A stretch of 64,000 nt of DNA, taken from an uncultured Pelagibacteraceae bacterium. Its GTDB lineage: Bacteria > Pseudomonadota > Alphaproteobacteria > Pelagibacterales > Pelagibacteraceae. Shown one piece after another: positions 1 through 64,000 of this stretch. The stretch lies in assembly GCA_902572345.1 (NCBI GenBank), contig CACGEW010000003.1, positions 1 to 64,000 on the forward strand. The letters run 5' to 3'. The translations under genes were made by a program, and so were the position numbers. The first letter of the stretch is position 1. Each line of letters begins with the position of its first letter. A model generated the notes under the pieces. That model saw nothing but the letters and a program-made list of their open reading frames with translations, was not told where the DNA came from and searched no databases.

Positions 1-958
1 ATAAATCTTTTCCTGGATCAAGTGTTGCTCCTAAAGGATCTATAACTCCAGTCTTAATATTTGTATCTTTTGCAACTGCTTTTATTATATCTGGATTAAA
101 TTGAGGTTCTGAAAATACGCAAGTTACTTTTTCATGTTCAATTATTTCTCTGATTTCAGCTAATTGTTCTGCACCAGGTAGTACATCTGTATTAATTGTA
201 AAAGCTCCTAAAACATTTACATCAAATCTTTTTTCAAAATATTGGTAGGCATCATGGAATACAATAGATTTAAAATCTCCTTTTAATTCAGATTTAACTT
301 TTTTTGTAAGATTGTCTAAAGCTTTATGAGCCTTCTTTAAATTAGCTTTATAAGCAGATGCATTGTTTGGATCTTTTTCAATTAGATGCACTGCCATTTC
401 ACTTAGTATTGATTTTGCGTTTATTGGATCAAGCCAAATATGCGGATCGTGTTCGCCGTGAGCATGCCCGTGATGATCGTCATGTTTATCTTCTTTATGA
501 CCATGTTCTTTATGCTCATCGTGCTTATGATCGTCATGTTTATCTTCTTTATGACCGTGTTCTTTATGCTCATCGTGTCCATGTTCTTCAAAAATATTTC
601 TCTCTCTAAATTTTAATTTTTTTAAACCTTTTGTTTCCATTAATTCTATTTTCTCAGCTTTTTTAGCTACTGATTTTAATGGTTTTTCTAAAAAATTTTC
701 TAAATCTTCACCAACCCAAAATATTAGGTCAGCATTCTGTAACATTTTAGCGTGCGATGGTTTCATAGCAAACCCATGCGGTGAAGCATACCCATCTACT
801 ATCAAGTCTGGTTTACCCACTCCATCCATCAAATAGCTTGCTAATGAATGTATAGGTTTAATTGATGCGACTACTTTAATATCGGCATTTGCTGGTGAAA
901 AAATAGTAAATAAAGATAATATTGATAATATAAATGGTAATTTTTTAATGCTTTTCAT
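1..958 (-). CDS. znuA: Zinc ABC transporter substrate-binding protein ZnuA (3' end cut by window edge)
   Basis: Periplasmic zinc-capturing component of the ZnuABC importer. The reading frame is open from the ATG at 958 to the left edge (319 codons), so the C-terminus is missing. Residues 1-25 form a signal peptide ending in ANA. Family features follow: SIKPIHSL near residue 37 and SPHGFAMKPS near residue 61, with candidate zinc-ligand histidines, and later FHDAYQYF. Between about residues 124 and 174 lies a His/Asp/Glu/Lys-rich loop typical of ZnuA proteins, partly built from a 54-bp tandem duplication (475-582). It is transcribed away from znuC across a shared regulatory region, so zinc-dependent control by Zur is expected. 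The family assignment is secure; zinc rather than manganese specificity is inferred from the His-rich loop and the linked zur. Confidence 0.95.
   Translation of the reverse strand, partial: MKSIKKLPFILSILSLFTIFSPANADIKVVASIKPIHSLASYLMDGVGKPDLIVDGYASPHGFAMKPSHAKMLQNADLIFWVGEDLENFLEKPLKSVAKKAEKIELMETKGLKKLKFRERNIFEEHGHDEHKEHGHKEDKHDDHKHDEHKEHGHKEDKHDDHHGHAHGEHDPHIWLDPINAKSILSEMAVHLIEKDPNNASAYKANLKKAHKALDNLTKKVKSELKGDFKSIVFHDAYQYFEKRFDVNVLGAFTINTDVLPGAEQLAEIREIIEHEKVTCVFSEPQFNPDIIKAVAKDTNIKTGVIDPLGATLDPGKDL
475..582. repeat. 54-bp tandem repeat (2 copies) encoding the His-rich loop of ZnuA
   Basis: Copies at 475-528 and 529-582 are nearly identical, with a few mismatches near positions 29 and 51-53 of the unit. 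The unit is 18 codons long, so copy-number change keeps the znuA frame. On the coding strand each unit encodes a His/Lys/Asp/Glu-rich segment with HKEHGHKED-like text. The duplication lengthens the metal-binding loop. Confidence 0.9.
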
Positions 959-976
959 AATGATAGTATTTTAAAA

Positions 977-993
977 TTGTTATAATATAACAT
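977..993. promoter_or_regulatory. Zur-box-like palindrome 1 between znuA and znuC
   Basis: The core TTGTTATAATATAACAT resembles the alphaproteobacterial Zur operator, an AT-rich palindrome containing GTTATAATATAAC. It lies 19 bp upstream of the znuA start and 37 bp upstream of znuC. A second, closely similar copy follows 18 bp later. A Fur/Zur-family gene closes the adjacent operon. Seen: palindrome and position. Inferred: Zur binding. Confidence 0.75.
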
Positions 994-994
994 T

Positions 995-1011
995 ATGTAA
1001 TAATATAACAT
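995..1011. promoter_or_regulatory. Zur-box-like palindrome 2 between znuA and znuC
   Basis: The sequence ATGTAATAATATAACAT matches palindrome 1 (977-993) at 15 of 17 positions and is an imperfect inverted repeat in its own right. It is centred 18 bp from the first copy and ends 19 bp before the znuC start. Two side-by-side dimer sites may let Zur repress both divergent transcripts. Confidence 0.65.
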
Positions 1012-1030
1012 TTATAAGTCAAGGAATTAA

Positions 1031-1777
1031 ATGACCTCAAATCAAAATATTTTAGTAAAATTAAATCAAGCTGGTTTCCGTTTAAAAGACAAATGGCTAG
1101 TCAAAGGAGTATCACTACAAATTGAAAAAGGACAAATAGTTACTCTTATTGGGCCAAATGGTTCTGGAAAAAGTACAACCGCTAAAATTGCATTAGGAAT
1201 TTATAAAAAAATTGATGGAGAGGTTGAAAAATATACAAATAAAGTTGGTTATGTTCCTCAAAAAATTTCAATCGACTGGACATTGCCACTTAGAGTAAAG
1301 GATTTTATGGTATTGACTGAAAATCTTAAAGATGAAGATATTAACGAAGCTCTATCATTAACTGGCGTTATACAACTTAAAAATAAAAATTTGGGTGATT
1401 TATCAGGTGGTGAATTTCAAAGAGTATTGATTGCAAGAGCAATTTCAAAAAAACCAGATTTATTGGTGCTTGATGAACCAGTACAAGGAGTAGATTTCAC
1501 TGGTGAAATAGCTTTATATAAACTCATAAAGAAAATTACTGAAGAATTAAATTGTGGAATTTTATTAATTTCACATGACTTACACACAGTGATGAGTGCT
1601 ACAGACCATGTTGTCTGCTTAAACGGTCACGTTTGTTGTTCAGGATCTCCAATGGATGTTGCAAAAAATAATGAATATAAAGCTCTGTTTGGTGAACAAG
1701 CTTCTCAAATATTAACAAGGTATGAACATAGACATGATCATGTTCATACGAGCAAAGGAGAGATAAAAAAAAATTAA
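1031..1777 (+). CDS. znuC: Zinc ABC transporter ATP-binding protein ZnuC
   Basis: Cytoplasmic ATPase that powers zinc import through ZnuB. The 248-residue protein has Walker A GPNGSGKST (residues 41-49), signature LSGGE (124-128) and Walker B ending LVLDEP, followed by a conserved switch histidine in ISHDLH. The C-terminus carries a small His-rich tail (RYEHRHDHVH), a common feature of ZnuC proteins. The ATG follows the double Zur-box region. The stop codon is immediately followed by the znuB ATG, so the two genes are co-transcribed. Confidence 0.96.
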   Translation: MTSNQNILVKLNQAGFRLKDKWLVKGVSLQIEKGQIVTLIGPNGSGKSTTAKIALGIYKKIDGEVEKYTNKVGYVPQKISIDWTLPLRVKDFMVLTENLKDEDINEALSLTGVIQLKNKNLGDLSGGEFQRVLIARAISKKPDLLVLDEPVQGVDFTGEIALYKLIKKITEELNCGILLISHDLHTVMSATDHVVCLNGHVCCSGSPMDVAKNNEYKALFGEQASQILTRYEHRHDHVHTSKGEIKKN

Positions 1778-2581
1778 ATGTTAGATGATTTTTTTATAAG
1801 AGCTTTAATAGCTGGACTTGGTATTGCAATTGTAACAGGACCTCTGGGATGTTTTGTTATATGGAGAAGATTATCTTATTTCGGTGATACTCTTGCACAC
1901 TCAGCTTTACTTGGAGTAACCTTAGCTTATACTTTAGAGTTTAATATTGCTTTTTCAGTATTTATAATTTCATCTTTAATTGCATTAATTTTAATTCAGC
2001 TTCAAAAAAAAACTAATCTACCTGGAGATGCTTTATTAGGACTTTTAGCTCATTCATCTTTAGCAGTTGGACTAGTAGTTATTGGTTTTTTAACATTCAT
2101 TAGGTTCGATATAATGGGATTATTATTTGGAGATATACTTGCAGTTACAGTGGATGATTTATTAATTATATGGATAGGAGGTCCATTAATTCTTCTTATT
2201 CTTAAATTAATTTGGAAACCTTTATTTGCATCAACAGTAAATTATGAATTAGCAGAAGCCGAAGGTTTAAATCCTGATAGAGCTAAAGCTATTTTCACAA
2301 TTTTAATGGCTGGGATTATTGCTATTTCAATTAAAATGGTAGGATTATTGTTAATTACAGGAATGTTAATTATACCAGCCGCAATGGCTAGAAATATTTC
2401 TTCAAGTCCACAGAGTATGGTTATCTATTCAATACTTGGCGGGTTATTATCAGTACTTTTAGGTTTGTTTACTTCATTAGAATTTAATACATCCTCAGGT
2501 CCATCAATTATAGCAGCTTCCTTATTTTTATTCATACTTTCATTATTAAATATCAAGCAATCGATTAAATTGAAAAATTAA
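1778..2581 (+). CDS. znuB: Zinc ABC transporter permease ZnuB
   Basis: Inner-membrane permease of the zinc importer, 267 residues and strongly hydrophobic throughout, consistent with the multi-span ABC-3 permease family. Recognisable family text includes RRLSYFGDTLAHSALLGV near the N-terminus and LLITGMLIIPAAMARN near residue 195-210. It begins directly after the znuC stop with no gap, and zur starts 15 bp after its stop. Function follows from family and operon context. Confidence 0.95.
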   Translation: MLDDFFIRALIAGLGIAIVTGPLGCFVIWRRLSYFGDTLAHSALLGVTLAYTLEFNIAFSVFIISSLIALILIQLQKKTNLPGDALLGLLAHSSLAVGLVVIGFLTFIRFDIMGLLFGDILAVTVDDLLIIWIGGPLILLILKLIWKPLFASTVNYELAEAEGLNPDRAKAIFTILMAGIIAISIKMVGLLLITGMLIIPAAMARNISSSPQSMVIYSILGGLLSVLLGLFTSLEFNTSSGPSIIAASLFLFILSLLNIKQSIKLKN

Positions 2582-2596
2582 TGATAAACAAGTAAA

Positions 2597-2998
2597 ATGG
2601 ACAAAATGTATAAAGAAAATAATCTTTCAAAAAATCAACAAATCATTTTTGATTTAATTGATAAATCTTCAGAACCATTAAAAGCATATACAATACTTTT
2701 TAGTGTTCAAAAGAAAGGAATTAAAGCTCCACCTCAAGTTTATCGAGCATTAGATAAATTAGTTGAGACTGGTAAAATTCATAAAATTGAAAGTAAAAAT
2801 GCTTTTGTTGCATGTAGAAATTCAAATTGTGAAATTTCAAAAGCTACAGCATTTTCAATTTGTGAAAGTTGTGAAATGGTTGATGAAATTAGTGATGCTA
2901 AACTTACAAAATATTTAACAAATTTTAGTGATAAAAAAGGAACTAAGTATAAAAGATTTAATTTAGAATTTTTTGGTTTGTGTAAAAAGTGCAAATGA
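2597..2998 (+). CDS. zur: Fur-family zinc uptake regulator Zur
   Basis: DNA-binding repressor of the Fur family, 133 residues. The N-terminal half contains the winged-helix segment with PPQVYRALDKL, the Fur-family recognition-helix region. The C-terminal half has cysteine pairs CESC and CKKC that suit a structural zinc site. Position as last gene of znuCB, with Zur-like boxes upstream of the operon, makes Zur much more likely than Fur or Mur and implies autoregulation. An in-frame ATG three codons downstream (MYKENN) is an alternative start. Confidence 0.93.
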   Translation: MDKMYKENNLSKNQQIIFDLIDKSSEPLKAYTILFSVQKKGIKAPPQVYRALDKLVETGKIHKIESKNAFVACRNSNCEISKATAFSICESCEMVDEISDAKLTKYLTNFSDKKGTKYKRFNLEFFGLCKKCK

Positions 2999-3121
2999 AA
3001 AACAAAATAAGCTAATCTCAAGAAATCTTAAGCATATCTTCCATAATTCACTTTTTAGTTGAACTACGGTTACATTCTCAACCTATACATGTTAAAAAAA
3101 TTGAGGAAATTAGGAGGATAT

Positions 3122-4063
3122 ATGAAATATTTAAAACATTTAGTATCTATAATTACGGCTATATCTATTAGTAGTGCTGTATCTGCTAATGAGATTAAGA
3201 TGGGTAAAGCTGATTGGGATACGGGCTATTTTCAAGCCGAAATCTACAAGCAAGCTTTAGAAAAGATGGGCTACAAAGTATCTGGTCCAACTGTGATGAA
3301 ACCACAAGTATTTTACGTTGCAGCAACAGCGGGTGACGTCGACCTTTGGGTTAATGGTTGGTTTGGTACTCATGATGGTTACATCTCTGAGTCAAAAGGT
3401 AAAGTTAAACCAGTAGGCTACGTAATGAAAAAAGGTGGATTACAAGGCTATTTAATTGATAAAAAATCTGCTGATAAGTTCGGGATTAAAACAGTTTTGG
3501 ATATTAAAAAACATGCCAAAAACTGGGATTCTAATGGTGATGGTAAAGCAGACATGGTCGCTTGCCCTCCAGGTTGGGGATGTGAAAAAGTAATCCAAAA
3601 ACATTTCGATGAACTTGGTTTAGGTGAATTTATAAATCCAGTTAAAGCGGATTACTCTGCATCTATGGCTGATGTAATATCAAAATATAAAAATGGTAAG
3701 TCTATATTGTTTTATACATGGACACCTAACTGGACAGTTGGAACATTAAAACTTGGTAAAGATGTAGTTTGGATTGAAGTTCCATACAGTGGTTCGAAAG
3801 CAGCAAAGGTTCCTAACGCAACTAAATCTAAAGTTAATTTAGGTTTTGGAGCAGATGACATTAGACCAGCTGCAAACGTTGACTTCTTAAAAGCAAATCC
3901 TAAAGTTGGAAAGATGTTAAAGAAAGCATCAATTCCTTTAGCTGATATTGCTGCTCAAAACTTGAAAATGAACAAGGGTGAGAAAAGTGAAAAAGCTATT
4001 AAGAAGCATGCTAATGAATGGATAAAAGCAAATCAAAGTACATTTGATAGCTGGATCAAGTAA
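3122..4063 (+). CDS. proX: Glycine betaine/proline-type ABC transporter substrate-binding protein (ProX-like)
   Basis: Periplasmic binding protein for quaternary-amine osmolytes, 313 residues. The ATG at 3122 is chosen over an upstream in-frame TTG (3059) because it has a strong AGGAGG site just upstream and begins a clean signal peptide ending SAVSAN. The mature protein has Trp-rich segments (KADWDTGYFQ, DLWVNGWFGTHDGY, FYTWTPNWTVG) that match the ProX/OpuAC fold and would supply an aromatic cage for a quaternary amine. The permease gene follows 19 bp later. Exact ligand (glycine betaine, proline betaine, choline or related) cannot be read from sequence. Confidence 0.87.
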   Translation: MKYLKHLVSIITAISISSAVSANEIKMGKADWDTGYFQAEIYKQALEKMGYKVSGPTVMKPQVFYVAATAGDVDLWVNGWFGTHDGYISESKGKVKPVGYVMKKGGLQGYLIDKKSADKFGIKTVLDIKKHAKNWDSNGDGKADMVACPPGWGCEKVIQKHFDELGLGEFINPVKADYSASMADVISKYKNGKSILFYTWTPNWTVGTLKLGKDVVWIEVPYSGSKAAKVPNATKSKVNLGFGADDIRPAANVDFLKANPKVGKMLKKASIPLADIAAQNLKMNKGEKSEKAIKKHANEWIKANQSTFDSWIK

Positions 4064-4082
4064 AGGATAAGGTTAATTTTAA

Positions 4083-4934
4083 ATGAGTTTAAAATTAGCC
4101 CCTTCTGATTACGAAATATACATTCCAATAGGTGAATGGATTGAAGGAAATATTAAAGAGTGGCTGTTCGAGCAAAGGCCACTCTTTAAAAAGATTTCAG
4201 CACCAATAGACACAGTTTTAAATAGTCTAGACTCGCTTTTAAATTTTATACCTTTTCCAATAATACTTTTTATATTTGTATTCTTTGCTTTTAGAACAAA
4301 TGGATTGAAGTTTGCAGTTTTTTCTTTTCTAAGTTTAATATTTATAGATTTAGTTGATCTCTGGTCAGAAAGCATGACGACATTAGCAATGATCTTCACT
4401 GCAGTATTATTTTGTATGTTAATCGGTATACCGCTGGGTATTCTTGCTTCTAGAAGCAATACTTTTGAAATTATTTTACGACCTGTGCTAGATATTATGC
4501 AAACCATACCAAGTTTTGTTTATTTAATTCCTGTGGTTATGCTTTTTGGAGTTGGATTAACGCCGGGTGTTGTTGCAACAATTATATTTGCACTACCGCC
4601 AATTATTCGTTTAACCAATTTAGGTATTAGACAAGTTGGTAAAGGTTTTAAAGAAGCTGGTTCAAGCTTAGGATTAACAAAGTTCCTAATACTTATAAAA
4701 ATTGAAATACCTTTATCTCTTAAAACTATAATGGCGGGTGTCAATCAAACACTAATGCTCGCGTTATCGATGGTAGTAATAGCCGCTTTAATTGGAGCTG
4801 GAGGTTTAGGTTTAACGGTTTATATTGCGTTAGGCAGATTAGATGTGGGTTCAGCAGTTATTGGTGGAACAGGAATAGTAATTTTAGCGATAATATTAGA
4901 TAGAATTACTCAGAAGATAATTAAAACTCGTTAA
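4083..4934 (+). CDS. proW: Glycine betaine/proline-type ABC transporter permease (ProW-like)
   Basis: Inner-membrane permease of 283 residues, shorter than E. coli ProW. The N-terminal amphipathic stretch is followed by several membrane spans. The ATPase-docking EAA loop is visible as EAGSSLGLTKFLILIKIEIP (about residues 192-211), so a partner ATPase must exist. No ProV-type ATPase gene lies on either side: upstream is the zinc operon and downstream is a convergent membrane protein whose end overlaps this gene by 14 bp. It is co-directional with the binding protein, 19 bp downstream. Confidence 0.87.
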   Translation: MSLKLAPSDYEIYIPIGEWIEGNIKEWLFEQRPLFKKISAPIDTVLNSLDSLLNFIPFPIILFIFVFFAFRTNGLKFAVFSFLSLIFIDLVDLWSESMTTLAMIFTAVLFCMLIGIPLGILASRSNTFEIILRPVLDIMQTIPSFVYLIPVVMLFGVGLTPGVVATIIFALPPIIRLTNLGIRQVGKGFKEAGSSLGLTKFLILIKIEIPLSLKTIMAGVNQTLMLALSMVVIAALIGAGGLGLTVYIALGRLDVGSAVIGGTGIVILAIILDRITQKIIKTR

Positions 4935-5106
4935 TTAATCCAAGCATTTTAAGAACAAAAACAATTACAAAAAATAAAACAGTCCAGCCTATAAACTGAA
5001 TAATGATTGTTAGTTTTGGACCCTTGTCGATACCTTTCCAACTCATGAAAGTATATGTTGTAAAAATTGATAGAATTAAAAGAAGAAGAAAATTAGTTAA
5101 AGACAT
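4921..5106 (-). CDS. Small hypothetical membrane protein (61 aa)
   Basis: I do not recognise this family. The 61-residue product has two hydrophobic stretches (about residues 5-22 and 34-56) separated by a short polar segment with SWKGIDKGPK, so a two-helix inner-membrane hairpin is likely. Its ATG overlaps the prpC stop by one base (TAATG), strong evidence for translation coupling and for a real gene. Its 3' end overlaps the convergent proW gene by 14 bp. A link to propionate metabolism is only guilt by association. Confidence 0.65.
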   Translation of the reverse strand: MSLTNFLLLLILSIFTTYTFMSWKGIDKGPKLTIIIQFIGWTVLFFVIVFVLKMLGLINEF

Positions 5107-6230
5107 TACCTTTGATTTAAAAGCATTACTTCTCTAACTTCAGCACCTCTATATTTCGATAAAGGTCTTATTAATTTATTAGAAGCATGCTGCTCCATTA
5201 TATGTGCTGACCAACCTGTAATTCGTGACATTACGAATATCGGTGTGTAGAAATCAATATCTATACCCATCATGTAATAAGTTGGACCACACGGGAAATC
5301 TACATTTGGATGGATATTCTTTTTTTCTAACATTACTTTTTCTAAAATTTCATACATTCTTGTATATTTTTCTTTTTTCAAAAGTTTAGCCACTTTAAAC
5401 ATGTAATGTTTCATCGTAGGCACTCTAGAGTCTCCTGTTCTATAAACTCTATGACCAAAACCCATAACAACTTTCTTTTTGTTTAATGCATTTTCAATCC
5501 AAGTTTTTGCTTTTTCAGGTTTTCCTATTTCTTTCATCATGTGCATTACAGCTTCGTTAGCTCCACCATGCAACGGACCTTTTAATGAAGCTATAGCCCC
5601 AGTGATTGCTCCATGCAGATCTGACAAACTCGAGGTAATTGTTCTAGCTGTAAAAGTAGAAACATTAAAACTATGTTCAGCATATAAAATCAAAGAGATA
5701 TCAAATGCTCTTACTATTTCTTTATCTGGCACTTTATTAAACATCATTTTAAAAAAGTTTTCTGAGAAAGATAAATTTTTACTAGGAGAAATTATGCTTT
5801 TACCTTTTCTTGATCTAAAATAAGCAGCAACTGCAGTAGGAGTTTTAGCAAATATTCTCATTGCCTTTCTCATATTTGCTTTAGGAGAATTATCCTTTGT
5901 ATCTTTATCTTCTAGCGCCATTAAACTTACACAGGTTCTAATCACATCCATAGGATGAGCATTTTTTGGCATCTTTTTAATATCGCTTAATATTTGTTTT
6001 GAAAGTTTTCTTTCAGACCTTTCCTGTTTGATAAATTTTTTAAGCTGGTTTTTATTTGGAAGTTCGCCATTAAGAACAAGATAAGCCACTTCTTCAAAAT
6101 CACACTTATCACATAGTTCCTGAACCGTGTAACCTCTATATGTTAGTGCGCTTAATTCTGGCACTACATGAGATATTGTTGTTTCATCAACAACTATACC
6201 AAGTAAACCTTTTTTAATTTCTTCGCTCAT
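5106..6230 (-). CDS. prpC: 2-methylcitrate synthase (citrate synthase family)
   Basis: Condenses propionyl-CoA with oxaloacetate in the methylcitrate cycle. The 374-residue protein shows citrate-synthase family motifs: LHGGANEAVM, GFGHRVYRTGDSR and HPNVDFPCGPTYYMMGI, with the catalytic histidines and aspartate in these blocks. The length and MMGI segment resemble PrpC rather than the longer housekeeping GltA, and the ATG overlaps the prpB stop by one base (TAATG). Genuine citrate synthase activity is possible as a side function. No prpD or prpE is visible in the window. Confidence 0.87.
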   Translation of the reverse strand: MSEEIKKGLLGIVVDETTISHVVPELSALTYRGYTVQELCDKCDFEEVAYLVLNGELPNKNQLKKFIKQERSERKLSKQILSDIKKMPKNAHPMDVIRTCVSLMALEDKDTKDNSPKANMRKAMRIFAKTPTAVAAYFRSRKGKSIISPSKNLSFSENFFKMMFNKVPDKEIVRAFDISLILYAEHSFNVSTFTARTITSSLSDLHGAITGAIASLKGPLHGGANEAVMHMMKEIGKPEKAKTWIENALNKKKVVMGFGHRVYRTGDSRVPTMKHYMFKVAKLLKKEKYTRMYEILEKVMLEKKNIHPNVDFPCGPTYYMMGIDIDFYTPIFVMSRITGWSAHIMEQHASNKLIRPLSKYRGAEVREVMLLNQR

Positions 6231-7126
6231 TATTCGTGTCCCTCTGTAGAAAAATCAGTAATTTTTTTATCTGGTGTATTGTATTTCTCATATTCTACTA
6301 ACTCGTACAACCTTTTTCTAGTCTGCATTTTGTCAATTATATTGTTTTGATGACCGTCATTAAATATTGATTTTAATCCTAATTCAACATTTTGCATCGC
6401 TAGGCGCTGAGAACTAACAGGATAAATAACAAGGTTATAACCTAAATTTTCTAATTGTTTTTTATCCAATAATTTAGATTTTCCAAATTCAGTCATATTG
6501 GCTAACAAATATCCTTTCGCTACTTTTCTAACTTTTTCAAATTCGCTCTCATCTTTCATAGCTTCTGGAAAAATCATATCAGCCCCGGCGTCCTCATAAG
6601 CTTTAATTCTCTCTAACGTTTTATCTAATCCTTCAACAGAATTGGCATCTGTTCTTGCTATAATTAAAAAATTTTTATCTTTTTTAGCTTGCACCGACTC
6701 TTTAATTTTTTTTACCATTTCCTCTTTTGAAACAAGCTCTTTGTTATCTAAATGACCACATCTTTTTTCAGCTATTTGATCTTCTAAATGACATCCAGCT
6801 AATCCTTTGCTCTCAAAAACTTCAATTGTTTTTTTACAGTTTCCAAATCCTGTATCTATATCGACTAACGTCGGGAGATCAGTAACTCTTGCTATTTGAT
6901 TGCTTCTATAACTTACTTGCTCTAAGGTTGTTAAACCAATATCAGGTAAACCTAAATCATTTGACATAACTCCACCTGAAACATAAACCCCATCAAAACC
7001 TATTTCAGCAATAAGCTTAGCGCAAAGTGGATTATATGCTCCAGGAAATCTCAATAGTTTTTTTGATTTTAAGTTTTTGATTAAATCTGAACGTTTTTCT
7101 GAAACTGTTTTTTTAGTAAAATGCAT
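6230..7126 (-). CDS. prpB: 2-methylisocitrate lyase
   Basis: Splits 2-methylisocitrate into pyruvate and succinate. The protein is about 298 residues from the chosen ATG at 7126; a TTG at 7165 would add 13 residues with no family support, but sits only 3 bp after the upstream stop, so it cannot be excluded. Isocitrate-lyase/PEP-mutase family features are present: FDGVYVSGGVMSND, DIDTGFGN (metal-binding Asp pair), the catalytic-loop block AGCHLEDQIAEKRCGH and IIARTDAN. It is followed directly by prpC, so the pair forms the core of the methylcitrate cycle. Confidence 0.88.
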   Translation of the reverse strand: MHFTKKTVSEKRSDLIKNLKSKKLLRFPGAYNPLCAKLIAEIGFDGVYVSGGVMSNDLGLPDIGLTTLEQVSYRSNQIARVTDLPTLVDIDTGFGNCKKTIEVFESKGLAGCHLEDQIAEKRCGHLDNKELVSKEEMVKKIKESVQAKKDKNFLIIARTDANSVEGLDKTLERIKAYEDAGADMIFPEAMKDESEFEKVRKVAKGYLLANMTEFGKSKLLDKKQLENLGYNLVIYPVSSQRLAMQNVELGLKSIFNDGHQNNIIDKMQTRKRLYELVEYEKYNTPDKKITDFSTEGHE

Positions 7127-7168
7127 CCGAGGGGGATTTATATTAGAGCAAGGTCTAAAAATCAAAGA

Positions 7169-7768
7169 TTATTTAAATAGTATAAATAAACCAGTTAAAA
7201 CCAATAAAACAGCTAACAAATATTCAATTATTTTTTTTATTTTAATATCAGTAACAAATCTTCTTAAACCACTCCCAAATAAAGCCCACAAACTAATCGT
7301 TGGGAAACATATTACTGCAGCAGTAATTGTTACAAAAGCAACTCCCATAAAAATATTTTCTTCGGTAGGAAAAAAACCTGAAGCAACTGTCACAGCAATC
7401 GACCAAGCTTTTGGATTTATAAATTGAAATAAAGAAGCTTCATAAAATCTTAAAGGTCTACCTGTTTCTTTCTGAACCATGCTAAATGAACCAATCATTT
7501 TCCACCCTAAGTAAACTAAATAAATGAAACATAAAATTTTCATATAAAATTGAACTTGAGGATATAGTAAAAATAAATTAGCCAAACCAAAACAAGTTAA
7601 ACCTATTTGTAAAATATGGCCTAAAGGAATTCCTATTAAGTGAGGTAATGTTCTCACAAAACCAAACTTCATGCCCGAAGCTGTAAGCATTGCGTTATTA
7701 GGACCAGGTGTAAAAAACATAGTAAAATAAAAAGCTGATAAAGCAGAAAAAAGTGTGAAAGTTATCAT
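7169..7768 (-). CDS. LysE/RhtB family amino-acid or metabolite exporter
   Basis: Integral membrane protein of 199 residues with the LysE-family N-terminal signature FTPGPNNAML and about five or six hydrophobic helices. Family members export amino acids or related small molecules; the substrate here cannot be deduced. The start overlaps the upstream HAD phosphatase stop by 4 bp (ATGA), and prpB follows closely, so the phosphatase, exporter, prpB, prpC and small membrane protein look like one transcription unit. Confidence 0.88.
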   Translation of the reverse strand: MITFTLFSALSAFYFTMFFTPGPNNAMLTASGMKFGFVRTLPHLIGIPLGHILQIGLTCFGLANLFLLYPQVQFYMKILCFIYLVYLGWKMIGSFSMVQKETGRPLRFYEASLFQFINPKAWSIAVTVASGFFPTEENIFMGVAFVTITAAVICFPTISLWALFGSGLRRFVTDIKIKKIIEYLLAVLLVLTGLFILFK

Positions 7769-8427
7769 AAATATTTTTCTATTATTTTTTCAAATCCAAC
7801 AAAGTCATTGATTAATTCATCATGTTTAATTTCATTTTCAGATTTTTCAGTATACCCGTCTTTGACTAATACAAATGGTAAACTGGCATTATGAGCTGAA
7901 TTTGCATCAACTTCACTATCTCCAACCATAATTGTTTTTTTTAAATCTCCACCAATAATTTCGACAACGTCTGTTAAATGTCTAGGGTCAGGTTTGTTAA
8001 ATGAAAAGGTGTCACAACCAGCAACATATTCAAAATATTTATAAATATCTAATTTTTTTAAAAGATCTATAGCTAACTTTTCTTGTTTGTTTGTGCACAC
8101 ACCCATTGAAATATTTTTATTTTTAGCCCAATTAAAAAATTCAATTGATCCTTTTAATGGCTGACTGTGTTGATCAATATTTTTTGCATAATAATTAATA
8201 AACTCTTTAGTCATTTCCTTTTTAATTGTTTCGTCTTTGATTTCTTCTTTAAAAGATCTTTGCATCATGACCCATGCACCTTTACCCGCTAAGGATTTAA
8301 TATCTGATAATTTTTTTTCAGCATGACCGAATTTTTTCATCACATGATTGTGAGCTGCCATTAAATCTGGAGCAGTATTGACTATTGTGCCGTCTAAATC
8401 GAAAAGAATTGTATAAATTTGATTCAT
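7765..8427 (-). CDS. gph: HAD-family phosphatase, phosphoglycolate phosphatase-like
   Basis: Hydrolase of 220 residues with all HAD motifs: LFDLDGTIVNT at the N-terminus (nucleophile and acid Asp), GVCTNKQ (motif II), and KPDPRHL plus MVGDSEVDANSA (motifs III and IV). The cap domain is helical (C1), as in Gph. Gph removes phosphate from 2-phosphoglycolate, but HAD substrate range is broad so the name is provisional. The gene is divergent from the glmU-like gene and leads a minus-strand run. Confidence 0.8.
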   Translation of the reverse strand: MNQIYTILFDLDGTIVNTAPDLMAAHNHVMKKFGHAEKKLSDIKSLAGKGAWVMMQRSFKEEIKDETIKKEMTKEFINYYAKNIDQHSQPLKGSIEFFNWAKNKNISMGVCTNKQEKLAIDLLKKLDIYKYFEYVAGCDTFSFNKPDPRHLTDVVEIIGGDLKKTIMVGDSEVDANSAHNASLPFVLVKDGYTEKSENEIKHDELINDFVGFEKIIEKYL

Positions 8428-8452
8428 TTTAAAAGTATTAAAAAGAAATATT

Positions 8453-8480
8453 TTGTGACTTATTTCAGTTACATTATTAA
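8453..8480 (+). promoter_or_regulatory. Possible promoter for glmU-like/glmS
   Basis: TTGTGA at 8453-8458 and TATTAA at 8475-8480 are separated by 16 bp, the same spacing as the stronger promoters in this window. The start codon at 8497 is 17 bp further on. It lies in the divergent gap with gph. Confidence 0.35.
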
Positions 8481-8496
8481 TGTAAAGAAATTTTTA

Positions 8497-9144
8497 ATGA
8501 AAAGAAATAATAAATTGGATAAAGCTAATGCCTATCGCCTTTCCCAAGAAGTTTTAAGAAATAAAGCTTTAGCAAAAGGAGTTAACTTAATTGCTCCAGA
8601 GACGATTTTTTTATCTACAGACACATCATTTGGAAATAACGTTACTGTAGAACCATATGTTGTATTTGGACCAAAAGTAAAAATTGGTGACAATTCTTAC
8701 ATAAAATCTTTCAGCCATTTAGAAGGCACAAAAATTGAAAAAAATGTTGTTGTGGGCCCTTACGCAAGATTAAGAGAAGGAACAGTTCTAAAGGAAAATA
8801 CAAAAATTGGAAATTTTGTAGAAACTAAAAAATCGGAGATAAACAAAAACTCAAAAGTAAATCACCTTTCTTACATTGGAGACGCATCAATTGGAAAAAA
8901 TTCAAATATAGGAGCAGGAACAATTACTTGTAACTATGATGGTAAAAAAAAATCAAAGACAAATATTTCTGACAATGTTTTTATAGGGTCAAATTCTTCA
9001 TTAGTGGCACCTGTTAAAATAGATAAAGATAGTTTTGTGGGTGCAGGTTCTATAATTACTAAAAACGTTAAAAAGAAAACATTAGCACTAACAAGAGCTC
9101 CTCAGATTGAAATTAAAAATTATAAAAGAAAGAAAAAAAAATAA
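8497..9144 (+). CDS. Glucosamine-1-phosphate N-acetyltransferase: GlmU C-terminal domain only
   Basis: About 215 residues from the ATG at 8497; an upstream in-frame ATG at 8419 overlaps gph and adds an unconserved leader. The sequence is a left-handed beta-helix acetyltransferase matching the C-terminal half of GlmU. Visible landmarks are YARLREGT (phosphate-binding Arg), VETKKSEI (Lys), KVNHLSYIGDASIG (catalytic His and Tyr) and GAGTITCNYDG (Asn). The N-terminal uridyltransferase domain, about 230 residues in normal GlmU, is entirely absent, and the upstream region encodes gph on the other strand. It would make GlcNAc-1-phosphate; UDP transfer must come from another protein. glmS follows with a 1-bp overlap, supporting the amino-sugar role. 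Confidence 0.85.
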   Translation: MKRNNKLDKANAYRLSQEVLRNKALAKGVNLIAPETIFLSTDTSFGNNVTVEPYVVFGPKVKIGDNSYIKSFSHLEGTKIEKNVVVGPYARLREGTVLKENTKIGNFVETKKSEINKNSKVNHLSYIGDASIGKNSNIGAGTITCNYDGKKKSKTNISDNVFIGSNSSLVAPVKIDKDSFVGAGSIITKNVKKKTLALTRAPQIEIKNYKRKKKK

Positions 9145-10961
9145 TGTGTGGAATAATTGGTATAGCTAGCAATAAACCTGTCTCAATAAATATTATTAAC
9201 TCACTAAAAAAATTAGAGTATCGAGGTTATGATTCAGCTGGACTAGCCACTTTGACAAATAACACTATTAATGAAAAAAAATGTTCTGGAAGGGTTGAGG
9301 AATTAGAAAAAATTTTATTTAAAACCCCTTCAAATGGAAATATTGGAATAGGTCATGTTAGGTGGGCAACACATGGAATTCCAAATGTAGTAAACGCTCA
9401 TCCGCATTCATCTGAAGAAGTGTCTGTGGTTCATAATGGTATCATTGAAAATTCCGATGAAATAAAAAAAGAATTAGAAACTAAAGGAGTTAAATTTAAA
9501 TCCCAGACAGATACTGAAGTAGTGACGTTACTGATTACAGAAGCATTAAGAAACAACAAACCTTTAGACGCAGTATATAAAACGTTAAAAAAATTAAAAG
9601 GCAGTTTTGCTTTAGGAATAATATTCAAAAACTTCTCAAACATTATTATTGGAGCAAGAAGAGGAAGCCCGTTAGCTGTAGGATACTCAAAAGAAGAAAA
9701 CTACATTGGTTCAGACTCATATGCTTTAAAGTCCATGACAAATAAAATTTCTTATCTTGATGATGGAGAATTATGTTTATTAACTAAAGACGAAGTGAGT
9801 TTTTATGATGCCAATCTTAAGAAAGTAAATAAAAAAATTCTTACCATGTCAGAAAAAGAAGATTTAACTGATAAAGGTGAATACAAACATTTTATGTTAA
9901 AAGAAATTATTGAACAACCTAGCACTGTTAAAAATTGTATAGATGAATATGTTGATAGCCTTAAAAAGAATATAAATATTTTTAATTTTCCAATAGAACC
10001 ACAAACAATTAATAAAATCGTTCTGATAGGTTGCGGTACAGCTTATAATTCTTGCTTAACAGCTAAATATTGGTTTGAAGAATTAACTTCGATTGATGTT
10101 GAAATAGATATTGCCTCTGAATTCAGATATAGAAAATTAAAATTTAATTCTAACAATCTTTATATTTTTGTTTCACAATCAGGAGAAACGGCTGATACTG
10201 CAGCAGCTTTAGACATATGCAAAAAAAATAATGTTAAAACTTGTTCTATTGTAAATGTAATCGAAAGTACAATTGCCAGAAACTCTGATTGGGTTTTGCC
10301 TATTCATGCTGGTACAGAAATTGGTGTAGCATCAACTAAAGCATTTTTAGGTCAACTAACCGTGCTTTATATTTTGTGCTTAAAATTAGCTTTTGTTAGA
10401 AAAGATATAGATGAAAATATTTATACAAAAAATATAAGCAATTTAAAAAAACTCCCAGAGGCTATAAAAAAGTGTATAAAAAGAGAAAGCGATTTACAGC
10501 TTATGGCTAAAGAATTTGTTTCAGCTAAGGGCTCAATGTTTTTAGGAAGAGGGTCTTCTTATCCAATAGCTTTAGAAGGTGCATTAAAATTAAAAGAATT
10601 GTCGTACTTGCATGCAGAGGGTTATCCGGCTGGTGAAATGAAACATGGACCTTTAGCTTTAATTGAGGAGGGATTACCAGTTATAGTTATTGCGCCAAAA
10701 GATAAGTACTTTGAAAAAACAATTTCTAATATGCAAGAAGTTATAGCTAGAGGAGGAAAAATACTTTTTATTACAGATAATAAAAAAGACTCTCTGAATG
10801 AAAATATAAGATTTGGATTAAGAGTCCCACATATTGATTATTTATTGTCTCCAATATTATTAACTTTACCACTACAGATGTTAGCGTATCACGTTGCTTT
10901 GTTAAAAAATTGTGATGTAGACAAACCTAGGAACTTAGCAAAATCAGTAACAGTTGAATAA
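9144..10961 (+). CDS. glmS: Glutamine:fructose-6-phosphate aminotransferase GlmS
   Basis: Makes glucosamine-6-phosphate for peptidoglycan and lipopolysaccharide. It has 605 residues, the standard length. The N-terminus is MCGIIGI, where Cys2 becomes the Ntn glutaminase nucleophile; RWATHG follows at about residue 74. Two SIS sugar-isomerase domains follow, with GCGTAYNS, SQSGETADT and the C-terminal KSVTVE. The ATG overlaps the stop of the acetyltransferase gene (TAATG), so successive steps of UDP-GlcNAc synthesis are translationally coupled. No glmS ribozyme is visible, and there is no leader space for one. Confidence 0.97.
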   Translation: MCGIIGIASNKPVSINIINSLKKLEYRGYDSAGLATLTNNTINEKKCSGRVEELEKILFKTPSNGNIGIGHVRWATHGIPNVVNAHPHSSEEVSVVHNGIIENSDEIKKELETKGVKFKSQTDTEVVTLLITEALRNNKPLDAVYKTLKKLKGSFALGIIFKNFSNIIIGARRGSPLAVGYSKEENYIGSDSYALKSMTNKISYLDDGELCLLTKDEVSFYDANLKKVNKKILTMSEKEDLTDKGEYKHFMLKEIIEQPSTVKNCIDEYVDSLKKNINIFNFPIEPQTINKIVLIGCGTAYNSCLTAKYWFEELTSIDVEIDIASEFRYRKLKFNSNNLYIFVSQSGETADTAAALDICKKNNVKTCSIVNVIESTIARNSDWVLPIHAGTEIGVASTKAFLGQLTVLYILCLKLAFVRKDIDENIYTKNISNLKKLPEAIKKCIKRESDLQLMAKEFVSAKGSMFLGRGSSYPIALEGALKLKELSYLHAEGYPAGEMKHGPLALIEEGLPVIVIAPKDKYFEKTISNMQEVIARGGKILFITDNKKDSLNENIRFGLRVPHIDYLLSPILLTLPLQMLAYHVALLKNCDVDKPRNLAKSVTVE

Positions 10962-10962
10962 G

Positions 10963-11379
10963 ATGAAATCTAACTACAAAGCAATGATTTTGTCGTGCAT
11001 TGATCCAAGGTTTCAACCCATTGTCTTTAATTATTTAAAAAAAAAGAAACTTACTGGAAAATATAGTGCTTTCACAATTGCCGGATCAGCTGTAGGTGTA
11101 ACTGCCAATAAATTTAAGAGGTGGCACAAAGTTTTTTGGGACAATTTTGATACCTCAGTTAAATTACATAATATAAAAAAATTAATTGTTATTAATCATC
11201 GAGATTGCGGTGCTGCAAAAATTATTAATGGAAAAAAAGAATTTTCAAGAAAAAATGAAACAAAAGTACACAAAAATTCTTTTCTAAAAATTAAAAAGAT
11301 ATTTAAGAAAAAATATCCAAAATTAAGCATTGAATTAAAAATTATTTCATTAAATAGCAAAGTAGAAACATTTAAGTAA
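10963..11379 (+). CDS. Short beta-carbonic-anhydrase-like protein
   Basis: A 138-residue protein from the ATG at 10963, one base after the glmS stop; an upstream TTG at 10954 would overlap glmS. It keeps the beta-carbonic anhydrase zinc signature: CIDPRF (C-x-D-x-R) near the N-terminus and NHRDCGA (H-x-x-C) in the middle. It is much shorter than typical enzymes of about 200 residues and has a Lys-rich C-terminal half. It may hydrate CO2 or be a degenerate zinc protein of the same fold. No pathway link to glmS is evident. Confidence 0.65.
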   Translation: MKSNYKAMILSCIDPRFQPIVFNYLKKKKLTGKYSAFTIAGSAVGVTANKFKRWHKVFWDNFDTSVKLHNIKKLIVINHRDCGAAKIINGKKEFSRKNETKVHKNSFLKIKKIFKKKYPKLSIELKIISLNSKVETFK

Positions 11380-11398
11380 ATATTTAGCCAATATTGTA

Positions 11399-11427
11399 TT
11401 GAATATTTTTAATCAATACTCTATATA
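11399..11427 (+). promoter_or_regulatory. Probable promoter of the DAHP synthase gene
   Basis: TTGAAT at 11399-11404 and TATATA at 11422-11427 with a 17-bp spacer, 15 bp before the start codon. A 7-bp inverted repeat (GTATTGA / TCAATAC) overlaps the -35 and spacer and could be an operator, but this is speculative. Confidence 0.5.
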
Positions 11428-11442
11428 TATCACAGGTTGAAT

Positions 11443-12819
11443 ATGAAAAAATGGAATTTAAACAGTTGGACTAAATACCCAGCTAAACATTTACCAGCTT
11501 ACCAAGATAAAAAAGAGTTGGATATGGTTTTAGGTAAACTAAAAAAATATCCACCTTTAGTTTTTGCTGGTGAAACAAGATCACTTAAAAAATCATTAGC
11601 TCAAGTAGTTGATGGTAAAGCCTTCTTATTGCAAGGCGGTGATTGTGCTGAAAGTTTTGCTGAGTTTCATCCTGACAACATAAGAGATACATTAAAAGCA
11701 ATTTTACAAATGTCTTTAGTTTTAACTTACTCGGCTGCAATGCCAGTTGTAAAAGTTGGAAGAATTGCTGGTCAGTTTTCTAAACCAAGAAGTTCTCCAG
11801 TAGAAAAAAAAGGTGATAGGGAATTACCAAGTTACCTTGGAGACAATATTAACGGAATGGAATTTACTGAAAAAGCTAGAGTTCCTGATGCAAAACGATT
11901 ATTCAGAGCATATTCTCAAGCTGCTTCTACACTTAATTTAATAAGAGCATTTTCACAAGGTGGCTTTGCTGATTTAAGACAAGTCCATTTATGGAATTTA
12001 GGTTTTGTTAATGATAAAACAAAAATTAAATATAAAGAAATAGAAGATAGAATTAGTGATGCTTTATCTTTTATGGAGGCGTGTGGAATTAATCCTGAAA
12101 CTAACAGAAAACTAAGAACAGTGAATTTTTATACATCACATGAAGCATTACATTTACCATTCGAAGAGTCTATGACAAGAGTTGATTCAACAACTGGTGA
12201 GTATCATGATACTTCAGCACACTTTGTATGGATTGGAGATAGGACTCGTCAGCCTGATGGAGCTCATGTAGAATTTTGTAGAGGTATTGAGAACCCGATA
12301 GGAATTAAATGTGGACCAACTTTAAAACCAGAAGAGTTAATTAAACTTTGTAATATAATTAATCCTAAAAACGAACCAGGTAAAATTACATTGATTTCTA
12401 GATTTGGTGCTAACAAGGTTGAAGATTACTTACCAAAATTAATTAAAGGAATTAATAAAGAGGGATTAAAAGTAATTTGGTCTTGTGACCCCATGCACGG
12501 AAACACAATTAAAGCAGCAACTGGACTAAAAACTAGACCTTTTGATAATGTTTTACAAGAGGTGAAAAATGTTTTTGCAGTTCACCAAGCAGAAGGCAGC
12601 TATGCTGGCGGCTTGCATGTTGAAATGACTGGACAAGATGTGACAGAATGTACTGGAGGTGCGCAAAAAATATCTGATGAGGATTTAACAAATAGATATA
12701 GAACACATTGTGACCCGAGACTTAATGCATCACAGGCATTGGAGCTAGCATTCTTAATTTCTGAGGAAATAAAGAAAAATTCAAAATATTCAAAAAATAT
12801 TATTAAAGAAGCGTCTTAA
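11443..12819 (+). CDS. aroG: Class II 3-deoxy-7-phosphoheptulonate (DAHP) synthase
   Basis: First step of the shikimate pathway, joining phosphoenolpyruvate and erythrose-4-phosphate. The 458-residue product is of the plant/actinobacterial class II type rather than the E. coli AroF/G/H type. Visible signatures are LLQGGDCAESF, VGRIAGQFSKPRSSP, SHEALHLPFE, GDRTRQPDGAH and WSCDPMHGNT. The ATG at 11443 is preferred to an in-frame TTG two codons earlier. A 13-bp inverted repeat begins at its stop codon. The gene symbol follows common usage; class II enzymes are also labelled aroH or aroF. Confidence 0.94.
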   Translation: MKKWNLNSWTKYPAKHLPAYQDKKELDMVLGKLKKYPPLVFAGETRSLKKSLAQVVDGKAFLLQGGDCAESFAEFHPDNIRDTLKAILQMSLVLTYSAAMPVVKVGRIAGQFSKPRSSPVEKKGDRELPSYLGDNINGMEFTEKARVPDAKRLFRAYSQAASTLNLIRAFSQGGFADLRQVHLWNLGFVNDKTKIKYKEIEDRISDALSFMEACGINPETNRKLRTVNFYTSHEALHLPFEESMTRVDSTTGEYHDTSAHFVWIGDRTRQPDGAHVEFCRGIENPIGIKCGPTLKPEELIKLCNIINPKNEPGKITLISRFGANKVEDYLPKLIKGINKEGLKVIWSCDPMHGNTIKAATGLKTRPFDNVLQEVKNVFAVHQAEGSYAGGLHVEMTGQDVTECTGGAQKISDEDLTNRYRTHCDPRLNASQALELAFLISEEIKKNSKYSKNIIKEAS

Positions 12820-12843
12820 TGATTAGTATATAATCATTAAGAC
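12813..12843 (+). other. Perfect 13-bp inverted repeat at the aroG stop / nadE leader
   Basis: Arms at 12813-12825 and 12831-12843 are perfectly complementary with a 5-nt loop, and the 5' arm covers the TAA of the DAHP synthase gene. There is no following T-run, so it is not a classical terminator. A TATAAT lies at 12829-12834 inside it. A small stem ATCCT-GGAA-AGGAT follows at about 12848-12861. It may be an mRNA 3'-end stabiliser, an operator for nadE, or part of a leader RNA. Confidence 0.6.
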
Positions 12844-12875
12844 AGAATCCTGGAAAGGATCTAACGAGATTTATT

Positions 12876-13616
12876 ATGAACGTAGAAAAAAGAGCAAAAA
12901 TTATAATTGATTGGATAAATAATTATTGTGACAACACCTCATTTAAACCTAAATCATTAGTAGTTGGTATCTCGGGCGGTATAGACTCTTCTGTTGTTAG
13001 CACTCTTTGTGCTTTAACTAACAGAAAAACTATTGTTCTCAGTATGCCAATAAAACAAATTAAATCACAACATGATTTAAGCATTGAGCATGGTAAGTGG
13101 ATTGTAAATAAATTTAAAAACGTTGAGCATAAAATTTTGGAATTAGAGAATTTATTTTTAAATTTTGAGAAAACGTTAAGTGAATTTAATAATGAACACG
13201 GATTTGCTAATTCTAGAGCAAGACTTAGAATGGCAACACTTTATCAGGTAGCAGCAGCTAATTCAGGAATTGTAGTGGGAACAGGTAATAAAGTTGAGGA
13301 TTTTGGAGTTGGATTTTATACAAAATACGGTGATGGTGGAGTTGATATCTCTCCGATAGCAGATTGCACTAAATCAGAAGTCTGGGAACTTGGAAAACAT
13401 CTTGGAGTGAACGAAAAAATTATTGAAGCTGAACCGACAGATGGTCTTTGGAACGATGGAAGAAATGATACAGATCAATTAGGTATGAGTTATGCCGAGT
13501 TAGAAAAAGCTATGACAAATAAAAATGATCCTAATTATCAGAAATATTTAGAAATAAGAAAGAAAAATCTACACAAAATGGAGCCAATTCCAGTTTGTAA
13601 ATTTAATGAGTCATAA
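12876..13616 (+). CDS. nadE: NH3-dependent NAD+ synthetase
   Basis: Final step of NAD biosynthesis: ATP-dependent amidation of nicotinate adenine dinucleotide. The 246-residue protein has the N-type ATP pyrophosphatase loop SGGIDSS (residues 33-39) and NGxxx-like deamido-NAD blocks VGTGNKVEDFGVGFYTKYGDG and PTDGLW. It lacks the glutaminase domain of eukaryotic-type NadE, so it is expected to use free ammonia. Its 3' end overlaps cysS by 11 bp. Confidence 0.95.
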   Translation: MNVEKRAKIIIDWINNYCDNTSFKPKSLVVGISGGIDSSVVSTLCALTNRKTIVLSMPIKQIKSQHDLSIEHGKWIVNKFKNVEHKILELENLFLNFEKTLSEFNNEHGFANSRARLRMATLYQVAAANSGIVVGTGNKVEDFGVGFYTKYGDGGVDISPIADCTKSEVWELGKHLGVNEKIIEAEPTDGLWNDGRNDTDQLGMSYAELEKAMTNKNDPNYQKYLEIRKKNLHKMEPIPVCKFNES

Positions 13617-14955
13617 TCTAAAATTAACTAATTCTTTAACAGGTAATAAAGAATTATTTAAACCCATAAATCCAAAATCTATAACAATGTATGCTTGTGG
13701 ACCTACTGTTTATGACAATCCTCACGTAGGCAACGCAAGAACTTTAATTGTCTTTGATACTTTATTTAGAGTATTAAAAAAAATCTATGAAAAAGTAAAT
13801 TACGTAAGAAATATTACTGATGTAGATGATAAAATTATTGAGGCATCTAAAAAAAATAAAAAAACTATTAATGAAATTACTGAAGAAGTTACAAAAATTT
13901 TTCATTTAAATTGCAAATCATTAAATTGTTTAAAACCAACCATGGAGCCAAAAGCAACCAATCATATAAATGAAATGATTGAAATGACAAAGTCATTAAT
14001 AAAAAAGAATTTTGCATATGAAGCAAACGGGCATGTATATTTCTCAGTTTCGTCTTTTAAAAATTATGGAGCATTATCAAATAAAAATTTAGAAGAGTTA
14101 AAAGCTGGATCAAGAATTGAAGTTTCTAAATTAAAAAAAAATCCAATGGATTTTGTTCTTTGGAAACCATCAGAAGAAGGCGACCCTGGCTGGGAGTCAC
14201 CTTGGGGCAGAGGACGACCTGGCTGGCATTTAGAATGTTCTGTAATGAGTGAAAAATATCTTGGTAAACAATTTGATATACATGGTGGCGGACTAGATTT
14301 AATTTTTCCACATCATGAAAATGAAATAGCTCAGTCTTGTTCAAATAATTCATCTGAAAAATTTTCTAATTATTGGGTGCACAATGGATTTGTAACTATT
14401 AATAAAGAAAAAATGTCAAAATCTTTAGGAAATATTATTTCGATAACAGAAGCAGTTAACAAATATTCTGGTCAAGTAGTCAGGCTAGCTTTACTTAGCG
14501 CTCATTACAGTCAACCACTAGACTGGAATAATAAACTTTTAGAAAATCAAAGATCCACAATTGAAAAATGGTACCGGCTTTATGATGAAACAAATGACGA
14601 GATACCATTAGAAGTTATTAATATATTACTAGATGATTTAAATACTCCGGGTTTTATTGCAAAAATTCACGAACTTTATGCTAATGCAAATAAAGGAGAT
14701 GAAAAAAGTAAAAAACTTTTTAATAGCGCCTGCAAATTTATTGGATTATTTGATTTAAATAAAAATGAGTGGGAAAATTTAAAAAAAGCTAATAAAGATA
14801 TTTCTGAAGAATTTATCTTAAAAAAGATAGCGGAAAGATTAGCCGCTAAACAAAAAGGTGATTATAAATTAGCCGATCAAATCAGAGATGAGCTTTTAAA
14901 AAAAGGTATAATTATTGAAGATCAAAAAGGTAAGACAACTTGGAAATTTAAATGA
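13606..14955 (+). CDS. cysS: Cysteinyl-tRNA synthetase
   Basis: Class I aminoacyl-tRNA synthetase charging tRNA-Cys. It has 449 residues. The zinc-ligand Cys31 lies in YACGPTVYD, the HIGH-type motif is HVGN (40-43), the zinc-site block GWHLECSVM and HGGGLDLIFPHHENE are present, and KMSKS is at 269-273. The start lies inside nadE (11-bp overlap), and the 3' end overlaps the next gene by 4 bp (ATGA), so translation is coupled. Confidence 0.97.
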   Translation: MSHNLKLTNSLTGNKELFKPINPKSITMYACGPTVYDNPHVGNARTLIVFDTLFRVLKKIYEKVNYVRNITDVDDKIIEASKKNKKTINEITEEVTKIFHLNCKSLNCLKPTMEPKATNHINEMIEMTKSLIKKNFAYEANGHVYFSVSSFKNYGALSNKNLEELKAGSRIEVSKLKKNPMDFVLWKPSEEGDPGWESPWGRGRPGWHLECSVMSEKYLGKQFDIHGGGLDLIFPHHENEIAQSCSNNSSEKFSNYWVHNGFVTINKEKMSKSLGNIISITEAVNKYSGQVVRLALLSAHYSQPLDWNNKLLENQRSTIEKWYRLYDETNDEIPLEVINILLDDLNTPGFIAKIHELYANANKGDEKSKKLFNSACKFIGLFDLNKNEWENLKKANKDISEEFILKKIAERLAAKQKGDYKLADQIRDELLKKGIIIEDQKGKTTWKFK

Positions 14956-16556
14956 GTAAAGAGAGATTATATATTTTTGATACTACTTTAAGGGATGGTG
15001 CCCAAACAGAAGGTGTAGACTTTTCAGTTGAAGATAAAAATAAAATTGCAAAAGTATTATCTGAAATAGGAATAGATTATATAGAAGGTGGTTGGCCTGG
15101 TGCAAATCCAGTTGATACAGAGTTTTTTTCAAAACCTTTAAATCTAAATAAAAGTATTTTTACTGCATTCGGAATGACAAAGAAAACTGGTAGAAGTGCT
15201 GAAAATGACCCTTCGTTATCATCTTTAATAAATGCTTCATGTTCCGCTATTTGTATAGTGGGGAAGGCTTGGGATTTTCATGTAAAAACTGCTCTAGAAA
15301 TAAAAAATAAAGATAATCTAGAAAATATAAAAGATACAGCTAAACATATTATCAAAAGTGGAAAAGAATTTTTATTTGATGCAGAGCACTTTTTTGATGG
15401 TTTTAAATCAAATCCAGAATATGCACTTGATTGTTTGAAGAGCGCTTATGATCAAGGCGCTAGATGGTTAGTACTTTGTGATACAAACGGAGGCACTTTA
15501 CCCCATGAAGTAACTGAAATTGTTTCTGAAGTTACAAAAACTATCCCTGGAAAAAATTTGGGAATTCATGCTCATAATGATACTGAAAACGCTGTTGCAA
15601 ACTCACTCGCTGCTATTCAAGCTGGAGTAAGGCAAGTACAGGGAACTATTAATGGATTAGGTGAAAGATGTGGTAATGCTAATTTAATGTCAATTATTCC
15701 AACATTATCTCTAAAAAAATCTTTTTCTGATAAATTTGAAATAAACATAAAAAAAGAAAAATTAAATTCGTTGACTGATTGCTCAAGATTATTAGATGAA
15801 CTTTTAAACAGAAAACCTAATAAAAGTTTGCCCTACGTTGGTGCATCAGCGTTTTCACACAAAGGTGGTTTACATGTATCTGCAGTAAAAAAAGATCCTA
15901 AAACTTATGAGCATGTAGATCCTAAAACTATAGGCAATCATAGAAATATCATTATTTCAAATCAAGCAGGCCGTTCAAATATTTTGTCTAGATTAGAAGC
16001 TTACGGAGTAAAAATTGATTCTAAAGATGCAAAAGTACAAAAAATTCTTGATGAAGTGAAAGAAAGGGAGTTCAGCGGTTATTCATATGACGGAGCTGAT
16101 GCATCCTTCGAATTATTGGCTAATCGATTATTGGGAAAAGTTCCAGAATATCTTAAGGTTGAAAGTTATGATGTAAGTGTTTCAAAATTAGATAAAATTA
16201 CCACTAAAGCAAATGTAGTTTTTTTAATTGATAGAAAAAAAATAAAATGTACTGGTGAAGGAAACGGACCGGTAAATGCATTAGATAATGCGATTAGATC
16301 AAATTTTAAAAAAGTTGAAAAATATTATAATTATTTTTCAGATCTTAAATTATTAGACTACAAAGTAAGAATACTTAATACAGGTACAGAGGCCACTACT
16401 CGAGTTTTGATTGAAAGCACAGACAAATCAGGCAAAAGTTGGTTTACAGTTGGTGTTTCTCCAAATATTATTGAAGCTTCTTTTAAAGCTTTAATCGATA
16501 GTTTGGATTATAAACTTTATAAAGAAAAAGCACCCGCTAACTTAAATGAAAAATAA
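14952..16556 (+). CDS. cimA: (R)-citramalate synthase
   Basis: Condenses pyruvate and acetyl-CoA to citramalate, the threonine-independent route to 2-oxobutyrate and isoleucine. The 534-residue protein belongs to the isopropylmalate/homocitrate synthase family, with FDTTLRDGAQTEGV at the N-terminus, HAHNDTENAVAN, NGLGERCGNANL and a C-terminal LeuA-type allosteric domain carrying NTGTEATTRVLIES. The DGAQTEGV and YIEGGWPG segments are typical of the CimA subgroup. Isopropylmalate synthase is less likely but cannot be strictly excluded by sequence. Confidence 0.9.
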   Translation: MSKERLYIFDTTLRDGAQTEGVDFSVEDKNKIAKVLSEIGIDYIEGGWPGANPVDTEFFSKPLNLNKSIFTAFGMTKKTGRSAENDPSLSSLINASCSAICIVGKAWDFHVKTALEIKNKDNLENIKDTAKHIIKSGKEFLFDAEHFFDGFKSNPEYALDCLKSAYDQGARWLVLCDTNGGTLPHEVTEIVSEVTKTIPGKNLGIHAHNDTENAVANSLAAIQAGVRQVQGTINGLGERCGNANLMSIIPTLSLKKSFSDKFEINIKKEKLNSLTDCSRLLDELLNRKPNKSLPYVGASAFSHKGGLHVSAVKKDPKTYEHVDPKTIGNHRNIIISNQAGRSNILSRLEAYGVKIDSKDAKVQKILDEVKEREFSGYSYDGADASFELLANRLLGKVPEYLKVESYDVSVSKLDKITTKANVVFLIDRKKIKCTGEGNGPVNALDNAIRSNFKKVEKYYNYFSDLKLLDYKVRILNTGTEATTRVLIESTDKSGKSWFTVGVSPNIIEASFKALIDSLDYKLYKEKAPANLNEK

Positions 16557-17256
16557 ATTTGGATTTATCCTAGTTAAACCACAACTAGGAGAAAATATTG
16601 GTGCTTGTGCTAGATCAATGAAAAATTTCGGTTTTTCAAATCTTAATATTGTTGATCCAAAATTTAGTTTCCCTAATCACAAGGCTAAAGCAACTTCAGT
16701 TGGAGCATACGATATTATAAATAAGACAAAAGTTTTTGATAAAATTGAAAATGCATTAAACCCTTTTAATTTAGTAATATCTTTAAGTGCGAGGCGAAGA
16801 GACATAAATAAGAAACATATTTCACTCAATGATTTTTATAATATTATCAACAGAAAAAATCTTAATATTGGTTTAATGTTTGGACCAGAAGCTTCAGGAT
16901 TATCTAATAAAGATTTATCTTTTTCAAATTACATTTTACAAATTCCAACTTCACCTAAATTTAAATCATTAAATTTGTCTCACTCTTTAACTCTCATTTG
17001 TTATGAAATTTTCAAGACATTAAATAAAAAAAATATTAGTAAAAAAAGCCATAGTTTAAGAATATCATCAAAATCAAAAATTTCATCTTTAGTAAGTCAT
17101 CTAAAAAATCTTTTAGATAAAAAAGATTTTTTTGTTCCAGAAGAAAAAAAGCGATCAATGATAATAAATATAAATAATCTTATTTATAGATTAGAACCAA
17201 ACGATAAAGAATTAAGGATTTTAGCTAGTATTATAAGCACATTAAGCAAAAAATAG
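16546..17256 (+). CDS. trmJ: TrmJ-like tRNA (cytidine/uridine-2'-O)-methyltransferase
   Basis: SPOUT-superfamily RNA 2'-O-methyltransferase of 236 residues. The N-terminal VKPQLGENIGACARSMKNFGF is diagnostic of the TrmJ/LasT group, with the SAM-knot segments LMFGPEASGLSN and LQIPTSPKFKSLNLSHS. TrmJ modifies position 32 of several tRNAs. The ATG overlaps cimA by 11 bp. The Lys-rich C-terminal helical part is less conserved. Confidence 0.9.
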   Translation: MKNKFGFILVKPQLGENIGACARSMKNFGFSNLNIVDPKFSFPNHKAKATSVGAYDIINKTKVFDKIENALNPFNLVISLSARRRDINKKHISLNDFYNIINRKNLNIGLMFGPEASGLSNKDLSFSNYILQIPTSPKFKSLNLSHSLTLICYEIFKTLNKKNISKKSHSLRISSKSKISSLVSHLKNLLDKKDFFVPEEKKRSMIININNLIYRLEPNDKELRILASIISTLSKK

Positions 17257-17269
17257 CATTAAAGCTTAA

Positions 17270-17297
17270 TTGACAAATCATCAACAAAGCTTATAAA
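17270..17297 (+). promoter_or_regulatory. Promoter of rpsD
   Basis: A perfect TTGACA at 17270-17275 and TATAAA at 17292-17297 with a 16-bp spacer. The predicted start site, about 17303-17305, leaves only about 10 nt before the rpsD ATG, with no Shine-Dalgarno match, so the mRNA would have an extremely short leader. Confidence 0.75.
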
Positions 17298-17313
17298 AAC
17301 ACAATTATTTAAT

Positions 17314-17931
17314 ATGACAAAAAGACTTAAATCAAAACACAAAGTAGATCGAAGACTTAAAGCAAATATATGGGGAAGACCTAAGAGCCCATTTAATTCT
17401 AGAGCTTACCCTCCAGGACAACATGGTCAGAACAAAAAAGGTAAACCAACAGATTATGGAATTCAATTACAAGCAAAACAAAAATTAAAAGCATATTACG
17501 GAAACATTAATGAGAGACAATTTAGAAATATATATAGAAAAGCTCTATCTAAAAGAGGCGACACTACTGAAAATCTTATAGCATTGCTTGAAAGTAGATT
17601 AGATACAGTTATCTACAGAGCAAAATTTGCCCCAACGGTATTTGCTGCAAGACAAATGATAAACCACGGTCACATAAAAGTTAATAAAAAAAGAGTAAAT
17701 ATTTCAAGCTATGTAGTTAAAAGTACAGACTTAATTGAAGTAAGAGAAAAATCAAAAAAATTAACCGTCATAGATGGATCTTTGCAAAGCAAAGAAAGAG
17801 AAGTACCTGAGTATATACAATTAGATGATAAAAATAAAACTGCTAAACTTGTTAGAGTGCCAAAATTTGCAGAAGTCCCTTTTCCAGTAATTATGGAACC
17901 AAGTTTAGTAATCGAATACTATTCAAGATAA
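17314..17931 (+). CDS. rpsD: 30S ribosomal protein S4 (uS4)
   Basis: Primary 16S rRNA-binding protein and translational-accuracy factor, 205 residues, normal length. The S4 RNA-binding domain is visible in the middle ([20 protein letters not shown] and [11 protein letters not shown]), and the C-terminus VIEYYSR is typical. It stands alone, outside the alpha operon where E. coli keeps it, and has its own strong promoter at 17270. The methyltransferase gene begins at the very next base after the stop. Confidence 0.98.
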
Positions 17932-18675
17932 TTGAATTTCCTCAGTTTATTTAAAAGAAACTTAATCTATAAATTTAAAAAAAAAATATTAATCGATATA
18001 GACAATATTAAATTTAATACCTTGGATGAACTATTTCATCATTATGGTAGTGATAAAGCTAATGTTTTTAAATTGAACAATAATTCAGGTCATGGATTTT
18101 CTAAGTTTTATGAAAAAAATTTTGAGAAATTTAAAGATAAAAAAATTAATATTTTAGAGATCGGATCTTATGCAGGAGCATCTGCAGCTGCTTTTGTAAA
18201 ATATTTTCCTAATATAAATATTTTTTGTTTTGATATAAATATTTCTAATTTTAAATATGAATCAAAAAATATTCATGTTTTCGGTATTGATATAAATAAT
18301 GAAAAAAAAATAAATAAAATATTAGAAAATATATTATTGCAATATAATTTTGATGGGTTTGATTTAATTATTGATGATGGATCTCATAATTTGAGTGATA
18401 TTTTAAATGGATTAAAAAATTTTTTCAAATATGTAAAAAGTAATGGAATTTATATAATTGAAGATTTTAAACATCCAAATTATTATACATATAACAAAAA
18501 TATTAATCATATTTTCATTGATGAATTACTGAATAATTTACAAAATAAAAAAATCTCTACATCGAATGTATTAACAAAAAATGATCAGATTGATTTGATT
18601 AACAAAATTGAAAGAATAGAAAGCTATAAAGGTAATTTAGAAGACTCCGATATAGCTTTTATAAGTAAAAAATAA
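17932..18675 (+). CDS. Class I SAM-dependent methyltransferase, unknown substrate
   Basis: A 247-residue protein starting with TTG directly after the rpsD stop (TAATTG), with no in-frame ATG near the N-terminus. It has a SAM-binding motif I ILEIGSYAGASA (about residues 75-86), an acidic post-motif FCFDINIS, and IIDDGSHN, resembling CmcI/rhamnosyl O-methyltransferase-like enzymes that act on sugars or small molecules. The gene is even more AT-rich than its neighbours, with many Asn, Lys and Ile codons, and separates rpsD from the convergent grxD. This composition suggests recent acquisition or relaxed constraint. It is likely read from the rpsD promoter. Confidence 0.75.
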   Translation: MNFLSLFKRNLIYKFKKKILIDIDNIKFNTLDELFHHYGSDKANVFKLNNNSGHGFSKFYEKNFEKFKDKKINILEIGSYAGASAAAFVKYFPNINIFCFDINISNFKYESKNIHVFGIDINNEKKINKILENILLQYNFDGFDLIIDDGSHNLSDILNGLKNFFKYVKSNGIYIIEDFKHPNYYTYNKNINHIFIDELLNNLQNKKISTSNVLTKNDQIDLINKIERIESYKGNLEDSDIAFISKK

Positions 18676-18676
18676 T

Positions 18677-18994
18677 TTAAATAATTTTTTTGTCTTCAAA
18701 AAGCTTTTTTAATTCACCTTTTTCAAACATTTCTTTCACGATATCACATCCGCCAATAAATTCGCTTTTAACATAAAGCTGGGGAATGGTTGGCCAGTCA
18801 CTAAATTCTTTAATTCCTTGTCTTAAATTTTCGTCTTCAAGAACATTAATTCCTTTAAAATTTATATTTAAATGTTTTAAAACATTGGATACAGCCATTG
18901 AAAATCCACATTGAGGCGCATCGGGTGTTCCCTTCATAAATAAACAAACTTCATTTGTATTTATGTAATCTTCTATTTTTTTCTTAATTTCCAT
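18677..18994 (-). CDS. grxD: Monothiol glutaredoxin (Grx4/GrxD family)
   Basis: A 105-residue iron-sulfur carrier and redox sensor. The active-site block FMKGTPDAPQCGFS carries a single-cysteine CGFS motif. Downstream family motifs WPTIPQLYV and FIGGCDI bind glutathione. The gene starts at the last base of the bolA stop, so it is translated with BolA, its known physical partner in Fe-S cluster handling. It ends the purine gene run and is convergent with the methyltransferase gene (one base between stops). Confidence 0.95.
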   Translation of the reverse strand: MEIKKKIEDYINTNEVCLFMKGTPDAPQCGFSMAVSNVLKHLNINFKGINVLEDENLRQGIKEFSDWPTIPQLYVKSEFIGGCDIVKEMFEKGELKKLFEDKKII

Positions 18995-19224
18995 TATTTA
19001 ACCTCTGTTGTTATTGATAAAGCATGTAATTCATTTCCCATTTTTCCTTTTAAAGATTTATAAACAAGTTTGTGTTGCTCAATTTTACTTAAATTATTAA
19101 ACTTTGAAGATTTAATAATAGCTGAATAATGATTACTATCACCCATTAAATCTTTAATCTCGATTGATGCATCTGGGATGCTATCTATAATAAGTTTTTT
19201 TATTTCTTCAATAGGTAAAGCCAT
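18994..19224 (-). CDS. bolA: BolA-family protein
   Basis: A 76-residue protein of the BolA/IbaG family, with the conserved H-containing core (SNHYSAIIKSSKF), the LSKIEQHKLVYKSLKGKM segment, and LHALSITT at the C-terminus. BolA proteins bind monothiol glutaredoxins and a shared [2Fe-2S] cluster, and grxD follows with a one-base overlap. It begins at the end of purL (1-bp overlap). Confidence 0.93.
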   Translation of the reverse strand: MALPIEEIKKLIIDSIPDASIEIKDLMGDSNHYSAIIKSSKFNNLSKIEQHKLVYKSLKGKMGNELHALSITTEVK

Positions 19225-21404
19225 TAGTAATTATTATACCATTCGTTGTTGATTTTAAATAAACTTTTGGTGCTAATTTTTAGCTCACCCTCAATTTCAA
19301 AAAATTCTTTCTGTGTATGTCCAATATTTTCATAATATGTATCATTATCTTTTAAAATTTTTTCTACTTTTGATAAATTGTGTGCTTCAATTTCTACAAT
19401 GTATCTAGCTTGATCTTCACCAAAAAAATATCTAAATAGGTTAGTCAGTTTTTTTGGTTTTTGTATTTTAGCACCATAATCTGAGTTTAAGGCCATTTCA
19501 GATAATGCTGTAATTAATCCACCATTTGAAATATCATGAGATGATAAAACAAGATTTTCTTCAATTAATTTCAGCAAACTCTCACCATTGTTTTTTTCGT
19601 TTAATAGATTTATCTCTGGAGGCATACCGATATCAATTGAATAATTTTCTTTTAAAAAACAGCTTTGCTCAAGATGACCGAAAGTTTTTCCTATTAAAAT
19701 TAGTTTATTATTTTGACCTTTAAAATGGTGATTAAGAGGTTGAGATAATTTTTTTATTAAACCCACACCTCCAATAACTGGGGTTGGGTAGATATTTTTT
19801 TTATTAGTTCCATTATAAAATGACACATTACCTGAAACCACAGGATAATTTAGAAATTCACAAGCCTCTTTTATTCCTTGTAAACATTCTGCAAACTCTC
19901 CCATTATTTCATTATTTTCTGGATTACCAAAGTTTAAACAATTAGTTATCGCTAGAGGTTTGGCTCCGACTGTAATTAAGTTTCTCCAATTTTCACAAAC
20001 AATCTGTTTGCCTCCAGTTGTCGGATGTGATTTGCAATAATTTGCTGATGAATCAACTGAAACAGCAATGGCTTTATCTTTATTATGAATTCTTATAATT
20101 GCTGCATCTGCACCAGATTTTTGAATTGTGTCACACATAACACTCTGATCATATTGATTAGTGATCCAATTTTTATTTGAGTGATTTGGACTTGAAAGAA
20201 TTTTTATTAAAGCATCTTCAATTTTAATCTTTTTCAGATCCTTTAAGTCAATTTTTTTATTCGATTTTTTTTTTTTAGACCATTTTCTATTATACAAAGG
20301 CGCCTTAGAGGCTAGAGCTTCTATCGGTATCTCTCCTTCAATCTTGTTATTATATTTTAATGTAAGATTGTTTGTATCAGTAGTTTTTCCAATTACAACA
20401 AAATCTAAATCCCATTTATCAAATATTTTTTTTGCATCTTGTTCTTTACCATCCTCTAGTATTATTAGCATTCTTTCTTGACTCTCTGATAACATCATTT
20501 CATAAGGTGTCATATTTTCTTCTCTACAAGGAACTCTATTTAATTCAAGCTCAATACCCAGTTCTCCCTTTGAAGCCATTTCAACACTAGAGGATGTTAA
20601 ACCTGCTGCACCCATATCTTGAATTGAAATAATTGAATTGTCTTTCATCAATTCAAGACATGCTTCCATAAGAAGCTTTTCAGTGAAAGGATCTCCAACC
20701 TGAACAGTTGGTTTTTTTTCTTCTGAATTTTCATCAAATTCAGCTGAAGCCATGGAGGCTCCATGGATACCATCTCTACCAGTTTTAGAACCCACATAAA
20801 CAACAGATTTATTTATACCTTTTGCTTTTGAATAAAAAATTTTATCTTTCTTTGCATGCCCAACAGCCATAGCATTTACTAAAATATTTTCATTGTATGT
20901 TTCGTTAAACTTTGTTTCTCCTGCTACTGTTGGTATTCCTATACAATTACCATAACCACCAATTCCAGAAACAACTCCATTAAGTAAGCTTTTTGTTTTT
21001 TTATGATTTGGCGAACCAAAATGAATGGAATTTAATAAAGCTATTGGTCGAGCGCCCATTGTAAAAACATCTCTAAGTATTCCTCCAACCCCAGTAGCAG
21101 CACCCTGATAAGGCTCAATGTAAGATGGATGGTTATGACTCTCAATTTTAAAAATGATCGCATCATTATCACCAATATCGATAACACCAGCATTTTCACC
21201 TGGCCCTTGAATTACTTGTTTGCCAGTAGTAGGTAATTTTTTAAGATGAATTCTAGAAGATTTATATGAGCAATGTTCATTCCACATTGCTGAAAAAATA
21301 CCAAGCTCTAATAAATTAGGCTCCCTTTTCAGTAATTTTTTAATTTCGTTGTATTCATCAAATTTTAATCCATGTTTTTCAATTAATTGATTTGTAATTT
21401 TCAT
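19224..21404 (-). CDS. purL: Phosphoribosylformylglycinamidine synthase, large subunit PurL
   Basis: Fourth step of purine synthesis: ATP-dependent amidation of FGAR. At 726 residues it is the small-PurL type that needs separate PurS and PurQ, both encoded just upstream. Visible landmarks are [12 protein letters not shown] near the N-terminus, [34 protein letters not shown], and a later [10 protein letters not shown]. It overlaps bolA by one base and lies 1 bp after purQ. Confidence 0.97.
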
Positions 21405-21405
21405 T

Positions 21406-22083
21406 TTAACTCAGCAAACTAGAAAATAAATTTACTCCATCTTTATTTGAAATAATTTCATCTATCATTCGCTCTGGATGAGGCATCATTCCTAAAATAT
21501 TCTTATTTGAATTTAAAATACCAGCAATATTTTCCAATGATCCGTTAGGATTTGAATTCTCATTTATATCTCCTTTTTCATCACAGTATTTAAAGGCAAT
21601 TAAATTCTCCTTTTTTAATTCTTCCAAGTGTTTAGAGTCGGTAAAGAAATTCCCCTCATTGTGGGCAATATTAATATTTAATATTTGGCCTTTTTTATAT
21701 TTTTTTGAGAATTTTGTATTATTATTTATTACTTTTATATGAACATCTTTGTTAATAAATTTTAAATTTTTATTTCTTAATAAAGTTCCTTTTAAAAGTC
21801 CTGTTTCAGTTAAAATTTGAAAACCATTACAAATGCCTAAAATTAAACAACCTGAACTAGCTGCTTTAATAACTTCATCTATAATTAGAGATTTTCCTGC
21901 TATTGCACCAGATCTTAAATAATCTCCATAAGAAAATCCACCTGGGATAACTATTAAATCTGATTTTGGTAATCTAGTTTCTTTATGCCATACCATTTTA
22001 TTTTTAAATTGCATTTTTTCTAGCGCAACCGCAACATCTCTATCGCAATTTGAGCCAGGAAAAACAATTACTGATGATTTCAT
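21406..22083 (-). CDS. purQ: Phosphoribosylformylglycinamidine synthase, glutaminase subunit PurQ
   Basis: Class I glutamine amidotransferase supplying ammonia to PurL, 225 residues. The N-terminus has [10 protein letters not shown], the oxyanion-hole region is [16 protein letters not shown], the nucleophile is in LGICNGFQ and the catalytic HPE in MMPHPERM. The start overlaps purS by 4 bp (ATGA). Confidence 0.97.
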
Positions 22084-22322
22084 AAAATTTTATTAATTTT
22101 ATAATCTTCAATTATAAGATTTACTAAAAGTTTTTTACACATATCATCAACTTTCTTTTCAGCTTCCGTAATGTTGTTCTCATTAACTTCGATTTCAAAA
22201 TGTTTACCTTGTCTGATACTTTTTAAGTCCGTCATACCCATATTTTTTAAAGTGTTTTCTACAACTTTACCTTGTGGATCTAGAACATCTTTTTTAAGAG
22301 TTACTGTAACTGAGAATTTCAA
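22080..22322 (-). CDS. purS: Phosphoribosylformylglycinamidine synthase subunit PurS
   Basis: An 80-residue accessory subunit that joins PurL and PurQ in the FGAR amidotransferase complex. The sequence has the PurS pattern VTLKKDVLDPQGKVVENTL followed by IRQGKHFEIEV. It is located between purC and purQ, as in many alphaproteobacteria. It begins one base after the purC stop. Confidence 0.95.
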   Translation of the reverse strand: MKFSVTVTLKKDVLDPQGKVVENTLKNMGMTDLKSIRQGKHFEIEVNENNITEAEKKVDDMCKKLLVNLIIEDYKINKIL

Positions 22323-22323
22323 T

Positions 22324-23115
22324 TTATTTTTTTTTAAATTTTATTGGAATCGTTTTGCCAAAATTAACTTCACTTATATTAGTTTCTTCTGGCATAATAC
22401 CTAGTCTTCTTGCTACTTCTTGGTAACCTTGGATAATATTTCCTAAATCTTTTCTAAATCTATCTTTATCTAATTTTTTTTCAGTTTTAGAGTCCCATAG
22501 ACGGCATGTATCAGGACTTATCTCATCAGCTAAAAGTATTTCTTTTTCCTCTGTATCTTTATTCCAAGCTTTGCCATATTCAATTTTAAAATCTACAAGT
22601 TTTATACCTATTCCTCTGAACATACCTACTAATAAATCATTAATTCTAAGTGTCATTTTATCAATTGTATTTATTTCTTTTTCAGTTGCCCAGCCAAAAG
22701 AAAAGATATGTTCTTTTGATATTATTGGATCGTTTAATTCATCTTTTTTAAAACAATATTCTAAAAGAGGGCGTTCCAGAACTGTTCCTTCCGGTATGCC
22801 AAGTCTTTTTGTTAAAGATCCTGTTGCAATATTTCTTACTATAAATTCTATTGGAAAAATTTCAGCTTTTCTAATCAGCTGCTCTCTCATATTTAGTCTT
22901 TTAACAAAGTGATTTTTTATTCCACATTGGGTAAGATTATTGAGAATATACTCTGAAATTCTATTATTAAGAACACCCTTTCCTTCAACACTAGCTTTTT
23001 TTAAATTATTAAAAGCAGTAGCATCATCTTTAAAATGTTGGATAATTAAATCTTTATCCTTTGTTTCATAAAGAATTTTAGCTTTACCTTCGTACAATTT
23101 TTGACCTTTATTCAT
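22324..23115 (-). CDS. purC: SAICAR synthetase PurC
   Basis: Phosphoribosylaminoimidazole-succinocarboxamide synthase, 263 residues. The N-terminal KLYEGKAKILYET is the family opening, followed by FVRNIATGSLTKRLG and LVDFKIEYG, and the C-terminal DEISPDTCRLWD. It catalyses ATP-dependent addition of aspartate to CAIR. It is 4 bp downstream of purB, which catalyses the next reaction. Confidence 0.97.
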   Translation of the reverse strand: MNKGQKLYEGKAKILYETKDKDLIIQHFKDDATAFNNLKKASVEGKGVLNNRISEYILNNLTQCGIKNHFVKRLNMREQLIRKAEIFPIEFIVRNIATGSLTKRLGIPEGTVLERPLLEYCFKKDELNDPIISKEHIFSFGWATEKEINTIDKMTLRINDLLVGMFRGIGIKLVDFKIEYGKAWNKDTEEKEILLADEISPDTCRLWDSKTEKKLDKDRFRKDLGNIIQGYQEVARRLGIMPEETNISEVNFGKTIPIKFKKK

Positions 23116-23119
23116 TTGA

Positions 23120-24415
23120 TTATTTTTTTAGACTTCTTTTAAAAATTATATCAATTTTTTTTGTATGGTAACTAAAATCAAAGAGTTTTTTAAGTTTATT
23201 AACAGGTATTTTGTTTGTAATTTTTTTATCAGAAACAATTTTATTGTAAAACGAAGAATTTTCTTTCCAAGCTTGCATGGCGTTTTTTTGAACAATTTTG
23301 TAAGACTCTTCTCTTGTAAAACCTACATTAGTTAATTCTAATAGAACTCTTTGAGAAAAAAAAATGCCATTAGTTATATTTAAATTCTTTTTCATATTTT
23401 GAGGATAAACATTTAAATTTTTTACAACGTTGCTTAATCTATGAAGTGCAAAATCTAAAGCTATAGTTGCGTCAGGTCCAATATTTCGCTCGACAGCTGA
23501 ATGGGAAATATCTCTTTCATGCCACAAAGCAACATTTTCTAAAGCAGGCACAACACTTGATCTAATTAATCTTGCTAAACCAGTTAAATTTTCACTTAAA
23601 ATTGGATTCTTTTTATGAGGCATAGCCGAAGATCCCTTTTGTTTTTTACCAAAAAATTCTTCAACTTCTAAAACTTCTGTTCTTTGAAGATGTCTAATTT
23701 CAATTGCAAATCTTTCTATTGAGCTTGCTATAATTCCTAAAGTTGAAAAAAACTGAGCATGTCTATCTCTAGGAATTACTTGTGTTGAAACTGGTTCAAT
23801 ATTGAGTTTTAATTTTTTGGCAACATAACTTTCTACCCTTGGATCAATGTTAGCAAAAGTTCCAACAGCACCAGAAATTGCGCAAGTAGATATTTCTTTG
23901 ATAGAATTTTCTAAACGTTTTTTATTTCTCAGAAATTCTTGGTAAAAAGAAACCATCTTTAATCCAAATGTTATTGGTTCAGCATGTATTCCATGACTTC
24001 TCCCTATACACAAAGTATATTTATGTTTGACAGCCTGGCTTTTAATTGATTGTAACAATCTATTAATGTCGTCTATTAAAATTTCACCAGATTGTTTTAA
24101 TTGAAGATTAAAACATGTATCTAAAACATCTGAAGACGTCATACCCTTATGTAAGTACCTTGCTTCTGCCCCAGCTTTTTCAGTAATGGAAGTTAAAAAA
24201 GCGATGATGTCATGTTTTACCTTCTCCTCAATTTGTAAAATTCTTTTTGGATTAATCTTAGCTTTCGATCTAACTTTCTTAGTTACACCTTTAGGAATAA
24301 TTCTTAATTTTTCCATTGCCTCTGCTGCAGCTAATTCAATTTCAAGCCACAAAGAATATCGGTTATAATCAGCCCAAATATTTTTAATTTCTTTTCTAGA
24401 ATATCTTTCAATCAT
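23120..24415 (-). CDS. purB: Adenylosuccinate lyase PurB
   Basis: Fumarase/aspartase-family lyase acting twice in purine synthesis, on SAICAR and adenylosuccinate. The 431-residue protein starts MIERYSRKEI, contains LHKGMTSSDVLDT, GRSHGIHAEP (catalytic His) and the family signature GSSAMPHKKNPILSE. Five bases separate it from map and four from purC, all on one strand. Confidence 0.97.
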   Translation of the reverse strand: MIERYSRKEIKNIWADYNRYSLWLEIELAAAEAMEKLRIIPKGVTKKVRSKAKINPKRILQIEEKVKHDIIAFLTSITEKAGAEARYLHKGMTSSDVLDTCFNLQLKQSGEILIDDINRLLQSIKSQAVKHKYTLCIGRSHGIHAEPITFGLKMVSFYQEFLRNKKRLENSIKEISTCAISGAVGTFANIDPRVESYVAKKLKLNIEPVSTQVIPRDRHAQFFSTLGIIASSIERFAIEIRHLQRTEVLEVEEFFGKKQKGSSAMPHKKNPILSENLTGLARLIRSSVVPALENVALWHERDISHSAVERNIGPDATIALDFALHRLSNVVKNLNVYPQNMKKNLNITNGIFFSQRVLLELTNVGFTREESYKIVQKNAMQAWKENSSFYNKIVSDKKITNKIPVNKLKKLFDFSYHTKKIDIIFKRSLKK

Positions 24416-24420
24416 TAAAT

Positions 24421-25176
24421 TTAATCAATTTTGTTTGATTGGGTAAAAATTTCATATCCATCTTTAGTTACACCAATTGTATGTTCAAATTGTGCAGATA
24501 ATGATTTATCTTTTGTGACAGCTGTCCAACCATCATTTAAAATTTTTGTCTCATAATTACCAAGGTTTATCATTGGTTCAATTGTAAAAATCATCCCTGT
24601 TTTTATTTTTTCTCCTGTTCCTTTTTCTCCGTAATGTAAAACGTTTGGTTCTTTATGAAATGTTCGACCTATTCCGTGTCCACAAAAATCTTGAACAACT
24701 GAAAATCCTTGAGCTTCTACATGCGATTGAATTGTTGAACCAATATCACCTAAATGGACTCCATCTTTTACGATACTAATCGCTTTCATCATTGACTCAT
24801 AAGTTGCATTAATTAATTTTTCAGCTTTAATAGATATTTCTCCAATTTTAAACATTCTACTTGTATCTCCATGCCAACCTTCTTTAAAAGCAGTGACATC
24901 AACGTTAACAATGTCACCTTCTTTTAAGATTTTATCCGATGGTATTCCGTGACAAACAACATGATTTGTTGAAGTACAACAAGATTTTGGAAAACCTCTA
25001 TAAAATAACGGAGCTGAGTAAGCTTTGTGGTCATTAATAAATTCATAACAAATTTTATCAATTTCATTTGTCGATATACCTGGTTTTAAAATTTTACTCA
25101 CCTCGTCTAAGGCACCTGATGCTATAGAGCCAGCTATTTTAGTTTTTTCAAATGCTTCTTTAAAATTTTCACTCAT
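24421..25176 (-). CDS. map: Type I methionine aminopeptidase
   Basis: Removes N-terminal methionine from nascent proteins. The 251-residue protein has the pita-bread fold landmarks VVCHGIP, NVDVTAFKEGWHGDTSRMF (metal-binding Asp residues), GHGIGRTFHKEP (His ligand) and FTIEPMI (Glu ligand). It overlaps sfsA by one base and heads into purB, an unusual place for a housekeeping peptidase gene but consistent with a single long transcript. Confidence 0.97.
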   Translation of the reverse strand: MSENFKEAFEKTKIAGSIASGALDEVSKILKPGISTNEIDKICYEFINDHKAYSAPLFYRGFPKSCCTSTNHVVCHGIPSDKILKEGDIVNVDVTAFKEGWHGDTSRMFKIGEISIKAEKLINATYESMMKAISIVKDGVHLGDIGSTIQSHVEAQGFSVVQDFCGHGIGRTFHKEPNVLHYGEKGTGEKIKTGMIFTIEPMINLGNYETKILNDGWTAVTKDKSLSAQFEHTIGVTKDGYEIFTQSNKID

Positions 25177-25871
25177 TAAATTTTTAATTTTATTTTATTA
25201 TTGAGTTTTATTCCTTTTGAGGAAAATTTACAATCATAGCAAAGTATTTTTAGTTTGTTTTTAACAGCTTTGCTTAATGCGATAGCGTAATTAGGATCTA
25301 TATCTTTTGCAATTGAAAATGATTTGCAGTCATCTCTTTGAATTAAGTAAAGAATAAAAATTTTATAACCTTTTTTACTTGCTTTTAAGAGCTCGTTTAT
25401 ATGTTTAAGACCTCTAATTGTTATTGCATCTGGAAATTCAGCAAGACTTTTTTTTCTAGAGAGAGTTACATTTTTTACTTCAACAAAAGCCTTATTACTT
25501 TTATCTGTTATTAGAAAATCAAATCTTGTATTTAATCCAAATTTTGTCTCAGGTTTTATCTCTGAAATATTATCAAATTCTTTAATTAGGTTATTTTGAA
25601 GAGCATGATGTACTATTTTATTTGTTGAATGTGTATTTACTCCAACTTTTGTGTAATTATCTTCAATTATTTCTAAAGTATATTTTAATTTACGATTTGG
25701 ATTATTGGATTTACTAATCCATACTTTGTTTCCTTTTTTCAACAGCCCATACATCGAACCAGTATTAGGACAATGTGCTGTTATAATCTTATTATTTATT
25801 TTTATATCTACAAAAAAACGTTTATATCTTTTTATAAATAGTCCTGATATTAATTTGTTTTCAAAATTCAT
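25176..25871 (-). CDS. sfsA: SfsA family protein (DNA/RNA nuclease SfsA-like)
   Basis: A 231-residue SfsA homologue with an N-terminal OB-like part (FIKRYKRFFVDI, HCPNTGSMYGLL) and a C-terminal nuclease-like core (TRFDFLI, FVEVKNVTL, FPDAITIRGLKHI). SfsA was first described as affecting sugar-fermentation gene expression; a restriction-nuclease-like fold is known for the family. Role here is unclear. It heads the sfsA-map-pur-bolA-grxD run; only 17 bp separate its start from the divergent cinA-like gene. Confidence 0.9.
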   Translation of the reverse strand: MNFENKLISGLFIKRYKRFFVDIKINNKIITAHCPNTGSMYGLLKKGNKVWISKSNNPNRKLKYTLEIIEDNYTKVGVNTHSTNKIVHHALQNNLIKEFDNISEIKPETKFGLNTRFDFLITDKSNKAFVEVKNVTLSRKKSLAEFPDAITIRGLKHINELLKASKKGYKIFILYLIQRDDCKSFSIAKDIDPNYAIALSKAVKNKLKILCYDCKFSSKGIKLNNKIKLKI

Positions 25872-25888
25872 ATATATTTATAACTATT

Positions 25889-26647
25889 ATGAGGAAAAAA
25901 ATAAAAAAAATTAATGCTGCAATTTTAATCATTGGAAATGAAATACTTTCTGGCCGTACACAAGATAAAAATGTAGCTTTTATCTCTAACTGGCTAAATT
26001 CAAATTGTGGAATATCAATCAAAGAGGTGAGGATAATTCCAGATGAGGAAAAAACTATTGTAAAAAATGTTTTAACTTTGTCAAAAAAATTTAATTATGT
26101 TTTTACAACTGGTGGAATAGGGCCTACGCATGACGATATTACGTCTAAATCTATCTCAAAAGCATTTAAAGTAAAGTACGAGTATCATAAAGAGGCATAT
26201 GCAATTCTTGAAAAATATTACGGAAAGAAAAAATTTAATGACGGAAGAAAAAAAATGGCAAAAATGCCAAGGAGTGCTAAATTAATATACAATCCGTCAA
26301 GCGCTGCTCCAGGTTTTATAACTAAAAATGTTCTATCTTTACCCGGCGTTCCTTCAATTTTAAATTCGATGATTGAAAATTGCAAAAGATATTTAATTAA
26401 AGGATTAAAAATTCATAGCAAGACGGTAAATCTTTTTACTGTTGAAAGTAATATTTCAAAACAATTAAATTTGATTCAAAAAAAATATAAAAAATTTGTT
26501 GATATAGGTAGTTACCCTTTTTTTAGACTTGGAAAAATAGGTGTTGCAATTGTTACTAGGTCAACATCACTAAAAAAATTAAAAAACGTTAATACTGACT
26601 TAATGAAAGTAATTAAAATGAAAAAAATTAAAGTTTTAAAACTTTAA
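25889..26647 (+). CDS. CinA N-terminal-type protein (MoCF/molybdopterin-binding fold)
   Basis: A 252-residue protein of the competence/damage-inducible CinA family, lacking the C-terminal nicotinamide-nucleotide amidase (PncC) domain of full CinA. It shows AILIIGNEILSGRTQDKN, FTTGGIGPTHDDITSKSI and LPGVPSILNSM, the MoCF-fold signature. Stand-alone CinA domains may act as ADP-ribose/NADH pyrophosphohydrolase-like or housecleaning enzymes. Its 3' end overlaps the convergent glycosyltransferase by 4 bp. Confidence 0.88.
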   Translation: MRKKIKKINAAILIIGNEILSGRTQDKNVAFISNWLNSNCGISIKEVRIIPDEEKTIVKNVLTLSKKFNYVFTTGGIGPTHDDITSKSISKAFKVKYEYHKEAYAILEKYYGKKKFNDGRKKMAKMPRSAKLIYNPSSAAPGFITKNVLSLPGVPSILNSMIENCKRYLIKGLKIHSKTVNLFTVESNISKQLNLIQKKYKKFVDIGSYPFFRLGKIGVAIVTRSTSLKKLKNVNTDLMKVIKMKKIKVLKL

Positions 26648-27597
26648 ATTAAATCATAGACTTCATCGACTGATATAGACTCAATATCCTTTGTTCCATG
26701 AAGTTTTTTACTATCTAATATTTTTGTGTAATTATTTTTTGGAGCAAATTTTTCCGAGTTTGTAGGACCAAATAATACTATCATAGGAATATCGGCCAGT
26801 CCCATCATGTGCATTACTCCATTATCAATAGATACTGCTTGATCTAATCGAGATGATAAAGCTGTAACTAGAGCTGGGCAAGATAATTCAGAATTTGTTT
26901 CAGGAAATATAGATCCAGGGACTTGATTTTTAATTTTTTCAATTATGTGTTCTTGATTTTTTTCAATAAAAAAAACTGGTATTTTATTTTTTATAAGTGA
27001 TTTATTTGCGAGTGAAATGAATTTGTATATTGACCAACTTTTTTTTCTATATTCATTTCCTTGTGTAATAGAAAATCCTATATAATTAGATTTTGGCAGA
27101 AGTCTTCTCGCTTCATTAAGTAAATTCTTGGGAAGTTTAGTATAATTAAAATTAACAAGTTTTATTTTTTCATCTAAAAAAAGACTTAAGTTTTCAATAT
27201 GATTTTTAGACTTATATTTAATTTTTTTTGAAGAGAATAAATTTCCATAAGTTGTTGAATAAAAATTATTATGTGGAATTTTCTTAAGAATTAAAGAGTT
27301 TCTAAATTTAGACTGGAGATCAATTATCAGGTCAAATTTATCTTGATTTATTTTATTAAAATTCTTTTTAGCAAATAATAGATGCCACCATCTAAAACCA
27401 AAATACCTTAAGTTTAATTCTAGAGTATCAACATTAATATTATATTCTTTTAATTTTCCCTCAAAATGATTGGGATGGGCACCCAAGTAAAAAATTTTAG
27501 AGCGCCTGTAATGATTTTTAAGACTTAATATTAATGGGATGATTTGTATTGAATCTCCTAAACCCCCACCTGAGTTATAGATTAGGATCTTTTTCAT
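26644..27597 (-). CDS. Glycosyltransferase family 9 (heptosyltransferase-like)
   Basis: A 317-residue GT-B enzyme related to ADP-heptose:LPS heptosyltransferases. The N-terminal SGGGLGDSIQIIPLI is the acceptor-side glycine loop, and the C-terminal SIDNGVMHMMGLADIPMIVLFGPTN is the characteristic nucleotide-sugar block. It probably adds a sugar to the lipopolysaccharide core or to another surface glycan. It is divergent from the autotransporter-like gene 84 bp away, so a role in modifying the surface near that protein is possible but not shown. Confidence 0.85.
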   Translation of the reverse strand: MKKILIYNSGGGLGDSIQIIPLILSLKNHYRRSKIFYLGAHPNHFEGKLKEYNINVDTLELNLRYFGFRWWHLLFAKKNFNKINQDKFDLIIDLQSKFRNSLILKKIPHNNFYSTTYGNLFSSKKIKYKSKNHIENLSLFLDEKIKLVNFNYTKLPKNLLNEARRLLPKSNYIGFSITQGNEYRKKSWSIYKFISLANKSLIKNKIPVFFIEKNQEHIIEKIKNQVPGSIFPETNSELSCPALVTALSSRLDQAVSIDNGVMHMMGLADIPMIVLFGPTNSEKFAPKNNYTKILDSKKLHGTKDIESISVDEVYDLI

Positions 27598-27681
27598 TGG
27601 ATATTTATACCAAACCCACCCTGAACATCAAATGTATTCAATAAAGATAAATTGTTCTGTTTAATTAAAGAATTAAAAAAT

Positions 27682-30669
27682 ATGTTCCAACTGTTAAATT
27701 TTTATAAAACTCATAATTTAGTAAGATTAATTTTTATTCTTACTTTATTAATAATTTTTTTTCCTAAAGAAAATTATGCTTGTGATGATGTTGATGGCGC
27801 GACTGTAACTTACACTTCAGATTGTAGACAAATAGTAGTAACGGGTGATGGTTCTAACATTACTATTGATGGCGCTACAATTAAAGGAGCATCAGGCACT
27901 AATGAAAAAGGAATAATCACTACAGGCGGAACTAATACTACTATTACTATTAATAGCGATGCAGCTATAGGTTACGACACTGCAGCTGGCCTTGATAGAG
28001 TCGGAATTACAAATCAAGCAGGGGGTAGTATTACAACGATTACTAATAATGGAAGAATAGAGACTAGGCAATCCACTAACTCTGGATATGGTTATCCAAT
28101 TACTAATTCAGGTACCATTGGAGATATAGTTAATAGTGGAGATATTTTTTCAAACAGCAGAGCTTCAATTTATAATTGGAGTGGAACAGTTAGCAAAATT
28201 GAAAATACGGCAACCGGCGATATTTATGCAAGACGAGAATTTGCTATTGGAAATTCAAATACCATTGGAACAATAACAAATGCAGGGATGATTAGAGCCG
28301 GTAAAGGACAAACAATTAAGAACTCGGGCTCAGGGGACACAATAACTTTAATAGAAAATACAACTAGCAGCGCAACGATAAAAGGTGAAGATGATACCAT
28401 CTATAATGAAAGTGGCGGCATAATTACAACAATCAAAAATGCCGGCACAATACAAGCATGGGGGAGTAGTAATGCAGTAGCAATTAATAGTACAGGCGCA
28501 ACAATAGATACTATAGAAAATACAGGAACTATTGAGGCCAACAATGATGGTAGGGGAATTTCTACTGCAAGTAATGGTGCAATCAATACAATAACAAACT
28601 CTGGAACTATTTCTGGCATAAATGCTGATGGTGTAATTTACACTGGCTCAACCGGAACTATCGGTACAATTACTAATACTAGCTCGGGTAGAATTGAAGG
28701 AAGTGACAATGATGGTGCAATTAAAAATGTAGGGACAATCACCACAATAAATAATTCAGGCGTAATTACAGATGATACTGATAATAGTATTTTAAATAGA
28801 GGAACTATCACCACAATTAACAATACTGGAACAATAACAGGTGCTGCTTTGGATATTAGAAATGAAAAAGCTGGCGTACTTGGAACTATTACAACATTGA
28901 TTAACTCTCAAGGAGGGAGTGATGCGCTGACTTATGGATATAAGCTTCCTACAAATTACAAGGTAGTTGTTAATAGCGATACTGATTATGGTAAAGTAGT
29001 TTTTAGCAATGAGTCAAGCACAACAACATTTGATGTAGATAGTAGCTCAACCTTTAGCGGAAACACCGCAAAAACCTATACCGATGTTATTAGCGGTATT
29101 ACTGAAAGCGATATAGAATCTTGCACTAGCGATACCGATTGCGCAAACAACAATGATACTGGAGTTCTTGAAGGACATTATAGATATTTCTGGAAATTAG
29201 ATGATACCAATGGAGATGATGATTGGGATTTAATAGTAACCCCTGATCGTGAAGATTTTCAGGTAGAAAGAGATAATCAAAAGTATCGAGCAGAAAATAC
29301 TCTAACTAAACTAAGAGGCTTATATGATACTGCAAATTATATAGACGGAAGATTGCCAAATGAATGTAGCACAACGGGTTCAGAGGAAAACAGCAGTGAG
29401 CTTAAAGAAATTTGCAATCAAGGATTTGCTAAAATATTTCACAGCTATCAAAAAAGAGATGGCAAATATGAAGGATCATCATCAGGTGCTATTGGTATGT
29501 TTAAACCAATAGAATGGAAGGGCTATCCTATTGTTAGCAATGTATTTGTTGGTTACTCACATCAAGAAGGTGATTTTGATAATGGAGAGTATTTAGGTGG
29601 AGATAATTATGTATTAGGAATTAAAAATAATTATCAAAACAATGGACTTAATTTCTCTTTCACTCCAATGATCGGATTAAATGAATTAGGAGTTAAAGAC
29701 TTCGACTCTGTTAGAGTTGAGAAAAAGGCGACTAATCTTTTAAGTGAATTTGCTGCGGTGAACGCAAATATTAATAAAAAAATTGGAACTGGTGAAGATA
29801 GATTTTTAAATATAAGCGTAGATGGAACACTTGGTCTACAAAAATTTCCAGACTATTTATCAAAATTTACAGACGGCGACTTAAGTGTTGACGATTCCAT
29901 TGAGCAGTTACTAAGCGGTGGATTTGAAGTATCATATACAGAAACTTTGCCAGGTAAATTTGTTATTAAGCCTTATCTTGGAGTGACTTTGAGTGAAAAT
30001 CTAAACGAAGTAATAAATATTTCGGGAGGAAAAACGAATTCAAATGTAACAAATGATCACCAAGAAAATTGGTCAGGTTATAATGTTGGAGTTTCATTAA
30101 CTAAAGAAGTTAAGGGTGTCGATTTTGATTTAAATTTAATGTACGGCAATGAAGACGGTTTAATTAATCAAATCGCAGGGTTTTCATTAAAGAAAAATTT
30201 TGGTGCAGCTAAAGTAAAAACTGCTGCACTTATAAAAAAACCTAAACTACCAAAAATTGACGAAAGCCTAACAACACAAATTGATAAGAAAGATCTTAGA
30301 GAAATTGTAACTTTAAAAAGTTTAAACAAAGAATTAAAAGCTGAAAATGCTGAATTAAAAGCACAAAATGAAAAGCTAAAATTATTAGCTCAAAAAGCAC
30401 TTCAACAAAATAAAGCTAAAGAGAAATTAGCCATTGAAGTATTAAAAGAAAATGAAAAACTAAAATTAACCAATCAAATTCTTAAAAATAAAATTTTAGA
30501 AAATGAAAATGAACAATTAAGACAATCAATTGAGCAAGAATTTAACGAATTCAGTATGCTTAAGTATATCTTGTTTTTATTTATTTTCATTTTTTTACCG
30601 GCCTTAGTATTAACTTTATTGTTTGCTTTTATTGTCAATAGAATCAGATTTAGAATGGCAACTAATTAA
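27682..30669 (+). CDS. Autotransporter-like surface protein with C-terminal coiled coil and membrane helix
   Basis: A 995-residue protein from the ATG at 27682; a TTG at 27652 is an unlikely start. Regions in order: signal peptide (1-33, ending NYA before Cys34); Thr/Asn/Gly-rich passenger with many TITN-x-GTI-type repeats to about residue 410, suggesting a beta-helix; a linker; a beta-barrel-like domain (about 579-841) opening QGFAKIFHSY and closing GFSLKKNFG, the size of an autotransporter translocator; a Pro/Lys hinge; a Lys/Glu/Leu coiled coil (about 867-955) with repeated LKAEN/LKAQN heptads; a hydrophobic helix (about 961-986); and a short basic tail. Typical autotransporters end at the last barrel strand, so the coiled coil and transmembrane helix are unusual. 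Regions are identified by eye, not by a domain search. Cargo function is unknown. Confidence 0.75.
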   Translation: MFQLLNFYKTHNLVRLIFILTLLIIFFPKENYACDDVDGATVTYTSDCRQIVVTGDGSNITIDGATIKGASGTNEKGIITTGGTNTTITINSDAAIGYDTAAGLDRVGITNQAGGSITTITNNGRIETRQSTNSGYGYPITNSGTIGDIVNSGDIFSNSRASIYNWSGTVSKIENTATGDIYARREFAIGNSNTIGTITNAGMIRAGKGQTIKNSGSGDTITLIENTTSSATIKGEDDTIYNESGGIITTIKNAGTIQAWGSSNAVAINSTGATIDTIENTGTIEANNDGRGISTASNGAINTITNSGTISGINADGVIYTGSTGTIGTITNTSSGRIEGSDNDGAIKNVGTITTINNSGVITDDTDNSILNRGTITTINNTGTITGAALDIRNEKAGVLGTITTLINSQGGSDALTYGYKLPTNYKVVVNSDTDYGKVVFSNESSTTTFDVDSSSTFSGNTAKTYTDVISGITESDIESCTSDTDCANNNDTGVLEGHYRYFWKLDDTNGDDDWDLIVTPDREDFQVERDNQKYRAENTLTKLRGLYDTANYIDGRLPNECSTTGSEENSSELKEICNQGFAKIFHSYQKRDGKYEGSSSGAIGMFKPIEWKGYPIVSNVFVGYSHQEGDFDNGEYLGGDNYVLGIKNNYQNNGLNFSFTPMIGLNELGVKDFDSVRVEKKATNLLSEFAAVNANINKKIGTGEDRFLNISVDGTLGLQKFPDYLSKFTDGDLSVDDSIEQLLSGGFEVSYTETLPGKFVIKPYLGVTLSENLNEVINISGGKTNSNVTNDHQENWSGYNVGVSLTKEVKGVDFDLNLMYGNEDGLINQIAGFSLKKNFGAAKVKTAALIKKPKLPKIDESLTTQIDKKDLREIVTLKSLNKELKAENAELKAQNEKLKLLAQKALQQNKAKEKLAIEVLKENEKLKLTNQILKNKILENENEQLRQSIEQEFNEFSMLKYILFLFIFIFLPALVLTLLFAFIVNRIRFRMATN
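27830..28915 (+). repeat. Degenerate repeats encoding the TITN-GTI beta-helix passenger
   Basis: About 15-20 degenerate units of roughly 15-25 codons each encode variants of TITNSGTI, TIENTGTI and TTINNTGTI. The DNA repeats share patterns such as ACAATAACAAAT and GGAACTATT but have diverged. The repeats lie wholly within one reading frame, so they are protein repeats rather than a CRISPR or satellite. Confidence 0.8.
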
Positions 30670-30801
30670 AGTAATTTTATCCTACAAAATATGGGAAGAC
30701 TTGGAGCAGACTTGGAGATAGAGACGGAAAATAAATTATTTTTACTTATTTAAAACACTTGTGTATTAATATATTAACAATAACAATAAAAATAACACAG
30801 T

Positions 30802-30887
30802 GCCCTCGTGGTGAAATTGGTAGACACAAAGGACTTAAAATCCTTGCCCTTTTGGGAGTGCCAGTTCGAGTCTGGCCGAGGGCACCA
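30802..30887 (+). tRNA. tRNA-Leu (anticodon UAA)
   Basis: A cloverleaf with acceptor GCCCTCG pairing CGAGGGC, T-loop GTTCGAG, a class II long variable arm (TGCCCTTTTGGGAGT), and TAA anticodon in the loop between GGACT and ATCC, with CCA encoded. Eight bases separate it from the NAD kinase start, so the two are likely on one transcript. Confidence 0.97.
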
Positions 30888-30895
30888 TTTTGAAG

Positions 30896-31663
30896 ATGAA
30901 TAAACTATCAATAATTTCAGATACAAACTCTAGATCTTTAAAATTAAAGAAACAAATTATTAAGATTTTTAATAAACAGAAAATCAAAAGATCTAATGTG
31001 ATTATAGTTATAGGTGGTGATGGCTTTATGCTTAAAACACTTAAAAAAAATAAAAACTCAAAAAAATCGTTTTATGGAATTAATTCAGGTAATTATGGAT
31101 TCTTAATGAATAAATTTTCAAGTAAATTAATTGTTAAAAATTTATCTAAAGCAAAAACTGTGAATATTTCTCCATTAGAAATGTCAGTTAATACTAAAAA
31201 CAATATAAGAAAAAGTATAGCTATAAATGAAGTTTCAATATTGAGACAAAGCAGGCAAGCTGCAAACCTTTCAATAAAAAATAATTCAAAACATATTATT
31301 AAGAAATTAGTTTCTGATGGTGTATTAGTTTCAACTCCAGCTGGCAGCACAGCTTATAATTTATCAGTGCATGGACCTATTTTAAGTTTAAACTCTAAAA
31401 AAATTTCTATCGCACCAATCAGCGCTTTCAGGCCAAGGAGATGGGCTGGAAAAATTGTAAGTGATAAATCAAAAGTGATCATTACAAATTTAAACCCTAT
31501 TAAAAGACCTATCAGCGCTGTAGCAGATAATGTCGAGGTAAGAAATGCAAAAAAAATTACTATAAAAGTCCAAACTAAAATAAAATTTAATCTTCTTTAT
31601 GATAAAAATACTAGTTTACAAAAAAAAATAAAATTAGAACAATTAAGAAAAGAAACGAATTAA
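30896..31663 (+). CDS. nadK: NAD kinase
   Basis: ATP-dependent phosphorylation of NAD to NADP. The 255-residue protein has the GGDG motif (VIGGDGFMLKTL) about residue 40, a following GINSGNYGFLMN, and the diagnostic STPAGSTAYNLSVHGPIL. The ATG at 30896 is chosen over a TTG at 30890. It lies between tRNA-Leu and a tRNA-Thr on the opposite strand. Confidence 0.94.
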   Translation: MNKLSIISDTNSRSLKLKKQIIKIFNKQKIKRSNVIIVIGGDGFMLKTLKKNKNSKKSFYGINSGNYGFLMNKFSSKLIVKNLSKAKTVNISPLEMSVNTKNNIRKSIAINEVSILRQSRQAANLSIKNNSKHIIKKLVSDGVLVSTPAGSTAYNLSVHGPILSLNSKKISIAPISAFRPRRWAGKIVSDKSKVIITNLNPIKRPISAVADNVEVRNAKKITIKVQTKIKFNLLYDKNTSLQKKIKLEQLRKETN

Positions 31664-31666
31664 GAT

Positions 31667-31742
31667 TGGTGCCCTCACACGGACTCGAACCGCGAACCTA
31701 TTGATTACAAATCAATTGCTCTACCAATTGAGCTATGAGGGC
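31667..31742 (-). tRNA. tRNA-Thr (anticodon UGU)
   Basis: On the minus strand the acceptor is GCCCTCA pairing TGAGGGC, with D-arm AGCTCAATTGGTAGAGC, anticodon TGT in the loop of the stem TTGAT/ATCAA, T-loop GTTCGAGTC, and encoded ACCA. It ends 3 bp from the nadK stop and is convergent with nadK. Confidence 0.97.
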
Positions 31743-31796
31743 TTAAATGTTTCTTAAGATAAATTTAATAAAAAGACAATACAATTTAAATATAAA

Positions 31797-32546
31797 TCAT
31801 TGCTTAATTGATTGAAAAACATGGTGACAAACAACAGAAACAGTATTTGATATATTCAAACTCTCTATATTATTGTTCATTTTTACTTTGAATCTAAAAT
31901 CTGAATTATCTAAAGTTTTGGCTTTAATCCCAAACCCTTCTGATCCAAAAAGTAAAATATTTTTTCCTTGCCAGTTATGTTGAGTAAAGTCTTTTTTTGC
32001 ACTTGTATCAAACGCACTTACCCAAAATTCTTTTGTCTTTAAAAATTTTAGGGTTGTATTTATATTTGCTACTCTAAAAATTTTAATGTGCTCTGTTCCT
32101 CCGCTTGCACTTTTGTACATAAGCTTACTTTTTGAAGGAAAGGATCTTTCTTTAACTATAATTCCATCAATGTTGAATGCCACAGCACTTCTTATAATTG
32201 ATCCAATATTTCTTGGATCAGTTACTTCTTCAAGAGCAATTAAATTGAGGTTTTTTTTTGTATTTTCAATAATAAATTCTTTTAAAGTAATTTCTTCAAG
32301 TTGCTCAACTTCAGCTACCAATCCCTGATGTGCAGTTTCATCTCTTCCACAAAGATTGTCCAACTCTTTTTTTGATTTGTAAAAAACATTGATTTTTTTA
32401 AATAAATTTAAATTTTGATTTTCCCTATTGAGTTTTTTTTGAGCATCTTCTGTTAAGAAAACTCTTTCAATTTTTCTTGATGGGTTTTTAAGAGCCTCTA
32501 AAACAGCGTGTTTTCCAACTATTAAAAAGGTTGTTTTTTTCATCAT
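31797..32546 (-). CDS. rlmB: TrmH/RlmB-family RNA 2'-O-methyltransferase
   Basis: A 249-residue SPOUT methyltransferase of the RlmB group, which methylates G2251 of 23S rRNA. It has an N-terminal substrate-binding domain (VGKHAVLEAL, HQGLVAEVE) and the catalytic trefoil-knot domain with LEEVTDPRNIGSIIRSA, LLFGSEGFGI and LNISNTVSVVCH. Two consecutive methionine codons start the frame; either could be used. A very close relative could act on tRNA, so the target is not certain. Confidence 0.88.
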   Translation of the reverse strand: MMKKTTFLIVGKHAVLEALKNPSRKIERVFLTEDAQKKLNRENQNLNLFKKINVFYKSKKELDNLCGRDETAHQGLVAEVEQLEEITLKEFIIENTKKNLNLIALEEVTDPRNIGSIIRSAVAFNIDGIIVKERSFPSKSKLMYKSASGGTEHIKIFRVANINTTLKFLKTKEFWVSAFDTSAKKDFTQHNWQGKNILLFGSEGFGIKAKTLDNSDFRFKVKMNNNIESLNISNTVSVVCHHVFQSIKQ

Positions 32547-32598
32547 TTCAAAGGCTATTTACTCAATTTATTAGCATATTTTAAGGTAAAATGATTTA

Positions 32599-32626
32599 TT
32601 GCAATTATTACATAAATGCTTATAAA
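32599..32626 (+). promoter_or_regulatory. Probable promoter of tRNA-Tyr/tRNA-Gly/tuf
   Basis: TTGCAA at 32599-32604 and TATAAA at 32621-32626 with a 16-bp spacer, 52 bp before tRNA-Tyr and in the 132-bp gap divergent from rlmB. It may drive the whole tRNA-tuf-secE-nusG-rpl-rpoBC run. Confidence 0.6.
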
Positions 32627-32678
32627 ACGCTTGTTGTTAAAAGCTTTTTAAGTTAGTGGGTATCCCTAAGATCAAATA

Positions 32679-32764
32679 GGAGGGGTACCAAAGCGGTCAA
32701 ATGGGGCGGGCTGTAAACCCGTTGACTTCGGTCTTCGAAAGTTCGAATCTTTCCCCCTCCACCA
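32679..32764 (+). tRNA. tRNA-Tyr (anticodon GUA)
   Basis: Acceptor GGAGGGG pairs CCCCTCC; the anticodon loop is CTGTAAA with GTA; a long variable arm (ACTTCGGTC) gives the class II tRNA-Tyr shape; T-loop GTTCGAATC; CCA is encoded. It is followed 44 bp later by tRNA-Gly and then tuf, like the tyrU-glyT-tufB order of E. coli. Confidence 0.97.
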
Positions 32765-32808
32765 ACTTAAAGCTCTTAATAATATAGGGCGAGATAAGTT
32801 TGGATATC

Positions 32809-32882
32809 GCGGGTGTAGTTCAATGGTAGAACGCTAGCCTTCCAAGCTGGATGTAAGGGTTCGATTCCCTTTACCCGCTCCA
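32809..32882 (+). tRNA. tRNA-Gly (anticodon UCC)
   Basis: Acceptor GCGGGTG pairs TACCCGC with a terminal wobble; anticodon stem CTAGC/GCTGG encloses loop CTTCCAA with TCC anticodon; T-loop GTTCGATTC; encoded CCA. It lies 35 bp upstream of tuf. Confidence 0.97.
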
Positions 32883-32917
32883 AAATTAAAATTAAAAAAT
32901 AAAGTGAGGAAAAAAAG

Positions 32918-34117
32918 ATGTCGAAAGAAAAGTTTAACCGAAATAAGCCGCATTGTAATATCGGTACAATCGGACACGTAGACCATGGTAAAACAACATT
33001 AACTGCAGCAATAACTAAAGTTTTATCTGAAGCAGGTGGTTCAAGTACAGCAAACTTTGTTGCTTATGATCAAATTGATAAAGCTCCAGAAGAAAAGGAA
33101 AGAGGAATTACAATTTCAACAGCACACGTTGAATATGAAACAGAAAAAAGACACTACGCCCACGTTGATTGCCCAGGTCACGCTGATTATGTAAAAAATA
33201 TGATTACGGGAGCAGCTCAAATGGATGGAGCAATTTTAGTTGTAAATGCAGCTGATGGTCCAATGCCTCAAACAAGAGAGCATATTCTTTTAGCACGTCA
33301 AGTTGGAGTTCCTGCTATTGTAGTTTTCTTAAATAAAATTGACACAGTTAAAGATAAAGAGTTGGTTGATCTTGTAGAAGAAGAAATTAGAGAACTATTA
33401 ACGTCATATAAATTTCCAGGAGATAAAATTCCAATAGTTAAAGGTTCTGCTTTAAACGCTGTTGAGGGTAAAGATGAAGCAACAGGCAAAAACGCAATAA
33501 TGGAACTAATGAAAGCTGTGGATGAAACTATTCCTCAACCTGACAGACCAAAAGATAAACCTTTCCTTATGCCAGTAGAAGATGTTTTTTCTATTTCTGG
33601 AAGAGGAACTGTAGTAACTGGAAGAGTTGAGTCAGGAGTAATTAAAGTTGGTGAAGAAATAGAAATTGTTGGTATCAGAGATACAAAAAAATCTGTTTGT
33701 ACTGGTGTTGAAATGTTTAGAAAACTTTTGGACAGTGGTGAGGCAGGCGATAATATTGGAGCTCTTTTAAGAGGTGTAGAAAGAACAGATGTAGAAAGAG
33801 GGCAAGTTCTTTGTAAACCAGGATCAATAACTCCACACACTGAATTCGAATGTCAGGCTTATATTTTAAAAAAGGAAGAGGGCGGGAGACACACTCCTTT
33901 CTTTACTAAGTATAGACCTCAATTTTATTTTAGAACTACAGATGTAACTGGTGAAGTAACTTTACCTTCTGGCACTGAAATGGTTATGCCGGGTGATGAT
34001 GGGAAATTCACAGTTAAATTGATTACACCAATTGCGATGAATGAAAATTTAAATTTCGCAATTAGAGAAGGTGGAAAAACAGTTGGAGCTGGAGTAGTAA
34101 CTAAAATAATTAAGTAA
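32918..34117 (+). CDS. tuf: Elongation factor Tu
   Basis: GTPase delivering aminoacyl-tRNA to the ribosome, 399 residues. The P-loop block GHVDHGKTT starts at residue 19, with switch [14 protein letters not shown] and NKID for guanine recognition. A GAGG Shine-Dalgarno-like site precedes the ATG. It lies between tRNA-Gly and tRNA-Trp. The usual second site, between fusA and rpsJ, is empty in this window, so this is probably the only copy nearby. Confidence 0.98.
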
Positions 34118-34122
34118 CGCTT

Positions 34123-34198
34123 AGGAGCGTAGTTCAATTGGTAGAGCGCCGGTCTCCAAAACCGGAGGTTGTGGGTTCGAGTCCCTCCGCTCCTGCCA
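34123..34198 (+). tRNA. tRNA-Trp (anticodon CCA)
   Basis: Acceptor AGGAGCG pairs CGCTCCT; D-arm AGTTCAATTGGTAGAGC; anticodon loop CTCCAAA with CCA; T-loop GTTCGAGTC; discriminator G and encoded CCA. It starts 5 bp after the tuf stop and ends 15 bp before secE. Confidence 0.97.
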
Positions 34199-34213
34199 AA
34201 CTTAGATAAAGTT

Positions 34214-34405
34214 ATGAAAAACCCTTTAAAATTTATTCAAGAAGTAAAACAAGAAACTTTTAGAATAACTTGGCCTACAAAAAAAGACACAATGATGGGA
34301 GCAGTAATGGTCTTTGCTTTAGCCTCTATTGCTGCTATTTTTTTTCTAATTTTAGATCAAATTCTAAGATTTTTACTTAATCTTGTTTTAACAATTAATT
34401 TTTAA
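34214..34405 (+). CDS. secE: Preprotein translocase subunit SecE
   Basis: A 63-residue single-span SecE, the minimal form that stabilises SecY. The ATG at 34214 is chosen because the longer open frame runs back into tRNA-Trp. The segment EVKQETFRITWPTKKDT is the conserved amphipathic helix before the membrane span. nusG begins 2 bp after the stop. Confidence 0.93.
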   Translation: MKNPLKFIQEVKQETFRITWPTKKDTMMGAVMVFALASIAAIFFLILDQILRFLLNLVLTINF

Positions 34406-34407
34406 TA

Positions 34408-34932
34408 ATGAATTGGTATATAGTTCAAGCTTACTCTGGTTTCGAAAAAAAGGTAGTAGACTTAATTAAAGATGAGTTAAAAAAAAACAATCTATCTGAG
34501 AAATTAGAAGAGATTCTTGTTCCAACACATCAAGTTACAGAGGTAAAAAAGGGAAAAAGAACAAAAAAAGAAAAAAAATTTTTTCCAGGTTATGTGCTTG
34601 TTAAAATAGACTTAGATAAGGAGATTTACCATATGATTAAGAATCTTCAGAAGGTTAGTGGATTTCTTGGATCCGCCGATAAACCAACCCCAATATCAGA
34701 TGATGAAATAAAACGAATTTTAGGTCAAGTTTCTGAGAGTGCAGTTACACAAAAAACAGGCATCAGTTTTGAAATTGGTGAAAAAGTTAAGGTATGTGAT
34801 GGCCCTTTTGCTTCATTTAATGGTTTAATTGAAGAAATTGATGAAGAAAAATCTAGACTTAAAGTGTCTGTTTCTATATTTGGTAGAGCTACTCCTGTAG
34901 ATTTAGAATTTAATCAGGTGGAGAAAAATTAA
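34408..34932 (+). CDS. nusG: Transcription antitermination factor NusG
   Basis: A 174-residue RNA polymerase-binding elongation factor. The N-terminal NGN domain opens MNWYIVQAYSGFEKKV and contains KFFPGYVLVKIDL; the C-terminal KOW domain has VCDGPFASFNGLIEEID. The stop directly abuts the rplK ATG. Confidence 0.97.
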   Translation: MNWYIVQAYSGFEKKVVDLIKDELKKNNLSEKLEEILVPTHQVTEVKKGKRTKKEKKFFPGYVLVKIDLDKEIYHMIKNLQKVSGFLGSADKPTPISDDEIKRILGQVSESAVTQKTGISFEIGEKVKVCDGPFASFNGLIEEIDEEKSRLKVSVSIFGRATPVDLEFNQVEKN

Positions 34933-35358
34933 ATGGCAAAAGAAATAGCAGGCTACGTAAAATTACAAATTAAAGGTGGGCAAGCGAATCCAGCACCACC
35001 TGTTGGTCCGGCTTTGGGTCAAAGAGGGATTAATATAATGGAATTTTGTAAAGCTTTTAATGAAAAAACTAAATCTTTTATGGGTAAACCAGTACCAGTT
35101 ATTATTACGGTTTATAAAGACAAGAAGTTCGATTTTATTATTAAATCACCTCCAGCTTCTCATTTTATTAGAGAGGCAGCAAAATTAAAAAGTGGCTCTA
35201 AAGAACCAGGTAGAGTAGTAGCTGGTTCAATTACAATGAAGCAAGCGGAAGCGATTGCAAAAGAGAAAATGAAAGATTTAAATGCTTTCGATATAAAAGA
35301 AGCAACTAAAATTATTTGTGGTTCAGCAAGATCAATGGGCATCGAGGTAAAAGAGTAG
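34933..35358 (+). CDS. rplK: 50S ribosomal protein L11 (uL11)
   Basis: GTPase-centre protein of 141 residues. The N-terminal [23 protein letters not shown] is the proline-rich switch region, and the C-terminal rRNA-binding domain ends with [11 protein letters not shown]. It is separated by 2 bp from rplA, the standard L11-L1 pair. Confidence 0.98.
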
Positions 35359-35360
35359 TT

Positions 35361-36047
35361 ATGAAAAAATTTTCAAAAAGATATGAAGAAATTTTAAAAA
35401 ACACTATAAAAGACAAAAGGATAAATGTTAATGAAGCTATAGATTTAGTGAAAAAAAACTCAACGACTAAATTTGATGAATCGATAGATGTTTCTCTAAA
35501 AATAAATTTAAAACAGTCAAAAGGTGGTGACTTTAGTTTAAGAACAGTTGTCAATTTACCAAACGGCTCGGGAAAAAAAAATAAAGTTGCAGTTTTATGT
35601 GAACCAGATAAAACCGAAGAAGCAAAAAAAGCTGGAGCGGATATCGTTGGTTCAGATGATCTTTTAGAGAAAATCGCTTCAGGAAAATTAGATTTTACTA
35701 AACTGATTTGCACACCTGGAATGATGGCTAAGATTGGTAAACATGGAAAAGTTTTAGGACCAAAAGGTTTAATGCCAAATCCAAAATTAGGAACAGTCTC
35801 TACTGATTTATCTAAAGCAGTAAAAGATATTAAAACTGGTTTGGTTGAAATAAGAAATGATAAAGATGGAAATCTTGCATCAACTATTGGCAGAAAAAGT
35901 TTTTCATCTGAAAAACTATCACAGAATTTTAATCATTTCATAGAAAGCTTAAAAAAAGAAAAACCTGATACTATTAAAGGCGAGTTCATAAAAAGCATTT
36001 ATTTGACTTCAACTATGGGCATTTCTTACAAAATAGGAGCTAAATAA
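35361..36047 (+). CDS. rplA: 50S ribosomal protein L1 (uL1)
   Basis: A 228-residue L1-stalk protein. The ATG at 35361 is used; the longer open frame overlaps rplK by 43 bp. The two-domain pattern is visible: FDESIDVSLKINLK in domain I, PGMMAKIGKHGKVLGPKGLMPNPK in domain II. L1 usually represses its own operon, but there is no leader gap here for the usual target. Confidence 0.97.
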   Translation: MKKFSKRYEEILKNTIKDKRINVNEAIDLVKKNSTTKFDESIDVSLKINLKQSKGGDFSLRTVVNLPNGSGKKNKVAVLCEPDKTEEAKKAGADIVGSDDLLEKIASGKLDFTKLICTPGMMAKIGKHGKVLGPKGLMPNPKLGTVSTDLSKAVKDIKTGLVEIRNDKDGNLASTIGRKSFSSEKLSQNFNHFIESLKKEKPDTIKGEFIKSIYLTSTMGISYKIGAK

Positions 36048-36051
36048 AGTT

Positions 36052-36564
36052 ATGATGTCTAAAGCTGCAAAAAAGAATTACGTTGAAGAAATGAAAAAAA
36101 CATTTACTGACAATGAGTCAGTTATGATTGCACAATATCAAGGTTTAAATGTAACTGAATTAGACGCGTTAAGAAAAGAGTTAAGAGATAAAGGTATTTT
36201 ATTTAAAATTACTAAAAATAGAATCACAAAGCTAGCGTTAAAAGAAACACCTAAAAAAGACCTTGAAAAGTATTTTACCGGGCCAACAGCTGCAGCGATT
36301 TCTTCTGATCCAATATCGTCTGCTAAGATTTTAACAAAATTTTCAAAAGAGAATAATAAATTAAAAATAATTGCTGGATTTATGGATGGCAAGGTTTTGA
36401 ATGAAAACGAGGTGTCCGTTATTGCCACACTACCTTCATTGGAGGAGGCAAGAGCTAAAATAGTGGGAATTTTGGCTACCCCGGCTCAAAAATTAGTGAG
36501 TATTTTACTTGCACCTGGCTCAAAAATTGCTAATTTAGCGCGCGCGAAGAGTTTAAAAAATTAA
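36052..36564 (+). CDS. rplJ: 50S ribosomal protein L10 (uL10)
   Basis: A 170-residue stalk-base protein that carries L7/L12 dimers on its C-terminal helix. The N-terminal globular domain includes LRKELRDKGILFKITKNRI-type text, and the C-terminus is Leu/Ala-rich. It starts 4 bp after rplA with two consecutive ATG codons, so the start could be 36052 or 36055. Confidence 0.95.
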   Translation: MMSKAAKKNYVEEMKKTFTDNESVMIAQYQGLNVTELDALRKELRDKGILFKITKNRITKLALKETPKKDLEKYFTGPTAAAISSDPISSAKILTKFSKENNKLKIIAGFMDGKVLNENEVSVIATLPSLEEARAKIVGILATPAQKLVSILLAPGSKIANLARAKSLKN

Positions 36565-36579
36565 ATCACAGGATTAAAA

Positions 36580-36951
36580 ATGGCAGACTTAAATAAAATT
36601 ATAGACGAACTTTCTACTTTAACGGTTGTTGAAGCAGCAGAATTGTCTAAACAGCTTGAAGAAAAATGGGGAGTAACAGCAGCAGCTCCTGTTGCAGCAG
36701 CACCAGCGGGCGGAGCAGCAGCACCAGCAGGTGAGGAAAAATCTGAGTTTTCAATTTTCTTAGCTTCGGCTGGTGATAAAAAAATTAACGTAATAAAAGA
36801 AGTAAGAGCAATAACTGGTTTAGGTTTAAAAGAAGCTAAAGATTTAGTTGAAGCAGCTCCAAAAGAAGTTAAAGGCGGAGTAGCTAAAAAAGAAGCTGAG
36901 GAATTTAAGAAAAAACTTGAAGCAGCTGGAGCTAAAGTAGAATTAAAGTAA
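36580..36951 (+). CDS. rplL: 50S ribosomal protein L7/L12 (bL12)
   Basis: A 123-residue protein with an N-terminal dimerisation helix, an Ala/Pro-rich hinge, and a C-terminal factor-binding domain containing [24 protein letters not shown]. It recruits elongation factors. A hairpin with a T-run (36967-37005) follows before rpoB and probably reduces readthrough. Confidence 0.98.
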
Positions 36952-36966
36952 ACAAATTTTAAGACT

Positions 36967-37005
36967 AAATTTTATTGTAGGATAACACTTACAATAAAAT
37001 TTTTT
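36967..37005 (+). terminator. Hairpin plus T-run between rplL and rpoB (attenuator)
   Basis: A perfect 13-bp inverted repeat (arms 36967-36979 and 36990-37002) closes over a 10-nt segment, and the 3' arm runs into a T-run to 37005. This has the form of a rho-independent terminator with an AU-rich stem, so it may be leaky. It lies 15 bp after rplL and before rpoB at 37013, the place where E. coli also attenuates rpoBC transcription. Confidence 0.7.
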
Positions 37006-37012
37006 ATATTTA

Positions 37013-40000
37013 ATGCAATTATCTTTTACTCAAAAGAAACATATAAGAAAAAACTTTGGCAAATTAGTTGAAGGTCTATCCATTCCAAATTTAATTGAAG
37101 TTCAAAAAAACTCCTACAATGAATTTTTAAAGTCAAAATCATTAAATGACCAGCTAAATGATTTGTCGAAAGGAATTGATAAAGTTTTTAAAAGTATTTT
37201 CCCTATAGAAGATGGAAATGATAAATCTACCTTAGAGTATATCTCTTATAAATTAGAAAAACCAAAATTTGATGTAATCGAATGTAAGCAAAGAAGTCTT
37301 TCTTATACCACATCGTTAAAAGCAACTTTAAGACTAGTTGTTTACGACATAGATGTAGAAAGTAATACTAAACAGATTTTATCTGCAAAGGAACAAGAAG
37401 TTTTCATAGGTGATCTTCCTTTAATGACTCCAAGTGCTACTTTTATTACCAACGGAGTTGAAAGAGTTGTAGTCAATCAAATGCATAGAAGTCCAGGAGT
37501 GTTTTTTGACCACGATAAAGGCAAAACACATGCAAGTGGAAAACTATTATTTAATTGTAGAATTATTCCTGGTAGAGGATCATGGTTGGATTTTGAGTTT
37601 GATCCAAAAGATATTTTATATTTTAGAATTGATAGAAAGAAAAAGCTTCCCATAACGACATTTTTATTTGCCTTAGGCTACACAAAAAGTAGAATAATTG
37701 AGACGTTTTATACTACAAATAAATATACTTTTAATAAAGACACCAACAGTTGGTTAACAGATTTTAATCTAGAAAATTATAAGAGACCATTAAAACTTTC
37801 TTTCGATTTGATTGACGGCAAAACCAATAAAAAAGTTTTAGGTAAAGGAGATAAATTAAATATTGTAATTGCAAAAAAATTAAAAGAAAAAGGTTTAAAT
37901 AAAATATCATTACCCAACGACCAGATAGTCGGAAAATATATTGCAAAAGATATAAAAGATAAAAATGGTGAAATTTTAATTGGAGCAGGCTTTGATATAA
38001 CCGAGGAGCAATTAGAAAAAATTATTGCTCAAGATGAGAGAGAATTAAGTGTTGTTAATATAGATCCTATTAATAAAGGCCCTTATATATTAGAAAGTTT
38101 AAAAATTGATAAAAATTTAAATAAAGCAGACGCTTTAAACGATATTTACAAAGTTTTAAGACCTGGGGAAGCCCCATCAGTTGAGATAGCCGAAGAAATT
38201 TTTAATAACTTATATTTTAAAAAAGAAAGATATGATTTATCTGAAGTTGGAAGAGTAAAACTAAACTCAAAATTAGACTTAACTACTAGTGCTAAAAAGA
38301 CGGTTTTAGAGAGCGCAGATATAGTAGCAATCATAAAATTTATGCTTGATCTTCGAGATGGCAAAGGTGATGTTGATGATATTGATCACCTAGGTAATAG
38401 AAGAGTTCGATCTGTTGGAGAGCTAGTAGAAAATCAATTCAGAATTGGTTTACTAAGAATGGAAAGAACGGTTAAAGAAAAGATGTCAACTTTTTTAGAA
38501 ATAGAGTCGGCTATGCCTCAAGACCTAATTAATGCTAAATTAATAACAACTTCTTTAAAGGATTTCTTTGCAACTTCACAACTTTCTCAATTTATGGATC
38601 AAACAAATCCATTATCTGAGATAACACACAAAAGAAGAGTTTCAGCTCTTGGCCCAGGCGGTCTTACAAGAGAAAGAGCAGGCTTTGAAGTAAGAGATGT
38701 TCATCCAACTCACTATGGTAGGATTTGTCCCATAGAAACACCAGAGGGGCCAAATATTGGGCTTATTAATAGTTTAGCCACTTATTGCAGAGTAAATAAA
38801 TTTGGATACATAGAAAGTCCTTACAAAAAAGTTTCTAATGGAAAGGTCACATCAGAAATAAAATATCTTTCTGCAATAGAAGAGGAAAAATATACAATAG
38901 CTCAAGCTAATTCTGCTATAAATGCGGACGGTTCTTTCGTTGAAGATTTAGTTGCTTGTAGAAAAAATTTAAATTTTGAATTGTCATCTAAAGAAAACAT
39001 TGACTATATCGATGTATCTCCAAAACAATTAGTTTCCGTCGCAGCTGCATTAATTCCTTTTTTAGAAAATGACGATGCAAATAGAGCATTAATGGGTTCA
39101 AATATGATGCGACAAGCAGTTCCATTATTAAAACCAGAGTCACCTTTAGTTGGCACAGGAATAGAGTCTGATGTTGCTTTAGACTCAGGTGTTACGATAG
39201 TTGCTAAAAGAAACGGTATGGTAGACAAGATTGATGGAAAAAGAATTGTTGTTAAAGCAACAGATGTTACTGATTTATCTCAATCTGCAGTAGATATTTA
39301 TAACTTATCTAAGTTTCAAAGATCAAATCAGAATACATGCATCAATCAAAAACCTTTAGTAAAGGTTGGAGACAAAATTAAAAAAGGCGATATTATAGCA
39401 GATGGTCCTGCAACTAAGCTTGGTGAACTAGCTTTAGGAAAAAATGTTACCGTCGCCTTTATGCCATGGCAAGGATATAATTTCGAAGACTCAATTTTAA
39501 TATCAGAAAGATGTGTAACCGATGATGTTTTTACTTCTGTGCATATAGAAGAATACGAGTCTATGGCTAGAGATACTAAACTTGGTGCGGAGGAAATAAC
39601 GAGAGATATACCTAATGTGAGTGAAGAAAGTTTAAGAAATCTAGATGAGTCAGGAATTGTATATGTTGGTGCGGAAGTGAAACCTGGAGATATCCTTGTT
39701 GGAAAAGTTACTCCAAAAAGTGAAACATCTTCAAGTCCAGAAGAAAAATTACTTAGATCTATTTTCGGTGAAAAGGCAACAGATGTAAGAGACTCATCAC
39801 TAAAATTACCATCAGGAAGCACTGGTGTTGTTATTGATGTTAGGGTTTTCAATAGACATGGAATTGAGAAAGACGAAAGATCTATAGCTATTGAAAGAGC
39901 CGAAATTGAGTCAGTTCAGGAAGATAAAAAAGTTGAAGAAGAAATCTTAAATAGAAATATTAAACTAAGAGCGATTGATCTACTTAACGGTCAAAGTATA

Positions 40001-41104
40001 AACAAACAATTCAAAGAATTAAAATCAGGGACAACTCTAAATCAAAATGATTTTGAAAATTTAAATTTAAAAGATTTATGGAAAATTTCAATGGAAAATA
40101 AAGAAATTAATGAAGATCTAGAGAAGCTTAAAAATCAATTTGATAACGCATCAGAAGATATAAAATTAAGATTTGAAGATAAAGTTACTAAAATACAGCA
40201 GGGTGATGATTTATTACCAACTGTTATGAAAGTAGTAAAGGTATTCGTGGCAGTCAAGAGAAGATTAATGCCGGGCGATAAAATGGCTGGAAGACACGGC
40301 AACAAAGGAGTTGTTAGTAAAATAGTTCCAGTAGAAGATATGCCTTATATGGAAAACGGTAAACCAGTTGATATAGTTTTAAATCCTCTTGGTGTACCAA
40401 GTAGGATGAATGTTGGGCAAATATTAGAAACTCATTTAGGCTGGTCATGCTCAGAGCTGGGAGATCAAATAAAAAATTACATGAAAAATTTTGATAAAGA
40501 AATTGATAAAGTAAAAGATAAGCTAAAAGATATTTATGGAAAACATTATTACGACTCTGTAATCTCAAAATTATCAAACAAAGAAGTGGCAGAATTAGTT
40601 GAAAATTTATCTAATGGTGTACCAATTGCTACTCCTGTTTTTGATGGTGCAAGCACAGATGATATAACAAAAATGCTAGATTTAGCTAAACTTCCTAATA
40701 CAGGACAAACTCATTTATGGAATGGTCAAACCGGAGAAAGATTTGATAGACCAGTTACTGTAGGAATAATTTATATGCTCAAATTAAATCATTTAGTTGA
40801 AGATAAAATTCATGCTCGATCAACCGGTCCATACAGTTTAGTTACTCAACAACCATTAGGTGGTAAAGCTCAGTTAGGTGGACAAAGATTTGGAGAAATG
40901 GAAGTATGGGCACTTGAGGCTTATGGAGCTTCTTACACACTTCAAGAAATTTTAACTGTTAAATCTGATGATGTAGCAGGTAGGACTAAAGTTTACGAAA
41001 CTATTGTAAAAGGAAATAATAATTTTGAGTCAGGAGTACCTGAGTCTTTCAATGTCTTGATAAAAGAAATCAGAGCATTAGGATTGAATATAGAATTAAA
41101 CTAA
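37013..41104 (+). CDS. rpoB: RNA polymerase beta subunit
   Basis: Catalytic-core subunit of 1363 residues, normal for proteobacteria. Visible conserved blocks include [20 protein letters not shown], the rifampicin-region text [15 protein letters not shown] (here [11 protein letters not shown]), and the C-terminal [24 protein letters not shown]. It immediately precedes rpoC with no gap between its stop and the rpoC ATG. Confidence 0.98.
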
Positions 41105-44100
41105 ATGGAAAAAAATCTTACAAAAAATATTGATAATCAAAATTTACCACAAGAAAATAATTTTGATAATATTAAAATTACGTTAGCCAGTCCTGAAAAA
41201 ATTAAATCTTGGTCATATGGTGAAATAAAAAAACCAGAAACAATTAACTATAGAACATTTAGACCAGAGAAGGACGGATTGTTTTGTTCAAGAATATTTG
41301 GACCAGTGAAAGATTATGAATGTTTGTGTGGTAAATATAAACGAATGAAATTTAGAGGCATCATCTGTGAAAAGTGTGGAGTAGAGGTTACTAAATCCAA
41401 CGTAAGAAGAGAAAGAATGGGTCATATTGATTTAGCATGTCCAGTTGCGCACATTTGGTTTTTAAAATCTTTACCAAGTAGAATTTCATTAGCTATTGAT
41501 ATGAAGCTAAAAGAAGTTGAAAAAGTTTTATATTTTGAGAGTTTTATCGTTGTTGAACCGGGTCTAACAACTCTTAAAAAAGGTCAACTAATAAGCGAGG
41601 AAGCTTTAATAAAAGCTCAAGATGAATTTGGTGAAGATGCATTCACAGCTGGTATTGGAGCAGAAGCTGTTAGAGAAATTTTAGTTAATTTGGATCTTAA
41701 AAAAGAACAACAAAAACTAAGAGACTCTTTAAAAGAAATTAAATCTAAGGTCACTGAAGAAAGAACTATAAAAAGATTAAAATTAATTGAGTCATTTATA
41801 AGTTCAGGGAATAAGCCAGAATGGATGATTTTAACTACTGTGCCTGTTATACCTCCAGAATTAAGGCCGTTGGTCCCGTTAGATGGAGGTAGATTTGCTA
41901 CATCAGATCTAAACGATTTGTACAGAAGAGTTATAAATAGAAATAACAGATTGAAAAGACTTCTAGATTTAAAAGCTCCTGACATTATCGTAAGAAATGA
42001 AAAAAGAATGCTCCAAGAGTCTGTGGATGCTTTATTTGATAACGGAAGAAGAGGTAGAGTAATAACTGGTACAGGTAAAAGACCTCTTAAGTCTTTAGCT
42101 GAAATGCTGAAAGGTAAACAAGGAAGATTCAGACAAAACTTGTTAGGAAAAAGAGTTGACTATTCAGGAAGATCTGTAATTGTTGTTGGTCCTGAGTTAA
42201 AATTACATCAATGCGGTTTACCGAAAAAAATGGCGTTGGAATTATTTAAACCTTTTCTATACGCTAGATTAGATAAATTAGGTTTAGCCACTACAATTAA
42301 GCAAGCAAAAAGATTAGTTGAGAAAGAGAAAAGTGAAGTGTGGGACTCTTTAGAACATATTATCAGAGAGCATCCTATACTTTTAAATCGAGCACCAACT
42401 CTTCATAGACTAGGTGTTCAAGCTTTTGAGGCAAAATTAATAGAAGGTAATGCTATTGAACTTCATCCTTTAGTGTGCGCAGCTTTTAATGCTGATTTTG
42501 ACGGAGACCAGATGGCGGTTCACATTCCTTTAAGTTTAGAGGCACAACTTGAAGCAAGAGTTTTAATGATGTCCACAAATAATATTTTAAGTCCATCAAA
42601 TGGTAAACCAATAATCGTACCAAGTCAGGATATAGTATTAGGTATTTATTATTTATCACAGGCTGAAGAGGGAGATAAAAAACCTAAAGGAATATTTTCT
42701 ACTATTGAAGAGATAGAACAAGCCCTAGAAAACAAATCAATCAGTTTACATTCTAAAATAGTTTCAATATTTAAAACGGTTAATGAAAATGGCGAAATTG
42801 TAGTTGAAAAATACACAAGCACAGCTGGACGTTTTTTATTAGCAAATATTTTACCAAAAAATCACAATATAAAATTTGCTTTAGTAAATAAGTTATTAAC
42901 AAAAAAAAATGTTTCAGAGGTAATAGATACAATTTTCAGATATTGCGGCCAAAAAGAAACAGTAATCTTTTGTGATAGAATTAAGACACTTGGTTTTAAA
43001 CACGCATTCAAAGCTGGAATTTCATTCGGAAAAGATGACTTAATTATTCCTAAAACAAAAGAAAATTTAATCTCTAGTACAAAAAAACAAATTGAAGAAT
43101 ACGAAAAACAATATTCAGATGGCTTAATTACTAGAGGAGAAAAATACAATAAAGTAGTTGATGTATGGTCTAAATGTACTGACACAGTAGCTAACGAAAT
43201 GATGAAAGAAATCTCATCTGCAGAAAAAGTTTACGATGATGATAGAATTGAAACAAATTCGGTCTACATGATGGCTGACTCTGGAGCTAGAGGATCACAA
43301 GCTCAGATGAAACAGTTAGCAGGAATGAGGGGTTTAATAGCCAAGCCATCTGGTGAAATCATTGAAACACCAATAATTTCAAATTTTAAAGAAGGTTTAT
43401 CAGTACTAGAGTATTTTAATTCAACTCACGGCGCTAGAAAAGGTTTGGCAGACACTGCTTTAAAAACAGCAAACTCTGGTTATTTAACAAGGAGGCTATG
43501 TGATGTGGCTCAAGATGTTCAGATTACAAAAGCAGAATGTGATCCAAAAAAGAGATCGTCAGTTACTATTTCAGAAATTATCGAAGGTGGAAATATTTTA
43601 GTAAGTTTATCAGAAAGAGTATTAGGAAGAGTTATTGCTGAAAATATTAAGAATCCGGTAACAGGTGAAGTTATAATCAAAAAAGACAAACTAATTGATG
43701 AATTTGATTGTGAAAAAATTGATGCTGCAGGGGTGAAATCGGTAAATGTATATTCAGTAATTACATGTGCTTCAACAAAAGGAGTTTGCCAAGTTTGTTA
43801 TGGAAGAGATCTTGCAAGAGGTAAGCTCGTAAGTGTTGGTGAAGCAGTGGGTATGATTGCCGCGCAATCTATTGGTGAACCAGGAACTCAATTGACAATG
43901 AGAACTTTTCATGTCGGAGGTACTGCTCAAATTAAAGAGGAGTCGCAAATTATCTCTCAAACAAGAGGTAAATTAAATATTATTAACAAAAATTTAATAG
44001 AAGACTCCAAAAAAAATATAATTGTTATGGGTAGAAATACCCAATTAAGTATCGAAGATGATAATGGAAGACAATTAGCTATATACAAAGTTAATTATGG

Positions 44101-45292
44101 TTCAAAATTATTTTTTAAAGATGGAGATCAAATAGATAAAGGAAAAAAAATAGCTGAGTGGGATCCTTATACATTACCTGTAATTGCTGAGACGGGGGGT
44201 ATAGTAAATTATATGGACCTTATGGAAGGAAGTTCTTTAACAGAAACTCTTGATGATGCTACAGGTTTATCTTCAAAATCCGTAACCGATTGGAAATCTT
44301 CATCAAAAAATTCTGAACTTAAGCCAAGAATTACTTTAAGAGACGAAAAAGGAGAAATTATAAAAAAAGCTGACGGTAATGAAGCAAGATATTATTTAGT
44401 ACCAGACACAATTTTGTCAGTAAAAGATGGACAAAAAATTTCTGCTGGTGATGTTTTAGCTAGATTACCTAAAGAAACTTCTAAGACAAAAGATATTACA
44501 GGAGGATTACCTAGAGTAGCAGAATTATTTGAAGCAAGAAGACCAAAAGATAGCGCGATAATTGCTGAGAATGATGGAGTAATAGAGTTTGGAAAAGAAG
44601 TAAGAGGTAAACAAAAAATTTCAATAGTTTCCAATAGTGGAGAGACATCAAATTATCTAATTCCAAAAGGAAAACATGTCAATTTTAATCAGGGTGAAAA
44701 AATTAAAAAAGGAGAATATTTGTTAGATGGCAGTCCAGCTCCACATGATATTTTAAGAATTTTAGGTGTTGAAAAACTTACTGAATATTTTGTATCAGAA
44801 GTACAAGAAGTTTATAGATTACAAGGAGTAGTAATTAACGACAAACATATCGAAACAATAGTAAGACAAATGTTAAAAAGAGTTGAGGTAAAAGATCCAG
44901 GTGACTCAGACCTTTTAATGGGCGAGGTTATTGATTTATTGGATATAAATGTAATAAACGATAAATTAAGAGAAGAGAAAAAGAAGCCTGCACAGTTTGA
45001 AAGAGTGCTTCTAGGAATAACAAAAGCATCACTACAAACTAATTCTTTCATTTCTGCTGCATCATTCCAAGAAACTACTAGGGTTTTAACAGACGCATCG
45101 ATTAAAGGAAAAACTGACTCTTTAGAGGGATTAAAAGAGAATGTTATCGTAGGTAGACTTGTTCCAGCTGGAACTGGATTAACAAAAATCGAGTGGGACA
45201 AGCAAGCAAGGGACCAAGATAAAGCGAGATTAGAAGAACTTAAAAGACAGGAATTAGAATCAGCTCCAGAATCGCCAGAACAGACAGTTTAA
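41105..45292 (+). CDS. rpoC: RNA polymerase beta' subunit
   Basis: Catalytic subunit of 1395 residues. The N-terminal zinc-binding cysteines are in [19 protein letters not shown]. The metal-binding NADFDGDQM lies near residue 462 and holds the active-site magnesium. A second cysteine cluster ([15 protein letters not shown]) and the trigger-loop region [17 protein letters not shown] are present. The acidic tail [15 protein letters not shown] end is unconserved. Confidence 0.98.
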
Positions 45293-45316
45293 ACAGTATT
45301 TAAATCGGCTTAAATA

Positions 45317-45344
45317 TTGACTTTTACCGATTCAATGCTAGTTT
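45317..45344 (+). promoter_or_regulatory. Probable promoter of the str operon
   Basis: TTGACT at 45317-45322 and a weak -10 TAGTTT at 45339-45344 with 16-bp spacing. The predicted start site near 45350 leaves a leader of about 90 nt that contains the stem-loop at 45360-45398. It is in the 150-bp gap between rpoC and rpsL. Confidence 0.5.
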
Positions 45345-45359
45345 ACGGCACATTTTGAA

Positions 45360-45398
45360 TGTTAGAAGTAAGGTAGATTAGAACCTTAAACACTAACA
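45360..45398 (+). ncRNA. Candidate structured 5' leader of rpsL
   Basis: Two nested perfect stems: outer TGTTAG (45360-45365) with CTAACA (45393-45398), inner TAAGGT (45369-45374) with ACCTTA (45383-45388), with an 8-nt loop AGATTAGA and an asymmetric 3/4-nt internal loop. It could be a ribosomal-protein autoregulatory leader. Structure is seen; function is inferred. Folding energy and conservation were not calculated. Confidence 0.45.
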
Positions 45399-45442
45399 AA
45401 ATCATTAAAGGGTTTTCCTTATTTCAACTTCAAAATAATATT

Positions 45443-45814
45443 ATGCCAACTATAAACCAGTTGATTAAAAAAAGTAGAGTTAAACCTGTTGCTAGGAACA
45501 AAGTACCAGCACTTGAGAGACAGCCTTTAAAAAGAGGTGTTTGCGTAAAAGTTTATACAACAACTCCTAAAAAACCTAACTCTGCATTAAGAAAAGTTGC
45601 TAGAGTTCGATTATCAAATGGTTTTGAAGTTACAGCTTATATTCCAGGTGAAGGACATAATTTACAAGAGCACTCAGTTGTTTTACTTAGAGGTGGTCGA
45701 GTAAAAGATTTACCTGGTGTGCGATATCATATTTTAAGAGGAAATTTAGATACCCAAGGTGTCGCCAATAGAAAACAAAGAAGATCCCTTTACGGAGCTA
45801 AAAAACCAAAATAA
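45443..45814 (+). CDS. rpsL: 30S ribosomal protein S12 (uS12)
   Basis: A 123-residue decoding-centre protein with the [19 protein letters not shown] loop and [10 protein letters not shown]. The lysine residues at sites known for streptomycin sensitivity are present. It heads the str operon and is preceded by a 150-bp gap containing a leader stem-loop. Confidence 0.98.
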
Positions 45815-45817
45815 TTT

Positions 45818-46288
45818 ATGTCCAGAAAAAGAAAAGCACCAATTAGAAAAGTTTATCCTGATCCTAAATTTCACTCAGAAGTAGTATCTAAATTTATTAA
45901 TTCAATTATGTATGATGGAAAAAGATCTACAGCTGAAAAAATTCTTTATGATGCCCTAGACAAAATTAAAACAAAAAACAATGAAGATCCTTTAAAAATT
46001 TTTAACACAGCAATTAGCAATGTTAAACCAAATCTTGAATGTAGATCTAGAAGAGTTGGCGGTGCAACTTACCAAGTTCCTGTCGAAGTTAAGGCAAAAA
46101 GAGCTCAAGCATTAGCACTAAGATGGATAATGGATGCTACAAGAAAAAGAAAAAATAAAACCATGGCAGAAAAATTATACTCAGAAATTTTAGATGCATC
46201 ACAAAATAAAGGATCAGCAATTAAAAAAAGAGAAGATACGCATAAAATGGCAGAGTCAAATAAAGCCTTTGCACATTTTAGATGGTAA
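45818..46288 (+). CDS. rpsG: 30S ribosomal protein S7 (uS7)
   Basis: A 156-residue 16S rRNA 3'-domain assembly protein with the [15 protein letters not shown] motif, and the C-terminal helix rich in basic residues. It starts 3 bp after rpsL. S7 is the classical autoregulator of the str operon. Confidence 0.98.
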
Positions 46289-46294
46289 AAAATT

Positions 46295-48367
46295 ATGGCT
46301 AAGTACACTTTAGATAAATACAGAAATATTGGGATCATGGCGCACATTGATGCCGGCAAAACAACTACAACGGAAAGAGTTTTGTATTACACTGGAAAAA
46401 GTCACAAAATCGGTGAAGTTCATGATGGAGCCGCTACAATGGATTGGATGGAACAAGAACAAGAAAGAGGTATTACCATTACTTCAGCAGCAACAACCTG
46501 TTTTTGGAGAGATCATAGAATTAATATTATAGACACACCGGGCCACGTAGATTTTACTATTGAAGTTGAAAGATCATTAAAGGTTTTAGACGGAGCCGTA
46601 GCAGTGTTTGATGGTGTTGCTGGTGTCGAGCCGCAATCTGAAACTGTTTGGAGACAAGCTGATAAGTACAAAGTTCCGAGAATATGTTTCGTGAACAAGT
46701 TAGATAGAACTGGTGCAGACTTTTATAGATGCGTAGAAATGATTAAAGATCGTTTAGGCTGTAAGCCATTGCCCTTACAATTACCTATTGGAGCTGAAGC
46801 TGATTTAAAAGGTATTGTCGATTTAGTAAAAATGAAAGGTGTAGTTTGGCAAAATGAGGATCTTGGAGCTAAGTTTGATTATGTAGACATACCAGATGAT
46901 TTAAAAGATAAAGCAAAAGAATATAGACAAAATCTGGTTGAAACTGCAGTTGAAGAAGATGAGAAATTGATGGAGGCATACCTAGAGGGTAAAGAACCAT
47001 CAGAGGAAGACTTAATAAGATGTATTCGAAAAGGAACTTTAAATTTCAATTTCGTACCAATACTTACTGGTTCTGCATTTAAAAACAAAGGTGTTCAACC
47101 TCTATTAGATGCTGTAATTGATTATTTACCAAGTCCTAAAGATATCGGTTCAATAGAGGCAACAAAATTAAATTCTGATGATAAAATACAAATGAAATTT
47201 GAGGAAGGTGAACCTTTTTCTGCTCTTGCTTTCAAAGTTGCTAACGATCCATTTGTAGGTTCATTAACATTTATTCGTATTTATTCTGGAAAATTACAAG
47301 CTGGTACAGCTGCTTACAATTCATCTACAGAAAAATCAGAAAGAGTAGGTAGAATGTTGCTAATGCATGCGAATTCTAGAGAAGATATTAAAGAAGCTAC
47401 CACAGGAGATATTGTTGCTCTTGCAGGGTTGAAAAACACAATTACAGGTCACACACTTTGTGATCAAAACAAGCCAGTATTGTTAGAACCAATGGAATTT
47501 CCTGATCCTGTAATTGAAATCGCTGTAGAACCTAAAACTAAAGGTGACCAAGAAAAGATGGGTGAAGCATTAAATAGGCTGGCTAAGGAAGATCCTTCAT
47601 TTAGAGTAAGTTCCGACGAAGAATCTGGTCAAACAATTATTAAAGGGATGGGCGAACTTCACTTAGATATTATTGTTGATAGAATGAAAAGAGAATTCAA
47701 AGTTGAGGCAAACGTAGGTGCTCCCCAAGTAGCTTATAGAGAAACAATCCTTGGTTCATCTGAAGTAACTTATATTCATAAAAAACAAAGTGGTGGTTCA
47801 GGTCAATTTGCGAAAGTAACGTTAAGTGTTGAACCTTTAGAACCAGGTAAAGGTAGAGAAGTTGATAATAAAATTAAAGGCGGAGCTATACCAAAAGAAT
47901 TTATTCCCGGAGTAGAAAAAGGTGTTTTGAGTGTTGCTGAGAGCGGAATATTAGCTGGCTTTCCTGTCATCGATTATAAAGTAACAATTTTAGACGGCTT
48001 ACACCATGACGTAGACTCAAGTGTATTAGCTTTTGAAATAGCATCACGAATGTGTTTTAGAGAAGCATGCACAAAAGCAACTTTAAAATTATTAGAACCA
48101 ATGATGAAAGTTGAAGTTGTAACTCCAGAAGAGTTTATGGGAGATGTTATAGGAGATTTAAATAGCAGAAGAGGACAAGTTGCTTCTACAGAAGCTAGAG
48201 GAAATGCTACAGCAATAAATGCAACTGTTCCATTAGCAAATATGTTTGGGTACATAAATAATTTACGCTCTTCAACACAAGGAAGAGCTCAATACACAAT
48301 GCAGTTTAGTCATTATGATAAAGTTCCCCAAAACGTGCAGGATGAGGTAACAAAAAAATTAGCTTAA
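46295..48367 (+). CDS. fusA: Elongation factor G
   Basis: Translocation GTPase of 690 residues with P-loop [13 protein letters not shown], switch [18 protein letters not shown] and NKLD for guanine. Domain IV has GGSGQFAKV. The S10 gene begins 3 bp later; the expected tuf is absent here. Confidence 0.98.
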
Positions 48368-48370
48368 TTT

Positions 48371-48679
48371 ATGGAAAATCAAAATATTAGAATACATTTA
48401 AAAGCATATGATAATAAAATCCTTGACCTCTCTACCGAGGAGATTGTTAATACTGCTAAAAGAACAGGCGCACAAGTTAAAGGCCCCATACCTCTACCTA
48501 CAAGAATAGAGAGATATACAGTTTTAAGATCACCACATATTGATAAAAAAAGTAGAGAACAATTTGAGTCAAGAACTCACAAAAGATTAATAGATATAAT
48601 TGAACCAACACCACAAACTGTAGAGGCATTAATGAAATTAGATTTAGCTTCAGGTGTAGATATAGAAATAAAGATTTAA
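48371..48679 (+). CDS. rpsJ: 30S ribosomal protein S10 (uS10)
   Basis: A 102-residue protein with conserved [10 protein letters not shown] and [24 protein letters not shown]. It links the str and S10 operons here with no promoter-sized gap, so S10-operon genes may be read through from rpsL. It is also the NusE antitermination factor. Confidence 0.98.
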
Positions 48680-48682
48680 ATT

Positions 48683-49387
48683 ATGAGCATTGGCTTAATA
48701 GGAACAAAAATAGGAATGACCAGAGAATTTATGGATAGTGGTCAGTCTGTTCCTGTAACTGTGATTAAAGTCGAAAAAGGTAGAGTGCTAGATGTTATAT
48801 CTAAAGAAAAAAGAGGATACTCAGCTGTAAAAATAGGTTTTTTCAAACTTAAGAATTCAAAATTAACAAAACAAATGAAAGGATATTTTGCTAAAAAAAA
48901 TACAGAGCCAAAAAAAATACTAAAAGAATTTAGAGTAGAAAATAATGATCAATATAAAGAAGGAAATGAACTTGGTTTAGAGATTTTTAAAGATAAAAAG
49001 TTTTTAGACGTAAAATCGAGAACAATTGGTAAAGGTTTTGCTGGAGTAATGAAAAGATGGAATTTTGGTGGTTTAAGAGCATCCCATGGTGTCTCTGTTT
49101 CACATAGGTCACATGGTTCAACAGGGCAAAGGCAAGATCCTGGAAAAGTATTTAAGGGAAAAAAAATGGCTGGTCATATGGGCGATAAATTGAGAACAAT
49201 GCTTAATTTAGAAATAGTAAAATCAGATTTAGAAAATAGCTTGTTATACTTAAAAGGTTCAATACCCGGATCAAAAAATTCAACAGTTTTATTAAGAGAG
49301 TCAGTAAAAAATGTTACTAGGAAAACGATTAAAGAAAAATATGAGGCAAAAATTAAAGCAGCTGCAGCTAAGAAAGGAAAAAAATAA
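48683..49387 (+). CDS. rplC: 50S ribosomal protein L3 (uL3)
   Basis: A 234-residue protein near the peptidyl-transferase centre. Conserved text includes GLIGTKIGMTREF and the loop GGLRASHGVSVSHRSHGSTGQRQDPGKVFKGKKM. The C-terminal tail is Ala/Lys-rich and longer than in E. coli. Confidence 0.98.
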   Translation: MSIGLIGTKIGMTREFMDSGQSVPVTVIKVEKGRVLDVISKEKRGYSAVKIGFFKLKNSKLTKQMKGYFAKKNTEPKKILKEFRVENNDQYKEGNELGLEIFKDKKFLDVKSRTIGKGFAGVMKRWNFGGLRASHGVSVSHRSHGSTGQRQDPGKVFKGKKMAGHMGDKLRTMLNLEIVKSDLENSLLYLKGSIPGSKNSTVLLRESVKNVTRKTIKEKYEAKIKAAAAKKGKK

Positions 49388-50023
49388 ATGAAATTTCCAC
49401 TTTTAAGCATCGACGGAGCTAAATCAGATTCAATTGAGATTTCGGATAAATTGGTTAAATTAAAAGTAAATCATAAATTAATCAAATTTGTAATTGACTG
49501 GCAGTTAAACCACGCCAAACCAAGAACTGCTAAAACAAAACAAAGAAATCAAATTAAGGGTTCAACTAAGAAAATTGTGCCTCAAAAAGGTGGTGGTGGT
49601 GCCAGACACGCCAGCAGAAAAGCCCCATTGTTTGTTGGTGGAGGGGTAGCTCACGGACCTAAAGGATCTGTATATAAAGTTAAAAAAATTAATAAAAAAG
49701 TAAGAAAACTTGCTTTAGCTCAAACTCTGTCAAAAAAGAATTCAGACAAATCACTGCATATATTAGCTGATGTTAAAAAAGAAATTAAAAAAACAAAAGA
49801 ATTTAATAAATTTTTGGAAAAAAATAAAATTTCAAATGTTTTGATAATTTCAGATAATGACTCTATGAAAAATATAAACAAATCAGCTCGAAATATCAAA
49901 AATGTCAAACTTATTAAAGATGAAGGTGCGAATATTTATGATTTATTCAAATTTAAAAATGTATTGATCACATCTTCCTCAGCAAAAAAGATACAAGAAA
50001 GAGTTCTCAATGAAAAAAATTAA
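49388..50023 (+). CDS. rplD: 50S ribosomal protein L4 (uL4)
   Basis: A 211-residue exit-tunnel protein with the long loop KGSTKKIVPQKGGGGARHAS. In E. coli L4 represses the S10 operon through its leader; no such leader is seen here. It overlaps rplW by 14 bp. Confidence 0.97.
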   Translation: MKFPLLSIDGAKSDSIEISDKLVKLKVNHKLIKFVIDWQLNHAKPRTAKTKQRNQIKGSTKKIVPQKGGGGARHASRKAPLFVGGGVAHGPKGSVYKVKKINKKVRKLALAQTLSKKNSDKSLHILADVKKEIKKTKEFNKFLEKNKISNVLIISDNDSMKNINKSARNIKNVKLIKDEGANIYDLFKFKNVLITSSSAKKIQERVLNEKN

Positions 50024-50303
50024 TTATATAGACTCAATAAGAAATCCTATTATTACAGAAAAAGCTACAATTTTATCAGAGCAGAACAAAACTGTATTTA
50101 AAGTACACGAAAAGGCAAATAAGAAAACTATAAAGAAAAATATTGAAAAATTATTTAAAGTTAATGTAATTAAAGTGAATATAATAAATCAAAAATCCAA
50201 ACTTAAGATTAAACAAGGTAAAAAATCAATAAAAAGTGGATACAAAAAAGCAATCGTTACTTTAAAAAAAGGTCAAAGTATTGATTTAACTACAGGAATT
50301 TAA
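50010..50303 (+). CDS. rplW: 50S ribosomal protein L23 (uL23)
   Basis: A 97-residue exit-tunnel rim protein that docks trigger factor and SRP. The opening IRNPIITEKATILSEQNK and KIEKLFKVNVIKVNI-like block are typical. The ATG lies inside the end of rplD (14-bp overlap). Confidence 0.96.
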   Translation: MKKINYIDSIRNPIITEKATILSEQNKTVFKVHEKANKKTIKKNIEKLFKVNVIKVNIINQKSKLKIKQGKKSIKSGYKKAIVTLKKGQSIDLTTGI

Positions 50304-50306
50304 TTT

Positions 50307-51140
50307 ATGGCATTAAAAACTTTTAAACCCTACACAAAGTCAACTAGAGGCACTGTAGTTCTTGACAAAAGCAACCTTTGGAAAGGTGCCCCTTACAAGC
50401 CGTTAACAAAAGGACAAAATTTTACGGGAGGCAGAAATAATAATGGTCGTATCACATCACGTCATATAGGAGGAGGATCAAAACACAAATACAGGGTAAT
50501 TGATTTTTATAGAAAGAAAAAGAATGTTCCTGCAACAGTTGAAAGAATTGAGTATGATCCAAACAGAACAGCTCATATCGCCTTAATTTCTTACAAGGAT
50601 AATGAAAAAGCTTACATCATTAGTCCGCAAGGTTTAAAACAAGGTGACACAATTGAATCAGGTAAAAATGTTGAAATTAAAGTAGGTAATTCACTCGAGT
50701 TGAGAGATATTCCTCCAGGAACTTCAATACACAATGTAGAATTGATCCCAGGAAATGGAGCTAAGTTAGCAAGATCAGCTGGTTCATCTGTAACTTTGTC
50801 TGGTTATGATGGTGATTATGCAATTTTAAAACTTTCTTCAGGTGAAACAAGAAAAGTGAGTAGTTCATGCATTGCTACAATAGGAATTGTGTCTAATCCC
50901 GATCAAAAAAATATTAAAATTGGTAAAGCTGGAAGAAATAGATGGAGAGGTAAAAGACCTCAAACGAGAGGTGTTGCAATGAACCCGGTTGATCACCCGC
51001 ACGGAGGGGGTGAAGGTAAAACTTCGGGCGGAAGAAGTCCAGTTTCACCATGGGGCCAATCTGCAAAAGGTTTAAAAACTAGAAGACCAAAAAGAAGTGA
51101 TAAATTTATAATTACTAGAAGAAAGAAAAGGAAGAAATAA
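50307..51140 (+). CDS. rplB: 50S ribosomal protein L2 (uL2)
   Basis: A 277-residue peptidyl-transferase-centre protein. The C-terminal [18 protein letters not shown] includes the catalytic-region histidine, and [22 protein letters not shown] is near the N-terminus. It shares one base with rpsS (TAATG). Confidence 0.98.
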
Positions 51141-51448
51141 TGACTAGATCTGTTTGGAAAGGGCCTTTTGTACATCCAAGTTTATTAAAAAAAATAGATA
51201 AACTTAAAGATGCTCCAAATAAAAAACCAATTAAGACTTGGTCAAGAAATTCTACAATAATTCCAGATTTTGTTGGACATAGTTTCATGATACATAATGG
51301 TAAATCTTTCATTCCTATCACTATCTCCGAAGAAATGGTTGGACATAAATTAGGTGAATTTGCACCAACAAGAACCTTTAAAGGACATACACCAGCAGAT
51401 AAAAAAGCCGCTGCTCCAGCAGCCAAACCTGAAGGAGATAAAAAATAA
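51140..51448 (+). CDS. rpsS: 30S ribosomal protein S19 (uS19)
   Basis: A 102-residue small-subunit head protein, [17 protein letters not shown] at the start and [14 protein letters not shown] later. An extra tail with Ala/Lys/Pro (residues about 86-102) is longer than the E. coli protein. One-base overlaps (TAATG) join it to rplB and rplV. Confidence 0.97.
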
Positions 51449-51816
51449 TGGAAAAAAATATTTCTTTAGTAAAAGCTGTAAATAAAAACGTAAGAACAAG
51501 TCCAAGAAAATTAGCACTTGTGTGTAATTTTATAAAAGGAAAAAAAGCGGATATTGCTTTAAGAGATTTGGAATTTTCAAGAAAAAGAATAGCTAAAGAG
51601 GTAAGTAAAACAGTAAAATCAGCTATATCTAATGCAGAAAACAACAATCAGTTCGACATTGATAATTTATTTGTTAAAGAAGCTTATGTAGGGAAATCAT
51701 TAGTAATGAAAAGATTTAGACCTCGAGCTAAAGGAAGAGCGAGCTCGATTAAAAAACCATTTAGCAGAATAACAATCATATTAGAGGAAAAGAAAGAAAA
51801 AAAGGTAAGTAAATAA
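51448..51816 (+). CDS. rplV: 50S ribosomal protein L22 (uL22)
   Basis: A 122-residue tunnel protein, with [20 protein letters not shown] near the N-terminus and the beta-hairpin [21 protein letters not shown]. Its ends overlap rpsS and rpsC by single bases. Confidence 0.97.
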
Positions 51817-52502
51817 TGGGACAAAAAATTAATCCAATCGGTCTAAGATTAGGTATCAACAGAGGTTGGGACTCAACATGGTTTGCAAAGAAAAAAGATT
51901 TTGGTCGATATTTAATAGAGGATTTTAAAATTAGAAACTATATAAAAAAGAATATAACCAATTCTGGTGTATCTGAAATAATTATTGAACGATCATCAAA
52001 AAAATGCACAGTTTCAATACATACTTCAAGGCCGGGTTTTGTTATTGGAAAAAAAGGGGCTGATATTGAAAAAATTAAAAAAAATATTATGAAGATTACC
52101 GATGGGGATGTAAATGTAAACATCAAAGAAATTAAAAAACCAGAATTAAATTCAAATTTAGTTGCTGAAAATATTGCTCAACAGTTAGTTAAAAGGGTTG
52201 CATATCGTAGAGCTATGAAAAGAGCTATGCAATCTGCAATGAGATTAAACGCAAAAGGAATAAAAGTTATGTTAAGCGGCAGATTAGCAGGAAATGAAAT
52301 TGCAAGAACTGAATGGCTACGTGAAGGAAGTATCCCTTCACATACATTAAGAGCAGATATTGATTACGGATTTGCAGAAGCATTAACCACATATGGAATA
52401 ATTGGAGTTAAAGTTTGGATTTATAAAGGTGAATTAATGGCAAAAGATGTTGAAAAAGAAAAAAAAGAAAGGGTAAAAAATGCTACAGCCAGTCAGAACT
52501 AA
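51816..52502 (+). CDS. rpsC: 30S ribosomal protein S3 (uS3)
   Basis: A 228-residue mRNA-entry protein with [13 protein letters not shown] at the N-terminus, a KH domain ([17 protein letters not shown]) and C-terminal [15 protein letters not shown]. Its 3' end overlaps rplP by 23 bp. Confidence 0.98.
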
Positions 52503-52884
52503 ATATAGAAAAGCATTCAAAGGTCGAATTCATGGTAATGCCTCAAGAGCTGTAAAACTTAATTATGGTCAATTTGGCTTAAAAGCAGTTCAACCAGAAC
52601 GAATTATAGGCAAACAAATTGAAGCGGCGAGAGTGGCCCTAACAAGATACATGAAAAGAACAGGTAAGGTGTGGACAAGGATTTTTCCAAATATTCCAGT
52701 TTCAAAAAAACCAACAGAGGTCAGAATGGGAAAAGGAAAAGGTTCGCCCGAATACTATGCTTGTAGAGTTAAACCAGGAAGAATTATTTTTGAAATAGAC
52801 GGTGTTTCAGAGGAAACTGCAAGGGAAGCCTTATATAAAGCTTCTGCTAAACTACCAATTAAAACAAAATTTGTGAAAAGATAA
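52480..52884 (+). CDS. rplP: 50S ribosomal protein L16 (uL16)
   Basis: A 134-residue A-site tRNA-positioning protein. The [16 protein letters not shown] start matches the family, so translation starts 23 bp inside rps[19 protein letters not shown] is the conserved loop. Confidence 0.97.
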
Positions 52885-53072
52885 TGGCGAAAAAAAAAGA
52901 AGATAAAAAATTGACTAAAGATCAAGCAGAGAAAAAAATCTTAACATTAAAGAAAGATCTCCTTAACATTAGGTTTAAAAAAATTAATAATCAAATTACT
53001 AATCCTGCACAATATAATGAAATTAAAAAAAGTATTGCTAAATTGTATACAACTTTAAAAAATTCAAAATGA
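52884..53072 (+). CDS. rpmC: 50S ribosomal protein L29 (uL29)
   Basis: A 62-residue protein located between L16 and S17 as expected, with the helix [19 protein letters not shown] and a final [11 protein letters not shown]. It overlaps rplP by one base and rpsQ by 4 bp. Confidence 0.94.
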
Positions 53073-53299
53073 CAAAAAAAATTTTAAAAGGAATAGTAAC
53101 TAGTGCAAAGAACAACAAAACAATTGTTGTTGAAGTTACTAGAAAATTTAAGCACCCTTTTTACGAAAAGGTGATTAAAAGATCTAAAAAATATCATGCA
53201 CATGATGAAAAAAATAAGTTTAAAGAAGGGGAAAAAGTTTCAATAATTGAATGTAAACCATTTTCGAAGAAAAAAACTTGGCAGGTAATAGAAAAATGA
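53069..53299 (+). CDS. rpsQ: 30S ribosomal protein S17 (uS17)
   Basis: A 76-residue OB-fold protein: [18 protein letters not shown] and [19 protein letters not shown] are typical. It overlaps rpmC by 4 bp and rplN by 4 bp. Confidence 0.97.
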
Positions 53300-53664
53300 T
53301 ACAAATTCAAACAGAACTAACGGTAGCTGACAATACAGGCGCTAAAAGAGTTGAGTGTATAAAGGTACTTGGTGGATCAAAAAGAAGATACGCATCAGTT
53401 GGTGATATAATCGTGATAAGCGTAAAGGATGCTATACCAAAAGGTAAGGTGAAAAAAGGCGCTGTTCACAAAGCAGTAGTGGTAAGAACAAGGAAAGAAA
53501 TTTATAGAGATGATGGTTCAAAAGTACAATTTGATAAAAATGCAGTTGTTTTAACAGATGATAAAGGTGAACCAATTGGTACAAGAATATTTGGTCCAGT
53601 AACAAGAGAACTTAGAACTAGAGGACATACAAAAATTATCTCTCTAGCTCCGGAGGTGCTTTAA
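53296..53664 (+). CDS. rplN: 50S ribosomal protein L14 (uL14)
   Basis: A 122-residue protein starting [17 protein letters not shown], the conserved N-terminus. The ATG at 53296 overlaps the rpsQ stop by 4 bp. [24 protein letters not shown] closes the protein. Confidence 0.98.
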
Positions 53665-53916
53665 ATGTTTTTAAAAAAGGGTTTACAAGTGAAGATTATA
53701 TCGGGAAAAGATAAAGGTAAAACAGGTGAAATTTTAGAAATTAATAGAAAACTTAATACAGTAAAAATTAAATCGATTAGTATGATAAAGAGACACACAA
53801 AACCAACAAAAGAAAATAAAGGTGGAATTATTTCAAAAGAGAGTTTTATTCATCAATCAAACGTAAAAAATTTAGATACTCAAAAAAATGACAAGAAAGC
53901 GGTGGGTAAAAAATAA
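53665..53916 (+). CDS. rplX: 50S ribosomal protein L24 (uL24)
   Basis: An 83-residue KOW-domain protein with VKIISGKDKGKTGEIL. It is shorter than the usual 100 or so residues. The stop is shared in part with the rplE ATG (TAATG). Confidence 0.94.
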   Translation: MFLKKGLQVKIISGKDKGKTGEILEINRKLNTVKIKSISMIKRHTKPTKENKGGIISKESFIHQSNVKNLDTQKNDKKAVGKK

Positions 53917-54464
53917 TGCCAAGATTAAAAACAACATATGATAAAGAAATAGCCGTAAAGTTAATGAGCAAACTTTCATTGAAAAATAAACATGAAGTTC
54001 CAAAGATTGAAAAAATTATTTTGAATATGGGTCTTGGTGAAGATGCATCTGACGGTAAAAAACTAAAATCTTGTGCAGATGATATGGCTTTAATTGCAGG
54101 ACAAAAACCAATAATTACAAAATTTAAAAAATCAATCTCTAATTTTAAAACAAGAAAAGGATCAAACGCAGGTATAAAAGTAACTCTGAGATCACAAAAA
54201 ATGTACGAATTTATAGATAGATTAATTAATATTGCTTTACCAAGAATTAAAGACTTTAGAGGCCTATCTTCAAAAGGCATAGATAGTTCAAACAACTATT
54301 CTTTTGGTATTAAAGAACATATTGTTTTTCCTGAAGTAAATTTTGATAAAGTTGATAAAATTAGAGGTCTTGATGTAACAATAGTCACATCAAGTCAAAA
54401 CAAGATGGGAACACTAGAACTTCTTAAAGAGTTCAATTTTCCTCTCAATGATAAGAAAAACTAA
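53916..54464 (+). CDS. rplE: 50S ribosomal protein L5 (uL5)
   Basis: A 182-residue protein of the 5S rRNA particle, with VPKIEKIILNMGLGE, GQKPIITKFKKSISNFK and FGIKEHIVFPEV. It overlaps rplX by one base. Confidence 0.98.
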   Translation: MPRLKTTYDKEIAVKLMSKLSLKNKHEVPKIEKIILNMGLGEDASDGKKLKSCADDMALIAGQKPIITKFKKSISNFKTRKGSNAGIKVTLRSQKMYEFIDRLINIALPRIKDFRGLSSKGIDSSNNYSFGIKEHIVFPEVNFDKVDKIRGLDVTIVTSSQNKMGTLELLKEFNFPLNDKKN

Positions 54465-54475
54465 AGAGGGTATAT

Positions 54476-54781
54476 ATGGCTAAAACAAGTGCGGTGCAGA
54501 AAAATTTAAAAAGAATTAAGCTAGTAAAGAGATACGCAAAAAAAAGAGCAGCATTAAAAAAAATTATAAATAATAGAAAATTAGAATTATCAGAAAGATT
54601 TGAAGCTCAATTAAAACTTAATAAATTGCCAAAAAATTCTGCAAAAATAAGAATAAGAAACAGATGTGAAGTTTCAGGCAGACCACACGGCGTTTACAGA
54701 AAACTAAGAATTTCAAGAATTGCACTTAGAGACATGGCGTCGTCTGGTAAAATTCCTGGAATAACAAAATCGAGCTGGTAG
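54476..54781 (+). CDS. rpsN: 30S ribosomal protein S14 (uS14)
   Basis: A 101-residue, zinc-independent long-form S14. The C-terminal RCEVSGRPHGVYRKLRISRI is typical and only one cysteine pair position is kept. It lies between L5 and S8, the standard spc order. Confidence 0.97.
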   Translation: MAKTSAVQKNLKRIKLVKRYAKKRAALKKIINNRKLELSERFEAQLKLNKLPKNSAKIRIRNRCEVSGRPHGVYRKLRISRIALRDMASSGKIPGITKSSW

Positions 54782-54788
54782 GAGGAAA

Positions 54789-55187
54789 ATGACATTTACA
54801 GATCCAATTGGTGATATGTTTTCAAGAATAAGAAATGGTCAAATGAGATCATTAGACTTTGTTGAGATACCTTCATCTAATTTCAGAAAAAATATTTTAG
54901 AAATATTAAAAAACGAAGGTTATATTAAAGATTTTTTTATAGAGAAAACAGAAAATAATAAAACAAGTCTCAAAATTACTTTAAAATACTATGAAGGTGA
55001 TCCCGTAATTAAAGAAATAAAAAGAATTTCAAAACCTGGCAGAAGAGTTTATTCAAGAGCAACAAGCATACCAAAAGTAATGAATGGTCTAGGTCTTGCA
55101 ATTTTATCAACTCCAAAAGGTGTAATGAGTGATGTGGAAGCAAGAAAGAATAATGTAGGTGGAGAAATAATCTGTAGGGTGTTTTAA
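54789..55187 (+). CDS. rpsH: 30S ribosomal protein S8 (uS8)
   Basis: A 132-residue protein with DPIGDMFSRIRNGQ and the C-terminal STPKGVMSDVEARKNNVGGEIICRVF. A GGAGGA Shine-Dalgarno-like site precedes the ATG. S8 is the usual autogenous regulator of the spc operon. Confidence 0.98.
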   Translation: MTFTDPIGDMFSRIRNGQMRSLDFVEIPSSNFRKNILEILKNEGYIKDFFIEKTENNKTSLKITLKYYEGDPVIKEIKRISKPGRRVYSRATSIPKVMNGLGLAILSTPKGVMSDVEARKNNVGGEIICRVF

Positions 55188-55729
55188 TGTCTAAAATTGG
55201 AAAAAAAAATATAATCATTCCGAAAGAGTCTTCTGTAAAAATTGAAGGCGCTAATTTAACTATCACAGGACCAAAAGGTACAAAAAAATTAACCATTAAT
55301 GATAAAATATTTTCTTCAAAAATAAATGATAATGGATTTCAATTACTACCATTGGAAAAAAAGATTGATAAAAAAACCTCAATAATGTGGGGCACTTATA
55401 GAAGTTTGATCAATAATGCTGTAACGGGTGTTTCAAGAGGTCACGAAAAAACTTTAGAATTAACCGGTGTTGGATTTAGAGCAAATTTAAAAAGCGATGT
55501 GTTAAATTTGCAACTAGGTTTTAGCCATGATGTAAATTTTAAAATACCCAAAGAGATAAAAATAACAGTTGAAAAACAAACAATAATTAAAATAAATGGA
55601 GTTGATAAAGAATTAGTTTCTAAAATTGCTGCTGATATCAAAAATTTAAAACCTGTTGAGCCATATAAAGCAAAAGGAATAAAAGAAAAAGGTCAATTTG
55701 TTTTAAGAAAAGAAGGAAAAAAGAAATAA
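55187..55729 (+). CDS. rplF: 50S ribosomal protein L6 (uL6)
   Basis: A 180-residue protein with two repeated domains. [21 protein letters not shown] and the C-terminal [23 protein letters not shown] are typical. It shares a base with rpsH. Confidence 0.98.
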
Positions 55730-55731
55730 CC

Positions 55732-56085
55732 ATGAAAAAGATTAGTAATAAAACAAAAAGAAAACTTAGAAATAGAAAAAAACTTAAGTCTGTCAATATT
55801 AACAGATATAGAGTTTCTATAACTAAGTCTTTAAACAATATTTCTGCTCAAATAATTGATGATAAGCAAAAAAAGACATTAGTATCTGCATCTTCTATAG
55901 AAAAAGAGATAAAACAAAAGAAAATAAAAAAAATTGAAAAATCAAATTTAATTGGCGAAATTCTTGCTAAACGCGCAAAAGAAAAAAATATTAATGAAGT
56001 TTATTTTGATAGAGGCGCTTATAAGTATCATGGAAGAGTTAAGTTATTCGCTGAAACATTAAGAAAGAATGGATTAAAATTTTAA
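55732..56085 (+). CDS. rplR: 50S ribosomal protein L18 (uL18)
   Basis: A 117-residue 5S rRNA-binding protein with a Lys/Arg-rich N-terminus, [10 protein letters not shown] and the C-terminal [26 protein letters not shown]. Confidence 0.96.
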
Positions 56086-56086
56086 T

Positions 56087-56605
56087 ATGGCTGAGAATAA
56101 AAAAATTGAGAGTGATATAAAAGAAAAATTAGTTGCAATAAACAGAATTACCAAAGTTGTTAAGGGTGGTAGAAGATTTGGTTTTGCTGCCCTCGTTGTT
56201 GTCGGAAATCTGAAGGGATCAATAGGAATAGGGCAAGGAAAATCTAAACAAGTGCCAGATGCTATTAAAAAAGCTACTGAAGTAGCAAAAAGGAATTTGA
56301 TTAAAATACCTTTAAAAGAGGGCAGAACTCTTCACCACGATGTAAAAGGTAAAAACGGCTCTGGAAAAGTTTTTTTAAGAGCCGCTCCGGCCGGTACAGG
56401 TATAATTGCCGGTGGAGCTATAAGATCAGTATGTGAAGTATTAGGAATCCAAGATGTAGTAGCAAAATCTCTTGGTTCTGCTAATCCACACAATGTTCTA
56501 AAAGCTTGTGTAAATGGTTTAAAATCTCAAAACTCACCAAAAATTTTATCAGCAATTAGAGGAAAAAAAATTTCTGATATAATCCTAAAACGAGAGACTA
56601 AATAA
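56087..56605 (+). CDS. rpsE: 30S ribosomal protein S5 (uS5)
   Basis: A 172-residue decoding-fidelity protein with [12 protein letters not shown] and [27 protein letters not shown]. Its last base is the first base of the rplO ATG; the rpmD (L30) gene that commonly sits between them is absent. Confidence 0.98.
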
Positions 56606-57057
56606 TGCAATTAAATAACTTGATCAAAAATAATAGAAAAAAAATCAGAGTTGGAAGAGGCATTGGTTCTGGTAAAGGTAAAACCTCTTCTCGAGGTCAT
56701 AAAGGTCAAAAATCTAGATCTGGTGTAGCAGTTAAAAGTTTTGAGGGTGGTCAAATGCCTTTATACAGAAGATTACCAAAGAGAGGTTTTAAGTCTATTA
56801 ATAGAGATAACATTGCTGTTTTAAATCTTTCAAAAATTCAAAATATTTTAGATAAGTTTAAAAACGATATTAAGGTAAATTTAGATTTAAAAACTCTTAA
56901 AGAAAAAAAGCTAATTAATAAAAAATTTTCAAAGCTTAAAATTTTAGGGTCTGGCGAAATTAAAAAGAATATAGAAATTTCAGCTCACTTTGCTTCCAAA
57001 AATGCTTTATCTAAAATAGAAAAAGCTGGGGGAAAAATTAGTATAGTAAAAAAATAG
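56605..57057 (+). CDS. rplO: 50S ribosomal protein L15 (uL15)
   Basis: A 150-residue protein with the Gly/Lys/Arg-rich N-terminal GRGIGSGKGKTSSRGHKGQKSR and KISAHFASKNALSKIEKAGG-like end. It follows rpsE directly, with no rpmD. Confidence 0.97.
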   Translation: MQLNNLIKNNRKKIRVGRGIGSGKGKTSSRGHKGQKSRSGVAVKSFEGGQMPLYRRLPKRGFKSINRDNIAVLNLSKIQNILDKFKNDIKVNLDLKTLKEKKLINKKFSKLKILGSGEIKKNIEISAHFASKNALSKIEKAGGKISIVKK

Positions 57058-57063
57058 TAGGTT

Positions 57064-58368
57064 ATGTCTAGTGAATCAATCAATACAGCTGGTGCATTTA
57101 GTCAAGCAAAAGATTTAAAAAATAGAATTTTTTTTACAATTTTAATTTTGATTATTTATCGCTTAGGAACTTATGTCCCTTTATCTGGAATAGACCCTTT
57201 AGCACTAAAAGAAATTATGTCTTCCAGTCAGAAGGGTTTACTTGGAATGTTTAATATGTTTTCAGGTGGAGCTGTAACTAGAATGGCAATTTTTGCACTA
57301 GGTATTATGCCTTATATTTCTTCCTCAATTATTGTTCAATTATTAACAGGAGTTTCAGATTACTTTAAAAATCTTAAAGAACAAGGTGAAATAGGTAGAA
57401 AAAAAATTACACAAATAACTCGATACGGAACAGTTTTAATTGCTTGCTTACAAGGGTATGGAGTGTCAGTCGGATTAGAGAATGCTGGAAATTTAGTTAT
57501 TGAACCTGGTATGTCATTTAGAATTATGACGACAATTTCACTTGTAGCGGGCACTACTTTTTTAATGTGGTTAGGTGAACAGATAACTTTAAGAGGAGTC
57601 GGTAATGGAATTTCTTTGATAATTTTCTCTGGAATTGTTGCTGAAATACCACGAGCCTTAGCATCAACTTTTGAACTGGGAAGAACTGGGGCTTTATCTG
57701 CTGTAATGATTGTAGGGATATTTATTTTAGTTATATTGACAGTTTTATTTATAGTTTTCTTTGAAAGAGCAATGAGAAAGATACTAATTAATTATCCCAA
57801 AAGGCAAGTAGGAAATAAAATGTATGGAGGAGAGTCTTCGCACCTGCCTTTGAAAATAAATACTGCTGGAGTTATACCCGCAATTTTTGCTTCCGCTCTT
57901 CTTCTCCTACCTATAACAATATCTAATTTTGGTTTCGCGGAGTCCGATACTTTTTTAAAAATATCATCAATGTTTACCCAGGGGCAGCCCTTATATATGA
58001 TGCTTTATGCATCTGGAATTATTTTCTTTTCATTTTTTTATACTTCTATAGTTTTTAATCCAAAAGAGACTGCAGAGAATTTAAGAAAATACGGTGGATA
58101 TATTCCTGGTATACGACCTGGCGAAAGAACTGCAGAATATATTGATACAATATTAACTAGATTAACTACTGTGGGAGCTTTGTATCTTACATTCGTCTGT
58201 TTGATGCCTGAGTTCTTGATTGCTAAATATCCTATTCCATTTTATTTAGGCGGAACATCCATTTTAATTGTGGTTGTTGTTGCCATGGACACTGTAACTC
58301 AAGTTCAAACAAGATTAATGAGCTCTCAATACGAGTCATTAATAAAAAAAACAAAATTTGGTAAATAA
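57064..58368 (+). CDS. secY: Preprotein translocase subunit SecY
   Basis: The translocon channel, 434 residues and about ten membrane helices. It has the plug and pore region FNMFSGGAVTRMAIFALGIMPYIS near residue 62 and TAEYIDTILTRLTTVGALYL in the C-terminal half. It pairs with SecE (34214). It ends the membrane part of the spc operon, 8 bp before adk. Confidence 0.98.
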   Translation: MSSESINTAGAFSQAKDLKNRIFFTILILIIYRLGTYVPLSGIDPLALKEIMSSSQKGLLGMFNMFSGGAVTRMAIFALGIMPYISSSIIVQLLTGVSDYFKNLKEQGEIGRKKITQITRYGTVLIACLQGYGVSVGLENAGNLVIEPGMSFRIMTTISLVAGTTFLMWLGEQITLRGVGNGISLIIFSGIVAEIPRALASTFELGRTGALSAVMIVGIFILVILTVLFIVFFERAMRKILINYPKRQVGNKMYGGESSHLPLKINTAGVIPAIFASALLLLPITISNFGFAESDTFLKISSMFTQGQPLYMMLYASGIIFFSFFYTSIVFNPKETAENLRKYGGYIPGIRPGERTAEYIDTILTRLTTVGALYLTFVCLMPEFLIAKYPIPFYLGGTSILIVVVVAMDTVTQVQTRLMSSQYESLIKKTKFGK

Positions 58369-58376
58369 TTAAGTTA

Positions 58377-58949
58377 ATGAATATTGTTATCTTTGGACCA
58401 CCCGGAGCTGGTAAAGGTACTCAGTCTAATTTTATTGTTAAAAAATATAATCTCTATCAAGTATCAACAGGCGAGCTTCTAAGAAGAGAAATATTAAATA
58501 AATCAGCTCTAGGACAAAAAATAGAAACAATCATTAATTCTGGTAATTTGGTATCAGATCAAATTGTAAGTGATTTAATAGAAAAATATATATCTAATAA
58601 AATTTATAAGAATAGATTAATATTTGATGGTTATCCTAGAAATTTAATTCAAGTAAAAAATCTTGATAATTTGTTAAAAAAATATGAACAAAAAATAAAC
58701 CTTGTTTTAAAATTATCAGTAAGTTTAGAAACTATAAAAAAAAGAATTATTGAAAGACAGTTATTAGAAAAAAGAGCAGATGATAAGGAGTCAATAGCTG
58801 TCAAAAGATATCAAATGTATGAAAAAAATATTGAGCCAGTTATAGAGTACTATAAACAATCTAATTTGTTGACAGTAGTTAATGGAGAGAAAACTATTGG
58901 TGAAATTAGTGATGAAATAAGCGGCTTAATTGAGAGTATCAAGGGTTGA
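58377..58949 (+). CDS. adk: Adenylate kinase (short type)
   Basis: A 190-residue enzyme interconverting AMP, ADP and ATP. The P-loop is GPPGAGKGTQ (residues 7-16), with AMP-binding STGELLRREI and DGYPRN. The LID region is the short type without a zinc or beta-sheet insert. The stop codon overlaps the -35 of the alpha-operon promoter. Confidence 0.96.
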   Translation: MNIVIFGPPGAGKGTQSNFIVKKYNLYQVSTGELLRREILNKSALGQKIETIINSGNLVSDQIVSDLIEKYISNKIYKNRLIFDGYPRNLIQVKNLDNLLKKYEQKINLVLKLSVSLETIKKRIIERQLLEKRADDKESIAVKRYQMYEKNIEPVIEYYKQSNLLTVVNGEKTIGEISDEISGLIESIKG

Positions 58950-58973
58950 CTTTAAGAGATTAGACAATATAAA
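58946..58973 (+). promoter_or_regulatory. Promoter of the rpsM-rpsK-rpoA-rplQ (alpha) operon
   Basis: TTGACT at 58946-58951, overlapping the adk stop, and TATAAA at 58968-58973 with a 16-bp spacer. The predicted start site near 58980 gives a leader of about 22 nt before rpsM at 59002. Confidence 0.7.
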
Positions 58974-59001
58974 TACGCAAGAAATAAAAACTCATTAATT
59001 T

Positions 59002-59385
59002 ATGGCTCGTATCGCAGGGATAAACATTCCACAAAACAAAGTTGTTAGCATAGCATTAACCTATATACACGGAATAGGTCTTTATTCATCAAAAAAAATT
59101 TGTAAAAAATTGGATATACCAGCCTCTAAAAGAGTTAACGAATTATCCGAGGAACAAGTTTTAAAAATAAGAGAATTCATTGACGCAAATCATAAAGTTG
59201 AAGGAGATTTAAGGCGAGAAGTTTCAGTTAATATAAAAAGGTTGGTTGATTTAGCGTGTTATAGAGGATCAAGACATAAAAAAAAATTACCTGTTAGAGG
59301 TCAACGAACTCAATGTAATGCTCGTACAAGAAAAGGTAAAGCGATAGCTATAGCTGGTAAAAAGTTAACACCACTTAAAAAATAA
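59002..59385 (+). CDS. rpsM: 30S ribosomal protein S13 (uS13)
   Basis: A 127-residue head protein contacting the P-site tRNA, with [26 protein letters not shown] start and [18 protein letters not shown]. It opens the alpha operon; rpsD, which E. coli keeps in this operon, is at 17314. Confidence 0.98.
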
Positions 59386-59391
59386 TTTTAA

Positions 59392-59847
59392 ATGAGTACT
59401 AAAAACGAAAAAAATCTAAAAAAGAGTGAAGCTAAAGAAGTTAAAACCGTTGATTTAAATAAAAATAGTTCATTTAAAAAAAAGAAAAAAATTAAAAAAA
59501 ATATTACATCGGGAATAGCTTACGTATATTCTACTTTTAATAATACAATTATTTCAATTGCAGATGAAAGCGGTAACGTTATATCGTGGTCCTCTGCAGG
59601 AGCAAAAGGATTCAAAGGTTCTAGAAAATCTACACCTTATGCAGCCCAAGTTGCAGCAGATGATGCTGGCGCTAAAGCATTTGAACAGGGTTTACGCACA
59701 CTTACAGTTCAAGTAAAAGGTCCTGGGTCAGGTAGAGAAACTGCTTTGAGGTCATTACAGTCAAGAGGATTCAAGATTTTATCAATTAAAGACACAACAC
59801 CTATGCCACACAATGGAGCAAGACCACCAAAAAGAAGGAGAGTATAA
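59392..59847 (+). CDS. rpsK: 30S ribosomal protein S11 (uS11)
   Basis: A 151-residue platform protein. The core [18 protein letters not shown] starts at about residue 42, so there is a Lys/Ser-rich N-terminal extension of roughly 25 residues compared with E. coli S11. The core ends [10 protein letters not shown]. The last base is shared with rpoA. Confidence 0.97.
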
Positions 59848-60881
59848 TGCAGACATCATCAAATGTAATAGATAAAAATTGGAAAGCACTTATTAAACCG
59901 AATAAATTAGATATTTCAAGTAATGAAGATAAAACAGTTGCAAAAGTTGTTGCCGAACCCCTTGAAAAAGGTTTTGGCCAAACTATTGGAAATTCTTTAA
60001 GAAGGATATTGCTTTCTTCAATTCAAGGAGCTGCAGTAACAGCTATTCAAATTGACGGAGTTCTTCATGAATTTTCTTCAATTAAAGGCGTAAGAGAAGA
60101 TGTAACAGATATTGTTTTGAACGTTAAAAATTTAGCTATAAAATCGTCATCTTCGAGCTCTAAAAAAATCGTATTAGACATTAAAGGGCCCAAAGAAGTT
60201 AAAGCTAAAGATATTACACTTGTTCCAGAAATTGAAATTTTAAACCCCGAGCAAGTAATTTGCAATTTGGATGAGAAAACAAATTTTCATATGGAATTAA
60301 TGGTAAGCACCGGCAAAGGATATGTACAGGCTCCTAAAAATAAAACAGAGGATAGCCCTCTAGGCTTAATTTCTATTGACTCATTATTTAGCCCAGTTAA
60401 AAAGGTTTCATTCTCTGTAGAAAATACAAGAGCAGGAAGCGCGCTTGACTATGATAAGTTAGTAATGACTGTAGAAACTAATGGAACCGTGGACGCAGAA
60501 GACGCTATTGCATATTCTGCAAGAATTTTTCAAGATCAATTGGCAATGTTTGTGAATTTTGAAGATCCTCAAGAAGTAGTAAAAGAAGTCAAATCATCAG
60601 AACCTGAATTTAATAGAAATCTTCTTAAAAGAGTTGAAGAACTTGAACTATCAGTTAGATCAATGAATTGTTTAAAAAATGATAATATTATTTATATTGG
60701 TGATTTAGTTCAGAAAACAGAGCCAGAAATGTTAAGAACACCTAATTTTGGAAGAAAATCTCTAAATGAAATTAAAGAAGTACTTAACACTATGTCTTTA
60801 TATTTAGGTATGGAAATACCTAATTGGCCCCCAGATAACATAGCTGAATTATCTAAAAAACTTGAGGAAAATAACTATTAA
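59847..60881 (+). CDS. rpoA: RNA polymerase alpha subunit
   Basis: A 344-residue subunit with the N-terminal dimerisation domain ([22 protein letters not shown]) and the C-terminal DNA/activator-binding domain ([30 protein letters not shown]). Overlaps rpsK and rplQ by single bases (TAATG). Confidence 0.98.
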
Positions 60882-61330
60882 TGAGACATGGTATTGGCTA
60901 TAGAAAGTTAAATAAAACAAGCGAACACCGAAAAGCTTTATTTAAAAATATGCTTAACTCTTTAATTAAGTATGAACAAATTATAACTACTTTACCTAAA
61001 GCCAAAGAACTTAAACCACAAATTGACAAAGTAATAACTATTGGGAAAAAAAATATCTTGAGCAATAAAAAGAGATTATTTTCTAAACTGCAGGATAAAA
61101 AATCTGTGACAAAAGTCTTTGATGAACTATCAAAAAGATATAATTCAAGAAAAGGGGGATACTCAAGAGTTTTGAAAGCTGGATTTAGAACAGGCGATGA
61201 TGCTCCAATGGCAGTTATTGAATTAGTTGATAGAAATCCTGAAGCAAAAAAAGTAGATAAGCCCAAAAAAGTAGAGACAAAAGATAAAAAAAAAGAAACT
61301 CAACCAGAACCTAAAGTAGCAAGCAAATAA
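60881..61330 (+). CDS. rplQ: 50S ribosomal protein L17 (bL17)
   Basis: A 149-residue protein with [27 protein letters not shown] start and [26 protein letters not shown] Lys/Glu/Pro-rich C-terminal tail of about 25 residues is an extension relative to E. coli. It closes the alpha operon. Confidence 0.97.
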
Positions 61331-61340
61331 TTAAGCGTTC

Positions 61341-62240
61341 ATGCCCAAATCATACACAGTAGAAGATGATTATAATGACTCGCGTCTAGATAAATGGTTT
61401 AAAAATAAAATAATAAATTTACCTCATTCATTATTAGAGAAAATATTAAGACAAAATAAAATTAAAGTTAATAAAAAAAAAACTAAATCATCTTATAGAC
61501 TTCAAACTGGTGATTTGATTGATATTTACGACATTTCTAAGTTCAAACCTGTAGATAAAAAAGAAAAAATTAAATATTTACCTAAAAAAAAAGAAATTGG
61601 CACTTATGATGATTATGTAATTGAAGATAATGAAAATTTTATAGTAATTAATAAACCAACTGGCATACCAGTTCAATCAGGCACTAAATCATTTAAAAAT
61701 ATTATAGATATTATAAAAAATACAAAATATTTTGAAAATTCAAAACCTTTCATTGTTCACAGATTAGATAAAGAGACATCAGGCGTTTTGATAATTGCCA
61801 AAAATAGAAGGTACGCCCAATTATTTACTTCACTTTTTAGGATCAGGAAAATTCATAAAACTTATTTAGCTATAGTGTATGGAAAAGTTGATAAATCTAT
61901 AAAAGTGATGAAAGATGATTTAATTTATTACGAAAATAATAAAAAAATTTTTCAAAAAGCTATTTCGAATCTTAAAATTATCAAATCAAACGATGGTTAT
62001 TCTTACTTAGAGTTAAATCCTATTACTGGAAGAAAGCATCAATTAAGAAAACAATTACTTAAAATTGGATCACCGATAATAGGAGATGATAAATATTTTT
62101 TAAATGATAGAAAAAGAGTAAAAATTAAAAATCTTATGTTACATGCATATAAAATAAAATTTATGATTAACAACATTCAATATAATTTTAAGGCAAAGTA
62201 TAACAATCTATTCGAAGACTTTCTTAAAAAAAACTTTTAA
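61341..62240 (+). CDS. rluC: RluA-family 23S rRNA pseudouridine synthase (RluC-like)
   Basis: A 299-residue enzyme with an N-terminal S4 RNA-binding domain (SRLDKWFKNKI) and a catalytic domain with VINKPTGIPVQ and the active-site HRLDKETSGVLIIAK; the Asp of HRLD is the nucleophile. Rlu members modify several rRNA or tRNA sites, so target is uncertain. It starts 10 bp after rplQ and ends overlapping the convergent lipB by 4 bp. Confidence 0.87.
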   Translation: MPKSYTVEDDYNDSRLDKWFKNKIINLPHSLLEKILRQNKIKVNKKKTKSSYRLQTGDLIDIYDISKFKPVDKKEKIKYLPKKKEIGTYDDYVIEDNENFIVINKPTGIPVQSGTKSFKNIIDIIKNTKYFENSKPFIVHRLDKETSGVLIIAKNRRYAQLFTSLFRIRKIHKTYLAIVYGKVDKSIKVMKDDLIYYENNKKIFQKAISNLKIIKSNDGYSYLELNPITGRKHQLRKQLLKIGSPIIGDDKYFLNDRKRVKIKNLMLHAYKIKFMINNIQYNFKAKYNNLFEDFLKKNF

Positions 62241-62848
62241 ATATTATTAATATTTTTAATAAAGATATTTGCTAAATCACTCTCAAATTTTTTAGGTTTA
62301 ACTGAAATTAATTGTGTAATTGAAGTTACTTTTTTATTGTCTAAACCACATGGAACAATTTTTAAATATTGATTTAAATTATTTGAAATATTTATTGAAC
62401 AACCATGATAGGCTATCCATCTCGAAACCCTAATACCTATTGCTGCAATTTTTTTATTTTTAACCCAAATACCAATATTTTTTTTATCATTTTTGGCTTG
62501 AATTTTATAATTTTCTAAAAATTGTATTATACTTTTCTCTATTGAACTTATTAATTTTCTTATATCTTTTTTTCTTTTGTTTAAATTAATGACAAAGTAA
62601 ACAATTTTTTGCCCTGGGTTGTGCAATGTTATTTTGCCTCCTCTATTTGTTTTAATAATTTTTATTTTTTTATCTATTATTTCTTTTTTGTTGAAACTTA
62701 CCCCAGCTGTATAAGTAGTTGGATGTTCTAGGATCCATAATAATTCTCTATTTGTGCCATTTTTTAATTCTTCAACTCTTTTATTGAGATAAAGCATTGC
62801 CATTTTATAGGGTATACGTTTTTTACTAATTTTGACTTCTATACTCAT
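62237..62848 (-). CDS. lipB: Octanoyltransferase LipB
   Basis: A 203-residue enzyme moving octanoyl from acyl carrier protein to lipoyl domains. RGGKITLHNPGQ is the substrate block, KIAAIGIRVSRWIAYHG holds the catalytic Lys region, and VPCGL holds the catalytic Cys. Its 3' end overlaps the rluC-like gene by 4 bp; it is divergent from mgtE. Confidence 0.95.
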   Translation of the reverse strand: MSIEVKISKKRIPYKMAMLYLNKRVEELKNGTNRELLWILEHPTTYTAGVSFNKKEIIDKKIKIIKTNRGGKITLHNPGQKIVYFVINLNKRKKDIRKLISSIEKSIIQFLENYKIQAKNDKKNIGIWVKNKKIAAIGIRVSRWIAYHGCSINISNNLNQYLKIVPCGLDNKKVTSITQLISVKPKKFESDLANIFIKNINNI

Positions 62849-62908
62849 TTAATTTGAATTTTATCATTATATAGACTAATAGTCTCAAAAAAACTTTAAG
62901 AGGTATTT

Positions 62909-64000
62909 ATGGCTTTACCAAAATCGAGAGAGGCAAAAAAAGTCAATTTGGATTTTAACAAGGAATTTATCAGTACTTTTACTCAAAATATTGAGAGTGG
63001 AAATGTTGAATTTATCAATCAAACTTTAAAAGATTTGCACGAAGCAGATGTTGCTAATTTAATTGAAAATTTAAATCCTGATACAAGAAATAAATTAATT
63101 GAAATTGAGTCATTTAATATTGATCCAGAAATTTTTATTGAATTAAATGAGTCAATTCAAAGTGAAGTTTTGCAATTACTTTCTATAGACTCTCTTATAA
63201 AAATAATAAAAAGATTAGAGTCTGATAATGCTATTAAGATTCTTGAAAATCTATCAAAAGAAGTAAAAGAAAAAGTATTAGAAAAACTTCCTCCAAAAGA
63301 CAAATTTTTATTGGCAGAAGGTTTAAGTTACCCCGAAGACTCTGCTGCGAGAATTATGCAAAGAGAATTTACAGCAGTACCAAGTAATTGGACTGTTGGA
63401 CAAACTATAGATTATTTAAGAGAAGATAAAGATTTACCTGAAGAATTCTTAGAAATTTTTATAGTAGATAATGACTTTAAACCAATTGGAACTGTTCCTT
63501 CATCAAGAGTATTAAGAACATCTAGAGATTTAAAAATGAATTCAATAATGAGAGAAATGCCAGTTTTAATTTCAGTTAATATGGACAAAGAAGAAGTTGG
63601 CTTAACCTTTGAAAACTACAACTTAGTATCAGCTGGAGTTGTAAATAAAGAAAATAAATTAGTTGGTATGATTACAGCAGACGATGTTGTTACAGTTGTT
63701 CAAGAAGAAGCCGAAGAAGATGCATTACGTTTAGCAGGAGTTGGCGATGAAGAAATCACCGATAGTGTTATGCTAAAAACAAAAAGAAGATTTAATTGGT
63801 TATTATTAAATCTATTTACCGCTTTACTTGCAACTTGGGTAATAAGTTTCTTTGGAGCTTCAATTGAACAAATGGTAGCTTTAGCTTTTCTCATGCCAAT
63901 AGTTGCTTCAATGGGTGGAAATGCTGGGATGCAAACCCTAGCAGTAACGATACGTGCAATAGCTACCAAAGAATTATCAAAAAGTAATTTTAATCGAGTG
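62909..64000 (+). CDS. mgtE: Magnesium transporter MgtE (3' end cut by window edge)
   Basis: Starts with ATG at 62909 and is open for 364 codons to the edge. The N-terminal helical superfamily domain (LKDLHEADVANLIENL) and two CBS domains (from about SWTVGQTIDYL to MITADDVVTVV) are cytoplasmic Mg2+ sensors. The membrane part begins near residue 290 with FNWLLLNLFTALLA, and the pore signature PIVASMGGNAGMQTLAVTIRAI is near the cut. The last few helices are missing. Confidence 0.95.
   Translation, partial: MALPKSREAKKVNLDFNKEFISTFTQNIESGNVEFINQTLKDLHEADVANLIENLNPDTRNKLIEIESFNIDPEIFIELNESIQSEVLQLLSIDSLIKIIKRLESDNAIKILENLSKEVKEKVLEKLPPKDKFLLAEGLSYPEDSAARIMQREFTAVPSNWTVGQTIDYLREDKDLPEEFLEIFIVDNDFKPIGTVPSSRVLRTSRDLKMNSIMREMPVLISVNMDKEEVGLTFENYNLVSAGVVNKENKLVGMITADDVVTVVQEEAEEDALRLAGVGDEEITDSVMLKTKRRFNWLLLNLFTALLATWVISFFGASIEQMVALAFLMPIVASMGGNAGMQTLAVTIRAIATKELSKSNFNRV

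Follow-up and report, generated by a model that had tools for sequence, protein, structure and literature searches.

The gene analysed here lies within a 64,000-nucleotide stretch of DNA from an uncultured Pelagibacteraceae bacterium of the SAR11 group (hereafter the window), where it is flanked by a glycosyltransferase-9 (GT9) gene and a tRNA-Leu gene. Its open reading frame starts with ATG at 27682, closes with a stop codon ending at 30669 and comprises 995 codons, with a further in-frame TTG at 27652; this is the location given in a preliminary description of the DNA, and the sequence features listed there (an N-terminal hydrophobic segment, Thr/Asn/Gly repeats, a barrel-like region ending in GFSLKKNFG and the tail RIRFRMATN) are all present. 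The features of the locus are as follows.

27682..30669, + strand: whole gene, 995 aa, with predicted beta-helix passenger, autotransporter barrel, periplasmic helix and membrane anchor (ORF, homologues, single stop-free match in its own genome)
27682..27783, + strand: N-terminal hydrophobic segment, likely signal peptide (residues 1-34; hydropathy peaks at 10-28 and 16-34; AlphaFold2 helix 2-25)
27790..29080, + strand: passenger, predicted right-handed beta-helix (residues ~37-466, prediction good to ~390; full-length AlphaFold2)
29278..29337, + strand: predicted helix ahead of the barrel, positioned like the autotransporter pore helix (residues 533-552; AlphaFold2 helix 14-33 in the model of 520-995; NalP, EspP and EstA matches begin upstream)
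29416..30201, + strand: autotransporter barrel with 12 long predicted strands (residues 579-840; AlphaFold2 on 520-995)
30205..30285, + strand: low-confidence, little conserved linker (residues 842-868; pLDDT 38-41 in the covering blocks; mean pairwise identity 0.33)
30286..30546, + strand: long charged helix, possibly coiled coil (residues 869-955; AlphaFold2 helix 870-954; mean pairwise identity 0.58)
30568..30636, + strand: hydrophobic membrane segment (residues 963-985; hydropathy 3.04; insertion energies adding up to -5.82)
30640..30666, + strand: basic C-terminal tail RIRFRMATN (residues 987-995; net charge +3)
30802..30887, + strand: tRNA-Leu(taa), edge of the insertion site

The preliminary description had cautioned that the region beyond the barrel might be a separate gene joined on by error. 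Two homologue searches, one with the window protein and one with a related short-helix form, found 233 and 234 sequences, respectively, and 120 of each were listed. A strongly hydrophobic C-terminal stretch was present in 119 of the 120 listed homologues of the window protein, the exception (P0096) stopping inside the helix and appearing truncated, and in 25 of 26 ORFs from 25 named, separately assembled loci, the exception (L053) being a contig that runs out. The anticipated homologues with the same extension thus exist, and since this type of in-frame end is so widely shared, with one frame continuing through it in independent assemblies, a sequencing join, gene-fusion error or chance event was rejected. 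The genome from which the window derives amounts to 990,790 bases in 21 contigs and is 92% complete. A Pfam search of the window protein returned no match; PF03797 was matched by 4 of 57 close relatives (best E 1.3e-5). No match was obtained when the PDB was searched by sequence with a profile from alignment A1 (56 of 120 sequences plus the window protein; a second alignment, A2, held 77 of 240 plus the window fragment).

Basic residues precede the N-terminal hydrophobic segment, for which hydropathy and AlphaFold2 point to a signal peptide. The full-length AlphaFold2 run, on a 57-row alignment, gave a good passenger but a barrel with pLDDT <50, and Foldseek with this full-length model yielded no matches at E 0.001. 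The passenger model matches Vag8, UpaB and pertactin, with the predicted beta-helix N-terminal to the barrel. When residues 520-995 were modelled with a broader alignment, the barrel folded, with 12 long strands within 579-840 and short ones at 777-782 and 785-790 (counted from the DSSP line). A missing barrel between about residues 579 and 841, which the preliminary description had named as fatal to its proposal, was therefore not what this model produced, and the 12 strands expected there were those predicted; the modelling supports a 12-strand barrel of autotransporter fold.

With type Va autotransporters (NalP, EspP, BrkA, EstA and AIDA-I) the window protein appears to share a beta-helix passenger, a pre-barrel helix and a 12-strand barrel, and its N-terminal segment is a likely counterpart of their signal peptide. 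In classical autotransporters, however, the last barrel strand forms the C-terminus, whereas 155 residues follow residue 840 in the window protein and the last strand is internal throughout its family; matches to solved barrels stop at the last residues of those chains, the point at which the extension begins. As a control across the class, PF03797 was matched in 89 of 190 genomes (its own and one other genome of the same family included). At the 30 best-scoring loci, representing the best match from each of 30 of these 89 genomes and thus a non-random sample blind to proteins that Pfam misses, the ORF ended 20-37 residues past the Pfam match (≤27 in 29 of 30), and no helix or membrane segment followed the barrel at any of the 30. 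Six neighbouring autotransporter-like proteins in the same SAR11 loci were also inspected: five end in Phe, and the sixth runs off its contig.

The residues beyond the linker, ~869-955, are rich in Lys, Glu, Leu and Asn and are predicted to form a helix of 85-87 residues, or ~13 nm, in line with the length first estimated. The heptads ascribed to this stretch fared less well. A hydrophobic-only a/d pattern resembled that of shuffled sequences (p = 0.49 for the window protein; p ≤ 0.05 in 0 of 8 sequences tested), a Fourier test on hydrophobic residues did not recover the 3.5 period, and averaging over 26 sequences put the strongest period at 4.36, as opposed to the 3.5 of heptads. When Asn was counted as a core residue, a choice made post hoc with the sequence already seen, 20 of 25 a/d positions fitted in the window protein, a score matched by none of 2000 shuffles; the same test gave p < 0.05 in only 4 of 8 sequences. 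Hence an Asn/Leu a/d pattern stood in the window protein and canonical hydrophobic heptads did not, and the region is fairly described as a long charged helix that may be a coiled coil.

The proposal of a hydrophobic segment with a basic tail was borne out by hydropathy and charge, in the homologues as well as in the window protein, where the Kyte-Doolittle mean reaches 3.04 across 19 residues (963-981). Among 29 representatives with <85% identity (P0096 excluded), membrane-segment hydropathy was 2.1-3.56, barrel and membrane segment lay 105-137 residues apart (median 118), and the tail was net positive in 29 of 29 (mean +2.9). Insertion energies for the membrane segments summed to -1.23 to -7.87, and the lowest value at the ends of 120 coil-only proteins was +11.2 (both on the same scale). 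When a segment this hydrophobic follows a signal peptide, it is expected to halt within the Sec channel and remain in the inner membrane, and the basic tail agrees with the positive-inside rule in all 29 representatives; both points weigh against an arrangement in which the hydrophobic helix doubles back beside the barrel and ends in the outer membrane. That topology has a counterpart in Thermotoga Omp-alpha, which PMC9388160 describes as a coiled coil with a C-terminal transmembrane helix anchored in the outer membrane, yet for the window protein we regard it as very unlikely. Only 2-21 residues follow the membrane segment, and the mechanical sensor suggested earlier is accordingly not supported; such a tail is probably too short for signalling on its own.

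We instead think it fairly probable, from the structural models and the sequence comparisons, that the protein is an autotransporter anchored in both membranes simultaneously, with one chain that begins at the cell surface, passes an outer-membrane barrel and a periplasmic helix and ends in the inner membrane. The likely signal peptide would direct the chain through Sec, and the C-terminal hydrophobic segment, judging by its hydropathy and charge, would halt translocation and remain in the inner membrane, leaving the basic tail on the cytoplasmic side. The 12-strand barrel would be folded by BAM despite its internal last strand, a situation for which OmpA offers a precedent in that a soluble domain comes after its barrel, and the predicted beta-helix would presumably reach the surface via the normal autotransporter route. 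The helix of 85-87 residues, together with up to 27 linker residues, would then bridge the periplasm and cell wall; a periplasm of ordinary width could be spanned by a ~13 nm helix plus linker. In the assembled state both membranes would bear the load of the surface beta-helix. Points against this reading include the lack of a Pfam match, the low-pLDDT barrel of the full-length model and its empty Foldseek result, the failure to find canonical heptads and the scarcity of the full form (9 of 397 genomes).

The family appears in several forms. According to their titles, 23 of the 25 named loci are Pelagibacteraceae or Pelagibacter and two (L039 and L049) are given only as alphaproteobacterium; the nearest comes from a Pelagibacteraceae single cell, whose best segment is 83% identical. 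The profile matched in 80 of 397 genomes sampled from Pelagibacteraceae, in many of them solely via the repetitive passenger, and the full form was rare: 9 genomes, including that of the window, matched to the profile's last positions, and all 9 possessed the hydrophobic end. An order-wide search, in which 33 of 297 genomes matched, yielded 29 loci whose INTERMEDIATE forms comprised 2 with helix and membrane segment, 3 ending at the barrel and 24 with a short helix followed by a stop; the family-wide search brought the barrel-only loci to 5, all of which were examined. The short-helix relatives constitute a sister group (L008-L031; P0121-P0240) of autotransporters that end in a short conserved charged helix, LIIQLLKENQKLKTEN, without a membrane segment, itself an uncommon ending for an autotransporter; none of the 120 listed of the 234 found had a hydrophobic end, two of them (P0180 and P0187) appearing truncated. 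Because the window-family profile matches the short helix of 16 sister-type genomes (E 3.8e-5 to 3.8e-4), the sequences suggest that the short and long helices are homologous. In a barrel tree of 84 rows built by a quick method, the short-helix and barrel-only groups each fell on one side of a branch (SH-aLRT 100) and the fewest changes between forms was 2; the root, on a long branch, is uncertain, and the tree gives no direction of gain versus loss for the anchor. Searched against class genomes, the helix-plus-anchor query matched 6 of 385 at E 0.01, strongly only in its own genome (4e-36) and in G450 (1.6e-17); the other four (E 0.002-0.008) were rejected as the same module, their ends being unlike in sequence. 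G450 is labelled as another alphaproteobacterial family, and its ends match exactly those of L049, a MAG contig of 8.7 kb with two copies that is titled only Alphaproteobacteria. This contig is likely mis-binned SAR11 DNA.

Conservation was unevenly distributed along the protein. Mean pairwise identity among the 29 representatives was 0.68 for the barrel, 0.33 for the linker, 0.58 for the long helix, 0.34 for the membrane segment (minimum 0.03) and 0.21 for the tail. Pooled dN/dS, computed for the window together with the named loci other than L038, L048, L049 and L053 (21 of 25; 69 non-independent pairs), was 0.16 for the barrel, 0.26 for the helix, 0.63 for the linker and 0.64 for the membrane segment. 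That the barrel is the most conserved part, and of autotransporter fold, argues against a protein with one anchor at a time, in which the inner-membrane segment competes with barrel assembly and leaves the chain mainly in the inner membrane with its barrel region unfolded or periplasmic. Such competition would be in keeping with standard autotransporter biogenesis, where a free C-terminus at the last strand is the BAM binding site, but we consider this outcome very unlikely here. For the membrane segment, a dN/dS of 0.64, close to that of the linker, indicates weak constraint on its letters and counts against double anchoring, as does the fact that the closest sister group manages without the segment. 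Nevertheless, hydropathy and charge are retained at this dN/dS and at low identity, so that the letters appear loosely held while the character persists.

These same observations bear on a transient tether, in which the inner membrane holds the chain until the barrel is handed to BAM and the segment is then cut, leaving a mature product of the usual autotransporter kind that carries a periplasmic helix. Conservation is lowest in the linker and membrane segment, as can hold for parts that are removed, and the sister group functions with the helix alone; however, inspection of the 29 representatives by eye showed no fixed motif ahead of the membrane segment, exosortase PF09721 has no match in the 92% complete genome, and the helix is conserved as well (0.58 identity), not the anchor alone. 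We judge such cleavage unlikely, if less so than the alternatives above; sorting of the exosortase (PEP-CTERM-like) type in particular is not favoured, PF09721 and the motif both being absent from these searches.

The C-terminal end also seems to have a history distinct from that of the barrel. The window protein and P0003 share 98% of the barrel and 90% of residues 869-940 but only 40% of residues 950-995, and both tails are hydrophobic and basic. In a comparison of 120 rows (P0096 dropped), 14 of 1283 pairs with barrels at least 90% identical had tails <50% identical and, conversely, tails at least 85% identical were shared by 44 pairs with barrels <72%. On these alignments, the end appears to have been swapped by recombination with its properties retained. 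The persistence of the helix, the hydrophobicity and the tail charge, even across tail exchange, makes it highly improbable that the tail is neutral and without function on an otherwise ordinary autotransporter, a notion with which the weak constraint on the linker and membrane-segment sequences would agree. Barrel and helix dS were likewise discordant within pairs (L041/L054: barrel dS 0.50, helix 0.05; similarly L034 versus L035-L037), and because they differ so strongly in the same pair, intragenic recombination is indicated.

The gene is accessory and moving. Among 29 other loci surrounding the NAD kinase gene in the same genus, 7 have the GT9 gene and tRNA-Leu 63-132 bp apart without an autotransporter between them, the remaining loci being too short or differently arranged, and in the nearest named relative the gene sits between NAD kinase and tRNA-Thr. 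The tRNA-Leu/NAD kinase/tRNA-Thr stretch varies among same-genus genomes (window 27598-30801 and L095-L124), and the gaps flanking NAD kinase, which differ in size, point to a hotspot for insertions. At 14 of the 25 named loci the neighbours include genes of pilus type (PilM/PilN, prepilin peptidase, PilY1 or pilin families). Tandem copies of the gene family were seen in L033, L049 and L052, the second L033 copy also carrying helix and membrane segment, and a membrane-protein-like gene of ~483 aa (cluster F9) lies just downstream in L034, L035, L044 and L056, the L035 copy having no Pfam match. Because the gene is accessory, a general, essential envelope linker is unlikely. For a doubly anchored protein whose trait is accessory and horizontally shuffled, we read the role as holding a variable surface protein firmly in place; local membrane stapling would follow as a consequence, and the protein would not be the main envelope tether.

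Among known systems, OmpA-type proteins likewise have a barrel and then a periplasmic part, the C-terminus of OmpA being a soluble peptidoglycan-binding domain. The OmpA domain PF00691 was absent from the window protein by Pfam; its genome's single PF00691 match lies on another contig (C1), and with one OmpA-domain gene present, replacement of Pal/OmpA by the window protein is not supported. To our knowledge, no inner-membrane protein is at the same time, on a single chain, a BAM-type outer-membrane barrel, and in open-licence papers we found neither an autotransporter with an inner-membrane helix nor a chain combining a BAM barrel with an inner-membrane segment. The SlpA/OmpM tethers also join an outer-membrane barrel to deeper envelope layers via a long helix on one chain, but their coil precedes the barrel (PMC9388160, PMC10628300) and an SLH domain rests on peptidoglycan, whereas the window helix follows the barrel, ends in a membrane helix and is ~13 nm long as opposed to the ~28 nm of the SlpA coil; no SLH domain was found in the window protein by Pfam. 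Thermotoga Omp-alpha resembles the window protein in its long coiled coil and C-terminal membrane helix and differs in having no barrel, an N-terminal SLH domain and an outer-membrane placement, as described in PMC9388160. Within SAR11, a 2007 paper listed HTCC1062 autotransporters with one TM helix each, and a 2025 study (PMC12636525) described a large Pelagibacteraceae autotransporter adhesin whose gene adjoins type IV pilus/type II secretion genes and sometimes lies within hypervariable regions, a setting that recalls the pilus-type neighbours at 14 of the 25 loci here. By that description the adhesin genes measure 5-9.5 kb versus ~2.3-3.1 kb in the window family, and the terms "coiled" and "outer membrane" do not occur in its main text. 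Because a barrel at the very C-terminus, one defining feature of autotransporters, is lacking, we file the window protein as a variant autotransporter, new in its C-terminal extension.

More broadly, we see about an even chance that the family represents a new class of SAR11 envelope protein, in which a secretion barrel and a stop-transfer helix on one chain bolt a beta-helix through the envelope, lineages trade anchor cassettes, and plainer relatives (the barrel alone, or barrel with a short helix) show the route of assembly. The natural variants with barrel only, barrel and helix, or barrel, helix and anchor make the origin of such a staple directly testable. Pinning the outer to the inner membrane would be a link for which ordinary autotransporters are not built and, if true, would mean that Sec stop-transfer and BAM assembly can work on one polypeptide; it would also provide a ready tool for membrane tethering. 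SAR11, whose members are among the commonest cells of the sea, would then possess a means, so far unrecognised, of holding proteins at its surface and setting the spacing of its two membranes.
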